This document shows positions 1-64,000 of a DNA stretch of 64,000 nucleotides, piece after piece. The DNA is from Phlebopus portentosus (lineage: Eukaryota; Basidiomycota; Agaricomycetes; Boletales; Boletinellaceae): positions 1,364,001 to 1,428,000 of the forward strand of contig JAYXKI010000007.1 of the NCBI GenBank assembly GCA_037892935.1, read 5' to 3'. A program made the position numbers and the translations under genes. The stretch's first letter is position 1, and each line of letters starts with the position of its first letter. Below the pieces are notes generated by a model that saw only the letters and a program-made list of their open reading frames with translations, was not told where the DNA came from and ran no database searches.

Positions 1-3000
1 GATGGTAAAAGGCATTCCGAAGGCGAAATTGGTGCTCCCGAAGTCGAAATAAAGGGAATTTACTACAGGCCAATTACTCCAACGATTTACAATGCTCTGG
101 ACAATCCTAACGCCTCCCCATTCCACTTTTCGCCTTACAAAGAATTCTGGAAGTCTGAACGAGTCTACGGAGAGCTCTATTCCGCAGACGCATGGCTCGA
201 GGCCCACGAACAAGTTCGATCACTACCAAGGGAGGACGAAGTTTTAAACTTCGTCCTCCCTATATTACTTTACTCCGATTCCACTAGTCTCGCCAACTTT
301 GGAACGGCCTCATTATGGCCCCTTTACATGCACCTTGGCAGCCAGTCAAAATATATTCGTGGTAAAAGTAGCAAATCGGCATGCCATCATTTGGCTTATA
401 TTCCGTCGGTACGTTTCCCATTCTTATTTCTGTATTTTTCAAATGGCTTTATATTCTTATAACATACATCTTGAAGCTTCCTACATCCATTCAAGATGTA
501 TACAAAGATCACTATGGTCGCGGAGCCTCGGCTGGGCTGTTCACTTATCTCAGACGTGAACTTATGCACAAGGTGTTGTCTCTCGTCTTGTTTCAGTCCG
601 AGTTTCTGGAAATATACGCGAATGGCATTCGATTTCGGTGCCCCGACAATATCATTCGCTGTTTGTTCCCTAGAATCATGGCTTACTCTGCGGACTATCC
701 AGAACGGTAGGTTTCTTTATTGATTTTTCTCAAATACAGACTCATTTCTATTTTAGCATGCTTGTGTCGACATTGAAGGTCATGGGTACGAATCCATGCC
801 CGAAGTGTTTTATTACGAAGGATAAAATCCATATGCTCGGCACAACCAGGGACAATCAAGTCCGATTTTGATCTCGGACTGATGATCAACAAAGACGAGA
901 CAAGATTACGAACGCGCGGAAATGGATATTCAAAGCTGGATATACAGTTAGTTCTGCAAAAGTGAAGGCCGTGTTGGACTCACCCTCCCTAGTGCCCGTC
1001 CATGTAAGCCTTTTATTTCTTGTTTGACTCATCCTTGCTCTCTGATCACCTTCTTTCTCTCCAGAATGCATTCTCGGAGCTTGCTCCATTCAGTTTCGAT
1101 TTCTACAAAATGTTCGCTCCCGACATAATGCACAAATTCGAACTAGGAGTTTGGGGGAAGACGATTTTCCCCCATCTCATTCGGGTACTTGAAGCACAGG
1201 GTGGAGATATAATCTCTACTTTCAACAATAGGTAAGTGAACATGTTCGAGCGATATTTAAGAGGTCCTATCTGAGCTGCACAAATAGGTATCGAGCATTG
1301 CCGACATTCGGTAACGATACGATTCGTCTCTTCCCGGAGAATACTGCCACTATGTCAAAACTTGCGGCCTGAGACTTCGAGGATTTGCTTCAAGTAAGTT
1401 CTGGTTTGTCGTTTCCTTGCTCGATAGTCAACTGACTGTTACATTCTCAATAGTGTTCTATACCTGTTTTTGAGGAATTACTCGAAGAAAAGAAACATAA
1501 CAAGTTAATTTCTCAAATTTTGTTCACTCTGGCGACATGGCACTCTTTGGCAAAACTTCGTACTCACACCGACACGACTTTGCGAGCACTCGAGGCCACT
1601 ACCACAGAGCTGGGATGCGAAGCTCGTCTTCTGAAGGATGAAACGTCTATCTACAAAACAGTGGAACTTCAACGGGAGATCGCAGCCCGAGGGCGGCGCC
1701 AGATTGCTTTACTGAAGAGGGGTGGCAAAAACCCGATACAAGCGAATAAAGTAAGCAGTACTCTTAAAGTATACTTGACAAATGCACATTAATTGCTCTC
1801 AACAGGGCGATTCTGCGAAACCTACTCCCAAGAGAAAGGAACTGAATGTCAACACACCAAAATTTCATTCCCTTGGAGACTACGTACAAGCAATCCGGAG
1901 ACTTGGAACAACAGATAACTACTTGACACAGATCGTAAGTACATTTCTTTTAAATGATCATTGCTGAATGCGCTCGATAGGGAGAATCTCAGCATAAGCG
2001 TGTCAAACAGATGTACGGCAGAACGAACAAACAAAATGCCGCCAAGGACGTCAGTAAGCTCAAGGGTTGCGCACGAGTCTTGGAGCTCATTGGGCCCAGG
2101 ATGTCGGCACACCGCCCGAGAAAGACAATAACAACCCCGAGGATATCACCAGACATCCATTACCGCATGCCGGCATCCGAGAAAGAATCAACGAACATTG
2201 GATTTTGGCTTCATCAAAACAAGCGTGATCCGGCGGTCCAAGTAAACAATATCGAACAAATATCACATAGTATCACTTTAATACTGACATTGTAATAGAC
2301 CTTTCGGGGTGACCTTCGTACCCATCTTCTTGGGCGAATTCTCAAAAGAGAGGAATATGCCGATTTAACGCCTGGAGAACTCGGCGGATTACATATCAGA
2401 CACGACAAGCTGTATTGGCACAAGGTAATACAGATCAATTATACAACTTATGATCTTCGTCGGAAACAGGACACCTGCAACCCGTCTACTCATCCTGACG
2501 TGATGATGCTGGCTCCAGAGGTCAATGCCTTGCACCCATATATGTATGCACGTATCGTTCATCTTTTTCACGTCAAAGTCGCATATAACGGGCCCGGACG
2601 ACAGCTGCAAGATTACAAAAGGATGAATGTTGCTTAGGTTCGATGGTTTCAGTATGATTCAAGTAGTTGTTTCTCCTTAAAGGAGAAACGACTGCCGCAA
2701 ATTCGGTTCTCGCATTACTCCGAACCAGATGCATTCGGTTTTATTGACCCAGACTTAATCATCCGAGCAGTACATCTGATGCCCAGGTTCGCCAAAGGGT
2801 ATACCACTTCCTATCTTCCCCCTTCTCTTGTTTGACTCTCATCATTCAAGGATCAAGATTTCCGATTTTATTATGTGAACATTCAAGCAACAATTCTCTT
2901 GATAAAACAATTCGGCTTTCTCATACACTGCAGTTTTGTCGATAGGGATATATTTATGAGATTTAGGGGAGGTGGGATAGGGCACAAGTCAACTTGGCAT

Positions 3001-3216
3001 TTGAATGAAAGGTTGATGGAAGATTTGCAAACAGAAACGGACGAGATCCTCGAAGCTGACAATGAAACACAAGAAATAGATGCAGTCGAGCTATTTCCTG
3101 AAGAAGAAGTCGAGCTAATAGACAGATACGATGGAGACGAGCCTAGTAGTGACTCGAATCGGAGGGCGTCCAAATCAAATCTCCAACACATAACTTACAA
3201 CGAGCACATAGAATGA
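1..3216 (+). mobile_element. Plavaka-type transposase, degenerate and 5'-truncated by window edge
   Basis: Translating across several introns gives the typical Plavaka transposase order: an N-terminal block with DSTSLANFGTASLWPLYMHLG and ACHHLAYIP (about 280-410), a KDHYG..AS block (about 500-540), a FELGVWGKTIFPHLIR block (1137-1185), DFEDLLQCSIPVFEELL (about 1373-1480), and a C-terminal FVDRD..MRFRGGGIGHK block (2935-2995) followed by an acidic tail ending at 3216. Plavaka elements are CACTA-like DNA transposons common in Agaricomycetes. In-frame TGA codons at 869-871, 1370-1372 and 2833-2835 break the reading frame, so the copy is almost certainly inactive. The one at 1370 sits where family members have Arg in the ARDFEDLLQ motif, consistent with CGA decaying to TGA. 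The start lies outside the window, and no terminal repeat or target duplication was found on the right side. Confidence 0.85.
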
Positions 3217-5419
3217 CCGTAAAACTAGTCGACCTGCACTCTCTGCCCATTTTCCCATCGTCAACCACCCTTCAAAGTCTGCCACCGTCGCAACAGTCGG
3301 CTGTCCTGGAACATATCGACGCTATTTTACACACTTTCTCTTCCAGATGAAAGACTGTCAGAATTACTGTGCAATGATTTTATTGCATCGTATGCAAGAC
3401 AAGAAGCGACGAGGATGCTTGGTGAACTGATATTTTTCTCGGGTGACCAGGGTGCAGAACGGAGGCCTCCGCAGGAGCGAATCATTCGCAAACGCGTACT
3501 CAGTCTCGCACTGCGCCTATCCAATTTTCCAAGGGCCGGAGGCCTCACGCTACCGAGCATTTTAGACCTCTGTGTTGCGTATGGCGCGAGAAATTCTTCG
3601 AGAGTTAAGGAAATCATGGAAAAGGCCGTGCGATCGCACCCGACCCTCCTTCAGGAGATACGCAACAACGCAGTTCCATCCTTTGCATCAATTATCCTAT
3701 CCACGGGCAGTGGGCTGCATGCATTGCGGAAGACAGCTTTCTGCCTCAAGCATCTATTGCAATGCTCTCCACCTTCCGTGCTCGACGAATTCCTCAAGGA
3801 TAACGACTTCGTGGTTGCACTCGCAAAGTGCTATAACGGGCGTCTCTCTGCGATAGCGACAGGATATGGTGGAGTCGATCTTGATCGCGAGGATGATACC
3901 GAAACGACGACGTCCTGGGTGGGATGTAAAGTCGATTTACTTGATTGCTTCCACGTACTCCTCCAGCACACATTGAACAATGTTCGCATAGACCCTCGAG
4001 CGAACGCGGAACGTGCGTTCAGCTTGGTGTTCGCTCTACTGAACCTTCCGACATCTTCTGGCCAATCGCATGGATCAGAAATTCCATTTTTGAACCGAAG
4101 TCTGGTGGCGGATTATCAAGATGCATATGGACTATCCTCTACTCTAGCATCCGTTCTCTCATATAACGATGAACCCCGGCTGGACGTTCTGGACGCAACT
4201 TTGAAGTCATTCGAGACAGTTGGTAGCGGCGATAAACGCGGTGCTCTCCGGATCATATTACGTAGCACAGGAGCGCCTTCTGGGATTGACTATCGAGGTG
4301 TCGTCGGGCCAAAGGGGAAGGAACGCGCTCCTCCGCCACCCGAACCGCCTGAGAATGTGGACCTCGATGCGGCAGTTTCAAGCGTCTTGAATATCCTTCC
4401 TGACCAAGAGCCTGCTTACATTCGCGCACTCCTAGCCTTACCCCGATTCGATGGGAATGCGGAGCAAGTTATAGCTGCTCTTCTCGAAGGTGAAGCTCCT
4501 CCACCATCTTCCGTGAAATCAGACTCGTTCCCCGAGCCATCCGTGACTCCAGTTCCCCAGGATCACGCTCCACCTGTAGAGCGCCGGAACATCTTCGATG
4601 AACAACAACTCATGGAGACTATGAACGTACAGATTGGAAAGCGGAGAGGTGATGCAGATACAGTATTGCAAGACCGCGGGTTCCTCGACCAGATGAAGGC
4701 GGACATACTCCGCCGTGCGGCCGAATTAACAGACTCGGATGATGAGGACGGTCAGGACGTCGATGAATTGGACGACCTGGAGTCAGTATTGGATAGCGGA
4801 GTCAAAGTCGTCGCAGATAGGGAAGACATCGAGGGAGAGTCGGACGAAGATGAAGATGAAGACACTGAAGGAGAAGCGCCGCTCCAGACTCCCGAGATGA
4901 TATGCGAGCTGGCGTATCTCAAGGATTCGAAGTTATTTAATCGCGACGTAGAGACACGTCGGTCCAAAGCTCGCGCAGACTTGAAAGCTCAGACGGGCTG
5001 GACTGACGAGCAACTTGAGGGATGGCGCGTCATGTTGGAGCGAAATGTATGTCGGGTTTACTTATCTCTTTATCTGCATTAGAATGACTATGATCCTCCT
5101 CTAGCCGAAGAAGGATAAAATCCTGCTAAAGCACGAATTTAAGGGAAACAAGAAGAGCCCAATACTTATTCAAGCTACTGATCAGCCTGGCAGCAGTTCG
5201 GATAGAGGCCGTGGACGAGGAAGAGGACGTGGTGGAAATGGACGTGGCCGCGGAGGTGGTGGGCCCAGAAGAGGCGGCGCGGCTGGAAGCGACGGCGGCG
5301 ATGCTAGAGAGCGCGCTCGGAAAGACAAAAACAAGGCTAGGCAGGCAAATCACAATCGCAAGAGAGGTCATGACCGCAAGATGGCTCGCGGGGGTGGTAT
5401 TCCAGGACCATCGACATGA
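3213..5419 (+). CDS. cue3: CUE-domain protein, Cue3/ASCC2-like (ribosome quality control)
   Basis: A large alpha-helical N-terminal half is followed by a CUE domain at about 4375-4490 (VLNILPDQEPAYIRALLALP, then a conserved di-leucine region), an acidic segment, and a basic Arg/Gly-rich tail ending NRKRGHDRKMARGGG. This order matches yeast Cue3 and human ASCC2. Those proteins bind ubiquitin on stalled ribosomes as part of the RQT/ASC-1 complex, which splits collided ribosomes; that role here is inferred from the family. The last intron is 5047-5104 and the final exon ends at 5419. The first ATG with good coding sequence is at 3213, and this segment reads to about 3343 in a frame one step off from the main exon (DERLSELLCNDF, from 3346). 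Either a short intron (for example 3277-3346) or a one- or two-base indel joins them. The start codon overlaps the end of the transposon reading frame by four bases. Confidence 0.8.
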
Positions 5420-5531
5420 GATGCGTTTATGGAACTGATATACAAAGTGGCTATAAACTGCGAGATTACAGGTGACGACACTGCTACAACATCCGCGAAT
5501 TATACGGGAAGAAAAGAGATGAATAGTCCGA

Positions 5532-7629
5532 CTAGATTTCTCGAGCTTGATGTGATTCCTTCGTAAAGCTTCCGACTGTAACATGGAATTTCGACAGTCG
5601 ATGAACGTACGGCAGCCAATCCCTGTCGCTCTTTACGGTCACTGGCTTTATCGATGGCGTCTTCTGAGTAAACCATCCTTCCTCTTCCGTCCAGCCAGAA
5701 TCTCTACGCAAGGAATACTGCTCAATGTGCCCTACTTCGACGATAAATTCACCGTGGCGGGGCCCTTTCTTGAGGTTCAGTCGTCCGAGTTCTACATTGT
5801 TAAGTGCGAACGTGGGCTCGCCGACGAGCTCTTCTGCAAGTTCGTGCAGGTTGAACAAGAGGCGCGAGGCGCATATTGAGAGAATCACAGGAAGGAAGCT
5901 GAAATGTAAATGATGAGATTAGGGTCGCTTTCTGACACGGAGGACCCATGATACTGACCCAGAAAAAATTGCCGGAAACGAGACCTATTCAATTAGAAGA
6001 CGGAATGGCGTTATTGAGCAACTGTTCTCAAGAGTTTATTTGACATACCTGCGGATGATTCCACATTGCACTTCCTACAACACCAAAGCCGACAGAGACT
6101 GAAGCGACATGTTTATCCTCATTAGTGCTCTAGAATGATGGATGGAAACCTACCACACACGCAGAAATAGAAAATGCAACCACTGCAATCAGGAATTCAG
6201 ACATCTTCTCTTCAGGAGAATGAATATAAAAGAGAGACTCACTCGCGCATGAGACATTTCAAGAGCTTATTCTTGTAATCGCTTTTCTGCAACGGTCCTG
6301 CCACTCGAACGACGGTAAGCACCACAAGGATAGCTAAGCAGATTCAGAGCTTGGGAAACGTTCTTCGCGATTCGTAGACTTATTGAACACACTTACTTTC
6401 CATGACCTGGGTTTCGACAGAAAACAGGTGTCAGTCATTCCGTATCCTGAAATATAGCGAATTCGCTTAACGAAGGTCGGCACGAGCATTGCTACGAGTA
6501 ATCGTAAGCGATATCTGAAATTTGAAAATTGATTCATGACGGCGAGAAAAAACGCACCCCAATACAGACGAGCATTTGGTCCAGTGCTGATGTCGAAACA
6601 ACCGCGGAGTGGCGCTGAGAAAACATCAATCAGTCGAGCCTTTTTGTTGGCCACTAGTTTATCCGTAACCTGCGCACAAGGTAGAACGATAGAATCGGTG
6701 TCCTAAGCGAAGGTAATCAATAAATGGATGTGCGAAGCCGACTCGGAAAATCCATTCGCACGCATACGTACCTCCATCACGAAGCCGAATACAATTGAAA
6801 CGACGACGATGCAGAATAGAAAGAAGCCGAAAACTCCTCGCTGTATCGACTGCTTCCACGTCCATAGATGTACTACACGAGCAACCAAGATGGCTATTCA
6901 AAAAAAAACTTAACGTTCAAATCTTCCCGCTCATTACGAAATGGTTTGGGATTGGGCTTACCCTGCATGATGATCAGCTCAAATACCGTGAAAGTAGCTG
7001 TTGAGACCGCGGCATTGTAGCAGCTTAATCAAGGTCAGGGAGGAGTTGTGATAATCAGTATATCGTGAAGAGAAGAAACTGACAACTAATGCAGATTAAT
7101 TAATGCCAATATAATAACCGGCAAAGCTACATAAGACTTACGCTCTGTGAAGGCTGTTCACGGAAGAACCCTAAATCAATTTCAATACCCTAGATTGTTC
7201 AATGTGTCTACTGACCACTTACAAGCTAACACAACTCTGACGCGGGATATACGTAGGTCAGTGTTTCCTGCTGATAGATTCGTATTCAGAACGACTCACA
7301 GGAAATTTATTGGAGGCAAATATCGATTCTAGACGATCATGAACGCATATACGTCTGATGTAATCGTTGAAACACGTACAAGGAAGAACAAGATCCTGGT
7401 TACAGTGAATTTGGACCTCCAGAAGAGCTTTACCTATAAAAACACGGGGGTTAAAAAATACGAGCGAAGGATAATAGAATGGATTGCTAGCCTCTTGCTC
7501 TAAAGTCAGAAAGTAATCATAAACGAGTAGTGCAAAGCACGCCACAGCCAGGTATTTCGTGGATTGCAGACTGTCTATCACGGTATACAGCTGACCCGAA
7601 GCAAGGATCTCGGGTAAAGACGCGTCCAT
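5532..7629 (-). CDS. DUF6533-type multi-pass membrane protein
   Basis: Multi-exon minus-strand gene. The N-terminus (MDASLPEILASGQ at 7629) leads into KYLAVACFALLVYDYFLTLEQE, the signature of the basidiomycete DUF6533 family. It continues as VKLFWRSKFTVTRILFFL and then NRYLPPINFL after two introns. Later exons carry hydrophobic helices (near 6990, near 6800 with VFGFFLFCIVVVSIVFGFVME, and near 6580). The final exon (5898-5532) starts FLPVILSICASRLLFNL, the usual C-terminal helix of the family, and ends in a hydrophilic tail. About six or seven membrane helices are expected; the function of the family is unknown. The first intron (about 7490-7433) appears to use a GC donor. Central exon boundaries between 7260 and 7000 are uncertain, and I cannot exclude that the gene is damaged there. 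Confidence 0.65.
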
Positions 7630-8549
7630 GCGAAGTCTTCAAAGCGTTCGAAGAGCAGTTCAGGCAGCTTCTTCAAGTCAGTCAAAGGATGAACGGTTGG
7701 AGCAGAGGTAGAGGGTATTCGAGCGTCAAGCAATGTTTCAAAGCGTATTTACAACAGTAGCCAGTTCCACCAGGCGCACGGAACTTTTCTCAGTGATGGT
7801 GGGTGAGAGGGCGGTAACTGGAGACACGATGATGGAACTCTTGGGTGATGTTCCCCGTTTCGATTACCCTGGAGTTCTCGTCCTCAGGCGCGTCGGAATC
7901 TAACCTTTATTCGTCCATATCAAAGCCGGCTCTTAATTATAGATTTGCGTCTCCGGCGTCCTATCGGCACTGATACGACACCAAGTCTTTCGGTGATGGT
8001 ACCATAATAAGCATGGAACCCGTCGTCCGCGTGGACGAATCGCATTTTTTTGTCGGTTCGAACCGAAGTTCAGTCGGAGTCAATGAAAAGACTCTTACTG
8101 TCGAGCGTAATAGTAACACAGTAGACGTCAAAATAGTCAGCACAATCTCAGAAGTCGGCAATATGGTAGGGCATCATAGGACAACGTAACAATACGAAAA
8201 CTGGCCGAAATGCCAGCGAAACTGGGCGACGTCGTGGCTTTGGTCGGGTTTCCCCAAGGAGATGATGCACTTCATCCCGGTTTGGTCATGATACGAAGCG
8301 ATGGAGCCAAGTCAACGTATCGTTGACGGGGACGCACTCACTGTCGCTAGGTGGGGAAAGGATTTTTGGAGGCCTGCGCTCTATGCAGGGGGTCGGAATA
8401 CAGAAGAGAAATCGCGTTGGTAAGAAGTACAATGCATTATGGTGGTCGATGAGGCCTGCAATGCGACAAATAAAGCATGATAGAAACATGTGTACAGCAC
8501 TGCCTGTTTATAGCAGAGACAGAAGATATTCCGAGCATCGAATCCTGCA
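7630..8549. other. Intergenic, no gene recognised
   Basis: The stretch between the DUF6533 start and the fyv10 stop holds only short reading frames with no recognisable protein features. Because both flanking genes are on the minus strand, it should contain the DUF6533 promoter and the fyv10 3' region. Confidence 0.5.
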
Positions 8550-9904
8550 TTAAGAAATGAAAACCTTCCTTAAATCACTAAACGCACAAGTCATCTTCGT
8601 TCGCGGACATGTCACAATTCCGTTTTCACGGGCAGCCATCTCCTCGAGTGCGTTGCGGGAGTAGACGTATCCATTTGGGAAAACCATAGGTGGGTTATCC
8701 TCGTCCATGATCTTTCCACTGATGTAGCATACGATGGTCGAGTTGACATGGTGACTAAATGGTACCTCCTTAGCAAGCTTGCCGAGGCCCGGTCCGTCGC
8801 AGATAGGGCAGTCTGGATTTGGCTTCTGCGTTGGTCATAACAAACAGGAAGCTTGAGTGACGCAAGCCCGCCGTACAAAGCGAGGTGGAGGAGTGGTTCG
8901 GTCGGAAGGGCGTTCAGGTTATAAACGGCAAGACGGAAGGAATGAACAAGGGTTTCCCAACGTTTCAGATCGTATAAACGTTTGTACAGTCCAAAGGCGT
9001 TCGAAGGAGGGAAAGCAAGAAGAGCTGAAGCCTGTCGGATCTGTTTTAGATGCGTGTCTTGCCACAGGACCAGGTGCCTCCTTGAATAAGCGATGGCATC
9101 AATTGCCTTCCCAGACCGCGCAAGCTCAATATATTCTTGCAGACGCAAGTCGAACTCCAGGGTATTCTTTGCTTTCCGAAGAGCTGGCTTGTTTTCGCTA
9201 CACCATGCAAGGGCCTCAGTGCAGCTATGTCGTCGCAAAGCGTCTTCAATCCGGCGTATGTCGGTGAAGAGATCAATGTCAACGAGTTTCTGTCCGATCG
9301 TTAGCTTTGTTCTGATAATCAATGAATTAGTAAGCTAACCTCAATGCCTTTGTCTTCTGCCAACTTCCTTGCCGTTTGCTTCTTCCCGTTTCTTAGAGCC
9401 CAATCAACTAGCCATCGATCTATTCTCGTGTCCGCCCATCTATTGAACCTCGGGTCGTCTCGGGTGGTGGAGTTCTCAAGCTCAGTGATATGCATGAACC
9501 TCTCTCGCATCACTTCCTGCGTTTGTAATCCAGAGTTCTCGTGCAAGTCCGAAAGCTACGACAGCTGTATCAGAAATTGCCAGAGGCGGAAGATTCGAAG
9601 GTGTGCATACCTTGCGTTTTAGTCCCTCGACTTTGCCGATCATGTTGTCTATGGACTTGAGCGCCGCAGAAGGATCATAGTTTGACTTCGCCTGCTTTGA
9701 GATGTCCTTCGAAGCTGCTTGTACTGCGCCGAGCTCCCGCTCGATGTACTTTTGAGAGGAGCGAAAGACCTTCCGATACGCCTCATAGGGTACCTGAGAA
9801 GAGATGTTCAGATCAGCAGTAAAGTATTCATGAGTGAATTAAAATACCCTCGCAAATGGCTGTTCAAACAAAAGCGCCCCCTCGACGTTGACTTTGTTGC
9901 TCAT
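8550..9904 (-). CDS. fyv10: Fyv10/Gid9 (MAEA) subunit of GID/CTLH E3 ubiquitin ligase
   Basis: Exons 9904-9848, 9793-9611, 9555-9340 and 9289-8550 encode about 398 residues starting MSNKVNVEGALLFEQPF. LisH (RFNRWADTRIDRWLVDWALR) is followed by CTLH (KLVDIDLFTDIRRIEDAL, then CTEALAWCSENKPALRKAKN), CRA, and a C-terminal degenerate RING of the Gid type (PNPDCPICDGPGLGKLAKE, PMVFPNGYVYS, and CPRTKMTC at the end). This is the Fyv10/MAEA architecture. With Rmd5 it forms the catalytic module of the GID ligase that degrades gluconeogenic enzymes in yeast. Introns have GT-AG ends and the 9339-9290 intron has a clear branch-point-like CTAAC. Around 8831-8834 the frame changes by one base between LPVCYDQ and TQKPNPDCPIC with no room for an intron, so one base seems to be missing. 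It is divergently transcribed from the cystathionine gamma-synthase gene. Confidence 0.9.
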
Positions 9905-10592
9905 GGACGGTGCCGGACAGGGATGCAGCCAGAAACAGCAATGTCATGCCTCGTCTGGTCACATGGTTGCGCAGTATATATAGTAAATTTGGAAGATTAC
10001 ATGTAAGTGATCGCTGTGTAATACGGCCTTTCCGGCCCGTTGTCAATTATTAAGTACAACTTGTATACCTAGTAGGTACGCAATAAATAGCAGGCTTAGA
10101 GTACCGCCAGTACTATCATGTAGTATTCGTAGCACAAATGTGACTACATACAATTATCTAGTGGCCGCAACATTCTTCGCCCCGTTTGGGAAAACGATTT
10201 GCGCACCAGTTCGATCGCCGTCCGAAAACGGGGGAACAACTGCAATATTTCAGTAATAGCTGCGTGGAAACGGTTCAGATCTGCGATCGCCTACGAGGCC
10301 AAACTTCCGTGATCAACTCCTAGCCTCTTATAATCTGTAGAATTATGAAAGGAGCGATCAGTTGTTCAGAATGCAGCCTCTTGCCGAGGACAAGATCGAT
10401 TGACATTCACAGACCCAAATACGCGCCGTTGACTGGGCAGACGGCATGAATTTATCGGCACGTGACATTTCTCACTTACAACATTAAGTTACATACAGAA
10501 CTTTTCATTGTCGCTCCGTCTCACACACTTATCGACGACAGGGTCAGGCCAACTGCACTCTATTGACGTTGTCGGACGGGCCGATACGAGAG
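9905..10592. other. Divergent promoter region between fyv10 and the cystathionine gamma-synthase gene
   Basis: About 690 bp between two start codons facing away from each other. No coding signal was seen. The only recognised element is the CACGTGA box at 10459-10465. Confidence 0.6.
10459..10465 (+). promoter_or_regulatory. CACGTGA E-box, Cbf1-type site of sulfur amino acid genes
   Basis: CACGTGA lies 128 bp upstream of the ATG of a transsulfuration enzyme. In yeasts, Cbf1 with Met4/Met28 binds exactly this extended E-box in front of MET genes. The match is seen in sequence; use by a basidiomycete homologue is inferred. Confidence 0.45.
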
Positions 10593-12576
10593 ATGACCGT
10601 GACGATGACACAGATATTAGGTCAGCCGGTACCTCCCTTCACGGCTCATGCAATCTCAGTTTCACTGCCGACATGGAGAGATAATGTCGGATATGAGGAA
10701 GGGGAGAAAAGAGTGGTCAATGCTATGGTTACTGGATATCCAAGATTTTTCATCCACAAGAGCATACAAAAGGTGTCTCGTATTTGATTTCGTCCGTCAT
10801 CATGTACCTATTGACTCGGTCGTTCAGCTTGCAAGTATATGCGAGAAAAAGTTCGGTTCGCAGGAAGAACGATGCATGATATTCCCCTCGAAAAAGACTG
10901 CAGAGTTCTGTCGTGAATTCATAGCCAAACACTCTCCAAATCCTCAATCTCCTGTCCCCGTCCGACTGATCGAATTCGTAGTATGTCCGGATGAAATTAC
11001 AGCTCCATCGGATTCCCGATGCATCGATCTCCATATTGTGTTGTTTCCCGCAGATGCCTTCCCAATCGCGAAGAAATTTTGGCAACATACTGGTATGGGG
11101 ATTTCCAGCCGCATTGCAGTGAGGTGTTTAACGAGGATGTCGGAGTCTCCGACAAGTCCGACGACACGCGACCATCTTCCTGCTCTCAACAGGTTGCCTT
11201 CTAAACCTCAGAATAGACACTACATCGTCAAATCGCCTCCGCCTCCCCCGCACGAGGAAGAAGTGGAAGATGTAAACTCTTATCTGGAGGAACGGTATGG
11301 ACGGAACTTGCCATTAGGCTACGCGGCTGCCGCCAAACGTGCCCTGCGCCGTAGGATTGCGGGGGTTCTCGTGCATGATCAGTGTTATAATACCCAAGAT
11401 ACCCAACGTCTTCCCGAGGCGGGCGGAGATGAAGCAGTGCTGGGACCAAGCTCGCGTGGTGTGGAGAACGTCACCGAGGACGACGTGTTCCTTTACCCGA
11501 CCGGAATGTCAGCGATCTGGTGGGCACACCATCTGGCACTCCTAACGAGACCTCAACAAAAGAGCGTCTGTTTTGGGTTTCCCTATACAGATACTTTGAA
11601 GATTCTTGAGAAGTGGGGTTCTGGGTGTTATCATTTCGGACATGGACTTGATAGTGACATTGATGCGTTAGAGAAGCTCTTCGAGGAGCTTTCGCCGAAC
11701 CATTTATCATCGTCCTCTCCACCAATACTGACCTTATTCACGGAGTTCCCGTCCAATCCACTTCTTCGCTCGGCGAACCTTCCACGTCTTCGCGCACTCG
11801 CGGATAAATACGATTTCCTAATTGTCGTGGACGAGACTATCGGCAATTTCGTGAATGTATCCGTACTTCCGTATGCAGACATTGTCGTCAGTAGCTTGAC
11901 GAAGGTGTTCAGCGGAGATTCGAACGTTATGGGCGGAAGGTATGTTGCAGCGGTCGTGGTATCCATGCGGCTTCTTATCCCTTTCTATAGTTTGGTTCTT
12001 AATCCAAACGGAAAACATTACGCCACTCTGAAATCTACCTTACAAAAAGAATTTGACGACATCTACTTTGATGAGGATGCCATCTTCATGGAACGGAACT
12101 CGCGCAACTTCCGTCGACGGATCCAGACTATCAACGAAAACGCCGAAGCAGTCTGCGACTTCCTCAAGTCCTTCTGCTCCTCGGCTACCGGTGGACCTCC
12201 CCTAGTCAAAGAAGTATACTACCCGAAATTCATGACCCGAGAAAACTACGATGCATGTCGTGCGGACGATCTTCCACCTAACGCTTCCGCATTCGGTGGT
12301 CTATTCAGCGTGACGTTCACCCAGCTCGCCGCATCTCATGCATTCTTCGATGCATTGGAATGTATGAAGGGACCTTCGTTAGGCACGAGTTTCACTTTGG
12401 CCTGCCCGTATACAATCATTGCACATTATGAAGAGCTTGATTGGGCTGAGAAGTGGGGTGTAGAGAAAGGGCTGGTGCGTGTTAGTGTCGGGACTGAGGA
12501 GAAAGAGGAGTTGTTGTCAGTATTTAGGAAGGCGCTTGAGGCTGCTGGAGCCGCTGTTAGAACCTTGAATGCTTGA
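10593..12576 (+). CDS. str2: Cystathionine gamma-synthase (PLP-dependent, Str2-like)
   Basis: Three exons (10593-10772, 10828-11939, 11991-12576) give about 625 residues. The N-terminus contains LGQPVPPFTAHAISVSLPTW and GYPRFFIH, typical of the fungal cystathionine gamma-synthase N-terminal extension. The catalytic half is a Cys/Met-metabolism PLP fold: YPTGMSAIWWAHH, FTEFPSNPLLRSANL, and SSLTKVFSGDSNVMGG with the Schiff-base lysine. The enzyme joins cysteine and an activated homoserine to form cystathionine in transsulfuration towards methionine. The ATG at 10593 was chosen because it is the first one in frame with the conserved N-terminus; an ATG at 10605 is possible. The second intron is 51 nt, a multiple of three, so the unspliced frame stays open across it. 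C-terminal to it lie GRYV-free sequence and an intact end (VRTLNA). Confidence 0.88.
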
Positions 12577-13717
12577 GACGAACGAGAAGGAAAATAACTA
12601 AATTGTATTTGTTCCTATTTTCATGGGTACTTTTTGCGCACTTATTGGGATTTCAACAATCTCTGACAATTTCATACCTGCACATGTGCCTTGGGAAACG
12701 AAACGTCGACGGAAGTATTTTTACCCTGTTGTTCGGCGAACACCGAAATTCACGTGATGCGTCCTTTCCGATAAAAGGTGACATTGACGACCTTTTCTCT
12801 CCTTTTTCTTATTCTTTTACGACGCAGCAGATTCAAGGCCGCGATGCTCGCTACAAACAGTTTGAAGCCTCTTCTGAGGCTTTCACTCACCATTGCGAGC
12901 GGGAAAGTCTGAGCCTTTTAATCCCTCTTGATCGACTTCAAACGAGTCTGGACGTTTAACTGTCCAAGCCACGTGGCAGTTTTGCAGCAAACCTGCGCCG
13001 TTTCATCGCCCGTTGGAACACCATAGTCTCCAATTTTTTGTCGAGCGCGTCTTCCTTGATAGGCATTCCTGAGACCCTCTCAAGAGGCGAGGAAAGGAGC
13101 GGATCGCATTGGCATACGTGGAAGCGATTGGGTGAGGGTTTTATCCGTTTTTTCAGCTGGTCTAGTCTCTTCCCCGCCGCACGGGCGTCCATCGCCTTTA
13201 CCCTTACGGGAGGGCACACGGTGGTAAATAAAGAACGCGTTTATGGGTCGCTTCTTGTTCCCCCTGTGTTTAACTGGACTCTAGGCCCCGCTTCCGCCCG
13301 CCTCTCCGTCCTCGACCGCAGCAAAATCCCAGCCGTTGATGAGGTAGATCTTCTAAGACGCCGATTCCGTTTACGGTCAAATCGTATCACGGCCCCCTGA
13401 GATGAAAATTAGCCAGACTCCTCCCCGCCGAAGGGTTGAGCGAGCAGTGCTTGGGAATCCCTCCCCGCTATCCGTTAGGGAGACAAAGATGGGCGTCATC
13501 GTGGCCCTTGGGCTGCAAACAGATGCCCTCGTAATACGGACCGAATAAAGAAACGTGACAATCCCAACGATGGTCGAGGACTGGACGCACCGGCGGTTGT
13601 CAGAGACTCTTATGGCCCCTGGACGGGACTTCATCCTTCAGTTCAATTCGCTGGCGCGCATTGGTCACCTTTCCGCCTTTTGATGACGGATAGCGTACTT
13701 GCGTAACTTAACTCAGA
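12577..13717. other. Intergenic, no gene supported
   Basis: Short overlapping reading frames on both strands (for example 13038-13400 plus and 13219-12956 minus) show no recognisable motif. An ACGTGA occurs near 12750. I see nothing that can be named. Confidence 0.4.
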
Positions 13718-13930
13718 CTACTCTGGGTCTGCTGCGTCTACATCAATTTTTTCCACTTCCAGTCCTTCGTGGACACTTCTTGCCATGTAATCAAGTTGCA
13801 GTCGTAGAAGTTTACGACTTGTTCGTGCAGGTTGACAAATATCATCCGGCGATTTCAACGGCGTCTTGAATTGACTTATGTCCTTCTGATTCTTTACCAA
13901 TTGTGTGCAGTAGGACAGTAAGACAGCCAT
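13718..13930 (-). CDS. Small hypothetical protein, possibly a 3' exon
   Basis: An open frame of 70 codons starts MAVLLSYCTQLVKNQKDISQF and ends with an acidic tail (IDVDAADPE). Its composition looks like coding sequence (charged, no repeats), and it lies upstream of and divergent from the Vps3-like gene. I do not recognise the family. It could be a small helical protein, a last exon of a gene whose 5' part I cannot identify, or chance. Confidence 0.3.
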   Translation of the reverse strand: MAVLLSYCTQLVKNQKDISQFKTPLKSPDDICQPARTSRKLLRLQLDYMARSVHEGLEVEKIDVDAADPE

Positions 13931-14165
13931 GAATAGTGTCGTTCAATAAGCAACTGGACCGTAGATATTGTCAAAATGACAAGAAGAGACAGAAATATTC
14001 AGATGCCGATCACGTGAACTGCTATCCTTGTCAGCAGCCGACGACTTTGTCCTCTACCACAAAGTACCAACAACAACTTCAGAAAAGATAAAGTGAACCA
14101 ATGCGCTGTTGACTGGAACTGCAGTTTTTCTTGAAGGTCTAACTTAAAGTCAAATTTGAAACTCG

Positions 14166-17100
14166 ATGGCGTTCGCGTCGGCGAGCTCGCCTGATGTCCC
14201 GCCCTTCCAGCTCCAGCAACTCGTTCCACTCGTCTTTGATTTCGACGTCCCGGATTCTGGTCTTGGTGAGCAGGCTTTGTCAATGCTTCCTCTTTGTGTC
14301 ACTAACCTGAAGAACTTTTCAGGCTTTAGAAGCCCTTCGCCTGAGGGTAGTTCATTACCGAGGGTAACATGTGCGCAGGCGGTTGGTGCGTGGTTTCCAT
14401 CAGTTCTGTCAATTGCATTCGAGGACTGAATTCTGTGTTACCGTAGGCTCTGAAATTTACGTCGGCTGCTCGGATGGCACGTTATTACGATACGCACTTC
14501 AGGCTAATGGACCGGATTCGGTGAGCATCGTGCCCAGGTTTCATGCCTTGTTGTATTGAACTACCGAAGCCAGATTCGTATACGCTTCTCTCCCGCCAAA
14601 CCCTCCCGACGAACAAAGCGATAGACGAGATTGCTTTATGTCCGAGTATATCAAGGGCACTTATCCTTAGTGGTACGTGCTCATTTCGTTTCTTCGTTTG
14701 AAGAATGATCCGTTCAGGTTAAATAATTACTTTCAGACCACCAAGTTCACTTCTACATCATTCCCTCCCTCGACCCGGTTCATCTTTCCGCCATACGGCC
14801 AATTCGCAATGTTACCTCTCTCGCTGTAGACGAGCAGCATATGCGGTTACCGCCGTCGACCGATCCCTATGCGCAAATCGAACCTATTGAGTTTTGCGTG
14901 ATAAAGCGGTCGAATATTGCTATGTATTCGCTTAAGGAGCGGCTCGTTTTGCAAAGAGTGTGTACTTCTCGTGTACGTTCCTGTCAAGTTTAGTGCTCCT
15001 CATGATGCGATTCTTAGGAACTTCCAAACGCTTTGAACATTCGCTATGGTCGACGTACAGGGAGATATCTCTGCGCAGCGGACACCGAGAATTACGATAT
15101 GATCGATCTGATGGCTGCAACCTCCTTCCCTTTGCTACCCTACAACCAAGTACCCGATGAGACTATTCAGCCAAAGCCGTCTATAGTCCCCATAAGCGGT
15201 GAGGAGTTCTTGCTTACAACTAACATGGGCACGAGCGCGATGGGCGTTTTCATCACCGGAAATGGCGATCCTGTCCGGGGGACACTTGAATGGCAGGGTT
15301 ATCCCGAGTCATTATGTATGTGGATGTTACCCCAATCAGACATGTCATCGTACTGACTTTGCTGGGGAAGGTTTTAACTATCCTTACATCGCAGCCCTCT
15401 TACCAAACCATACGATAGAAATCCATTCAATAGAGACTCAGGCTATAGCTCAAGTAATTCCGGAAGCAACCACGTCAGACTCACGTATTATCCTCCCGTC
15501 GCTTCCAGGCTTCCTTGTACCTGCAACCGAACGGACGGACAAGCTGAAGCTTGTCACTATCCGACTTGATGCCGATTCATCAGACCCAGATGTCGAACCT
15601 TCTCCATCAAAATCACCTGCCCGACCTCCTCTATTTCCCCGATGTAACGCTCTCGTCCTTTCCGATAATTCAATCCAAGCATTACTTCCGTCTACTCTAA
15701 TTTCGCAGGCCGAGTCATTACTCGAATCGCATCGAATTGACGATGCTGCGGACTTAGCAGATCAGAATCAACGCAAATTGCTTGGAACTGGTCCTGGGGA
15801 CGAGGACCTGACGGAGGAAATTCGATATGTCTATCAGCGAGTAGGCTTCCAGTGCCTATCAGAGACGCTATTTGAAGATGCCGGACGACACCTTCTCGCA
15901 GGGGAGACAGATCCCCGACTGCTTGTACGATATTTCCCTGACTTGCGCGGGAACGTTTTGCGCACCGCATCGTCCGTGGACGTCTACACAGGCATTACAG
16001 AACATCTTCCGCGGGAATCTTCCATCGACGAGATCGGTAAGTTAATCTCCTTCCCCACCATCGCACACCTCCCCCTATCCCCTCTTTCTTCCCCTTCTGC
16101 TTCTTCTATTCTTCGCACCCTGCTCCGCTCACATAAGGCAATTCAATACCTTTGCTGATGACAGTCGTGGCCAACTTAGTTAAAAACTATGCGCCGCATA
16201 TCGAGCCTGACGTCGAGTCCGCTCCTCCTACTGCTGAGCTGCGAAGGATACTGAATATGACTGCCCGGGATATGCTTGCGTCGTATTTGAGGAAATATAG
16301 GACGAGGAGATTATTAGCGCGCCCTGGGTCTGCCGTGCCACAGAGTGCTGCAGTCAACGCTGTGAGTATTTCTTCATTGTTCAAGGTTTTGATGACACTA
16401 CGGATGTTGAGGGCGCTACTGTATGATAGGTCGTGGATACCGTCCTTGCGAAGATCTTAGCTGAGGCGGACGATACTGCAGAGCTCTACACGCTGGTTGA
16501 CGAGACGAACGACATTGTCCTTGAAGAAGTCGAGGCTACCTTCGAGAAGAACGGACAGTACAATGCCTTGTGCAAATTGTACGAGAAGGCTGGTAAAGAG
16601 GACAAACTTCTTGAGGCTTGGTCGAAGTGCGTTAAATGGCTCTGCGCATTGCTTTCCTATCGTGCTCATCATGACGTGTTTGCATAGGCTGGTCGATGGG
16701 ATCTGGACGGACGAAGATATTAGAGATCCGTTGGCGAAAATGACGGAGCGGCTTAATAAGGCGTCTAATCGAGAACAGGTGCAGCGATGGGGACTCTGGT
16801 TGACAAAGAGAGATCCCGATCTCGGCTTAAAGGTATGGCTTGATCCTGTTCTAATATCGTAGACGGTTAGCTCATGACTGTGTAGCTTATCACGTCTCGC
16901 GACTCGAAACGGAGTTCTCCTGCAGACGAGTCGGCTCTTCTGGAGAAGATCAGAGAAGCAAGTTTGTCGGCTGGCGTCAAGTATCTGGAGTATTTGGTGC
17001 TGCAGAAGCGACGGCAGGTGTGTATCTGTCATATTTGTTGATCGATGGTTATCGATCCGCTTTTTTCAGGACCGAAATCTGCATAGTCAGCTAGTAGATG

Positions 17101-18412
17101 TCTATGTCGGCCAGACTCTTCAATTCATCAATGACGAGACGACTGCAAAATTATGGAGGGCCAAAGGTCAGTCGTGTCGCTTCCATCGTATAATTGGAAA
17201 TTTTACGCAATAGCACTTTAAGCCTCTTCTTATGCGTCCAGTCACAATGACGTCCCGTTTTTGTTGTACTTCGCATCTACGACACCGGAATCGGAAAGTA
17301 GAAACACTCGGTTGAAGACCGCGCTGCTTCTACAAGGTTCTAGTCTGTATAACGTCGAGAAGGTGCTTGCTCGAATTCGAGAGCACGAGAAGATACTCAA
17401 GATCGAGATGGCAATTCTCTATGGCAAGGTTCGCGGTTTCACGTACAAATACCATTTGGACGATGCACTAAAATGCTTTGAAATGCTGAATAGCTCGGCC
17501 GGCACGAAGAAGCTATCGCGACGCTCGTACGAGACGTGCACGATCCGACGTCTGCGGAAGCCTACTGCACACTCGGCGGCGACGTCATCCCGAGCAAAGT
17601 TGCATGGTCGATTGGCGAGCGGTGCGGGCTCCAGCGATGGGCGGCGCTTGTTACGAATGCGGGCTCGCCTTCGCTTGGATTGAGTGCGAGTGCGAGTGCG
17701 AGTGTGGGCTCCACCGCTGGCTCGGGTGTAGGTCTGAACGGGAACTTGAAGGTTGCAGATGAGAGTACTAGGAAGGAGTTGCTAAAGGTCCTGTTGGGTG
17801 TTTATATGGGCGGCGGGTGCGTCTCTTATTCCCCGATATTGCTGAAGTGATCTCGCTGACGCTTGGTAATGGACGGCTCAGAGAGTCGAGCATAAGCCGT
17901 ACATCTCGATTATTAAACTCGCAAGCCATCAACCTCGACGTGACAGACGTAGGTTCTTCTCTTCCTCATCTACTCATGCAACAGTGAACTGACCACACAA
18001 CTCGTCACACCTTCCCTTTTCATGATGGCGCATATAGGTTATCGAGCTCGTGCCACCAGACTGGCCTCTCAGCTCGATGTCCTCCTTCCTCGCTCGCTCG
18101 TTCCGACGGACATTGCACGTTCGACATGAGGGGCAGATCATCAAGGCTATCAGCGCCGGGCAGAACCTCGAGGTATGTCTTCTGTCTTCTGTCTTCACTC
18201 TTACTTTTGGTTATCCTTTTCTTCCCTTTTCGGACATGTGTTTCCTTCCTATTCCTTCTTTTCTTTGTTTTTTCTTCGCTTGTCGTTTGGCCCTTTTGGT
18301 TTGGATTACCCCTCGTGGAAATTGGGGGTCAGGCGTGAGTTATGAAAAGGCTCACAAAATTCTGGATCTGGAAGGCGAAATCGGAGGAGGAAGTGGGGTG
18401 GAGGGAGAATAA
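14166..18412 (+). CDS. vps3: Vps3/TGFBRAP1-like CORVET tethering subunit (CNH plus VPS39-type domains)
   Basis: A gene with more than ten exons starts MAFASASSPDVPPFQLQQLVPLVFDF. The first introns are 14266-14322, 14386-14446, 14521-14569 and 14673-14736, all GT-AG. The N-terminal half is a CNH-type beta-propeller (SEIYVGCSDGTLLRYAL; VTSLAVDEQHMRLPP). The C-terminal half is helical Vps39/TGFBRAP1-like sequence (YVYQRVGFQCLSETLFEDAGRHLL; LEMAILYGK joined after an intron to LGRHEEAIATLV; SAEAYCTLGGDVIPSKVAW; FLARSFRRTLHVRHEGQI). In yeast, Vps3 lets the CORVET complex bind the Rab5-type GTPase Vps21 for early endosome fusion. A short SASASAS repeat lies at about 17680-17715. The 3' end is uncertain: an intron starts at 18173, and the last exon is either the segment ending at 18412 or the one at 19018-19293. 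Confidence 0.78.
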
Positions 18413-19994
18413 TCACATGTTTTTCCTCGTTTTTCCCCCCCCTGACAACTGTCAGTATGTTTTTCCGTGATCCGTGATCCGTGCTCGTCAGGGTCCTCCG
18501 AGACTCCGAGCCTCCGAAGAAGCTCCGTTCTTCCCTTTTCCGGACTCTGTTCTTGATGGCTTTATAAACTTTCCGTGACTTCGATTTATTTTCTCCGGGG
18601 AGTCTGTTCTTTCTCTGTTTCTGAAACAGCATGGAAAAATGTCTTTGCTCTGGCTCCGGCTCCGGGAACCGCCTGTTGTCAAGTCAAGTCCGGAGAGAGA
18701 GGCAGGCAGGCGGGCGGGCGGGGGAGAGGTTCTCGTTTTTTCTCTGAAGGAGAAAGACCATGTCCGTGCTTGCCTCCTTCGACGATCTCGATCACATAGA
18801 TTCGAATTCGAGCCCATCTTCCTCCCGCGCTCTTCTCTTCTTCCTCTCGTTCGTTTTCTTCTGTCTGCGCGAACACGACGCATTATCCAAACTAACACTA
18901 ACACCAACCCTCTCCTCTTCTATCCATTATCCTTTACTACGATCAACCCCGGCCACACGCACTCGATTCGATTCGATTCGATTTTTTTTCGCGGAAAAAA
19001 AAAAAAAAAAAAAAAAGACGGTGGAGAACGCGTGGTACGCACTGCGCGAGGAGGGGTTCGTCGTGGAGGAGGAGGAACCCCTCCTCTCCTCCTCTTCCTC
19101 CCCTTCCTCCGACTCCGTCAACTCGGGTTCGAACTCGGAGGTGGAGGTGGAGGTGGTGTTGGACGAGAAAGTCGGCTTGCGACGACGAAGAAAACGAGGA
19201 CGACGACGACGATGGCGGCGGCGGCGAAGACGTGGAAGGTGGAGAAGAGGACGTGGAAGGGGGACGTGGGGACGTGGAAGGAGCGGCATCTGAAGTGGGC
19301 GTCGGAATCGGACTGGGAGTAGGAGTGGCGGAGATCCGAGTCGGGAGCATGAGCAGCAGCAGCGTCGTCGGGAGCAGAGGCGTGTTGAACGGCGTGAATG
19401 GGACTGGGGTACGATAGTGCTCTATTTCTTTTTCCTTCGTTTCCTCTCTCGTTTTTACGCCCTTTCCTCCCAGTCCTCTTTTTTTTGTACTTGCACTTTT
19501 CTCTCTCTATCTCTCTCTCTGTTTTCTTCCATTCCCTTCGGTTTACTTTCGAATACTACGTATCTCCCATTCTTCCTTCTTTCTTTTATACGCAATACAA
19601 TACAATACAATACGATACACTTTTCTTACACCCGATGGTATGGAAAATGAATGGCGTACGTGATCCACGGAACCTGGAGCCGCCCAGGTGTCGACTTGCT
19701 CAGAGTACAGTACACATCATATATGTATATACGAAAAACGATTCTAAACAAGTACTTGTAGGTAGGCAGGTAGGTGTATTCAGTACTCGCAGACGGGGAA
19801 ACAGAGACACGGAGACACGGAGACATGGAGACACGGAGAGGTGCGGATCGTCTATGTGTGCATGTATGTATGTATACAATGAAGGAGAAGGGAGGGAGAA
19901 GGGTGTACAGTTCTACCACATAACTTTTCGTAACTAACTAACTACCAAAGAAGAGGGAGAGAAGAAACGAGAGAAAAAGAGAGAAAGAACGCGC
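18413..19994. repeat. Low-complexity intergenic region with simple repeats
   Basis: Contains a GGCAGGCGGGCGGG run near 18705, ATTCG repeats near 18962-18985, an A(22) tract at 18995-19016, dense purine/pyrimidine codon-like repeats (GGA/GAC) at 19060-19310, a C/T-rich stretch at 19420-19580, an ATACA repeat near 19590-19615, and an AGACACGG minisatellite at about 19803-19840. Apart from the candidate exon at 19018-19293, I see no gene. Confidence 0.6.
19018..19293 (+). other. Candidate distal last exon of the Vps3-like gene
   Basis: After a 22-A run the frame reads TVENAWYALREEGFVVEEEE, then Ser-rich, acidic and very basic stretches to a stop at 19293. The opening resembles the TW..LREEG..VEE end that I associate with TGFBRAP1-like proteins of mushrooms, and it is in phase with the exon ending at 18172. 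This would require an intron of about 845 nt with an A-rich acceptor, which is unusual here. Confidence 0.35.
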
Positions 19995-21290
19995 CTACTG
20001 CGAATTCCCGTTCACCGCATCCGCCGGGGGTGTCTCCGGCGCAATGCCGTTCACGCCATTCACCGCCGGTTTGCCACTCCCCTCAAGTGCCCTCGCACGT
20101 ACGGCATTCACCGCACCCTGCACCCTCGCCGTCGCGCCCTCCAAAATGGGCTTCACACTCTCCTCCACGACCTTCCTCAGCTTCCCCACCTTCTCCTTTA
20201 CGGGCACATCGCTCTTCAGCACGTCCTTCACCTCCCCGATCACCGGTGCGAGTTTTTCTTGCAGGTTGTTGAGGCCCAAAGTTGAAGGAAGCGCGGCGGC
20301 GGAGGCTTGGAGAGAGTGCAGCTCGTTGAGCATGCTGTCCGAAAGTGCGTGTATGCGCGCGGAGGCGGACTCGACGGAGGAGGAGATGGTCTGCGTGATA
20401 GTGTGTGCTGTCAACGTCGCGCGTTGGCTAGGTAGAATGATCAAGTCAGCATATGCGCATATACGCAGGGCAAGAAGAATGCAGAACGAATAAAAATATA
20501 CATAGAAGCGAGAGATAAGATTGAATTGACTTACACGAGGACGTTATGTTCCTGGACCTGTTTGATCTGTTCGTTGGTGAGGACGTAGAGCGTGTCCTTC
20601 AAGTCCAGAGAGAGGCGATAAGCGCGCTTGTACTGGAACTCGTCCTTCGGAGTCCCGGGCACGGATCCCGGGACGTTGTCCTGTCCTGGTGCCTCCGCAG
20701 TGGGGGAGGCAGCACTTGATTGTTTCGCATGGATTGAGTTCACGACGGAGGCAAAGCGGTCGACAACGGGCGCGAAGCGCTATAACGGAACGAAGAAGAG
20801 GAAGGAGATATGAGCACACCACACCTCAATATCGCTCAATCACAAAGAGACTCACCTGGTCTATGCCGTGCACGATCCCATAAGCCGGCGTACGAACCTT
20901 ATCGTCGATGGTCTTATTGGCAATCCCAAAGGCGTGCTCGCCGTGGGCCTTAAGGGTACCGTATATCTCCTCTGTGGGCGCGTGGAAGGGGTAAGGGTAA
21001 CGGCTCTCGACGACGTCGACAGCCTTATTGGCGAGTCCGTCGGCCCTCTGGATGACGGGTGCGAGGCGGACTTGGATTGGCTCTGTGACGCTGATGGCGT
21101 ATGAGGAGAGCGCCTGGGCAGTTGAGTAGGGTGTTTTTGTGAGGCTGTTGTTGAGGAGAGTTGTGTGGAGGGACGTGAGGGAGTCGTTTATGAGTGGGAT
21201 TGAAGCGACGCGAGTGAGGACAGTGAGCTGTGGCACGCTCGCCGTCGTCGTCGTCGGAGCTGGAGAAGCAGACTGTGTTTCCGTTGCCAT
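19995..21290 (-). CDS. Perilipin-like lipid-droplet coat protein
   Basis: Three exons (21290-20856, 20779-20535, 20427-19995) encode about 370 residues starting MATETQSASPAP. The protein is made of amphipathic helical segments: PLINDSLTSLHTTLLNNSL, VRLAPVIQRADGLANKAVDVVE, a PAYGIVHGIDQ/RFAPVVDRF segment, and YKRAYRLSLDLKDTLYVLTNEQIKQVQEHN. The 11-mer-like periodicity and overall layout match the fungal perilipin family (MPL1-like) found in basidiomycetes, which coats lipid droplets and controls access of lipases. The tail is long and helical, ending in a low-complexity PAVNGVNG region. Introns are GT-AG. An upstream in-frame ATG (21380) exists, but its sequence is low-complexity, so the MATETQ start is preferred. 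Confidence 0.75.
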
Positions 21291-22880
21291 TGATGAGGAC
21301 GAAGATGGGAGTTGAAGATGAAGATGAAGAGACGCGTTCGAGATAGATAAACAAGACCAAGACCCTCCAGGCACTGGCATGTGATTATACCTCGATTGGG
21401 ATCACCCGTCGATCACTCATCACGGAAACTCCCGACCAGGTTTTCTGTAAATTCAATTAAATCATTTGTGCGCCACAATGATGTCAGTTGGCGCGCATCC
21501 AGGCCCGAGCCACTAGTCTAGTCACTGTCTGTCTCCCTGTCTGTCTGCCCCAACGATTTTGCTCAATCACATACACTCGGACTCTCGGCCCGTCGACGTC
21601 TGTTTCTCTCCCGCGACGAATGCAACCGCCTCTCGCACCAATCCAATCTGGGCACGATCGTCGCCACTACACTAAGTCGTGCACCAGCTTCGAAAGCAGG
21701 GTCTCCGTCCCCGTCCCTGTGCATGCGTATCAGAACCTTCCTATCTCTAATAACACAACCACACCACCCGCGAAGAAGCTAGGAATTTTCTAAGTAAAGA
21801 ATTTCGAAGAAATATCTGAAATATTAATCCGATTCCTATACTTTCCGACCTGGAGTCTGTCACCCTCCACTCCAGGAACCCCTATTGCATGCAATACGTA
21901 CGTAGAAGCAAAGAAGCTCTCCTCATCCTAACGCCGTGTCGAATACTAATACTACTTCCCGGAGTTTCAATGCCACCCGCCCATTCCCGCCCGAATGGAC
22001 ATTCTTCTGCCGCTCCGTATCTAAACGGTGTCCCCGATTCTGGAAACCCGTAAAGTGTGTATGTATGGTATGTATAACAGGAGGTGTATCTATCACTTGG
22101 TGCATGAAAGTCTCCAGTCAGGCGGTGGCGACCAACAGTAGTATTATGGAGCGTATGTACAGTAAGTACAGTACGTACTGTACCAACAGCGAGATAAATA
22201 AATAAATAAAAATCGTCAAGGTGAGCTAGCTGAGCATTCCAATGACTCGGACTGCAAGCTTGAGCTGAGCTGACGAGCTCGGACATATTCTTCGAAAAAC
22301 AGTTTCATGTTTGGTCAAGATGGTACTGCAGCATCCTGATTCTCTAGGGATAATACACGTAGTACCCTCAATAAAAAAAAAAACAACCTTGGGCCAGTTA
22401 GGGCTGTGTACAAGTATGTATGCACGAAGAAAACGACCATTGGGATAAGCAGAAGACGGACGGTCTCGCGTGAACAACACGCGCCCTTTTCGTGAGCCAG
22501 GGCCTGGGAATTTCTCGCCTGGAAGTTTTACACAAGTAACCATCAAGAAGGGGCCAGGCCAGGCCAGGCGTACTCGATATTCAGCCAGCAAAACTTGCCC
22601 TGCTACAACGACATACTTACTCCAAAGACACCCTCCCATAATATTCCCGCCCGAATGGATATTCTTCTGCCGATCGATCTGCGACTAGTAACTCGTGTTC
22701 CCCGCTGCAAATCTATACAAGACGTGTGTGTGCATATGTTGTATCAATGTCATGAGCACGAAGCGTGTTTATGGTGGAAGTTTGTGGTCGATATAGAATA
22801 ATGTTCACCCGTCAAACGGGTGACTCGTACCGTTCTATCCTGGCGATAGCGCCCACACACACACATACATATAATTGTGA
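21291..22880. repeat. Intergenic region with a diverged direct duplication
   Basis: No gene was recognised. Two related stretches (about 21960-22080 and 22620-22740) share CCCGCCCGAATGGAYATTCTTCTGCCG and then GTTCCCCG/GTCCCCG-like sequence. A TAAA microsatellite lies near 22195-22210 and CA repeats near 22853-22870. Confidence 0.5.
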
Positions 22881-24180
22881 GTTCTCATGCCCGTCCACAC
22901 GTATAAAAATCCTCGCCGATATGGAGGTGGAGTTCCGAGGACCCCACTGCAAGCCGACGAACCGAACTTCGATAGCCCCTTCTTCGAGATGAGCTGCTCC
23001 GTCTTTCGTCCGTCCTTCGTCTTTGGACAAGGGCAAGCTCAAAAAAACAAGAACGCGCCAAGCCGGGACATGTCTCGAGCAATCGTTGTGCTGACAGTGC
23101 TCTTCCCACTCCCTGCAGCACCATATAGCCAGAAGACACTCTGCCTTGTCTCGGAAAATATCCAGTCGGTTATCCGTTTTCGAATCTCAACGCGCGTATC
23201 AGGAAGGCAAACGGGACGATGGAAGGCAGACATCTGGCAGGATCGGATTTAATCATTGGTAGAGAACTTTAGATTTATTAGCCTTCGTCTACCCCAGTTA
23301 AAGCGAAAAAACAGAACGAACAAAGATCGTCTGCCTTTCGTATTGAAATAAGCGCTGAGTAGAGAACCACGCCAGAGTCAATTTGTTGCTTGAAGCTGTA
23401 TAAAGATCGCTCAAATTCGTCTATCTTCTGAGCGCTATCGGTATCAAGCATTCGTCCTAAAGAAGATTAACTGTCTGACACACTTATCCCTGAGCGGAAA
23501 GCTTACTCAAAAAGCTACGGCTCGTATATTGACGAATAAAAAGACAGCATTCAATGGTCTGCTTGAGGAGACCCGTAATGGGTTGCTGAAGACTAGCAGT
23601 CTTATTTTGAAGTGATTGAACGTCGCGGATAAAGGTAAAAGAAGTATCCATCGTGTAGACAAGATGCATGAGTCGCTCGTCGGTTTTGACGACATTTTTA
23701 ACTGCCTTGAAATAGCATCGGCGCCTTCAGTTGCACCGGTAACTCCAAGACGTAGGACAATGATGCCTACTGAACCCGTCGTAGCGCGCTCAGAAGATGA
23801 AAGACTGTAGAGGATATATTACGCAAAATACATTCGGTGAGGTCTGGGCTAGGGAAGTCACAAGTGTCATTACCTTCCCCTTGACGACATTTTGTCAGCA
23901 AGTCTGTAAGTCTTACAGTGATAGAACCGACACCTGGGTTTGTTGACCACGAAGAGTCGTGCTTGACCTGGATCTGGAAGGTACCGTGTTCGTGCAACGA
24001 CTCTGAAGTGCTGCGCGCCTACACAAGATGTAGATTGACAAGCAGATACATCGCCTGCTCACTACACAAGTTGTTCATTCCAAACGAGAGACGAGCTTTT
24101 CTTGACTGTTCGCGTCCTTTTGGTGACGCCGGCAAGATTTGCTTCCACGTAGAGATCCGGTACTCTGTTATGTCGCCAGT
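22880..24180 (-). pseudogene. NACHT/STAND NTPase relic
   Basis: Reading the minus strand, a C2-like N-terminal fragment (23997-23767: FQIQVKHDSSW..TNPGVGSITVRLTDLL) is followed by a helical linker (23669-23484: FTFIRDVQSLQNK..LKQTIECCLFIRQYT). Then come the start of a P-loop domain at 23233-23039 with RKRITDWIFSETRQSVFWLYG and the Walker A GAAGSGKST (about 23122-23096) followed by LGAFLFF. This order is typical of the large NACHT-domain STAND proteins of Agaricomycetes, thought to act in non-self recognition. Reading frames are interrupted by stops and the NTPase domain ends shortly after Walker A, so most of the protein is missing. It is best seen as a decayed fragment. Confidence 0.65.
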
Positions 24181-24670
24181 CTAACCCTTCAAGACGTATG
24201 ACTGTGTATGGCTGGTAAGCACCCATCAACTTTTTGGGAGGTGAAGTAAAAGGTCGTACCTCGAAGGCAAAAGATAGTGGTCATGGTGGCTATGGTGCGA
24301 CGTCTGTTTCATCCCTTCGCAGTGTTTTGCGAATATCAATTGAGTCCGCAATTGAGTCGCATGCATATGATGGATCAAGCATCATAATGGTGGTGTATAG
24401 TTAGACCTCAAGCCTCAAGCCTCAAGGAGCCCACGGTCACGGTAGCAAATGAATGATCGGCGATCGCCACATGATCGTTCTCCCGTTTTCCTTTCAGATA
24501 TGGACGCGAATATATTGTATCTGTGATTCTTGTGAACTATCATTACACGGGGGTTGTGATTGCAACACGTCAAGACAAGCGATACGTATCAGTACACTCA
24601 TGAGTTGGTCGTTATGTTTGATGTTAGAAGAGATATCTTCATCCTGTCTTCGCGGATGTGAGAACATATC

Positions 24671-26648
24671 CTATCGAACGCCAACAGGCTTCAGTTGCGG
24701 TGATCGCATAGATCCGGATCCAGAGCTCGCAGATGAGAAACGTCGATGCCGTTGCATGCGCGCTGGATCGACATCTGGCAAACCTGCAAGCTGGGCGAAG
24801 AGCGCAAGAACTAAATGTCGACCCCGTTAGAACGTGTGTTCGGACTGGCGGAAGAGTGAAAACAAGAGTTAATTAAAGGAGAACTTGACGATAACATACC
24901 GTCGACAACAGAAACAACGCCTCTTAAAAGCACTCCATTCAATGGAGCCTGGCTCGTTGTCGTCACAGCCGATGTCGGAGAAGCGGGCGCGACGGGCGAG
25001 GACCCGCCCGAGTGCGTGTCTTCAGTCACGAACACACGATGTGCATTTGCTGATAAAGGCCAGTCAATTCTCATTTTTCTGACAACTCAAAGCTGAAGGG
25101 GGGCCGTACTAGCGAGAATTTTCTCGATTACATATCGAAGTGTGGAGCGCGCTGAGACGCTGTAGACTGAAAATGCCATTAGTATGGGCAGAGCTTTGGG
25201 ACATCGAGATCCGTGACGTGCCTGGGTATCTATCTTCTCCATCTGTTGAGCCATCCGGTTCCTGTACAAAACAGATGGACATAAGCGGTGGTTCCATAAA
25301 TGATAGATAAACGGCAAGAACGCACTTTAATCTGAGAGACGAACTGCTGCAGCGGCATTTGCAGTATCTGATTACTCTCGGACCGGACAACAATCTATCG
25401 CATTTACTTATAATCAGCCAGAGTCCTCATGGAATAAACTCGTAATATTGACGGAAACCGAATGGCCACCTCACCTTCCCGATATCCGTCACACTGATTG
25501 CACTCAGCAAGGTCATCTGTCCCGGACTAGCCACACCAGATGCTGGAGAATCTTCCACAACTGCAACACTGCTCACCCCCTCCTCGCTCATCAGTGCCAT
25601 CGCGTCCAACACGCGTGCGCTAGCCGCACAGGACACCACTGCGGTCCGCAGATTGATCGATGGTAAAGTGAGAGAGTGTAAACCGTTGTTGAGAAATCTG
25701 CTTAATGGCGCGCTGGTCTGTGCCTGAGCATGGAAGTAGGAGAGAAGCGATCGATCAGAAATGAAGCCAAGGAACTGAGATGTGGAAGTTGAGGATTCAG
25801 GTGAAGAGGATGATCGGATCAGTACTGTATAACCGGTGTAGATTAGGAAGAATGTATTATAAGAGAAAAGTGGTGTACTTCGATGTGTCCCGCTTGCAAA
25901 GACTTTAAGTAAGTCGACCAGCGTTGCAGTATCCGGGAGTATTTCAAGAGGGTCTTTCTCCGACAGATCTTTTACAGAGAAGATCAGCATCTCCATGGGT
26001 AAAAATGAAAGGAAACGTACTGCTTACGAGCCTCGCAGTTACCTTTCCTGCCTTCGCAGCCTTCACAATCTGCTCTGCACGCGGATTTTCTCGCAGTTCT
26101 TCTGGGGATTTTGTATGTTGAAGAGCTGCAAGAGTGAGGAAGGCATTTATGTCTGCAAACTGGTTAGGGTCAGCGAAAAGTAAAAAACTCGAGTAGCAGG
26201 CATTGAGCTGAGGAGCGTACGCACGTCAAAGAGACCAAGAAGTGGCGAGGTTTCTCCCGACGAACTTGACGGATCCTTGATCGCGATACAAGACGTGTCA
26301 TTTGACAAGAGCACCTAGCGTTGGAGACCCAATCTGCTTCAGTTTCGGCATTCATTCACATACGCGAACGTACTTCGCAAGCTTCTTCAACAGACGTATC
26401 CGCATCTACTGCAATAAGCGGGCTGTCGATGAGCTCTACACCAGGAAGAGAGCACACGCATGTTAACATTCGCACCCGCCGTGACGATGCAAGAAGATCG
26501 ATCCTTACTCGCCTTTCGCTTGAATAGACTCCCATTCTCGAACCCACTCCTCGGACTCGCTATTCGGCGAGAAGATGATAGGCGAATCCCTTCCACCCAT
26601 CGATAAGCTCAATGATGGTACGTAAGGACTCCGGGATAGAGTTTCCAT
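24671..26648 (-). CDS. CBS-domain protein, Sds23/Moc1-like
   Basis: At least eight exons can be joined. It starts METLSRSPYVPSLSLSMGG at 26648, then EEWVREWESIQAK; ELIDSPLIAVDADTSVEEACE; VLLSNDTSCIAIKD; FADINAFLTLAALQH; DLSEKDPLEILPDTATLVDLL; VYSVSARSTLRYVIEKILA; TNAHRVFVTEDTH; and an end LFAQLAGLPDVDPARMQRHRR finishing at 24671. Several CBS motifs in tandem match the Sds23/Moc1 group, which in yeasts acts in nutrient and stress response and restrains PP2A-type phosphatases. That role is inferred. The first intron (26512-26436) and one near 25225-25170 appear to have GC donors. The exon near 25990 has an uncertain left boundary. Assignment to Sds23 rather than another fungal CBS family is moderate. 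Confidence 0.75.
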
Positions 26649-27195
26649 AGACTCAGGGGTGATACGTCGGTTTCCTCTGTCTGGTGCAATTCGAGTTCTT
26701 AAGACGACTTCTTGCTGATGGTTTCACCAGTCAAGGCACCCAGGACTTGGGCAATCACGCCGTTGATATCTAGTGTGAGCCCTTCGGCGATGGTGGTGGT
26801 GGAGAAGCGTGCGCGTTAATTCCCGAGAGCTCTAGCACTTGGCGAGCGACGATAGGGGAAGCGAAGAGAAGGTGACGCCCCGAACGTCACGCGACGACGC
26901 GACGCGTCTCGCTAACACAGTAGAGTTACTCTATTTTTGAGGAAACACAAAAACTTAATCGAGAAGGCTCATGAAGTTATTCGAAGTGAGACGATGGAGC
27001 GAAGGAGTGATGCTAGCAATAGAAGAAGAGGGTCCGAAAAGTGCTAAATATACAAGTTACTCGAAAGAAATATGATCGAGTCAATTCGAAATTTCCGTCC
27101 GTATCTTTCACTATTCGTTCCTAAAGTCATAATGAAATACTAAAAATCGAGAATAAAAGGACATAAAAATGTTCGAATATGCGTTTTGCGCGTAA
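26649..27195. other. Intergenic, nothing recognised
   Basis: No coding signal was seen. It should hold the promoter of the CBS-domain gene and the 3' flank of the next minus-strand gene. Confidence 0.4.
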
Positions 27196-28870
27196 TCAGT
27201 TGACGAAAAATTCTCCAGCAGCATGCATGGTCGCGAACGCGCTACTGCGCCGTGCGATTTCGTCCGAGTTGGGATAAACTGTGCCATACACCTTGTCACA
27301 TTTTGCGCCAGCTTTCTTGTTTTGCACTCGCTCTTTGAGCTTATCGATATTAGTTTCCGAGTATGGAATGCGATCGTACCCGCGCACGGTCTTGATCTTA
27401 AAGAGATGTGGTCCGGAGAGGATAAGGTACGAACTCAACCGTGGGTCCTAACAGAAATATGGCGGAGTCAGTTCTACCGGCGATATATTAGCGTAGAAGC
27501 ATCCGCCTACATGTATTTGAGCGATTGCCCAGCCAAATTGCGTACGACCGTGATTAGGTTCTCTCAGTCTCGCAATTACCCAACCTACATCCGAGTGCGT
27601 CCCAGGTTCGAGTCGGTTTTTCATCGGTTGTGGCTTGAGGAGCTTCTCGTGGATCTTACGTGGCAGAGGTACGTACCACTCTGGTTTGCCTTGCTTCTCC
27701 GTCTTGGCTGGGTCGACGAGCTGGAATATCTCCTTGCGTCGACCTGGTCCCTTCGAGACGATAGCAGAATTGGAAGCGCTACTATTAACTTCAGCGTCTG
27801 CATCCCGTACGCTCGGAGGGGCAACGGACATCATAGGAATCTGTCCAGTCGTCGGCGAAGATGCGCTCGGTCGTGCCTCGGGTGTCAGCGCAGTCATGAC
27901 ATGCCAGACATTCGTTAGGGCTTTTGTTTTCGCCTTCGTCGCCTTCCCGTTCGCCTTGGGTTTTTCCGCTACATTCCTTGTCCGTGAATTACGATCGCGT
28001 ACCATATGCCTTTGAGGTGTTTTGAGATGCTTTGGGGCTTGACTCTTCAAAGTAATCGCTGAGAAAGCGGGGGAAGAATGACGCGCCAGGACTTCGGCAA
28101 CTTGATTAGAAGTCTCCATTTGCTGCCTCGTTATCCGTAACTCTTCGGTCGTGACTTAGGGACCGTCATGTTCTGGGTATTGACGAGATTCACGGAGTCT
28201 GGAAGATTTTGTGAAGGGTTGGATTGGGGTCTGACGATGGAAGAATCTTCGGGAGATGAGTAATGTGGAACAATCGAGCCGCATTCTGAGAACGAAGAAG
28301 CATCCGACAAAACTGACGACATCGGAGAGGCTGCTCCGTTTTGCCCTTGAATGGCAGCGTATCCGACTATGCCTTGAACCGCTGGACCGAAGGTCGTGAG
28401 CCCGACAGCTTGAGATTGTAGTCCGGCGGAGGAGGACGTCACATTTCGATTCGGCGAAACTACGGGCGAGGATTCGAGCCCCACGAGTGAGTCGACGTTG
28501 GTGCTTTCATGCTGCATAAACAGTCCTAAGTCGGGATTCGCCATCATTGAGCCCGGGTCAAGCCCTAGACCTTGCTGCCCCCCAAGATAATAATCGAACG
28601 CATATGGATCAAGATATTGTGTTTCTCCCAAGTGTCGTATCGACGTATCCGGCATGAAGTCAAAGCCATTTCCCTCCTCTCCGACAGAACTCGAGAGTTT
28701 TCCGAAGCTTTGGGACCTAGAGGAGTTGAATATATTCAAATTCGAGACAAATTCGAACTTGAACATCGTCCCTTTGCTCAAACTGGCACGAATCGAACTC
28801 TTCCGCATCCAATGCTGTCGTCGAGCCCGGGAAAGCTCCGTTATTGCACGCGGAGCCTGCTGAAGAGAAA
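27196..28870 (-). CDS. Hypothetical Ser/Gly-rich protein
   Basis: Three adjacent minus-strand open segments look like one gene: about 28870/28808-28131 (Ser/Gly/Pro-rich, with PYAFDYYLGGQQGLGLDPG and MPDTSIRHLGETQYLDP), 28119-27448 (basic, Lys-rich, with AEKPKANGKATKAKTKAL and KPEWYVPLPRKIHEKLL), and 27438-27196 (YLILSGPHLFKIKTVRGYDRIPY..., ending EFFVN) after a GT-AG-like intron. Between the first two segments the protein reads on smoothly as RPEELRITRQQMETSNQVAEVL if one base is restored near 28148, so they are probably one exon with an indel. I do not recognise the family; the disordered acidic/Ser-rich first half would fit a nuclear regulatory protein, but this is a guess. The 5' start (28870 or a later ATG) is uncertain. 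Confidence 0.45.
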
Positions 28871-29249
28871 GCCATCATCCAAACCCCTCAAATCGCTGAT
28901 CCAGGCCGTGTCTCTTCTACAGACGCTAAACAAAACGTTCTTTAGAGTTAAAAAGGATCTGATCAATAGTGGAGGTAGAGGATAAAGAGCAGGAGCCGCA
29001 GGCCTGAGCACACAAAACGCGTCTTGTCCGGCGCGTGCCTAGCAGTTGAGGTAACGTGATCGACTTTCTATATCGAGCATGGTACTGTATTATTACCACA
29101 AATTTCACGAACAAATTGACAAATGAATTCCATAAGACACTTGAGATATGTACGCTACATTTCCTCGTCAGAGGTTTCGCCGTCCTTATTTTACCAGCCA
29201 CGTACCCTTGCAATCTAGTTAAGCGAGTCTGAGCACCAACTTTGCTAGA
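28871..29249. other. Intergenic, nothing recognised
   Basis: About 380 bp between two minus-strand genes. No coding motif was seen. Confidence 0.4.
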
Positions 29250-30969
29250 TTACTTCGGATAGAAAAGTTCTATCGCGTCCTTTCCAGTCATTCTATCCTT
29301 CAGAAGAATGAGCGCCCCGCTGTATGGATCCATGAAGTCCTCCAAAATGTTCGACATGCCTGCCAATTCATTTCTTCCGTAATGGTTGGCAATGTGGAAA
29401 CATACGTTGGGCGAAAGCTCAGCAAAGGTCAGCTTGCCCCACTCATCAATTGAGGCCAATGCATATCCGACCCTTCCATTTTTTTGCATCGAGACCAATA
29501 GCCTTCCCGAACGCGTCATCGTCGAGCCCAATCCTATCGTAAAATGAGGAAGGTCGCCGTGGTCTGCTTGTTTGGTTTCTCCAGAATCGTCGACTTGCGT
29601 CCATTTTTCCCGGGAGGCTGGTTTGAAAGTGGCCCGTATAGCTACCAGGCTTGGATTGGTTCTTGCTGTGGTACCAATCATTATCACCATCACACCATCT
29701 GAGTTAGATTGCTTCCTATGCTCAAAGAAAGAGTATCGCAAGTCGTAGGGCTTCTTGTTATACCGGCCGCTCCCGAATGACGGTCCGAAAACAGTGACGT
29801 TCAAATCTTGAAGCTTGACTGTATCCGGCGATTGAGTAGCCACGTTCATGGCATGAACCAGTGAAATGGTACAAAGTCTCGTGGGGTATATCATTCCCTT
29901 GTCAAGATAAAAGAGATGATCGTTCCAAATCTGGGGTTTACGCGGACCTTGCTCCAGCGACTAAAGATGGGAAGTACTGATAAGCCGATTGTCCAATAGT
30001 GCAAGATCAAGGATCGCTCACAGAACAGTCGACCGTCGCTACTTGATTCTTTTGCCACTCTACGATGGTAATCTTGGAAGAAGATACTGAGAAGACCGAA
30101 AAGCTACCCTTGATCACACAGAATGGCTTTCGGGCCCCCTGATCGTGTATTTCGAGTGAAATTGTGTCTTGTTCTTGCATAGCAATCATGTCGTTCCCTA
30201 CTCCAGTCGGAGCTAACTTCAGCACTTTAGCGAGTCTTAAAGAAGGCATCTTTAGCCATCGATGATGTACAAATGATCAGTACTCACCCCGATATTTCAT
30301 TTCTATTGTTGTTCTCGGAAAACGAATGAACTATGAGTGCCAAAACTACAGAACCATCGTCGCGGACCTCGAAATCGTAATGGAGATGATCGTAGCAAGT
30401 TGCTATGTTTTCATGCAGTCTCTCAAAATCAACTGACCAAATGCACCGATCTTCTTTTTCAAGATCCAAGAGGCGTAGTTGATCGTAGTCGCCAACAATG
30501 CAACGCATGAAGAGATATCGGCCGCCAGGTGCCATCTTGACGTCGCAGAAGCGATATACTTGACCCGGGGAAATATTTTGCGGGGGAGAGGGAAAAATGA
30601 TTCTCATTGACTCATATTCAGCTACTGGTGACTGAAAACTTCGTGACCGAACGGTAAGTACGAAGTGCATTCACGACAATACGTCGTAAGTCATGAGCAG
30701 TGAGAGAGTCGATGTCGACGTTCGGCGGCAAGTCCGGCGCACAATGCTGACCCAACTCGTCCATCTTTTTCAACCAAAGAAGGCGAGTGAGGACGGTATC
30801 CCGTGCATGTGTACACGTCTAGAAAGAGGTGATATGTATTTACGATTATCTTAACCAATAATTTGTTTTTTCTTAAGCTTACCCTCTCAAAAGAAAGTAT
30901 ATCACGTATACGGAGGTCATACAAAATTTTTACGAGCACGTCTTTTGGAACGGCGGCGAAGTCCGGCAT
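29250..30969 (-). CDS. F-box-like protein (lineage-specific family), copy 1
   Basis: The N-terminus MPDFAAVPKDVLVKILYDLRIRDILSFER has the F-box pattern (LP/VP..VL.KIL..L...DIL..ER). An intron at about 30882-30820 joins it to TCTHARDTVLTRLLWLKKMDEL. Further exons give HDLRRIVVNALRTYRSV, PGGRYLFMRC, DFEVRDDGSVVLAL, then a long last exon from about 29940 to a stop at 29250 (ending KDAIELFYPK). The same scaffold recurs in the two genes at 37949-41838, which shows that this is a local family. Within exon 2 the frame shifts by one in a run of four T on the coding strand (30635-30638); removing one T restores TKFQSPVAEYESMRIIF. That may be an assembly error or mutation. The substrate of the presumed SCF complex is unknown. 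Confidence 0.6.
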
Positions 30970-31385
30970 TTGAACTTGGAACTGGATGAAACTGGATGAT
31001 GGATAGCTGAAAAGGGCGCGATTTTGGTGGTCTCTTTTCTCACTTCACGTGAGAAATTGGGCGTTTCTGAGACAAGCCAAAAAAGGGTGGGATCGAATGA
31101 CTAACAATTATGTAATCTCCCAATCCGGTGGTCAATCTTGTCTGACATTTGCTTTGGATGAATCTTTGCAGATTCTTGCTTATCATGGAAGAAAAGTGTG
31201 CTTTTTTGAACCAAGACACTCCATCAAAAAAAAAAAAAATTGCAAAATACGTACTTTTCCTGTTGACATTGACTCATCCGGAAGCAATTTCCCATGGCAC
31301 ACGTGCTCTTCCCGAAAAGGATACAGTGTACAGACACTCTGATCTCGCCGTCGATAACCGCAGCTCAACGACGTGCGGGACAACG
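30970..31385. other. Divergent promoter region between F-box copy 1 and the Zn2Cys6 gene
   Basis: About 415 bp between divergent starts, with CACGTGAG at about 31045 and an A(13) run at about 31228-31240. No coding sequence is supported. Confidence 0.45.
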
Positions 31386-34300
31386 ATGCCTAGTTCTTCT
31401 CCCGACTCCTCAGTCGACCCTGCTCCCAGCGCTGAGCAGTCTCGCAGGAGGGCATATAAGGCCTGTCTTCACTGCGTATGTTCATCGTCTGCTCTTGTTT
31501 ATCGCCTTCTCATCAGTCGCTATGCCTTCTCAGCGATCTCGCAAAGCAAAGTGCGATCTTGGCGATATTGACGCACCTGGTCAGCCCCCATGTGCCCGGT
31601 GCAAGCGCGAAAGGCGAGAGTGCGTCTTTGCGCCATCCTACAGAGGCGGAAAGATTATCAGGAAGAATACCGACACTCCTGCCGACCTTGATAAAGGAAA
31701 GGTGCCCGACGCTAGATCGTGTACACAAAGTAAGTCATTTTCTCTTCATTCCAGATTATGCCTCTTTCGTTTCTCCATATAAAGGTAGAGGAAGGTCTGC
31801 GTCATGATTTTGAAGACATATTTTGTGCATAATCTATGTTTATATTCTCGTCCCTCTTATCTACCAATTGATATATTCATTTGATAGAAAACGAGCATAA
31901 GTCAGTAACGTTCTCAACCTCTGACATCGATATAGCGGGAATAGAGGAAGACATGAACACAAGGTCCGAATCGGAGGGTCCTCCGCGCAAAACGATGCGT
32001 CTCGACGCAGCTTCCTCAGCTTCCGAGAATGCAGGAGACCAAGACCGAGTTGATCCACAAAGTCTCGCCGCGGCGTCCCTGCGTAATCCAACTGACGCGC
32101 TGAACCTACTCGCTCTCGCGGCAGACGTCGATCGTAAAACAAAGGCAAAGCGTCGTGCGAGTGTAAGTGAGGCCAACACAATGGATTCACCAAAACATGC
32201 GCACGATGGAACGGTCAACGCCGACCTTGCTCGGGGTTCTAAACTTAAGAAAGAGGATAGCACTTCGAGCTCATGTGAAGGGCACACACATCTACACGCA
32301 CATCGAATGCCGACTCCGCCTTCTCTTAATACATATGCTCTTGTACGCGATCGGGTACTTTCGCCGGCTACGCTGAAGCATCTCGTCGAATTCTATTTCT
32401 CACATGCTCACGCCGTGTTCCCTATGGTCCCTCATCATCATATCCCACGGTGCTCAACGGAGCTTGCGCGCTTTGCCGCGGAAGAAGCGCCGCTGCTGAC
32501 TGCAATTGTCGTCATTGCTTCGCGTCAGGAGAGAATGTTTGACGTCCACGCACGTAGTTGGGAGTATATGCAAACGCTCATAAATGAACTTATCCTTGGA
32601 AAATACGCGTCCGTTGGAGCTGTCGAAGCTTTACTTCTGTTATCAGGTAATCGTCTTACTTCAAGAAGCCTGCTGCTTCCAACATAGTTGACAGAAAATC
32701 TTCCTCGCCGGACGGAGGCGGCGACCGAGGATGATGAACATCGAATGGCATGGATGCTCGTTGGAATGGCTGTTCGGATAGGGTAAGTGCTATTTTAACT
32801 CGTCGGTACTTCCGTCTAAGTCCACGGATAGGTACATGCTCGGTCTAGATCAGAAGACGCTTAGACCGATATCTCCGGGAGTGGAAGATTCTGGTGACAG
32901 AGACAATGATGCCGAAACAAGGAGCGAGAACGAACGCCTTGATAGAGATAGACTGGCATGGACATGTAGGTCAGATTTTGTGCAACATTACAAAAGATCT
33001 AACTCCGATTTATAGATTGTTATATCTTTGACAGAAGGTACGAAGATCAATACAGAAGAGAGCTATCAACGCTGACTTTTTCTATGATGTAGCATCTCTA
33101 TTCGTTCTGGAAAGGCATTCTGGAGCAGGGGTAGGCTACTCTAGATGAGCATCTATTGGAGTTCTGATTCGTCTCTTCCATGAAGGACCCGGTCTATGCT
33201 TCCAGCGTACACATTGCGGTGCCGTCCCTTCCGCTTCCGAGACCTTCCCGTCTCTGCGTGCAATTCCTGGAGCGCAGGATGACTTCTCTGCAATGCTTCA
33301 GGCGTAGGTGTTCGTAATATCTAGGAGTAAAATAAAACATACTTACCGCGGTTGTCGTCTAGGTATACGGAGCTGACCCAGACGATGGCATCTGCCCACG
33401 ATGTCCTTTACCCTTCAAAAGACAGGACGATTGCGCTTGTCAGAGTTGGCGACTATCATAAGTATGTGGTTCTTTGAAACGGCATCTGCAACACTTATTT
33501 TTTTTTCTCTCGTTATATAGATACCTGGATGAGTTAACAAGAAGTATGACCTTATCATTCTATTTACGAGACGTACACTGACATATTTACTACTCGTGAC
33601 TCTTTCCAGGCATCGTGAGCCCTTTCTTGTCCTACCTTCACAAACATTCTGGCCTAACGGAACGTTACAGAATGGCTTTCGATTAAATTGGGAGGGAAAA
33701 ATCTGGGAGACGCAGATTGTACAAGAATGTGTTTGGTTAACTTTTGTCAGTTCTTCCTTCCATGAACTATCACAGTGTTTCTAATGCTCATGCACTGGTA
33801 AGCATTACACACGACTTTATATCTACGCTTTTGCTTTTCAAGCGCACGTTCAACGGAACACAACGACGACGGAAGACGGCAAGAAAGTCGCAGACAACGT
33901 TATCTTTCCGCGCGGACCCATGGGAAGCCCTGATGCTAGATTCATCCTTGAAGCTATCGATGCTGCTGTAAGTCATGCTTTGAGCAAGGGGCAAGTTCCG
34001 AATACTAATCAAATGCTGCAGACGGAACTACTGCACATATGTGTCGAAAGGTTACATCCTAGCGGTGCAATGACTTATCTACCTTGGAGATTTTTCTTAT
34101 ATTTTCAGTTAGTATTTCTTATCTGATTTCCTGCTACTCCAGTATTCACACGTCCGTCAGATATGCTGGTGTATTCCTATTAAAGGTGCGTTTCAGTTCC
34201 ATACATATGAAATACACAATTCACACTGCTCATTGCAGGCTGTATTCGTCGGTGCCGTCGTACCACAAGATCAACGAGCAATTGTACAACTGGTCAAAAA

Positions 34301-35255
34301 GGTAATCGTCTGCCTGGCGTGCGCAAGCTCGGATGACCAGCAAGCGGGCGTACGTTATGCTCGGCTACTCAACGGACTTCTTCGTGTATTCAGTCGCGGA
34401 GTCGACGGAGTAGCTTCTCAGGTTGGTACGCCAAAGCGCCGCACAATGGAGCTGTCGGGATCGGCGTCGACGACTCGGAGCCCGAACACTGAAGATAGCG
34501 ACACGACAACTTCCAAGTCCGATGCAGCGCATGTGGGGGCCAAACAACAGGTGACAGCTGCCACTCATGCGTCCCTTCCCAGTCCACCGGTCGTCTCATC
34601 ATCTTCGCTTACTTCTGGACCTCTCGTTAACAATGCTACATCTCCGGTGGCTGAAGAGGCTCCGATGCATCATGTGCATAGTCCAGCAACTGAAGCAGTA
34701 CTCGCTCATCTGCCTATGCCGCGGCTCGATGCAAGTGTAAAGCACTCGGATAAAAGGGCAGCATCTCATTCAATGCAGTCGTTACATCAGCCTATTTCCG
34801 CCGATGCGCTCTTTGCAGGCAGTCCACTGAGCGCTGGATCAGCTTCACGGTTTACAGGAGGACTGTCACCCGGACAGTACCACCGTACGCCGGCGCCACT
34901 CGATCATCGTGCAGGCTCGCGGACTCAGGGCCAACAGCTGTATACGCCAGCTCCATCGCGTTCAGTGGCCACCAATGGGTTTACCGGCGCTACGAACGGC
35001 ATCAACGTCAATGTCAACGGGTCAACCGGCGGATTTGACCTATACCAGGTCAGTCCGACTGGTAGCGCGAGTCTCAATCTCTCTCAGTTCGACTTGAACT
35101 GGCCGCCGACAGAAGTAGATGGCCTTGCCCAGATGCTGACTGACGACCATGCACTTGATGGTGATTTTTGGATGTCTCTTCCGAGCCATGTGCAGTGGCA
35201 AGCGTGGCCACAGTCTAATGGAACACCAGCGCCTTCAACGTCGTTGATGAGCTAA
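31386..35255 (+). CDS. Zn(II)2Cys6 fungal transcription factor
   Basis: Starts [21 protein letters not shown] at 31386. A zinc binuclear cluster with pattern CX2CX6CX12CX2CX6C (ACLHC | RSRKAKC...[13 protein letters not shown]) is split by the intron 31476-31533. After a second intron comes a Ser/charged linker, then a fungal-specific transcription factor (middle homology) domain with [46 protein letters not shown] and [21 protein letters not shown]. The 3' exon (34233-35255) ends with a disordered Ser/Ala-rich region and an acidic/hydrophobic tail ([15 protein letters not shown]). Many small exons between 32690 and 34230 were not all resolved. The middle domain recalls the PrtT/War1-type group, but the target genes are unknown; the neighbouring LPMO gene is 1.1 kb downstream on the same strand. 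Confidence 0.8.
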
Positions 35256-36325
35256 GTGTACGTGGTAGCATACAGATAGAACACATCTTATGTATTTCAA
35301 ATCGAGGTTTATTTTTGTACGAGTAGAGGTCCAGATATTATAGGTTCGCGCATTGTTGCGGGCTTCCGGACGGATGGCTTTGAAGAGATATCATCCAGTA
35401 TGCAATTGGTCATCGGGCGATGCCCGACAAGAGGTTCTGCGTCTGAGGTTCTGCCGCTTCTGCGTCCCTTTGATCAGATTTGATTCGAAGATCTTCGAGT
35501 GACGTTAAATTGGCGACAAGCACATATCTCTTTTCACCAACTCGCAACGAAAATCAATCTTTAGATCTACGAAAATTCCCAATAAAGCTTTATAGGGTAG
35601 GGAAACATTAATCATCTCAAGACCTTCAAATTTTGAGGATCGACGTCACTCGGGGGCAGATCATTACTATACTAGGCAGGCCAATACAGTAACAATTATG
35701 TAAGGAGACTTTTCGGTAAACCGCGGGTTCTACAGCAGCAACTGTAACTGTCGAAAGACGACATCTATGGCACGCCGAGCTCCGCAGCCGTAACGATCAC
35801 GACGGATCGTCGGCCGTTGTTAGGCCAGTCGGTTTCATAATTTGCCATTTCAGGTTGCCCGGCTTGACCTTCCTGATCAGCTTTGATCCTCACTTTCAAT
35901 GCCCCTGTGTTTCTATGGCGCACGACGTGATTGTGCCTGGATACTTACACGGATTTCATGACACAACTCGCAAGAAAGTCGAAGGACTTAATCACACTCG
36001 AGTGTTGGTCATGACTTCACACTCTGCATGTTTCAACCTCACAGCATTGGACATTGACTTTACAGGTTACTTTTCCTCCGAGGTCTTCTCATAAATTTTT
36101 GATGAGCTCGAAGGCACAGAAAATTCTAGTTTAGTAACTTAATTTCTTGGCTGGCAGCCGTCATAATTGCATCAGGTAGTTTACTCCGAAGTATTATTCC
36201 GTTCGAAATAAAGGCGGGAGCAGGCAAGAGTTCTCAGCATCTCAGACCCGTTCTCTGCTCTGCGCACAGCTCCGCTCTCGTTTATTCACGTTCCTTCGCG
36301 GCTTCCATTCTCTCAGACATTTCAA
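35256..36325. other. Intergenic, upstream of the AA9 LPMO gene
   Basis: A short frame at 35855-36094 has no recognisable feature. The stretch probably holds the LPMO promoter. No repeat or RNA gene was recognised. Confidence 0.4.
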
Positions 36326-37490
36326 ATGCTTGCGCTTCCGTTCTTTGCTATTGCCACTGTCTTTTCTATTCGCGTACCGTCCGCTCATGCGCATGGATAT
36401 GTCCAGGAAGTCGTCGCTGATGGCACGACATACACTGGCTATCTTCCTTACGAGGATCCCTACAAGAATCCAGTACCCGATCGCATCATCCGCAAGATTC
36501 CAGGGAACGGTCCCGTTGAGGACGTTACTCTCACTGAGCACGTTCAAACCACAACCACGTCAAATTGCATCCAACTCAGGCTTTGCTGACTTTCTGCTAA
36601 CAGTATCCAGTGTAATGGCGAATCAGACAACGGGACAGAACCTGCTGCCCTTTTCGCGACAATAGAGGCTGGCTCGCAGCTTCAGTTGAACTGGACTGAC
36701 TGGCCTGATTCCCATGTCGTATGTCCTCGCTTCTGTATATTTCAAAAGCAGGTTGACAATATGATGCATACTTCAGGGTCCCGTTATCACCTACTTGGCA
36801 GCAGTACCTGATGGTACTGACGTTACGGCCTACAGTCCTGGAACGGAGTATGTTCTATGCTATTCTGTACGACATGAAGACCAATAACTATCTTGATCTT
36901 ACTCAGCTCCGTTTGGTTCAAGGTTGACGAAGCCGGCAAGAATGACCAGGGTGAATGGGCTGCGACGGATGGGCTGTATGCCACAAACAGCGTTTACTCG
37001 GTCACGATACCCGAATCATTGCGACCAGGGCAATATATTGTCCGTCATGAGATCATTGCACTACACCAGTGAGTATTTCGATTTTTCGTGAAGGGTGATA
37101 GATTAATAATGGAGCACAGGTCCTACTCTTACCCGTGAGCTCCTCGATTACATTTGATAAAGGCACACGAAATAACTGATTTGTGAATCAGTGGTGCTCA
37201 ATTCTACCCTTCCTGTATTCAGATTGAGGTAACAGGCTGCGGAGATGCTTTCCCCACAGACGACTTCTTGGTCTCCTTCCCTGGAGCCTATACTCCTGAT
37301 ACCCCTGGAATTATATACGACGTTTACACAAGTCAGTGACCACCTAGCGTTTTCAAAGATGATTCTGATGGGATCCATCCTTTCCTAAGACACGAGCGCA
37401 TATCCGATTCCGGGCCCTACAGTGTTCGTAGCCAATCCCTCTGTGTTTCTTTCCACGGTTCTGAACACGATTTTCAGATGGAGTCCTTGA
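36326..37490 (+). CDS. AA9 lytic polysaccharide monooxygenase, secreted
   Basis: A 22-residue signal peptide ends ...PSAHA and leaves an N-terminal His (HGYVQEVVADG), the first ligand of the copper histidine brace. Family motifs follow: DRIIRKIPGNGPVEDVTLTD/IQCNG, LQLNWTDWPDSHV/GPVITYLA, VWFKVDEAGKN, GQYIVRHEIIALHQ (second brace His), and GAQFYPSCIQIEV with the axial Tyr. The last residues TVWSP follow an intron just before the stop. AA9 enzymes oxidatively cleave cellulose and related glucans outside the cell. Introns include 36538-36603 (GC donor), and GT-AG introns near 36720-36778, 36850-36908, 37070-37120, 37132-37192, 37333-37390 and 37427-37478. The gene appears intact and has no carbohydrate-binding module. 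Confidence 0.88.
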
Positions 37491-37948
37491 TTTCCCTCGA
37501 GTCCCTGAAACAAATCTGATACACATCACGCGAAACGTCCTTTAGAAGAGAAGATGGTTGTGTCTGGCCGTGAACGTCAGCGCGACATATTTAGTGCTCC
37601 TAGGGTGCACAGTATTTACTTCAATAGCATCTTGTCGGGTCTGGAACACCCTCCTTATTCTCTTAGAGTCAGTGGACTCGTCAAACAAACATCATACCCG
37701 TTCTCAACGTGTGCATTGTATCGACTCAAGTTTCTCTTTACCTTACACGGAGTCTGGTAGAATCTAGTAACTACTACTGGATAATGTAAAGGCTGTAATT
37801 TCCAGCTTGAGATTCTATTGATCTCGGTTAGAGTTAAGCTTTTGTTCCGTCGATCTCCGCCGATCTCCGAGCGCTCTCCTTTTTGTTATTTCCATTTCTC
37901 TCTCATTACCATCGGTTTAATCAGTTCTACAGACGGACGATACCGCTG
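37491..37948. other. Intergenic, nothing recognised
   Basis: Between the LPMO stop and the F-box pseudogene. Short frames at 37554-37767 show no feature. Confidence 0.4.
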
Positions 37949-39740
37949 ATGACTATCGTGAATCTGCTCAATATTCCACAGGATGTTCTGCTCAAGATCC
38001 TTTACAAGTTAGAAGTTCAAGAGATATTAGTATATTACGTGTAGAAAGAGTGAGCCACCGAGATGATCAGCCATCGATCCGTACTGATTGAGATTCTTTT
38101 TGTTATAGACGTGTCGCAGCATGAGGAAGTATATTCTGCATGATGCGAAACATCTTTGGCTAGTCAAAGTTTATGGTCTGGATATCAGCTGTGACCCAGG
38201 CATCCCTCCGAATGTCTCCGTTGAGCATCTTCCCATCGAAGAACTGCGGAGTATCGTGGTCAGAGCGGTCCGATTATATACGGCGATGACGGGACCTCCC
38301 ATTCCAACAATCACCTATGCTCTAAGGAATACGATTGTACCCATACCTCCAGAAACAATCCCTAGCGTTTTGACTGGATTCATTCATTCATTCAGGCTGG
38401 CTCCGGGTGGACGATACGTATTCGTGTGCTGGAAGACGTTGTTGCCAAATCCAGGGAACAAAGACTACATGATTGATAAAGAGCTCTATGTGATTGACAC
38501 GAATTCGAACCATCGCGTATAGTCTTTTGATCCTTCAAAATATCGTGGAAACGTTCCCGCTCGCATGATTCTTGCTTACGACTTTAATGTTCAGAAGGAT
38601 AGAAGTATAATCCTGGCGTTGGTATCCCAATGCGAAGTTGAAAACTCTAATCTCTCAGGGTAAGGAATCTCTATACTGGATGTCTTCCACTATGACTCAG
38701 ACGGGTCTCTTATCATACAGGCTATTGCAATTTTTCAGGCTTTCGTGTCAAATCACCGCTACATTCACGGACTACTTGTTGCGCCCTTTCAGCTCCTTCA
38801 AGCGACGTATGTATAGCCACAGGTCCCCGACAGATAGGACACTCTGTCAAGTTTCCGGTGACTTTGTTGCCCTGTTCGATCATGACGCTGGTATTATCAC
38901 TCTTCTTAAATGTGCTGAAGGAAGAATGGTAAAAATTTGCATTCAAAATGAGTAACGATGACGTCAGACGCAGTGTAAATTGAAATTGACAAAATTATTA
39001 CTGCCAGCGCACTTATGATCGAGGTTGCCGGCGGATCTGGAACAATCACGTCTTCTACGTCGAGTTTAAGCTCCAAGAACTGAGGGCCGTTTCGCTATCA
39101 CAAGCTATGGAGTTCCCCGATTCTCACCGCAGCCACGAATCGATATTGAATTTGGAGCAATTCGATACTGTTACTCTGCAGCTCGATGGAAGGACAGATC
39201 AAAATGGGGAACCATTAATAGCCGGCGATCGCAACGGCATGCTCTATTCGATATATGATGCTCCTTGGAAGAATTCGGGAAGTCGTGTTCACAATTATTA
39301 CACAAGTTTCCACAGTTTTTCCGCATTTCTCTGCCATACGTGCCAAATTTCATTCCGTTGGGCCGGATGGTCTGGATTAGAAGTGGGAATTTGTAAGCGC
39401 AAGGACGTCAAGGGAACGCAGTCATACATCGAGAATGTCCTTCATGATGCCAAAGCAGACGAGATCGGGCCAGCTTCTCGCTTACTCGTGGAAAAAACTA
39501 GAATTCTCATTGGAAACGGGAATGAGGCAAGTATATCTACAGTCCAGAATTGTTGTCGTCGCGGTCGATCGAGAAGGCTACCCATTCATTCCGCTACTAT
39601 CAGAGAATATGGCTAATTTACTTGCCGAGGCGGAAGATGAGGTCGACATAAGATACCTTGATGAGTGTAGTAGGGCAATTGTTGTTGTTAGGGATGTATG
39701 GTCGTGAAGGGACTTCATCGAGATTTATTATCCGGAATAA
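37949..39740 (+). pseudogene. F-box-like protein copy 2, pseudogene
   Basis: Nearly collinear with copy 3 at 39954-41838. It starts MTIVNLLNIPQDVLLKILYKLEVQEIL, but an 8-bp insertion that looks like a local duplication (GTATATTA at about 38028-38035) shifts the frame where copy 3 reads LRVER. Downstream, TRSMRKYILHDAKHLWLVK-like sequence is conserved (CRSMRKYILH, PNVSVEHLPIEELRSIVVRAVRLYTAM). A TAG at 38519-38521 replaces the TGG codon (Trp in AWSFDP) of copy 3. The 3' part keeps similarity up to FIEIYYPE at about 39740 but with frame changes near 39300-39700. Two independent lesions near the 5' half support loss of function. Confidence 0.75.
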
Positions 39741-39953
39741 CTTGCATGAGATTCACTCGATCTTCAAAAGGTGTATACTTGTGGTATACTTGCGATTATA
39801 TTACGTAGACTCTGATTACGTAATAAATCCGACTTCCAATTTGAGGTTCTATTGATCTCACTTAAAGTTAACCCCATCGATTGCCACCCTTTTCCTCATC
39901 ATCATTGATCTACTCGCGCCTACGACTGTGAGGCGATAAAGCAGACAACTATC

Positions 39954-41838
39954 ATGGATCTACTAGATTTCCCACATGATGTTCTGCTTAGGATACTTTA
40001 CAACTTGGAAGTTCGGGAGATATTGCGTGTAGAAAGAGTGAGTCACCGAGATGAACGGCCATCGATCCGTACTGATTGAGATTCTTTTTGTTACAGACGT
40101 GTCGCAGCATGCGGAAGTATATTCTGCATGGTGCGAGACATCTTTGGCTGGTCAAACTTTATGGTCTGGATGTCAGCTGCGACCCAGGCATCCCTCCGAA
40201 TGTCACCGTTGAGCATCTTCCCATCGAAGAACTACGAAGTATCGTGGTCAGAGCGGTCCGATTGTATACGGCGATGACGGAGCCTCTTACTCCAATGATC
40301 ACCTATGCTCTAAGGAAGACGATCGTACCCGAGCCTCCGGAAACGATCCCTAGCGGTATGAATGGATTCATCCATTCGGTCAGGCTAGTTCCGGGTGGAC
40401 GATATGTATTCGTGTGCTGGAAAATGGTCTTGCCGAATCAAGGGCATACCAACTACATGATTGACAAAGAGTTCTGTCTTACTGACACGGAGAACTCACA
40501 CCAACGTGCATGGTCTTTTGATCCTATAAAATGTCATGGAATTGCTCCTACTCGCACATTTCTTGCTTACGACTTTAATGTTCAGAAGGATGGAAGTATA
40601 ATCATGGCGTTGGTATCACAATGTGAATATGAAAACTCTAATATTTCAGGGTGAGTAACGTGTCTAGCCAATACGAGCTCATATGGCTCAGGCGTGTATC
40701 TTGTTGTACAGGCTATTTCAGGTTTTCAGGCTTTCATACGAATCTTCAGTCGGTGCATTCGTGGACTCCTTGCTTTATTTCTCTAGCTCCGAGTCCCTCA
40801 GGAAACGTATGTATCGTCATGAGTCCCTGACAGATAGAACACTCTGTCAAGTCTCCGGTGACTTCGTTGCCCTGTTCGATTATGTCACTGGCATTGCCAC
40901 TCTTTTTAAATGGGACGAAGGGAAAATGGTGAAAATTGCATTTGAAGTAAGTAACGATTGCATCAGAAGCAAGTTTTCGCGTAAGCTGACAATTCTATAA
41001 CTATCAGCCTACATATACTCGAAATTCATATCGAATCTGGAACAATCATTTATTCTACGTCGAGTTTGACCTTCAAGAACTAAGGGCTATTTCGTTACTA
41101 CAAGCTATGGAGTTCCTCGACTCACCCCCCGATCAGAGATCGACGCCGAGATTGCAGCAATTAGATACGATTAGACTTCAACTCAAAGGGTATTCAGATC
41201 AGAATGGAGGGTCGTTAATGCCTAGCGGTCTCACTGGAACGCTCTTTTCGATCTACGATGCTCCTTGGAAGAATAACTCGGAGGCTGTATTTACGATTAT
41301 CTCACAAGTTTTCGAGGGTTTACCGTATTACTCAGCAATACGGGCTAGATTTCACGCTAATGAGTTCCACAGTAAAGATTGGACGTGGGAATTTCTCGGT
41401 ACGAGGACGTCCTCAAACGTCGATATCGTTTTCAGATACGCTTTCGCAACACCAAAGCCAACGAGATCCGGGCTACTCCTTACTTATTCATGGAAGATAG
41501 ATGTCCTCTCATCGGCATCGGAACTGGCACAATCGAACTCCTTTCCTTTACGGCCCGAACTCGCTATCGTTGCGGTCGATCGGGAAGGCTGCCCTTTCAT
41601 TCCACGCCTGTCAGAGAATATGGTTAACTTAATTGCTGAGGCAGAAGAAGGGAGAGGCGGTGCAAAGAAGATCGATTCCCTTAGAATCCCACCAGAAGGT
41701 ACCGATGGGCCGATCAGGAGTAGCTTCCCCCGAAAAGCAGTGAAGGTTGAGTACCTCGACGAGTATACCGGGGCAATTGTCATCTCGAGAGATAAGGGTT
41801 CGGGAAAGGATTCCATCGAGATTTATTATCCGGAGTGA
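39954..41838 (+). CDS. F-box-like protein copy 3
   Basis: Exon 1 (39954-40037) is MDLLDFPHDVLLRILYNLEVREILRVER, an F-box; the intron 40038-40096 is GT-AG. Exon 2 carries TCRSMRKYILHGARHLWLVK, VEHLPIEELRSIVVRAVRLYTAM and PGGRYVFVCWKMVLP, ending in NISG before an intron at about 40651. Next exons give LFQVFRLSYESS, DRTLCQVSGDFVALFDY, and a long final exon starting at about 41000 with WNNHLFYVEFDLQEL-like sequence through AIVVDREGCPFIP to DSIEIYYPE. The reading frame appears complete. Family resemblance to copy 1 (PGGRYLF, LRRIVVNALRTY, KDAIELFYPK) supports one ancestral gene. The function beyond a likely Skp1-binding F-box is unknown. Confidence 0.7.
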
Positions 41839-42684
41839 CTTGCATTGGATTATAAACAATTTCCAAGCTCGTAGAGAATGTTTTCGCTATATGATTGTTG
41901 TGGCGCCGCACCGTTATCCAATTTTACTTGTTGAAATTGAAAGAGGTATACGTGATCTAATTAGATAATCACACGTTACTAAGTATCATCAAGCTCCTGG
42001 TATGGAAATATTTGTTCAACCCGCTACCACAGCCCCTCTCTTACTTTGATTCCCATACTGCAGTGTATTTTCTCCTTTCTATCTACGGAAAGGACCATCT
42101 TATCATTGTCTTCACTCTCCAATTCTTTCGCTATTCTGGGAGTGGCTGAGAATTATCTGATATTAGTGTCGTTCGAACGCTGATCTACTATGTTATGAGC
42201 GCAACATCAAAACATGGCGTGATATCGGGTCTTATGTCGGCGCATCGTTTCCAACCCTCCTCTCTTCTGACAATCTGACCAGGATACCCTCCTCTAGAAG
42301 CAAGTTCGTCAATTTCTTCGGTTGCGCCCAATCTGCGCCTCTGCGCCAGAGACGACACATACATAATTAGAAGAATCCCACTCTGAGGGTACCTTCTGCT
42401 CGCGTCGACCTACCTCTTCGTCATTTGCCTAGATGTCGTTCATCTGCATATATTGAGGAATAGGGGAAGAAGCTCTGGCCTCGTCCGCTGAACACTGCGG
42501 AGGCCCTACTTCTGTCTGGCAAATGCAAACACGATCGGCTTTTGGTCGTACCCGCATATCCGATTTGATCTCGAAGCCGTACATTCCCCGCTGAATGCTC
42601 GATAAAATAGGGCATTTGACATAGATATAAATGTTAACCCTCTCCCCTAGCTCGCTTGCTATCCATCCTCACCGCTCCTTCACC
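41839..42684. other. Intergenic, nothing recognised
   Basis: Short frames only. The 3' flank of F-box copy 3 and the promoter of the secreted-protein gene should lie here. Confidence 0.4.
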
Positions 42685-43598
42685 ATGAAGCTACCACTTA
42701 CGAGTCTCACTCTTCTCTCGTTGTACTCATCTATCGCGAATGCGTATACCTATGGACTGGGAAAAAGCTGGCTCATCGGTCAAGGCTCGAATTCGAGCAT
42801 TCAGAAAGTGACTACGACTTTCAACCCTGGCATCCCTCCTCCAGGCCAGATCAGCTCACTGAAACTCTACCCAGGATTATCAAATGGTATGGAGCTCGGC
42901 TTACTCGTTATGCACTTATGAAGACTTTTTTTTTTTTTTTTTTTTGCAGGAACAGGAGATCTTTTCTGACCTCAATCGAATCTTGGCCTGATCAATCTTG
43001 GTGTAGAGGCACAATAGCCCAGTGGTAGGTTCATCATCATCAAATCGCGCTCATAACCAATGAAACGAAACGTGATTGGATCTAATTCTTATTATAGGTG
43101 CATACGCACTCAAGTGTTCAGCCATCAAGAAGCAATTTTTGGACAATTCGCGCCGCTCAACGCTAACCAGTCTTTATCCATCGTTTTTGAACGCAGCCCA
43201 AACGGTTTGAATTGGACGCAAAGCGTCACTGTGAATGACCAAGTGGTCTCGGAGGCAAGTAGTATTTCTCGCATCACGTCAATAGACCTTACCGGTCCTT
43301 CTATGTCATTCTGCAGTTGTCCGTCCCTTCAGGCCCTATGACGCTCTTCGGAATGACAACTGAGTGTGATGGTGGTTGTGCTATGACTGTCTCGCCGCAG
43401 ATTTACTCCAACACTACCATCGAACTATCGGCTCCTGATCTCAATTGGAACTCGACCGAGGTCGTCGGATCGCAGATTTATGGTGGTGAAGGTGTGTACA
43501 ATATCATCGGACAGCAGCCGACGGTTGTTACCGGGTTGTCGAGCCAAGACGGACAAGTGTGGACTGTTGAAGAGATCGTAATTCCTGCTCTTAATTGA
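42685..43598 (+). CDS. Small secreted protein of unknown function
   Basis: A signal peptide (MKLPLTSLTLLSLYSSIANA) is followed by YTYGLGKSWLIGQGSNSS and PGIPPPGQISSLKLYPGLSNG, an intron with a T(20) tract at 42926-42945 before the acceptor, then GDLF/LTSIESWPDQSWC, an intron ending near 43098, CIRTQVFSHQEAIFGQF, ERSPNGLNWTQSVTV, and a last exon LSVPSGPMTLFGMTTECDGGC to VEEIVIPALN. Conserved Cys pairs and the WPDQSWC and TEC..GC motifs match a widespread family of secreted basidiomycete proteins with no known activity. Within the second exon the frame breaks at a TTTT run (42962-42965). Adding one T gives the continuous GDLFLTSIESWPDQSWC, so a missing base in the assembly is likely. Confidence 0.65.
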
Positions 43599-43798
43599 AT
43601 GAGAATGATGCGGACTTAGAATTTTCCACAATTAAATTAAATGTTAAAGCTATGCAAAAAGATATCCGGATGAGAAAATAGCAGAGTGAAACGAAAGCAA
43701 TTGATTAGTTCTCGAACGGTTTCCTGCTGATGACGAGATACATTGGTGTGAAAAGCTAGCAAGCAGATCGTCAGTAATTACCCAGCAAGAAATAGAGA

Positions 43799-44794
43799 TT
43801 AAATGACCTTGGTTTTGCCACCCCTAACGAGTGCATCAGCCGCGACTTTCAGAGTCTCGCTCACTTCGAACGTTCCCTTCGGAACCAAACCAACCAACTC
43901 CATCATCCGGATAGCGTTGTGGGAGATGAGCTTGCCGCTCCAGCTCATTCGCCAAACGGTGATATAATCCCAGAATGTCTGAGCCTTGCGAATGTCACCT
44001 TCGAGCGGGTAGTACCACGGAATCGGATCAGGGCGCTCTGCGAGGTCCTCTTCGTGCTCAATTTGGAAGCCAACGTTTACGAGGGCTTCACGAGCCTTTG
44101 CGAGAGGTCGCATTTCGGGGATGCCGTTGCCAATTTCAATTTCGTGAGCGAGTTGTCTGTGTTCGGGATTCGAATCGTCCCAGCGGTCGGTCATACACCA
44201 CTCGTACACACCGAAGACACCTCCAGGTTTGAGCACCCGTCGGATTTGGTCGTACACTCCCTCCCATGACGGTGCATGGACAGTCGCTTCAATGGCGTAC
44301 ACCGCATCGAAGCTGTTCTCCCCGAACTGGTCAACGAGTTTCATGAAATCACCCTTCTCGAATGTCACTTGGCCAGACAGTCCCGCCCGAGAGGTGTATT
44401 TGCGAGCGCGATGCACTTGGAACTCATTGTTGTTGACCCCAACGATGTTTACATCCGAGAATCGCGCAATCTCGCGAGCCGGTCCACCCACACCACATCC
44501 GACGTCGAGCACGCGCATACCTGGCTTCAAACCCATCTGCGCGGAGAGGTAGTGCTCATGTCGTGCAAGCGATGCAGCGAAGGCCTCACCCTTGTAGAAT
44601 CGCGAGAAGTGGAAGGATTGTGACCAGCCGTACTCGTAAAGGTCCGTCGCACCGTCGTAATACCCGTTTACAACGTCAGCATAGCTGCTAATACGATTTT
44701 GCGTCCCTTCGTCGTTCTCCTTCGATATGTCCTTTTGCCAGAAGGCGGTATAGTTTTCGACGCGCTTTTCAATGCGACCATCTTTTGTAGACAT
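43799..44794 (-). CDS. erg6: Sterol 24-C-methyltransferase (Erg6)
   Basis: A single open frame of 331 residues starts MSTKDGRIEKRVENYTAFWQ. It carries the sterol-binding signature YEYGWSQSFHFSRFYKGEAF, SAM-binding motif I LDVGCGVGGPAREIARF, the YAIEATVHAPSWEGVY motif, and VLKPGGVFGVYEWCMTD. This matches Erg6, which methylates C-24 of zymosterol in ergosterol synthesis at the ER and lipid droplets. The N-terminus is shorter than in yeast (383 residues), but mushroom homologues often start close to this point. No intron is needed in the coding part. A (TA)n run at about 45038-45052 lies upstream. Neighbour STN1 is on the same strand further upstream. Confidence 0.9.
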   Translation of the reverse strand: MSTKDGRIEKRVENYTAFWQKDISKENDEGTQNRISSYADVVNGYYDGATDLYEYGWSQSFHFSRFYKGEAFAASLARHEHYLSAQMGLKPGMRVLDVGCGVGGPAREIARFSDVNIVGVNNNEFQVHRARKYTSRAGLSGQVTFEKGDFMKLVDQFGENSFDAVYAIEATVHAPSWEGVYDQIRRVLKPGGVFGVYEWCMTDRWDDSNPEHRQLAHEIEIGNGIPEMRPLAKAREALVNVGFQIEHEEDLAERPDPIPWYYPLEGDIRKAQTFWDYITVWRMSWSGKLISHNAIRMMELVGLVPKGTFEVSETLKVAADALVRGGKTKVI

Positions 44795-45456
44795 GGTTAG
44801 CAGACCTGAAAAGTACTATGAGTGACCAAGACAGAAATGTCGAGAAAAAAAGTAGAAAGTCAGAGACTTGAATGGTTCCCGAAGGAATTCCTCCCACTGT
44901 GCAAGCACGTCGAGAGTATTTTGCAGAAAAGTTTTACATCATGCAGTAGCAATTGAACGTAGCACTCACCTCAGCAAGCTGATGGTAGAGAGTGGGTGAG
45001 AGAAGGAGGGACAAAGTCTGACTATAGCCTCTGTATATATATATATATGAGAAGAAGGAACCTCACATTTTTTTCTGTAGATGTCGTTCGATGTTATGTA
45101 ATTTCTCACGATTCAATTGGACTGTCGACTTTCAAATTTTAAGCTCCGCGCGCGACGCGTTTTGAGATCGACGCCTGGTTTATCACGCGTTTCGAACATT
45201 GTCTTTCCATTGCTGCGGTGCTGAGTCCGCTCCGAGACCGAAGCAGGTCTCATTACAAGCCAAATATGAAAAATTTCGAAAAAGAGTGGAAAGGGCGGTA
45301 CGAAGTAAGTATAGAACTGTGATCCCAAAGTGGGTCCATTTATTGCCGCCTATCACTACAAACATCCTATTCAGGGCTTCTTTTTCGGCTTCATTTCTAA
45401 ATAATCGTAAATATTGATCCAAAAGTAAGGAGTACAACATTATAAATTCCTTTAGA
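44795..45456. other. Intergenic promoter region upstream of erg6
   Basis: Contains a TA microsatellite at about 45038-45052 and no supported gene. Frames at 45113-45506 on the minus strand are shadows. Confidence 0.45.
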
Positions 45457-47593
45457 TTAACTACATATAGCCCATCGACCATCTCCAGCCTTGAATACCT
45501 GGTCATCGCTCTGCAACCACTCCAGTGCAGTCTGGACGTCCCAACTCCCTAAATTATCCCACTGAGCGTCCGACTTCCGCAGGTACAAAGTTAATTCCTC
45601 AACAGTCGGAGGTCGATGCTTTCGAGATGACTTGCGTGAAGTGTTCTCTTGGCCTGTGAGATTGCGTAGAGCTCGCATTACGAAGGGCGCAGTGGTACGC
45701 GGTGTGACGGGTAGGTAGGATTCTTCGTTTTCGTCGGGTTCGGAGAGGGCATAATCGATGTCGTCTTGTGTGGAGTTGTTGCAGACGCTGCTGGATGTGA
45801 TGGTGCCCGCCGGAGACGACTGCGTGTCCGTCTTGGTGTTAGTCTTCCACAATCCCGGAGAACCTCCAATACTCTCATCGTTCGCATAAACGGCATGTTC
45901 ATAAGGTCGAGCAGGACCATGCCAAATGATAATGCTGCCGTCCTTGTAAAGATCACGAATTGTCTTCTGAAATAACCGTTTCGTGTTCACTGAGACCAGC
46001 TTGGGCCGCAATTCTACAACGGGCTCTGACCTGGCCAAGGATTTCGGCAGAGAGTTCGACGCTTGTGTGGATTGAGAGCCTTTCCGCTCCTCTCTCTTTA
46101 TCTTTTCTTTCTCTCTTCGCTTGCTTTCTGCGCGGACGACTGCGCGAGCCATCTCAGCCAGGACAGGCACTCGTCGCAGATAGCTCAACGTGAAGCCATA
46201 CTGCACAGTCTCATCCTCCCTGCTTTGCTTCTGCGAAACCGGATGTTTTCTGGGTCTCGGTGTCTCGGGAGATGAGTAATGCCTGTGCCGGCTTTTTGGA
46301 GTGGGTGTTGATAACGGATCAGTGCATTGATCGTCCTCCTGCCTAATGGATGTGGTTTCACTTGAACAATATGGCGGCGCAAGGTCCATATAATGCTTAA
46401 GATAAATACGAAACGTGATATCTGTGAGGTCCCGCGAATGCAAGCGTGCAGGATGACGTAAACGAGGTTTGCGAGGGGACTAAGGAAGTTGGGATTAATT
46501 AGCTGTCTCGACACACTAAGATAATAGACCTGCAGCGCACTAACCCTGGTTGACGCCCGACTGGATTCACTCTTGGTGGGAGACAAAGCAGAGGGTGGCG
46601 AAAACGATATTACAGATGCCGGATCGCTGGAAAAGGATGCCTGCTCAAGCTTGGGCTCAGCAGGTTTCGGAATCACAAACGGTTCAGGGAGGTAATAATA
46701 TTCGCGACATAATCTATTAACTTCCATCCAATGCAGGGGCTCATCGTTAGCCGAGTCGGATATAGCTTAGGTGAAAAGTATATCTAGGTTAGAAGGGGCG
46801 TACACCATGCGAGGGTTGGGACGCACAGAAACTACCCGGTTCAAGTCGCAAGTATCTGGTACCTCTGCCATGGTAGATCCGCCCTCTGACAGAAAGGATA
46901 GCGCCGACAAATACTTTAGGCGGCTCCGGTCTCGTCTTTGATTTGTCTTGTCTTGATATAGCTTGCTTCGATGATTCCGGTGCTGTGCTCTTGGACGCGG
47001 TCTTCGTGCTGGTGGCTTTTGGGAATGCGGGTTGCTTAAGGTGCTTTTGGAGCTTGAGGTCACAGTCAATGACGGCAGTCCCATCGTCCACTATGGCAAC
47101 ATCAGCAGGAGATGGGTCAACTCAGAGCAACTGCTCGCACACTTGTACCGAGTCATATCATCGAACTCGTCTATCCCGACGACCATCCCGACGAGCTTCA
47201 CGGTCCGACATGGCACACGCCCCATCCAGTAGAATACCTCGACTGTTTTATGCTGTTAAGACTGGGGTGTAGCTTATAAGGAAAAGTGAGGAATGACGCA
47301 CCATCAGTCCCAGCAAGATCCATCTCGAACACATGCCTCAGACGGACAGGCGCGACTGCGGCCTGGTTGAACGTCCAGTTGTACAATTCAGTCAATGAGT
47401 GCGTGGAGCATTGCCGGCAGTTAATCAGCTTGTCGCGAAGTGATTCATCCTTCTTCTGCGAAACATCTTGAGTATTTGGCGCCTCTAACTTGGCATCTTC
47501 TGGGGTTAGCCTCTTCCTTTTTCGAGGAGTTAGGAGAACGGTTGATGTTGATGTTGTCTTTGATGGATCCGTACAGGTCTCAGTATAAGACAT
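45457..47593 (-). CDS. stn1: CST complex subunit Stn1 (telomere capping)
   Basis: Exon 1 from 47593 encodes MSYTETCTDPSKTT... and reaches YNWTFNQAAVAPVRLRHVFEMDLAGTD. An intron ending near 47251 is followed by VEVFYWMGRVPCRTVKLVG/MVVGIDEFDDMTRYK, and another intron leads to DDGTAVIDCDLKLQKHL, KVFVGAILSVRGRIYHGRGTRYL and HWMEVNRLCREYYYLPEPF. This is the N-terminal OB-fold of Stn1 with its GRVPCR and DDGTAVIDC motifs. The last exon (from about 46443) reads DITFRIYLKHYMDLAPP and ends in winged-helix-like sequence (YLRKSDAQWDNLGSWDVQTALEWLQ...GRWAICS). Stn1 with Ten1 and Cdc13/Ctc1 caps telomeres and helps fill-in by DNA polymerase alpha. Some internal boundaries near 46560-46790 were not fixed. 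Confidence 0.82.
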
Positions 47594-48102
47594 TCACCGA
47601 TTGTCTCCAAGAAATATACTTGCTAGCCATGCGGTGATGCGGCGCGAGAAAGACCAAGACAGAGAGGCTGCGGGGCAGCTTCATTGACTTCACCACGTGA
47701 CCGAGTTCACATACGCACGTACAATATACGGAGACCACCACACTGACTGATATGATATTTTGGCCATTACACTTTATGTTCGAGCCTCCAAAAATACTTA
47801 CGTGACATTCCTTGATTCAAGACAACTAATACAAGTATCGATTAAACTCACAAGACCAAGGAGTGGGAAATCGTGGGAACCACGACTGAAAGTCCATCGT
47901 AATTCCCACGCCTCAGTACCACCTTGATACCATACCAAACCCCGTTAATCAAGCCTTGAGACTGAGATCCAACACTACATTTTGGTAAGTGGTTGCTCAT
48001 TTTGGTAGAAGTGGGGCTGAGTTTGATTAAAATCCGAGGTTTCAGACCCTGAAAATATACGCACGTATATGGTCGTATAAGCGAAATTTTCTGAAACTAT
48101 AT

Positions 48103-48754
48103 ACAGGCAAATACCGGTCCTTTAAACACTACCATTCCTTTGAACACCTCACATTTCCTCACTCAACTCTTCATTTCTCACCACGAAAAAATTATGGTAG
48201 GTGCTTAATGTATCAATTGATATGTGTGTAAAATTTCAAAGAAAATGAGCAAGTTTTCAGGGCTGTGAAAATCAGATAGTCAATAATTTGGGGTGTAGTT
48301 GGTAGACCTAAGGCTAAACACAGTGTTCTCAAGCAATCTTTTTACATTTAATTGTACTTTTAAGCACTCTATCCAATAATGTAGCATTTCGACTGTCTTC
48401 ACTCAAATTTTCATGGGAAAGCATGCACAAAATAAATTAATACAAGATGGACAAGCAAAAAGTGTGACAGGTGAATAAAGGATTCATTTACATAATAAGA
48501 TCAGCATTTGTTACACGATTAGGCGAGACTTGCCGATTTGTAATGTCACATGGTGTTCAGAGGAGTGGTATTCTGTGACATTCTCTCTACTTTTTCATCT
48601 GTCCATATTTATTTTTTGCAGATATTTTTCATCTTGAAAATAATTAGGCATATAGATTACATGTAGGACTATCATTATATATATTAATATTGAGGGAAAG
48701 ATGTGCACAGTAAGTGTTTTGTATTGGGTGTTCAAAGGACCGGTATTTGCCTGT
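48103..48754. repeat. Inverted-repeat pair, outer foldback element
   Basis: ACAGGCAAATACCGGTCCTT at 48103-48122 recurs inverted as AAGGACCGGTATTTGCCTGT near 48735-48754. Both copies are flanked by ACGCATACG/ACGCACGTAT-like palindromes. The 650-bp interior is AT-rich and non-coding, consistent with a non-autonomous foldback or MITE-like element. Confidence 0.55.
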
Positions 48755-48771
48755 ACGCATACGAGCGTATA

Positions 48772-49222
48772 TTACTGCTGTTTGCATAATTCCTTAGAAT
48801 GACAACAATCACGTGCTTTTCCGCCGCATCCAACCAAAATTGATTGAAATGGGTTTTTCTCCGTCAATATTCAGCTGTTTTGTCCAGTTAAGCGATGTAA
48901 AATTAGAGAAATCAATAATAGATACATTAACTACAAAAAATTCGGTATAGTTTACTCATATGAATTAGGAGCACAAGGCTACTCAAATTTTTTACTGGAT
49001 TTCAAAGGATTGTAAATTTTAGCAAGCATGTAGTGGCAAAGCAAAATATACAGATTCTTTTTTGCTCTATATACTAATCATTAACTTCTCTAGTTTTACA
49101 TTGTTTAACTGGACCATATGGTTGAATATTGACGGAGAAAAACCCATTTCAATCAATTTTGGTTGGATGCGGCGAAAAAACACGTGATTATTGCCATTCT
49201 AAGGAATCATGCAAACAGCAGT
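48772..49222. repeat. MITE-like element with about 135-bp terminal inverted repeats
   Basis: The left arm 48772-48909 and the right arm 49086-49222 are reverse complements at roughly 90 percent by eye. Shared segments include GAAATGGGTTTTTCTCCGTC, CCGCATCCAACCAAAATTGA and TACTGCTGTTTGCAT. The 176-bp centre has no reading frame. No clear target-site duplication was found. Confidence 0.7.
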
Positions 49223-49565
49223 AACTGCACGAGCTGATACGCATACGGGCGTATGGCGTATAGTACGCCGTATCGTATACTCTATATACGATACGCTACG
49301 CTGCGGAACCCTACCCCTTATGCATCGGCCCATCTGGCCTTTGTAAGTTAGACGGTTCCTTACTGTTGTATACATCATCCATCGGACCGTCCGGATGTCC
49401 GCTAACCCAATTCCAGCGAGCATGAGTAAGTCAGACGGCAGAGCAAAAAGGACCTGAAATAGAATTGATGATTACATGGTTCAACTGGATAAAGAAATAA
49501 CCGAGACGTCGAGGAGGGCAAGGGTAATGGAAAGGCGTGCGTCTGTTGATTACTATGTTCATTTC

Positions 49566-50915
49566 TCAGAGCGCGATTACGATGACCATTATTCCCACAA
49601 AACAAACAACTATTGCGGGACATGCGAGAGACGGATTGACCGTTCCCGCAATTTCATCGAGCGTGGGCGCCTCGCCGTCCGCTCGACTGGCACGCATGAC
49701 CTTGAATATGGGTGCGGCATGGTTCAGGGTGAGTGCAAACTTTTCCTCGGCTGACATTCCTGGTATGGCATCAAGCACCGAGGCGGGGTCTGCTTTGTAC
49801 CGGTTACGAAGTCCCGGTTGAAGAGCAAGGTCCACCATCAATTGACGGAGTGGACGGGAGCCACGCAAGAACTGATGGTCGTTGGGTATGGTGTGGTTCG
49901 TGAGGTGGCTGACTGCCTCACGCTCGATGGGCCCATAGGCAGGCGGATTGGGCGACTCGGCGCTAGCCCATTTCGAGCGAGGATAGACATGCATCACGTG
50001 CTCTACGGGAGACAGAGAGAGCCTGAGCTTCTGCAACATATCCTGGTCGATATGCGCCATGCTGCGTGGCGGCAGATAAAAGGTAGAAGTGGTCGTGATC
50101 TGTTTGACGACTTCTTCTTTGCGCAGATCGGCAATTGTAAATTCGTCCATGACGGTCGTAGATTGAGGCAGAACTGCGCCAATGTAGTGGACGACTTTAT
50201 GATCGAGACCAAAATCCTCCTCGAGGCGGTCGACGAGGATATGGAATTCACGGTTCTAAAGAGATATCAAATAGAAAGCCAGTCAACAAACTAGAAATGC
50301 CCATACATCAAAGACCATCGTGTCAACTCCAACACTACCGACTTGCCAAATAATGTTGTGGATCGATGGATCGAGTTTCTTCTTGCAAACCAGGAGGCCG
50401 GTCGCCTCCTGCGACATGCAGCCAGGGACCGCTGGATCGAACCCGATGTCACTGAACATGTAATCCTCTGCAGATACACCTGGAAGCATCTTTGCTATAT
50501 AGCCTTCGTCCCGAGCAATAGCGATGGCTCTGTGAGATGGAGACACGAAAACTCCGGGATGGCCGTAAAAGATCCCCAGCACGTTGTATCCCCCTCGGAC
50601 ATCTCTCAACATGACCTGAAATCCTCAGAATGTCAGACCTCGAGTTCAAACGTCAGATGAAGGGAAACTTACCTCGCACATTTGCACGTATGTCTCGTAG
50701 CGCATTTTGTTCGTGTCATAATAAACGGTTAAGTCGAAACAATGGCTCGAATCCTTGCTTTTGTCTAGGATGAATGCCTCTGTAGCTGGATCGGCGACAG
50801 CGTAGTGTATCTTGTCCGCCTCTTGAATGTACGACAGTGTCTCAAGGGTGATGTGCCCGATAGAGGCAATACCTGAACCGGCAATAGTCAAAGTGCCCTT
50901 TTGTGACCCAGCCAT
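49566..50915 (-). CDS. Borosin RiPP precursor: OphMA-like alpha-N-methyltransferase fused to its own core peptide
   Basis: Three exons (50915-50673, 50615-50307, 50255-49566) with GT-AG introns encode 413 residues, close to the 417 of omphalotin precursor OphMA. Residues 1-250 are a tetrapyrrole-methylase-type SAM enzyme: [66 protein letters not shown] and [19 protein letters not shown]. Arg72, Tyr76 and Tyr98 occur at the same numbers as the OphMA residues reported as catalytically important. The helical clasp region follows ([43 protein letters not shown]). The C-terminus ends [18 protein letters not shown] then stop, a hydrophobic core-like peptide. Such proteins methylate backbone nitrogens of their own C-terminus in trans within a dimer, then a protease releases the peptide. 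ATG 50915 was chosen because its N-terminus aligns with OphMA; an in-frame ATG at 51002 exists upstream. Confidence 0.92.
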
Positions 50916-51076
50916 AGTATGCAAACAAAGTAGATACTTTAGGTATACGGAAACGGCATGAATTACTTGGTTTATATGCAGAAACAGAGGTGCAGATGAC
51001 AAAGATACAGGGAAGTTTGTTGAGACTTACTTGGCGATAAGACGAGAATACCTGTGCTAAAACTCGAAGTTTACAC

Positions 51077-51222
51077 GGGCTCCAACACAATTGAATGTAC
51101 AATGTTATAGTTCACATCCAAGGGTCAGTTAACGATACGGCAGACTGAGAAACCTCTTTCGCTAACTGAACCTTGGATGTGAACTATAACTTTGTACATT
51201 CAGTTGTGTTTAGCCCGCGTAA
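51077..51222. repeat. Hairpin repeat, about 48-bp arms
   Basis: The arm ACACAATTGAATGTACAATGTTATAG...CCAAGGGTCAGTTA is followed, after about 35 bp, by its near-perfect reverse complement (TAACTGAACCTTGGATGTGAACTATAACTTTGTACATTC). It could fold into a long stem and looks like a short MITE. Confidence 0.65.
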
Positions 51223-51674
51223 CCTTAAGGTTTTTTACCACAGCTATTCTTTTCCTATAACTAACCGAGCCACTTCTGAACTATACTTTTTCACATGAAC
51301 CGTTACGGCAGGCTGCTGAGCAGCAATATCTCTACCTTGGAAGAACTCAATGCGCATGCCGAGAGCTGAGAAGAGAATATAGTTTTGGACTAGCTAAAAT
51401 CGTTGCAGTCAGAACTTTGGCAAAGTAAACATGTACAAGATTAATCAACAACCAATGGAGGCGATCGATCCAAATCGTTTATCAAGTTAATTCTTTGATC
51501 AAAAGACTTATTCAAATCTTAACATAGCATTAGACATTACAATATTTCCAAAGGCAGTGTCGTCAAGTGGAATATGTCTTACCTCCGTGAAGGGGTTCAA
51601 GGTTTGATTCCTTTACTGGCGACTTTTTGCTCGAACCATTACTCCGAAAAACTGAGTCGACTATTGGATCGATG

Positions 51675-51890
51675 CGGATGTTCAAGTTTGGAATTGCGTT
51701 GGTGCCTGGGGTTTTACCACGCTTATTCTTGTCGTCGTTAACTTTAGGGACGAATTATATATATAACAACGCCATACATTCAATCGCGTTGGAGCCGAGT
51801 AAACTTTGTTTTTTATAAACCGAGACTTTTTTGGCTTCTCGCTGGTCAGCGGTGGACGCGGCATTGATGAGGAATTGAATTACAAGTAGT
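51675..51890 (+). repeat. Dispersed repeat, copy 1
   Basis: Shares most of its length with 57955-58180: GCGTTGGTGCCTGGG, TTTTACCACGCTTATTCTTG, ATATATATAACAACGCCATA, CATTCAATC, GTTGGRGCCGAGTAAACTT and GGCTTCTCGCTRGTCAG. Part of it also matches the hairpin at 51077-51222. Confidence 0.65.
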
Positions 51891-52852
51891 GTGTCCCCAG
51901 ATCTGGCTCCGACTACCATCATCGCTCAGACCCGCTACGGCGCTGCCACCCAAGTCGAGTAGGCCTTCTGGAAAAATTTCTGTCCCACCCTCCACTCCTT
52001 TTGTGCTTATTCTTCGCTTCCCAGTTATCTGTATATCTCTTGTATTTCATATTTAGCTGGTTTTGGTTTTCCTTTCTTTTCTTGGGTCCTGTCAGATTCC
52101 TCTCCCATCCCGTTGAACTCGTTGTGTCTTTTTCCCTGGACCGTCGGGTGATCTGTTGAGACCCGGGCCACCTCCAATGAGGTGGCTGTCACCCACGTAA
52201 CTCTGTTCGCAACTCTGTTTATCGTATCTATTCACAGGCGGACTAGTAAGTCCAAGGCCACAGACTCTATTCTGTGTTGGCTTCGCTCGAGCGCAGAACT
52301 ACCGTGACCTTTTCAGTGAATTGCAAAGGTTCAAGGTTTGGAAAGTGGCGACCTTTTGCTTGAACTATTACTCCGAAAGACCAATTCGATGGATCTATGG
52401 TACTATATCGTAACAAATGTAACCTTGTTGTCTACAGTATTCGTGGGAAGAAGTTTTTTTTGGATCCAATGAGCTGTCGTAAATTTTATGTAATTAACAA
52501 TGCCGCAGCACTTCGTTTTTAGTAACCGTGACGCAGGCACACTCACTCACGCTGATATCTCAACGAACGTGTGCCTTGGAACTTGATTGGAAGGAACACC
52601 TTTTAAGAAGTGAGGAACCAGTCATCGTATAATTCCAGCGAAGGTTCCTTTGCTTCATGGGCCGAATACTTAGCCGTTGGGCTCATTCGCGAACCAGCGG
52701 GAACACTGTGACACTCCGACGCCTCTATAACTTATAACTAGCGCAGCTGGGAGACTGTAAGTTGAAGTTAAGTTAAACACAGCTGCAAAGTACACCGCTT
52801 TTCGGACCTTTCGTTGACTGGTCATCAAGCTCGTGGTATCAAGCGAAGCATC

Positions 52853-54930
52853 ATGACGGCACTCAGCCCACGTGTACTTATTGTAGGTTTACTCCAAATT
52901 CCGACTTTACTGTTTCATTAAAATTCGCAGGTTGGCGCAGGACCGACAGGTCTTGTCGCCGCCATATCTCTCGCTCAAAATGGTATCTCTGTTCGCATCA
53001 TCGACAAGTTAGCTGGTCCTCGGGTCGGACAGCGCGGGGCGGCCTTACAGGTCAGTTTTAATGGTGTTTCCTCAATTCATATGGATGTCTGACCCTTAAA
53101 ATCAGCCGCGTGTTTTTGAACTGTTCAGCATCCTCGGTGTTGCTGGCGACATTCTGAAGGAGGCATCACCCCTTCAGCCTCCCATATGCCGCGATATGCC
53201 TCTAGAATCGCAGCCAGTCCCACCTACAAGTCTCCCGTGGCACGTAAAGCCGTCCCCTGATATCCCATACGTGAGCTCGATGGTCATTTTAGTCCCGCCT
53301 CAGTTAATTTCATCGCTTTAGTCTAACTTCCTGATGCTTGGCCAAGATCGCACGGAAGCGATCTTGCGCGCACACTTGGAAAACTGTTATCATATCAGAG
53401 TAAATTATGGAACGACTCTCGTGGCTTTCGAACAGAATGAGAATAGCGTTACTACACATCTTATAAGAACCTCTGATGACGGAGGTGATGCCAAAGAGAT
53501 CTTAAACGTTGGATGGCTCATCGGAGCAGATGGTCCGAAAAGTAGATCCTCTTTTTTTAATATTAGATCGCACACTCATTTGCTCATCTAGGTAGCATCC
53601 GCAAACACTTAGGGCTGACTTATTTCGGCGAAACGCGCGATAACCAGAAATTTATCACTGGTGACGTGCATGTTCGAAGTGGCTTGAACAGACACGTAGG
53701 TTCATTTTCAACCTCTTAACACAGCACATGTTCACTTTGTATTGGTGAATAAGTTCTCACATAGATGGGGTGATTTCACCGTCAAAGGTATCAGCCTGAG
53801 GCCATCAGAATGTCAAAATGATACATTATTCAGCTTTATTATTGGTGGTTCGGAAGTCCCTTATAGCGAACTGATGTCCGACCATCAGACTCTTTTGGAC
53901 TACATGATAAAGACTACGGGATGCACGAATCTCAAGTTCGGGGAACTGGTCCACGTCGACGATTGGAGGCACGCCGAATTTCTATCTATATGTATATGTT
54001 TTCTGAGACTGATAGTGTAGACCTATATAGGCCGAACATTCGAATGGCAAATAATTTCTCTAAGGGTAGAGTTTTTATTGCCGGTGGTGAGCAGTTGTGT
54101 TCGCTTCTGAATGGCAAATTGATGAGGTACGACAGACGCCGCGCATATTCACTGCACTAGTGGCGGCCAAGGGGTGGTGTCTTGTGTACAGGATGTGGTA
54201 AGTGGCGTCAGTAGTGTAGCACAGTATAATCATTGTCTCATACAAGTAGATGAATCTGTGTTGGAAGCTTGCTCTCGTCGAGTGCGGCGTCTCGTCGCCT
54301 ACGTTATTGTCCACATACGATGAAGAACGACGTCCCGTCATCAAAGACATGCTCTCCATTACGACTGCTATTTTCGACCAGATCGTGACGGGTAAAGTGA
54401 CTGCCTGGCCGAAATCATTATTGGACCTCCGTCAATTTGGCGTCAACTACCGCTGGAGTTCGATTATCGTAGACGATAGACCCGATGCTGATCCCGTCGG
54501 AACATATGATGCCACTCTCGGCAAGCCGCGTGCTGGCGATCGTGCGCCTGAAGCACCAGGACTCATTGACGTGAAGAATACAACAAAAACGTCAGTGTTC
54601 AAAATGCTCGTATATTTTCGGCACACCGTACTTGTGTTCACCGACACTCTTGCGGAGGCGACACCATTTATAAACGAGTTAAAGAGGACGCCAGCGAACA
54701 TGTTTCAGTGGGCGGTCATCTTACCTCAGTCTATGGTGTCCAGCCGGATAGGGATAGCTCCATCAGTCGAAGGCCTGCTGCTGATTGACTATGACAATCA
54801 CGCCTATACGAACTATTTGCCTGATGAAAGTCGGAGGGTCGTTGTCATTCGTCCTGATGGTGTCATTGGAGCACTAACCGGCAGTCCTATTGGCCTTCAG
54901 AAATATCTCGAATTGATTTTCGTAGCCTAG
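52853..54930 (+). CDS. FAD-dependent monooxygenase (PheA/TfdB-type, FAD_binding_3)
   Basis: Starts MTALSPRVLI at 52853; an intron (about 52880-52930) joins it to VGAGPTGLVAAISLAQNG, the GxGxxG dinucleotide fold. Further motifs are VGQRGAALQ/PRVFELF, GWLIGADGPKS (DG motif) and GRVFIAGGDAAHIH (GD motif, joined across an intron ending near 54131) followed by GGQG, then MNLCWKLALV and YDEERRPVIKDM. The C-terminal part is thioredoxin-like (FKMLVYFRHTVLVFTD, SSRIGIAPSVEGLLLIDYDNHAYTN). Length and domain order match class A flavoprotein hydroxylases, which add one oxygen to an activated substrate using NAD(P)H. The segment near 53990-54060 has a frame that I could not fully join. It lies 1.9 kb from the borosin gene on the opposite strand, so peptide hydroxylation is a possible job but is unproven. 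Confidence 0.8.
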
Positions 54931-56790
54931 AATATGACATTCAAAGCACCATATTAGTATTCAAATATCCATCAAACTTGATGTCTCAAAAAAGGGCGGT
55001 AGGGAGAACCTCTGTGAGCCATAGCATTCACTCTGGTAATACCACCACGGGAAAATTACCGTAGTGCCCCGACAATACCCTAGCATGACTTTGTGATATG
55101 GCTGTCGCTGCGCGTAGCAAAGTTATGATTCCAATTTGTGATCGCCATTACTACAAATTCTAGAAGCGTCAATTGAACATTCGAAACGCAGTACTCTGCC
55201 CTCACTCCGCTCACTCTCCTCTTTCATTCCTCTCCATCGCGCGACATCAATGTACCCAACAAAACTGCTCGGGTAGCATTGCATACCTCCTCTGTTCTCT
55301 ATGACTGCATGCATTTCAGGGCTAGTGGCTGACAACCATGTCTGAAGAGATGAATACTGATGATGTTATACAAAACTTATACCTGGCATGCGCCTACAAC
55401 TAGGATTCCGCACCGTCCGTATAACGAGTACGGCCATAACTTACAGGGCTGGTACGGTTGACGAGCCATATAGTGTGAGTTGTATTTTTTCATCGACACG
55501 CTCCGTGTGCGGTATGGGCTGTCTGTATATGCCGTATACGCTTGTATTCACAGGATCAAGAAGACAAAATAAAAATATTCTCGCCCTTTCTGCGCAGCCA
55601 TTGTTTCGCCAGGATAAGTGTACTATAATCTCAGAACGGGCACGTCAAAGTGCAATAGTGTCCCACCCACCTGAAAAAATCTGTTCAACCGCGACGCCGG
55701 ACCCTGCGTAAGTTAAATCGTCAGCTTTTCATATCAAGATTCAAGAGAGCTAGTTTGCTTGCTTTGCTAAAGAGCAGTAAATCAGTATGCAACACGTAGT
55801 GGACAGCAAGACTGGTCATACCTTCCTTTTCCCTTTTCCACCCTTAGATATTTCCGCAATCGTCATGCGAGGCAACTCAATACTAGCCTATGGAAGAGTA
55901 TATGACTCAGTGAGTGGTACACGACCCAATAATAGGATCTACCTGGAAGAATACAAGACCAGTAATGAAATAAGCCAATATGGATATTCCGAGTGGCTAA
56001 AAGTCCTCACCTCAGTGTGTGTGGTACACGACTGAGGTGCAAAGATGCACGGCGGGCTTGCCGCACGACAAGAGCCGCTGCCGGAAAAGGAAAGTGGAAC
56101 TTACGGTAATATCCGCAGCACTACACCGTCTCCACGGTAAGAAGAGAATGTAGAATTTCGAAGTACATCTGACTCTGCATCACTGCCCGGACCAACCAGC
56201 TGCACTGCGGATCAGGATCGTTATTAGCACATGACGCATTGCTGTTTACGGCCGTAATCGCCAAGAAGACAATACTAGGGTCCGTAAGATACAGACCGAT
56301 AAAGCTCACTCCAAATCAGTACGGCTCATAACCGTGTTCGGATGGCCCATACTTTACAGTTGGTGGAGCTCTACTCTCATCTTCTCGGGAAATTAGGGTA
56401 AGTTGTCTGCCGATATTCTTACAAAGGCTCTACCTCATCGGAGGATAGAATACTTCTCGGGCTTTCGTACTGAGGATGTGTGTTGGTCAACCTGGAGTCG
56501 ACGATGCTCGCTCTTTCTGATTTCTCCGTCCGCAACCTCACATACAGCGGTAAGTCAGCATGGAGTACCCCTCACCTTTCGGCCCCATCAAACCTTCGTA
56601 AATTACAAAACATTTCCCTATTGTCGTGCATAGCTAATATACAGTACCATGTGTCCACTTCGTATGTCGTGCTCAAAATATTTGACCTTTTGGCCTCTGC
56701 CTGGCTGTCCGGTCGTCCGCTAGCCCAAATCCAACACGTTCACCACTGTGAAGCCTAGAGCTATGGTGTACACGCGGACAAGTAGCAGCC
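54931..56790. other. Intergenic with transposon debris
   Basis: No intact gene. A minus-strand frame at 56309-56121 (with ITAVNSNASCANNDPDPQC) looks exon-like but was not recognised. A Ty1/copia fragment lies at about 56385-56470. Confidence 0.4.
56385..56470 (+). mobile_element. Ty1/copia pol C-terminal remnant
   Basis: Reads GKLSADILTKALPHRRIEYF, matching the ADI(F/L)TKALP motif at the end of copia-type RNase H. Flanking sequence does not continue the similarity, so only a scrap remains. Confidence 0.5.
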
Positions 56791-57777
56791 CTAGTCGAAG
56801 AGAAAGGCGCGGACTTCGATTGATCGTCGCGGTGGGGCGTCTGCGGCGCATGTAGGGTCACGAAACGCAGAATGCATGCCGACCCTTGAAGTGCCATCTG
56901 TCAGGCTGTCGTAATTCTTCATAAGTATGACCTCCTGTGGAGTCTACAAATTCGGCCTCAATCAGAAACTGAACTTGGCGCAAAACCAAAATCGAGGCGT
57001 GACTCTTGCCTGATTTTTTAGATAATACCACATGTGCTTTTCACTGTAGAAAGCGGCCAAGGTCTCGATGTCTTGGGCTGCGTATTTAACCACAACCGGG
57101 ACAAGATCGTGGACAGTATCAATTGTTCGGTAATCTAAAACAGCGAGGGGCACGTCATATACCGGTTCACCAATTGGTCTCCAAACATTGATAATGCGGC
57201 GGCGGCCTTTTGGCAAGACATCAAGTTGATTTTCAGCGAGATAATGTGCAGAATCCATTGTGCGATCGCCGTGAACGGCGAACTGTTCTTCATTCAGAAA
57301 TGAGAGAAAACGAGAAGAAGAATGAGACGCACCGCTGGGCCCGTAATGTCGGTAAAACCAGAAATGGTTTGTGCTCCAGGGTGACTACGCCTGAAAAAAA
57401 TTCAGCGTGTTTGCCCACTTGGCCTCATCCGCGACGAACCTGTGCATATGGCCAGCGATCATGACTCGGCTAGCACCTGTGTGCTGCTGAAGCATTTTTA
57501 CAACTTCGGGATAGTACATCTTCTTGATACTCCACTCATCAAATAGATCCGGTACGGCGCTGGGGTATGTTAGAAATTCAAAACCGCTGCGATCAAGCGA
57601 GAATTCGTCCTCTCGACCTCTAGCATCATGGATAACAACATCACGAGGGTCGTTTGTGGTGTTTGTCCAAGGCTTTGGTGGAGTTGGTCGCAAAATATAA
57701 CACCAAAGACCTTCCCCGTTAGGACTCGGTGAAGTGTAGTTCAGGATGGTTTGGACATCAGTGGGACGACTAGCCAT
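56791..57777 (-). CDS. CmcJ/AsaB-like oxidoreductase
   Basis: Starts MASRPTDVQTILNYTSPSP at 57777. Exons join to NGEGLWCYILRPTPP, DVVIHDARGREDEFSLDRSGF, DEWSIKKMYYPEVVKMLQQ and AGHMHRRSHPGAQTISG, then FAVHGDRT (H-x-D-like), RRRIINVWRPIGEPVYDVPLA, YSEKHMWYYLKNQ, and after a last intron EVILMKNYDSLTDGTSRV and MHSAFRDPTCA, ending VRAFLFD at 56791. The order matches the fungal family annotated as CmcJ-like or 7-alpha-cephem-methoxylase P8-like, to which AsaB belongs; members sit in many secondary-metabolite clusters. Homology to 2-oxoglutarate or similar oxygenases is inferred. An in-frame ATG exists upstream at 57915 but gives a less conserved start. Its position between the FAD monooxygenase and the NTF2-like gene suggests a role in the same pathway. 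Confidence 0.75.
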
Positions 57778-58279
57778 AGTGCTGTCCACCGTGCCAATAT
57801 TCAGCTGAGGACTACACGTAAGGACGTCGCACGCACTTGCACAGAGTAGGTCCGGGTGATGGCTGATTGCCTGTCGTTGGATTTTATGTGACCTTGCTGT
57901 GGGAGAGGAAGCCATACAGTGGGCCTAAGTGCCTTCGAGTTTCAGCTTCGATGGATAACAATAATTGTACATTCGACTGCGTTGGTGCCTGGGTTTTTAC
58001 CATGCCTATTCTTGTTATCGCTAACTTACCTAAGGACGAACTATATATATATATAACAACGCCATACATTCAATCATGTTGGGGCCGAGTAAACTTCGTT
58101 TTTTTTAACCGAGACTTTTTTTTGGCTTCTCGCTAGTCAGGTGGATGCGGTGCGGCTGCGGCCGCATCGATGAAGAATTGGTATCACGGGTCACAAGAGT
58201 GACTTACTCCAATACTTATATAGTAGTGTATGGGGTGAGTCAGCGTTAGGCCCTCACAGCCAAAGGCTTCATTCTCACA
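57778..58279. other. Promoter region between the CmcJ-like and NTF2-like genes, carrying dispersed repeat copy 2
   Basis: The two genes are divergent, and about 225 of the 500 bp is the dispersed repeat. Confidence 0.5.
57955..58180 (+). repeat. Dispersed repeat, copy 2
   Basis: Second copy of the element at 51675-51890, with the same order of blocks and a slightly longer TA run. Confidence 0.65.
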
Positions 58280-58855
58280 ATGACCACCAAGACCGAGACA
58301 ATCAAGAAATATATCGCAAAAATGGACGCTGGTGATATCGATGGCTGCTATGCTTTCGTCACCGACGACTTTGTTTATCTTTACCACTCCGATCCGAAGC
58401 CAAGTCAGCTTGGCTATTCCGACAGTGGCCTTGGCAAAGCTCAGTATAAAGACCTATGCGCCAAAATCAAGGAGCGCCATCACGATTTCAGTGTAAGTCT
58501 ACAGTCCCCTCACTGTCTCGAGCTTTATCTGACCATTATAACGCTTCAGACCACGATCAGCAGCATTACGGAGGAAGGGGACAAGGTCCATGTAAAGGTA
58601 TGTTGCAACTCATGCGTGCATTAAAGTAAACTTGACATGTCGTGTCCCGTAGGGTACAACTAAATACTCGTATGACGTCCCGTGAGTGCCAACTTCTCTC
58701 TATGATAGTCATAGTAATCCCGGTCACTCCGCAGGGAGGTTGCGAATAACCCTGCGCATACTGTAACTGCTGAGACGGTGTTCACTTCCGAGTACTCGTT
58801 CTCCGGTGACAAGATATGCTTTGTCAATGCTACCCCTCAGCTCGATGCCCAGTAG
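58280..58855 (+). CDS. NTF2-like/SnoaL-like small protein
   Basis: Starts MTTKTETIKKYIAKMDAGDID at 58280. Exon 1 runs to RHHDFS at about 58491; further short exons give TTISSITEEGDKVHVK, GTTKYSYDVP and EVANNPAHTVTAETVFTSEYSFSGDKICFV, ending TPQLDAQ at 58855. About 136 residues with an initial helix pair and alternating strands fit the NTF2-like cone fold (SnoaL-type), which includes small enzymes and binding proteins. The omphalotin cluster also contains an NTF2-like protein (OphC), so its presence 7 kb from the borosin gene is notable. Function here is unknown. Confidence 0.7.
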
Positions 58856-59625
58856 CTAGTTATCATGAAGATTGCATACCAGTGACGCTGTACGCTGTGT
58901 ATAAGTTGTATGTACATCTGTTGAAATTGAGCTAGTGATCAACCGAACAGTCAGATGGAGGCCGAAGGGTCATATATTTTGAGTACTATATACCTACTGG
59001 ACGAGCTAGGATACGTATGGCAATAACCGTTTAATTTACAAAGGTCAGATGGGGACCGAAAGGTGAGAGGACTTCCATGCTGACTCGCCGCTATATGTGA
59101 GGATACACGAAGGAGAAATTGGAATGAGCAAGCATTGCTGACTCCAAGCTGGGCTGGACTGCCACTTGCTACCGTCGAGGACGCAAAAATGGCAGATCAG
59201 GATGACAATTCAGCAGCCAAGGACTCAGGGGCCTTTGGGCAGGCAGCATCCACTCTGTCCAGCCTTGTATGCGCGGAAAAGTCTGTGTAGTGTTTACTCG
59301 TTGCTCAAGCTTGTGACTCCGCTAGCAGCGATGGTACTGTGGTACCGAATAGGTAATGAGTAAATGGAGCACCGTGTCTACAGCTTACCTGCCAAGGTCT
59401 CATGAAGATAATCTAGCATACCCATAGGAAAGGTGTGAGTATATTGTATAGGAACATCTATGAACGACTCGGACATACCGTCTGTTCAGATCTCTTTCAG
59501 CTTGCTCAGGCTTATGTAAAATAATTCAAGGCCCGAAATTTATGTAAGAAGAGAATCCAAAAAAATTCAAGGTCCGCTAGGCAATGCATTTATTGTATAC
59601 AGATAAAACAAAAATAATACTAATA
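58856..59625. other. Intergenic, nothing recognised
   Basis: Only a short frame at 59166-59363 with no motif. Confidence 0.4.
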
Positions 59626-60471
59626 CTATCTGAGACCCGTATTGGGCAGGTCGTTGATCCAGAGGGAAAGTCGTCCTCGAGAACGAGAGTGCGTGAGGGC
59701 ACGAGGTCGTGGACGCGCACTCAGCGGCTCTCCGTAGACGTGGAACATAGAATTCTGCTAGAGGTTGGAGAGTCAGCAACGATGAAAAGTTCGGACGCGA
59801 AATTCACACACCTGCATCTCGCCGCCAGCAATCAAGAAATCGGGTACCTGCCCTTACATACCAAAGACCATCAGTTGCTGCGGTTGCGCATAGGGCGGAA
59901 GCTTGATCGCAGGAGGCGCTGGTGGGTAGAGGTCCGTTTGCTGAGCCGGAGCTCTCGGAGCGCTTGTCGAGCTACGGCTCTGAGGGAGCACGAAACTAAA
60001 AGGTCCCGGAACAATGCTCTGCACAGTCTGTGCTGAAATTTGCGTAGACAGTGAATGACCGTGTTCATGCCCATGTCCTCCATGGTGCGAATAGGATGAC
60101 GAGACGGGACCTGATTCCAGCGAGAAGCTCTCGAGCACATTTCGGGTGCCGATTACGAGACTCCCGCCTGATCCAGACATCGAAAAGCTCAGCGGAAGCG
60201 AGAGCGGCTGCGCCTGACCTTGCGACTGAGGTCCTTCGGATTCGCTCATATTGAAGTCCGTAAGATCCGCAACCTCCACTTCGGGCACACTTTTGCAAGT
60301 CCCATTCACATACCCGTAGGCGCCGTAAAGCGCATCGCCGGACATCGAATCGAGCTCGAAGTCCTCGAGTCCACAGTCGACGCAGACGAAAACGCTGAAG
60401 TCCTCCGAGTCCACAGTCGACGCGAACGAATCTCGCTTCTCCTTCTTGCCCCTCCCTCTTCGCCTTCCCAC
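59626..60471 (-). CDS. Hypothetical protein with basic N-terminus and His/Gly stretch, possibly partial
   Basis: The main exon (60471-59876) reads GRRRGRGKKEKRDSF, two related SED/DCGLEDFE segments that come from an imperfect ~39-bp repeat (about 60357-60428), a YGAYGYVNG region, a Ser/Gly-rich part, HHGGHGHEHGH, and a Pro-rich end. A GT-AG intron with several possible acceptors leads to a short last exon (QNSMFHVYGEPLSARPRPR...) ending at 59626. The left end of the main exon begins with GTG, and an in-frame stop lies just upstream, so the true start is in an exon that I could not find, or the gene is a fragment. No family was recognised. Confidence 0.4.
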
Positions 60472-63400
60472 CCGCTTCGCTGCTTCTTATCCAACATCCT
60501 TGTACTCAGGGTTGATAGACGTATCGTCGCGTTGTGCCCACCAGGACAGAGCTGCAAATAAAGCTTACTGCGCAAGTAAGCCTGTTTCTTCAGTACCCTG
60601 GGTCTGTCAGCTCATCTATGCCAAGCAGCATATTAACGCAAGAACGTGCCGGAGTCGGGGGCCGATGATATTCAATGATGTCTAAGAAAGGAGAAGAGGA
60701 TAACCACAACAGCGTCAAGTGTACGTCCACTCCGTTTTGTTTATCCTTGTCTCGTGAGTAGTTAATTCATTTCATGGGAGCACACTGTGTCATGAATCAG
60801 TTGCAACCATGCGAATGAGCGCATAACGGGATGAGTCATGACCTCGGATATGTGAGATCGAACCAAGCGCACTGTTGAGGAATCTCCTTCCTCCTTCATC
60901 AGCCTTTGCTTCCGTATTATCAACCAGCTTTGGCTCCGGTACGGCCAGTGGTAGCGCTACGGTAGTATGGATATCGAGAACATGAACGATCTCAGGTCGT
61001 CTCTATATAATTGCTCATATGCATGAATCACACGGCAGAGGCGACACGAGTACAGTTTCCTTCGGCGGTGAAGTATGGAAGTATCCCAAGACTTGTACAT
61101 TTCGTGGATGCTGCGTGAGAGATCAAAGCGAAGAGAATGTGCCAGGTTCACGTGTGGCATGTCCCTTTCACTTTGTCTAACAATCCCAGGGGCACGAAGA
61201 CTACATTGCATCCTGCTGCGTCGCTCTTACCATCATTCTCATCGACATCACACTAACGTTGCAATCACTCTGGGCATTCACTTACGATTAATTTTAGCGT
61301 CAGTCCGACTGGAAGGGCTGTTCTTGTGTATCTTGGCATGGCAAAGGCTCTGAGCTACAGCTCCGTCCTTTTGAGTCGGGTTCGCATCACGGAAAATCAA
61401 TGGAAGGGCCACCAGCGGGCATCTGCAAATACAGCTCCTACAAGTACTACTGGAAATGGAGTCGTCGCATTGATTGAAGTACTCATAGCTGAGCACATTG
61501 GTTCTCCAATGGACGCGGGAAGCCGTGACCACTTAGTGGATTGGATTGCATCAGTGACTATGCAGTGCCGAGTTCTTATAGGCCCTTTTATTATATGCAG
61601 TGACAATTTCCAACCAAGGCTTCCTCAGGAAGGCCGAGAAAGTGCCAGCGGACAGACGTACCGGTGTGTCATATTTTATAATGTTCTTTGGTGGGGGGTT
61701 CTTTAGTCCCAGTACTGATCTTTCCATTATATAAAGAGAGAGCTGAGGCATCGTTCAAGCTTGCACAAGATTTCCGGGCTGTTCTCAAGAAGTCAAACAG
61801 ACGTAATTAATTGGACATATTAGGCGAACAATATACTTTTGCTATGTATACAGTAATTATTTCGTATATGTTGATCACAGATCTTCCTCATTTTGCTGCA
61901 CAGGCTTCAACTCAATTTGAATCCTCATGACACAAACAATTCATAGACGATACGTACCCACGGGTCGGCAGGAGTTGTTAACTTGGACTTTGAGAGTGGT
62001 CTGCAGGCTTACGTTTCTATGAAACTATTCATGCAGGTCACCTTCGAAGTATGACGATTTTCCTGACTTGTCATTGGGAGTATGCGGAACGGGGATTGGA
62101 ACTGAGACGGTTGGTTACTTGCGCTGTCAGATTTTTCAAGCCGGAACATTGAAACTCTTTTATCTACGGCCTCGAACATGTCTTCTGCTGCTAGCAGTTA
62201 AGTTATTCGTCTCTCAAGGCCCAATCAGCGCAACAATGTGGCAATTTGCCTTCTTGGGTAGGCCCAGTGCCCAGATGACCGGCGATCAAAACGCTACAAA
62301 ACATTATTGGAAAGCATTCTTCTATCTTGCATAGCTTTCCGATTACACCTTGTTGTACCTCAGTGTCATACATATAACTGCCTCTGCTCATTTGCCTCCT
62401 GGAGAACAACCGATCCCTGAATGATGAATTGCGCCCATTGTCGACCGTTTACATAACCTAGTACTGACAAGCCCGCGGCTGTTTTGAGTCTTACATAAGC
62501 AGGTGTCGATCACGACTTTTTCGGTCAGTGCAGAACAACAAGGTATGACGACCAATATGTTCAATGTGCCCATCTGGCATAATCTATTCCATACAGATCA
62601 ATCTACTGTGTCTGGACAAGATGTTCATGGCATGAAGGAATATTTGCTCATACCAAGCACGCAGGGAGTCGAAGTTTCAGACGGTCAGTAAGTATCCTGT
62701 ATTGAATCTGTGAAGTATAATGCCTCATTTATTATTGTCCCAGAGAGAGAAGTAAGCGATGTCATCAGATGATCGCAACACTTAAAGTTATATTCGTCGG
62801 CTATATCCTCAACGTCCGTGTTGAACGACGTAAGGAGGCCAGGTTTTCTTCCATGTGAGGGAACCGTCATCAAGACTGGCGTTTGAGCAGTTCACACTCT
62901 CATCTTCGATAAGCACTGCTCGCGACGTACGTTCATAGGCTCTCCATACGCGTCATCGCCGACCGTGGTACGCGTCTGTATTAGCAGCTGGAATCGCCTA
63001 CTGCAGATTCATTCACTCATCTATCTGTCTATCTGATTCTCTTGACGAGACCCAGCCAGGCTCCGTGCATCTCAACTGTAATCCTGACGCCAACATACTG
63101 CCGGGCACGGAGATTAGTATGACCGACGGTCTATACAGACGTCTGTGACATTATCCGTCCATATCCTTCTGGACTTGCATAAATGCGGAATCTAGAGAGA
63201 ACATCCTGCGTAGCACGCATAATCGCTGTCATGATGTGAAAGGAAGCAACTATCACTTAAATCTTCTGCTGCGGCTTTTTTGTCAAGAACGTCACGATAA
63301 GCGTTTTGGAAAGGAGCTTGGAACTTCTCTGATTCATTTTGTAGAGAAGCCTCTTGTGTCTTTCTACTTCTCCATATCCGTCTCCGTATAGACTGTGTAT

Positions 63401-64000
63401 GCGTCTGGAGCACATCCCGACTCCGGAATTCAGATTCTAGCCCGTCGGGGATTCAATAGAGGACAAACTAGGAAGCGGAAGGGCTTGGCCGCGGAACTGA
63501 TGGGTGGTGTCTTCGAGCTACTTGTACAGCACATCGTGTAGCCGCATCCTCATTCCTTCTGGTTCTCGAGCAAGCACAGCCGATGGCCGACCAAACATCG
63601 TCACCCTTCTCCTACACGTCTCGTGCCTTCCTCCTAAAAAAAACTTCGCCAATTCAATATTCGCCATTCCCGCGGTGCCTTTCTGCTAATACTGGTAAGG
63701 ACTAGACCGTCGCACTCACCGCGAAGCAGAGGTCTTCGCATGTCTTCGCATGCACGGACGGGGATTACACGCCCCCTGCCTGACGTCTTCCGGCTTCTTT
63801 GCCATTCAGTCCTATAATGTAGTGGGAAAGAGAAGGTGTGAACTTGCACGGGAGAAGTAAGGAAGTCAAGGGAAGAGGAGATGGGAGATATAGAAGGAGG
63901 CACGCACAGGTTACACGTTGTGATCCAGATGCTTCCTTTTGTTATTTTATGTACATGTATACCATGGCGTGGATTCAGGAGTATTGTATAAGCTTTTACT
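60472..64000. other. Right end of window, no gene supported
   Basis: Open frames up to 126 codons on both strands (for example 61326-61706 and 62068-62334) show no recognisable domain or splice pattern. A tandem TCTTCGCATG occurs at about 63730-63750 and an A(8) run near 63637. Possibly old transposon or gene debris. Confidence 0.4.

What the first reader, a model, noticed from the sequence alone, without database searches (positions are those of the whole stretch)
49566..50915. Borosin-type self-N-methylating peptide precursor
The gene encodes a methyltransferase fused to its own substrate peptide, the hallmark of borosins, which are among the few ribosomal peptides with backbone N-methylation. 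Seen: SAM-domain motifs, a clasp region, total length 413, and Arg72, Tyr76 and Tyr98 at OphMA numbering. Known: OphMA from Omphalotus makes omphalotin this way. Inferred: this copy is active, as all three exons join without breaks.
Basis: partly seen in the sequence, partly recalled or inferred. Interest (0 to 1): 0.93.

Follow-up and report, generated by a model that had tools for sequence, protein, structure and literature searches.

The report
Sanghuang mushroom borosin gene plus monooxygenase
A medicinal wood-rotting mushroom carries an apparently intact gene for an enzyme that should methylate the backbone of its own tail peptide, next to a flavin oxygenase whose closest named relatives come from other fungi with such genes, which makes it a new but recognisable member of a small peptide family.

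Summary
In detail: a minus-strand, three-exon gene (50915-49566) encodes 413 aa with Arg72, Tyr76 and Tyr98. It is a fused fungal borosin precursor: best solved relatives are MroMA1/2 (507-508 bits), then OphMA (342); no stand-alone tetrapyrrole methylase matched at E 0.001. The hydrophobic end after Pro397, [16 protein letters not shown], is the probable core. It is not new to databases: a Sanghuangporus 'baumii' record (probably strain 821) has the identical protein, named 'tetrapyrrole methylase' and missing three residues at an exon edge. Two things go beyond the finding. The gene groups with Pleurotus and other non-Hymenochaetales borosins, not with the other Hymenochaetales ones (AU p 3.5e-43). 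And the next gene, divergent, 1.9 kb away, is an FAD monooxygenase of a small subfamily; the five named species of it outside Sanghuangporus all have a borosin's list, and in Gymnopilus and Ceratobasidium AG-I both proteins report contigs of identical length. No prolyl oligopeptidase gene was found in the window; the one found is on another contig. Activity, methylation and product are untested. New member of a known kind; the borosin-monooxygenase pair is the interesting part.

The parts
50673..50915 (-). borosin precursor exon 1 (residues 1-81; R72 codon 50702-50700, Y76 codon 50690-50688)
   Evidence: GTAAGT donor, frame; residues 1-84 matched here at 98%
50616..50672 (-). intron 1, 57 nt, GT-AG, phase 0
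   Evidence: 5 of the 120 listed relatives are deposited as beginning within 8 residues of this junction, as expected if gene finders missed a first exon ending at the same place (suggestive only)
50307..50615 (-). borosin precursor exon 2 (residues 82-184; Y98 codon 50567-50565)
   Evidence: V-F-D at its end supported by 11 aligned relatives, absent from deposited P0001
50256..50306 (-). intron 2, 51 nt, GT-AG, phase 0
49566..50255 (-). borosin precursor exon 3 (residues 185-413 and TGA): end of methyltransferase domain, clasp, C-terminal peptide
   Evidence: (alignment to MroMA2 to residue 399)
49569..49616 (-). probable core peptide, residues 398-413, [16 protein letters not shown], after Pro397; Gly405 codon 49595-49593
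   Evidence: mean Kyte-Doolittle 3.3; position matches the C-termini of OphMA and MroMA1. Core borders are inferred
52853..54930 (+). FAD_binding_3 (class A) flavin monooxygenase gene, about 550 aa, divergent neighbour, probable tailoring enzyme
   Evidence: first exon model; 3 mismatches and one 11-residue gap to S. sanghuang ACEPAF_1541; tree
51084..51210 (.). inverted repeat (52-nt arms, 92%) about 170 nt upstream of the borosin start; no other copy found in this genome
48772..49224 (.). MITE-like fold-back element (185-nt arms, 84%) about 340 nt downstream of the borosin stop; 13 other places in the genome

Best explanation
The gene encodes a fused fungal borosin precursor. The N-terminal TP-methylase-fold domain binds SAM; the clasp threads the C-terminal peptide into the active site, probably of the partner subunit of a dimer, and successive backbone amides of the hydrophobic tail (probably within residues 398-413) are methylated. 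A host protease and/or the unlinked prolyl oligopeptidase then releases the peptide. The neighbouring class A flavin monooxygenase probably oxidises the peptide and belongs to the same pathway. Shown here: gene structure, homology, catalytic residues, the sequence of the tail, adjacency and co-occurrence of the monooxygenase. Inferred: automethylation, core borders, release, oxidation. Split of confidence: fused borosin precursor 0.95; monooxygenase in the same pathway 0.7; macrocyclic product 0.4.
For: Homology over residues 2-399 to crystallised MroMA2 (508 bits) and over 2-389 to MroMA1 (507 bits), then dbOphMA (352) and OphMA (342). Residues whose mutation abolished detectable methylation in OphMA (R72, Y76, Y98; PMC6108569, passages) and Y66, Q172 (mutants reduced) are kept in 12 of 12 aligned rows; in 45 rows R72, Y98, Y66, Q172 are invariant and Y76 nearly so. 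The tail beyond the clasp is hydrophobic, as in the OphMA, dbOphMA and MroMA1 rows. Identical protein, bar a differently set exon edge, in P0001. Monooxygenase: its closest named relatives P0121-P0128 come from Sanghuangporus and five other fungi; the five all have a borosin's list, against 4 of 60 other species's list (Fisher p 1.5e-5; genera 4 of 4 against 4 of 34, p 9e-4, names transcribed by hand). Subfamily monophyletic (100/100, 8 rows). Matching sister pairs in both trees: Sanghuangporus+Pleurotus, Gymnopilus+Moniliophthora, Ceratobasidium AG-I+370.
Against: No expression, methylation or product data. Tyr63 of OphMA is Thr here (as in MroMA1); Y63F kept reduced activity in OphMA. No prolyl oligopeptidase found in the window (parts not scanned are named in Tried and rejected). 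In the S. 'baumii' records P0001 and P0122, taken to be one assembly, the borosin (contig 397,699) and the monooxygenase (contig 407,201) are on different contigs, and no borosin named S. sanghuang ACEPAF, which has the monooxygenase, is among the 120 listed of 269 hits. The subfamily border was set by a score gap after the names were seen; species are not independent. The AlphaFold monomer superposes poorly on the crystal chains as a whole (rmsd about 19 A, TM about 0.55), which a domain swap would explain but which I did not test.
Confidence: 0.85

Rival explanations
1. The protein is a methyltransferase of this fold whose hydrophobic tail is a membrane anchor or relic and not a substrate.
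For: The last 16 residues could pass for a membrane helix (mean hydropathy 3.3); the AlphaFold monomer draws residues 394-409 of P0001 as a helix at low confidence.
Against: The tail sits where OphMA and MroMA1 carry their C-terminal peptides, which are also hydrophobic; the 398-aa S. baumii P0026 and 405-aa PocMA homologues end in similar hydrophobic tails; residues for peptide-amide methylation are kept.
Confidence: 0.04
2. Ordinary stand-alone tetrapyrrole methylase, as the databases name it.
For: Pfam TP_methylase is the only family matched; deposited name 'tetrapyrrole methylase'.
Against: The 25 PDB sequences matched are MroMA, dbOphMA, OphA/OphMA and SonM-type entries (8t1s named only 'Alpha-N-methyltransferase'); clasp and tail present; the genome's other TP_methylase on C1 matches the Pfam model much better (153 bits).
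Confidence: 0.01
3. The flavin monooxygenase is a chance neighbour and not part of the pathway.
For: Different contigs in the S. 'baumii' records P0001 and P0122; no borosin listed for ACEPAF; such enzymes are very common in these fungi (6794 hits at E 1e-20).
Confidence: 0.25
4. The gene is intact but silent, or its product is never matured because a dedicated peptidase was lost.
For: No linked prolyl oligopeptidase found; MITE and hairpin close to the gene; expression not tested.
Against: Protein identical in the deposited record P0001, whose contig length (397,699) differs from the window's contig; frame, splice sites and catalytic residues intact. OphP showed no activity on full-length OphMA, so first release is ascribed to another host protease (PMC12235650, passages).
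Confidence: 0.15

Closest known systems
MroMA1/MroMA2, Mycena rosella fused borosin methyltransferase (PDB 7TWK, 7TWL, 7TWM)
   Same: Whole architecture, 62% identity (P0012), catalytic residues, Thr at OphMA position 63
   Different: Tail sequence and length; the window protein is sister to Pleurotus, not to the Mycena pair
OphMA and the omphalotin cluster (Omphalotus olearius)
   Same: Fused architecture, R72/Y76/Y98/Y66/Q172, Pro before and Gly inside a Val/Ile-rich tail
   Different: 43% identity (P0074); T63; no SVMSTE-type polar follower; no prolyl oligopeptidase found next to it
Pleurotus pulmonarius borosin P0003 and monooxygenase P0123
   Same: Sisters of the window protein (100/99) and of the Sanghuangporus monooxygenase (100/100); similar tail with Pro, Phe, Gly and eight more residues
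   Different: 63% and 60% identity; linkage in Pleurotus not testable (different contig lengths in the listings)
Sanghuangporus 'baumii' tetrapyrrole methylase P0001 (probably strain 821)
   Same: Identical protein apart from the exon edge
   Different: Deposited model lacks V-F-D at the end of exon 2; named as a tetrapyrrole methylase
Class A flavin monooxygenases (RdmE, VibO, phenol 2-monooxygenase, rifampin monooxygenase)
   Same: FAD_binding_3 domain, VGAGPTG and GDAAH motifs
   Different: Own subfamily; all its named members found come from fungi with a listed borosin (Sanghuangporus counted as one)

Membership tests
Fused fungal borosin | N-terminal TP-methylase-fold SAM methyltransferase domain | tested here: met
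   Pfam PF00590 51.9 bits; PDB borosins at E 1e-151; Foldseek E 1e-45 with the model of P0001
Fused fungal borosin | Catalytic and peptide-binding residues R72, Y76, Y98 (also Y66, Q172) | tested here: met
   these columns identical in 12 of 12 rows; Y63 is T here, as in MroMA1
Fused fungal borosin | Clasp region between methyltransferase domain and tail | tested here: met
   Alignment to MroMA2 to residue 399; helices modelled between residues 290 and 384 of P0001
Fused fungal borosin | Core peptide at the C-terminus of the same polypeptide | tested here: met
   Sequence only: residues 398-413; borders inferred
Fused fungal borosin | Backbone N-methylation of that peptide | not testable with these tools
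   Needs mass spectrometry
Fused fungal borosin | Interlocked (domain-swapped) homodimer | tested here: inconclusive
   Only a monomer was modelled; whole-chain rmsd about 19 A to crystal chains
Omphalotin-type gene cluster | Linked prolyl oligopeptidase (OphP-like) | tested here: not met
   Peptidase_S9 hits on C3, C4, C15, C19 and Peptidase_S9_N hits on C3 only, none on the window's C7 (counts are lower bounds)
Omphalotin-type gene cluster | Polar follower after the core (SVMSTE, SVVSSA) | tested here: not met
   Tail ends IMVIVIAL
Class A flavin monooxygenase (neighbour) | FAD-binding GxGxxG and GD motifs in an FAD_binding_3 domain | tested here: met
   VGAGPTG and GDAAH (motif names recalled), Pfam PF01494

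The most novel reading that the evidence does not exclude
There is a distinct lineage of borosin pathways, spread over Hymenochaetales, Agaricales and Cantharellales and probably moved between orders as a unit, in which the self-methylating precursor is paired with a dedicated class A flavin monooxygenase and works without a linked prolyl oligopeptidase, so that the product is an oxidised, multiply N-methylated peptide released by a general host protease.
Probability: 0.35. Interest if true: 0.65.

Novelty: new member of a known kind. Interest (0 to 1): 0.42.

Why it matters
It adds an apparently intact borosin precursor with its own core to Sanghuangporus, a medicinal mushroom genus, under a database name (tetrapyrrole methylase) that hides it. 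The linked monooxygenase subfamily gives a handle: it may mark borosin loci in poorly annotated genomes and predicts an oxidised product, both of which can be tested by co-expression. The split between two borosin lineages within one genus, one of them grouping with Agaricales proteins, makes the history of these genes (transfer, or old duplication and loss) testable.

Tried and rejected
Second borosin in this genome: searched with the window protein, with S. baumii P0026 and with the Pfam family; the two protein searches found only this gene, the Pfam search also the C1 gene (the tool scores only its best candidates). Gene cluster with P450, transporter or peptidase: Pfam scans of 30 chosen open frames (one search lists 141 frames of 100 aa or more) and stop-read-through scans of 51-60 kb and 59.5-64 kb on both strands, 36-45 kb on + and 39-48 kb on - gave the monooxygenase, a sterol methyltransferase, an AA9 enzyme and, elsewhere in the window, unrelated families (Cys_Met_Meta_PP, CTLH, CBS; Perilipin and Hira below cut-off). 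Not scanned: + strand 45-51 kb, - strand 36-39 kb, and - strand 48-51 kb apart from the borosin; below 36 kb only chosen frames. Genome's POP as OphP: its rough protein is nearer GmPOPB (691 bits) than OphP (504 bits) and lies on C3, so there is no case for a dedicated cyclase. First monooxygenase exon model had two 29-nt introns and looked broken; comparison with P0121 removed most of that doubt (one intron is longer; 'W-RPNIRM' is joined in P0121, which would need a GC donor here), so a decayed-gene reading was dropped. Rearrangement to the Arf-GAP locus on C8, suggested by the chimeric P0122: no borosin or clear monooxygenase trace in C8:877-893 kb, only another MITE copy; left unexplained. 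Host: first taken for S. baumii from the deposited name; S. sanghuang fits better (PMC12001456, passages). Literature listings in which I saw no paper on a Sanghuangporus borosin or on a borosin with a flavin monooxygenase: (titles, counts and abstract starts; of the Sanghuangporus papers listed I looked at passages of PMC12001456 and PMC10219462 only). Quijano et al. 2019, the main survey, was not read.

Full report
What is there. The window comes from a 38.4 Mb fungal assembly of 23 contigs. The nearest deposited protein, P0001 of Sanghuangporus 'baumii', is letter for letter the same except that it lacks V-F-D at the end of exon 2. The 11 relatives aligned all have residues there, so the window model is the better one.

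Which fungus. P0001 and P0122 are named S. baumii without a strain; I take them to be strain 821, because P0026 bears the ACEPAG tags of another S. baumii record. PMC12001456 (passages) says that the 821 assembly (GCA_001481415), deposited as S. baumii, is assumed to be S. sanghuang. The window's monooxygenase differs from S. sanghuang ACEPAF_1541 at 3 aligned positions plus one 11-residue gap that comes from my exon model. A search with P0026 found only the window's gene here. S. sanghuang is therefore the likely host; this is an inference.

What the protein is. phmmer against the PDB gives MroMA2, MroMCspL and MroMA1 of Mycena rosella (507-508 bits), then dbOphMA (352) and OphMA (342), then the split-borosin enzyme SonM (124); the 25 matches are of these kinds as named (8t1s only as 'Alpha-N-methyltransferase'). 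Pfam sees only TP_methylase. In the 12-row alignment R72, Y76, Y98, Y66 and Q172 are identical in all rows, while OphMA Y63 is T here and in MroMA1; in 45 rows Y76 is nearly invariant and the other four invariant. In OphMA, R72A, R72K, Y76F, Y98F and Y98A showed no detectable methylation after purification, while Y63F, Y66F, Q172A and W400A showed reduced methylation (PMC6108569, passages). AlphaFold2 on P0001 gave mean pLDDT 88.6, and Foldseek returned borosin structures as the top hits (E 1e-45), with a poor whole-chain fit (rmsd about 19 A, TM about 0.55), as a monomer model of an interlocked dimer may give; I did not test that.

The tail. After P397 come 16 mostly hydrophobic residues, [16 protein letters not shown], to the end of the protein. 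In OphMA a Pro precedes the tail, GmPOPB and Proalanase cleave OphMA-derived peptides after a Pro, and OphP cyclises at a methylated Gly (PMC12235650, passages). Here a Gly at 405 would leave an 8-residue ring and an 8-residue follower, or the whole tail could be the core; the sequence cannot decide. Pleurotus P0003 has a similar layout (Pro, Phe, Gly, eight more residues).

History. In trees of 49 and 25 proteins the window protein is sister to Pleurotus pulmonarius P0003 (100/99 in both). Armillaria gallica joins them weakly (81/59) in the first and is unresolved inside a supported ten-row clade (98/97) in the second. Fomitiporia and the other two Sanghuangporus borosins form their own clade (100/98 and 97/98). 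Forcing the window protein into that clade costs 116 log-likelihood units (AU p 3.5e-43; the group was chosen after seeing the first tree). Transfer, or an old duplicate kept by chance, would both give this; I cannot separate them.

The neighbour. An FAD_binding_3 monooxygenase starts 1.9 kb away on the other strand, head to head. Its closest relatives are P0121 and P0122 (Sanghuangporus), P0123 (Pleurotus pulmonarius), P0124 (Moniliophthora roreri), P0125 (Ceratobasidium AG-I), P0126 (Gymnopilus junonius), P0127 and P0128 (Ceratobasidium 370) and an unnamed metagenome piece P0129 (450 bits); then generic enzymes begin at 420 bits. Searching with P0126 puts P0124, P0121, P0125, P0123 and P0127 first; three generic enzymes outscore the shorter P0128 and many outscore the chimeric P0122. 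The tree of 29 rows, without P0122 and P0129, unites the subfamily at 100/100. The five named species outside Sanghuangporus all have a borosin among the 120 listed hits, against 4 of 60 other species's list (p 1.5e-5; genera 4 of 4 against 4 of 34, p 9e-4). The subfamily border was set by the score gap, after seeing the names, and species are not independent. For Pleurotus, Moniliophthora and Ceratobasidium 370 the contig lengths differ, mostly on small contigs or other assemblies, and decide nothing. Against the pair, P0001 and P0122 sit on contigs of different length; P0122 is a chimera of an Arf-GAP gene, a second partial copy and a monooxygenase, and no borosin is listed for ACEPAF. Sister pairs agree in both trees (Sanghuangporus+Pleurotus, Gymnopilus+Moniliophthora, the two Ceratobasidium). 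I take the pair as probably functional (0.7). By sequence the enzyme resembles aromatic hydroxylases and related class A enzymes (RdmE, VibO); which residue it might oxidise is open.

What is missing. No Peptidase_S9 match on the window's contig; the only gene with Peptidase_S9_N matches is on C3, and its rough protein is nearer GmPOPB than OphP. PMC12235650 (passages) reports no activity of OphP on full-length OphMA and ascribes the first cut to a host protease not yet identified, so a missing linked POP does not exclude a product but makes a ring less certain.

Novelty. [quoted passage not shown] The listings showed no paper on a Sanghuangporus borosin or on a flavin monooxygenase paired with borosins, but the key survey, Quijano et al. 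2019, was not read. Hence: new member of a known kind, with a possible new pathway variant.

Noticed in passing
window 48772-49224: Fold-back (MITE-like) element, 185-nt arms, with 13 other places in the genome (best-strand identity 76-95%, some partial); the closest full copy (95%) is at C8:890613-891076.
   Followed up: partly
window 51084-51210: 52-nt inverted repeat (92%) with a 23-nt loop in the borosin upstream region, no other copy found in the genome; a possible hairpin in the promoter or leader.
   Followed up: partly
P0122 (A7U60_g5348, S. 'baumii'): Deposited protein joins an Arf-GAP domain, a 78-residue second monooxygenase piece (91% identical) and a monooxygenase; in the window's genome the best Arf-GAP match is on C8 and no second copy was found. 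Gene-model error, misassembly or rearrangement.
   Followed up: partly
P0006 (Astraeus odoratus) and P0100 (Clonostachys chloroleuca): Borosin homologues whose C-termini are tandem repeats (DEKAVLLQSF-like; TTAIIKG-like), as in multi-core precursors.
   Followed up: no
P0040 (Mycena rosella): Borosin homologue annotated as fused to a 60S acidic ribosomal protein domain; probably a gene-model join.
   Followed up: no
Rhizopogon vinicolor and Astraeus odoratus entries: Many borosin paralogues per genome, several marked partial, which suggests an expanding and decaying family there.
   Followed up: no
window 43802-44815 (-) and about 36.9 kb (+): Sterol C-methyltransferase-like gene (Sterol_MT_C) and an AA9 polysaccharide monooxygenase gene; ordinary neighbours.
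   Followed up: no
G000:C1:250803-251447: The genome's other TP_methylase match, in a 548-aa frame, probably the sirohaem-type enzyme of primary metabolism (role inferred).
   Followed up: no
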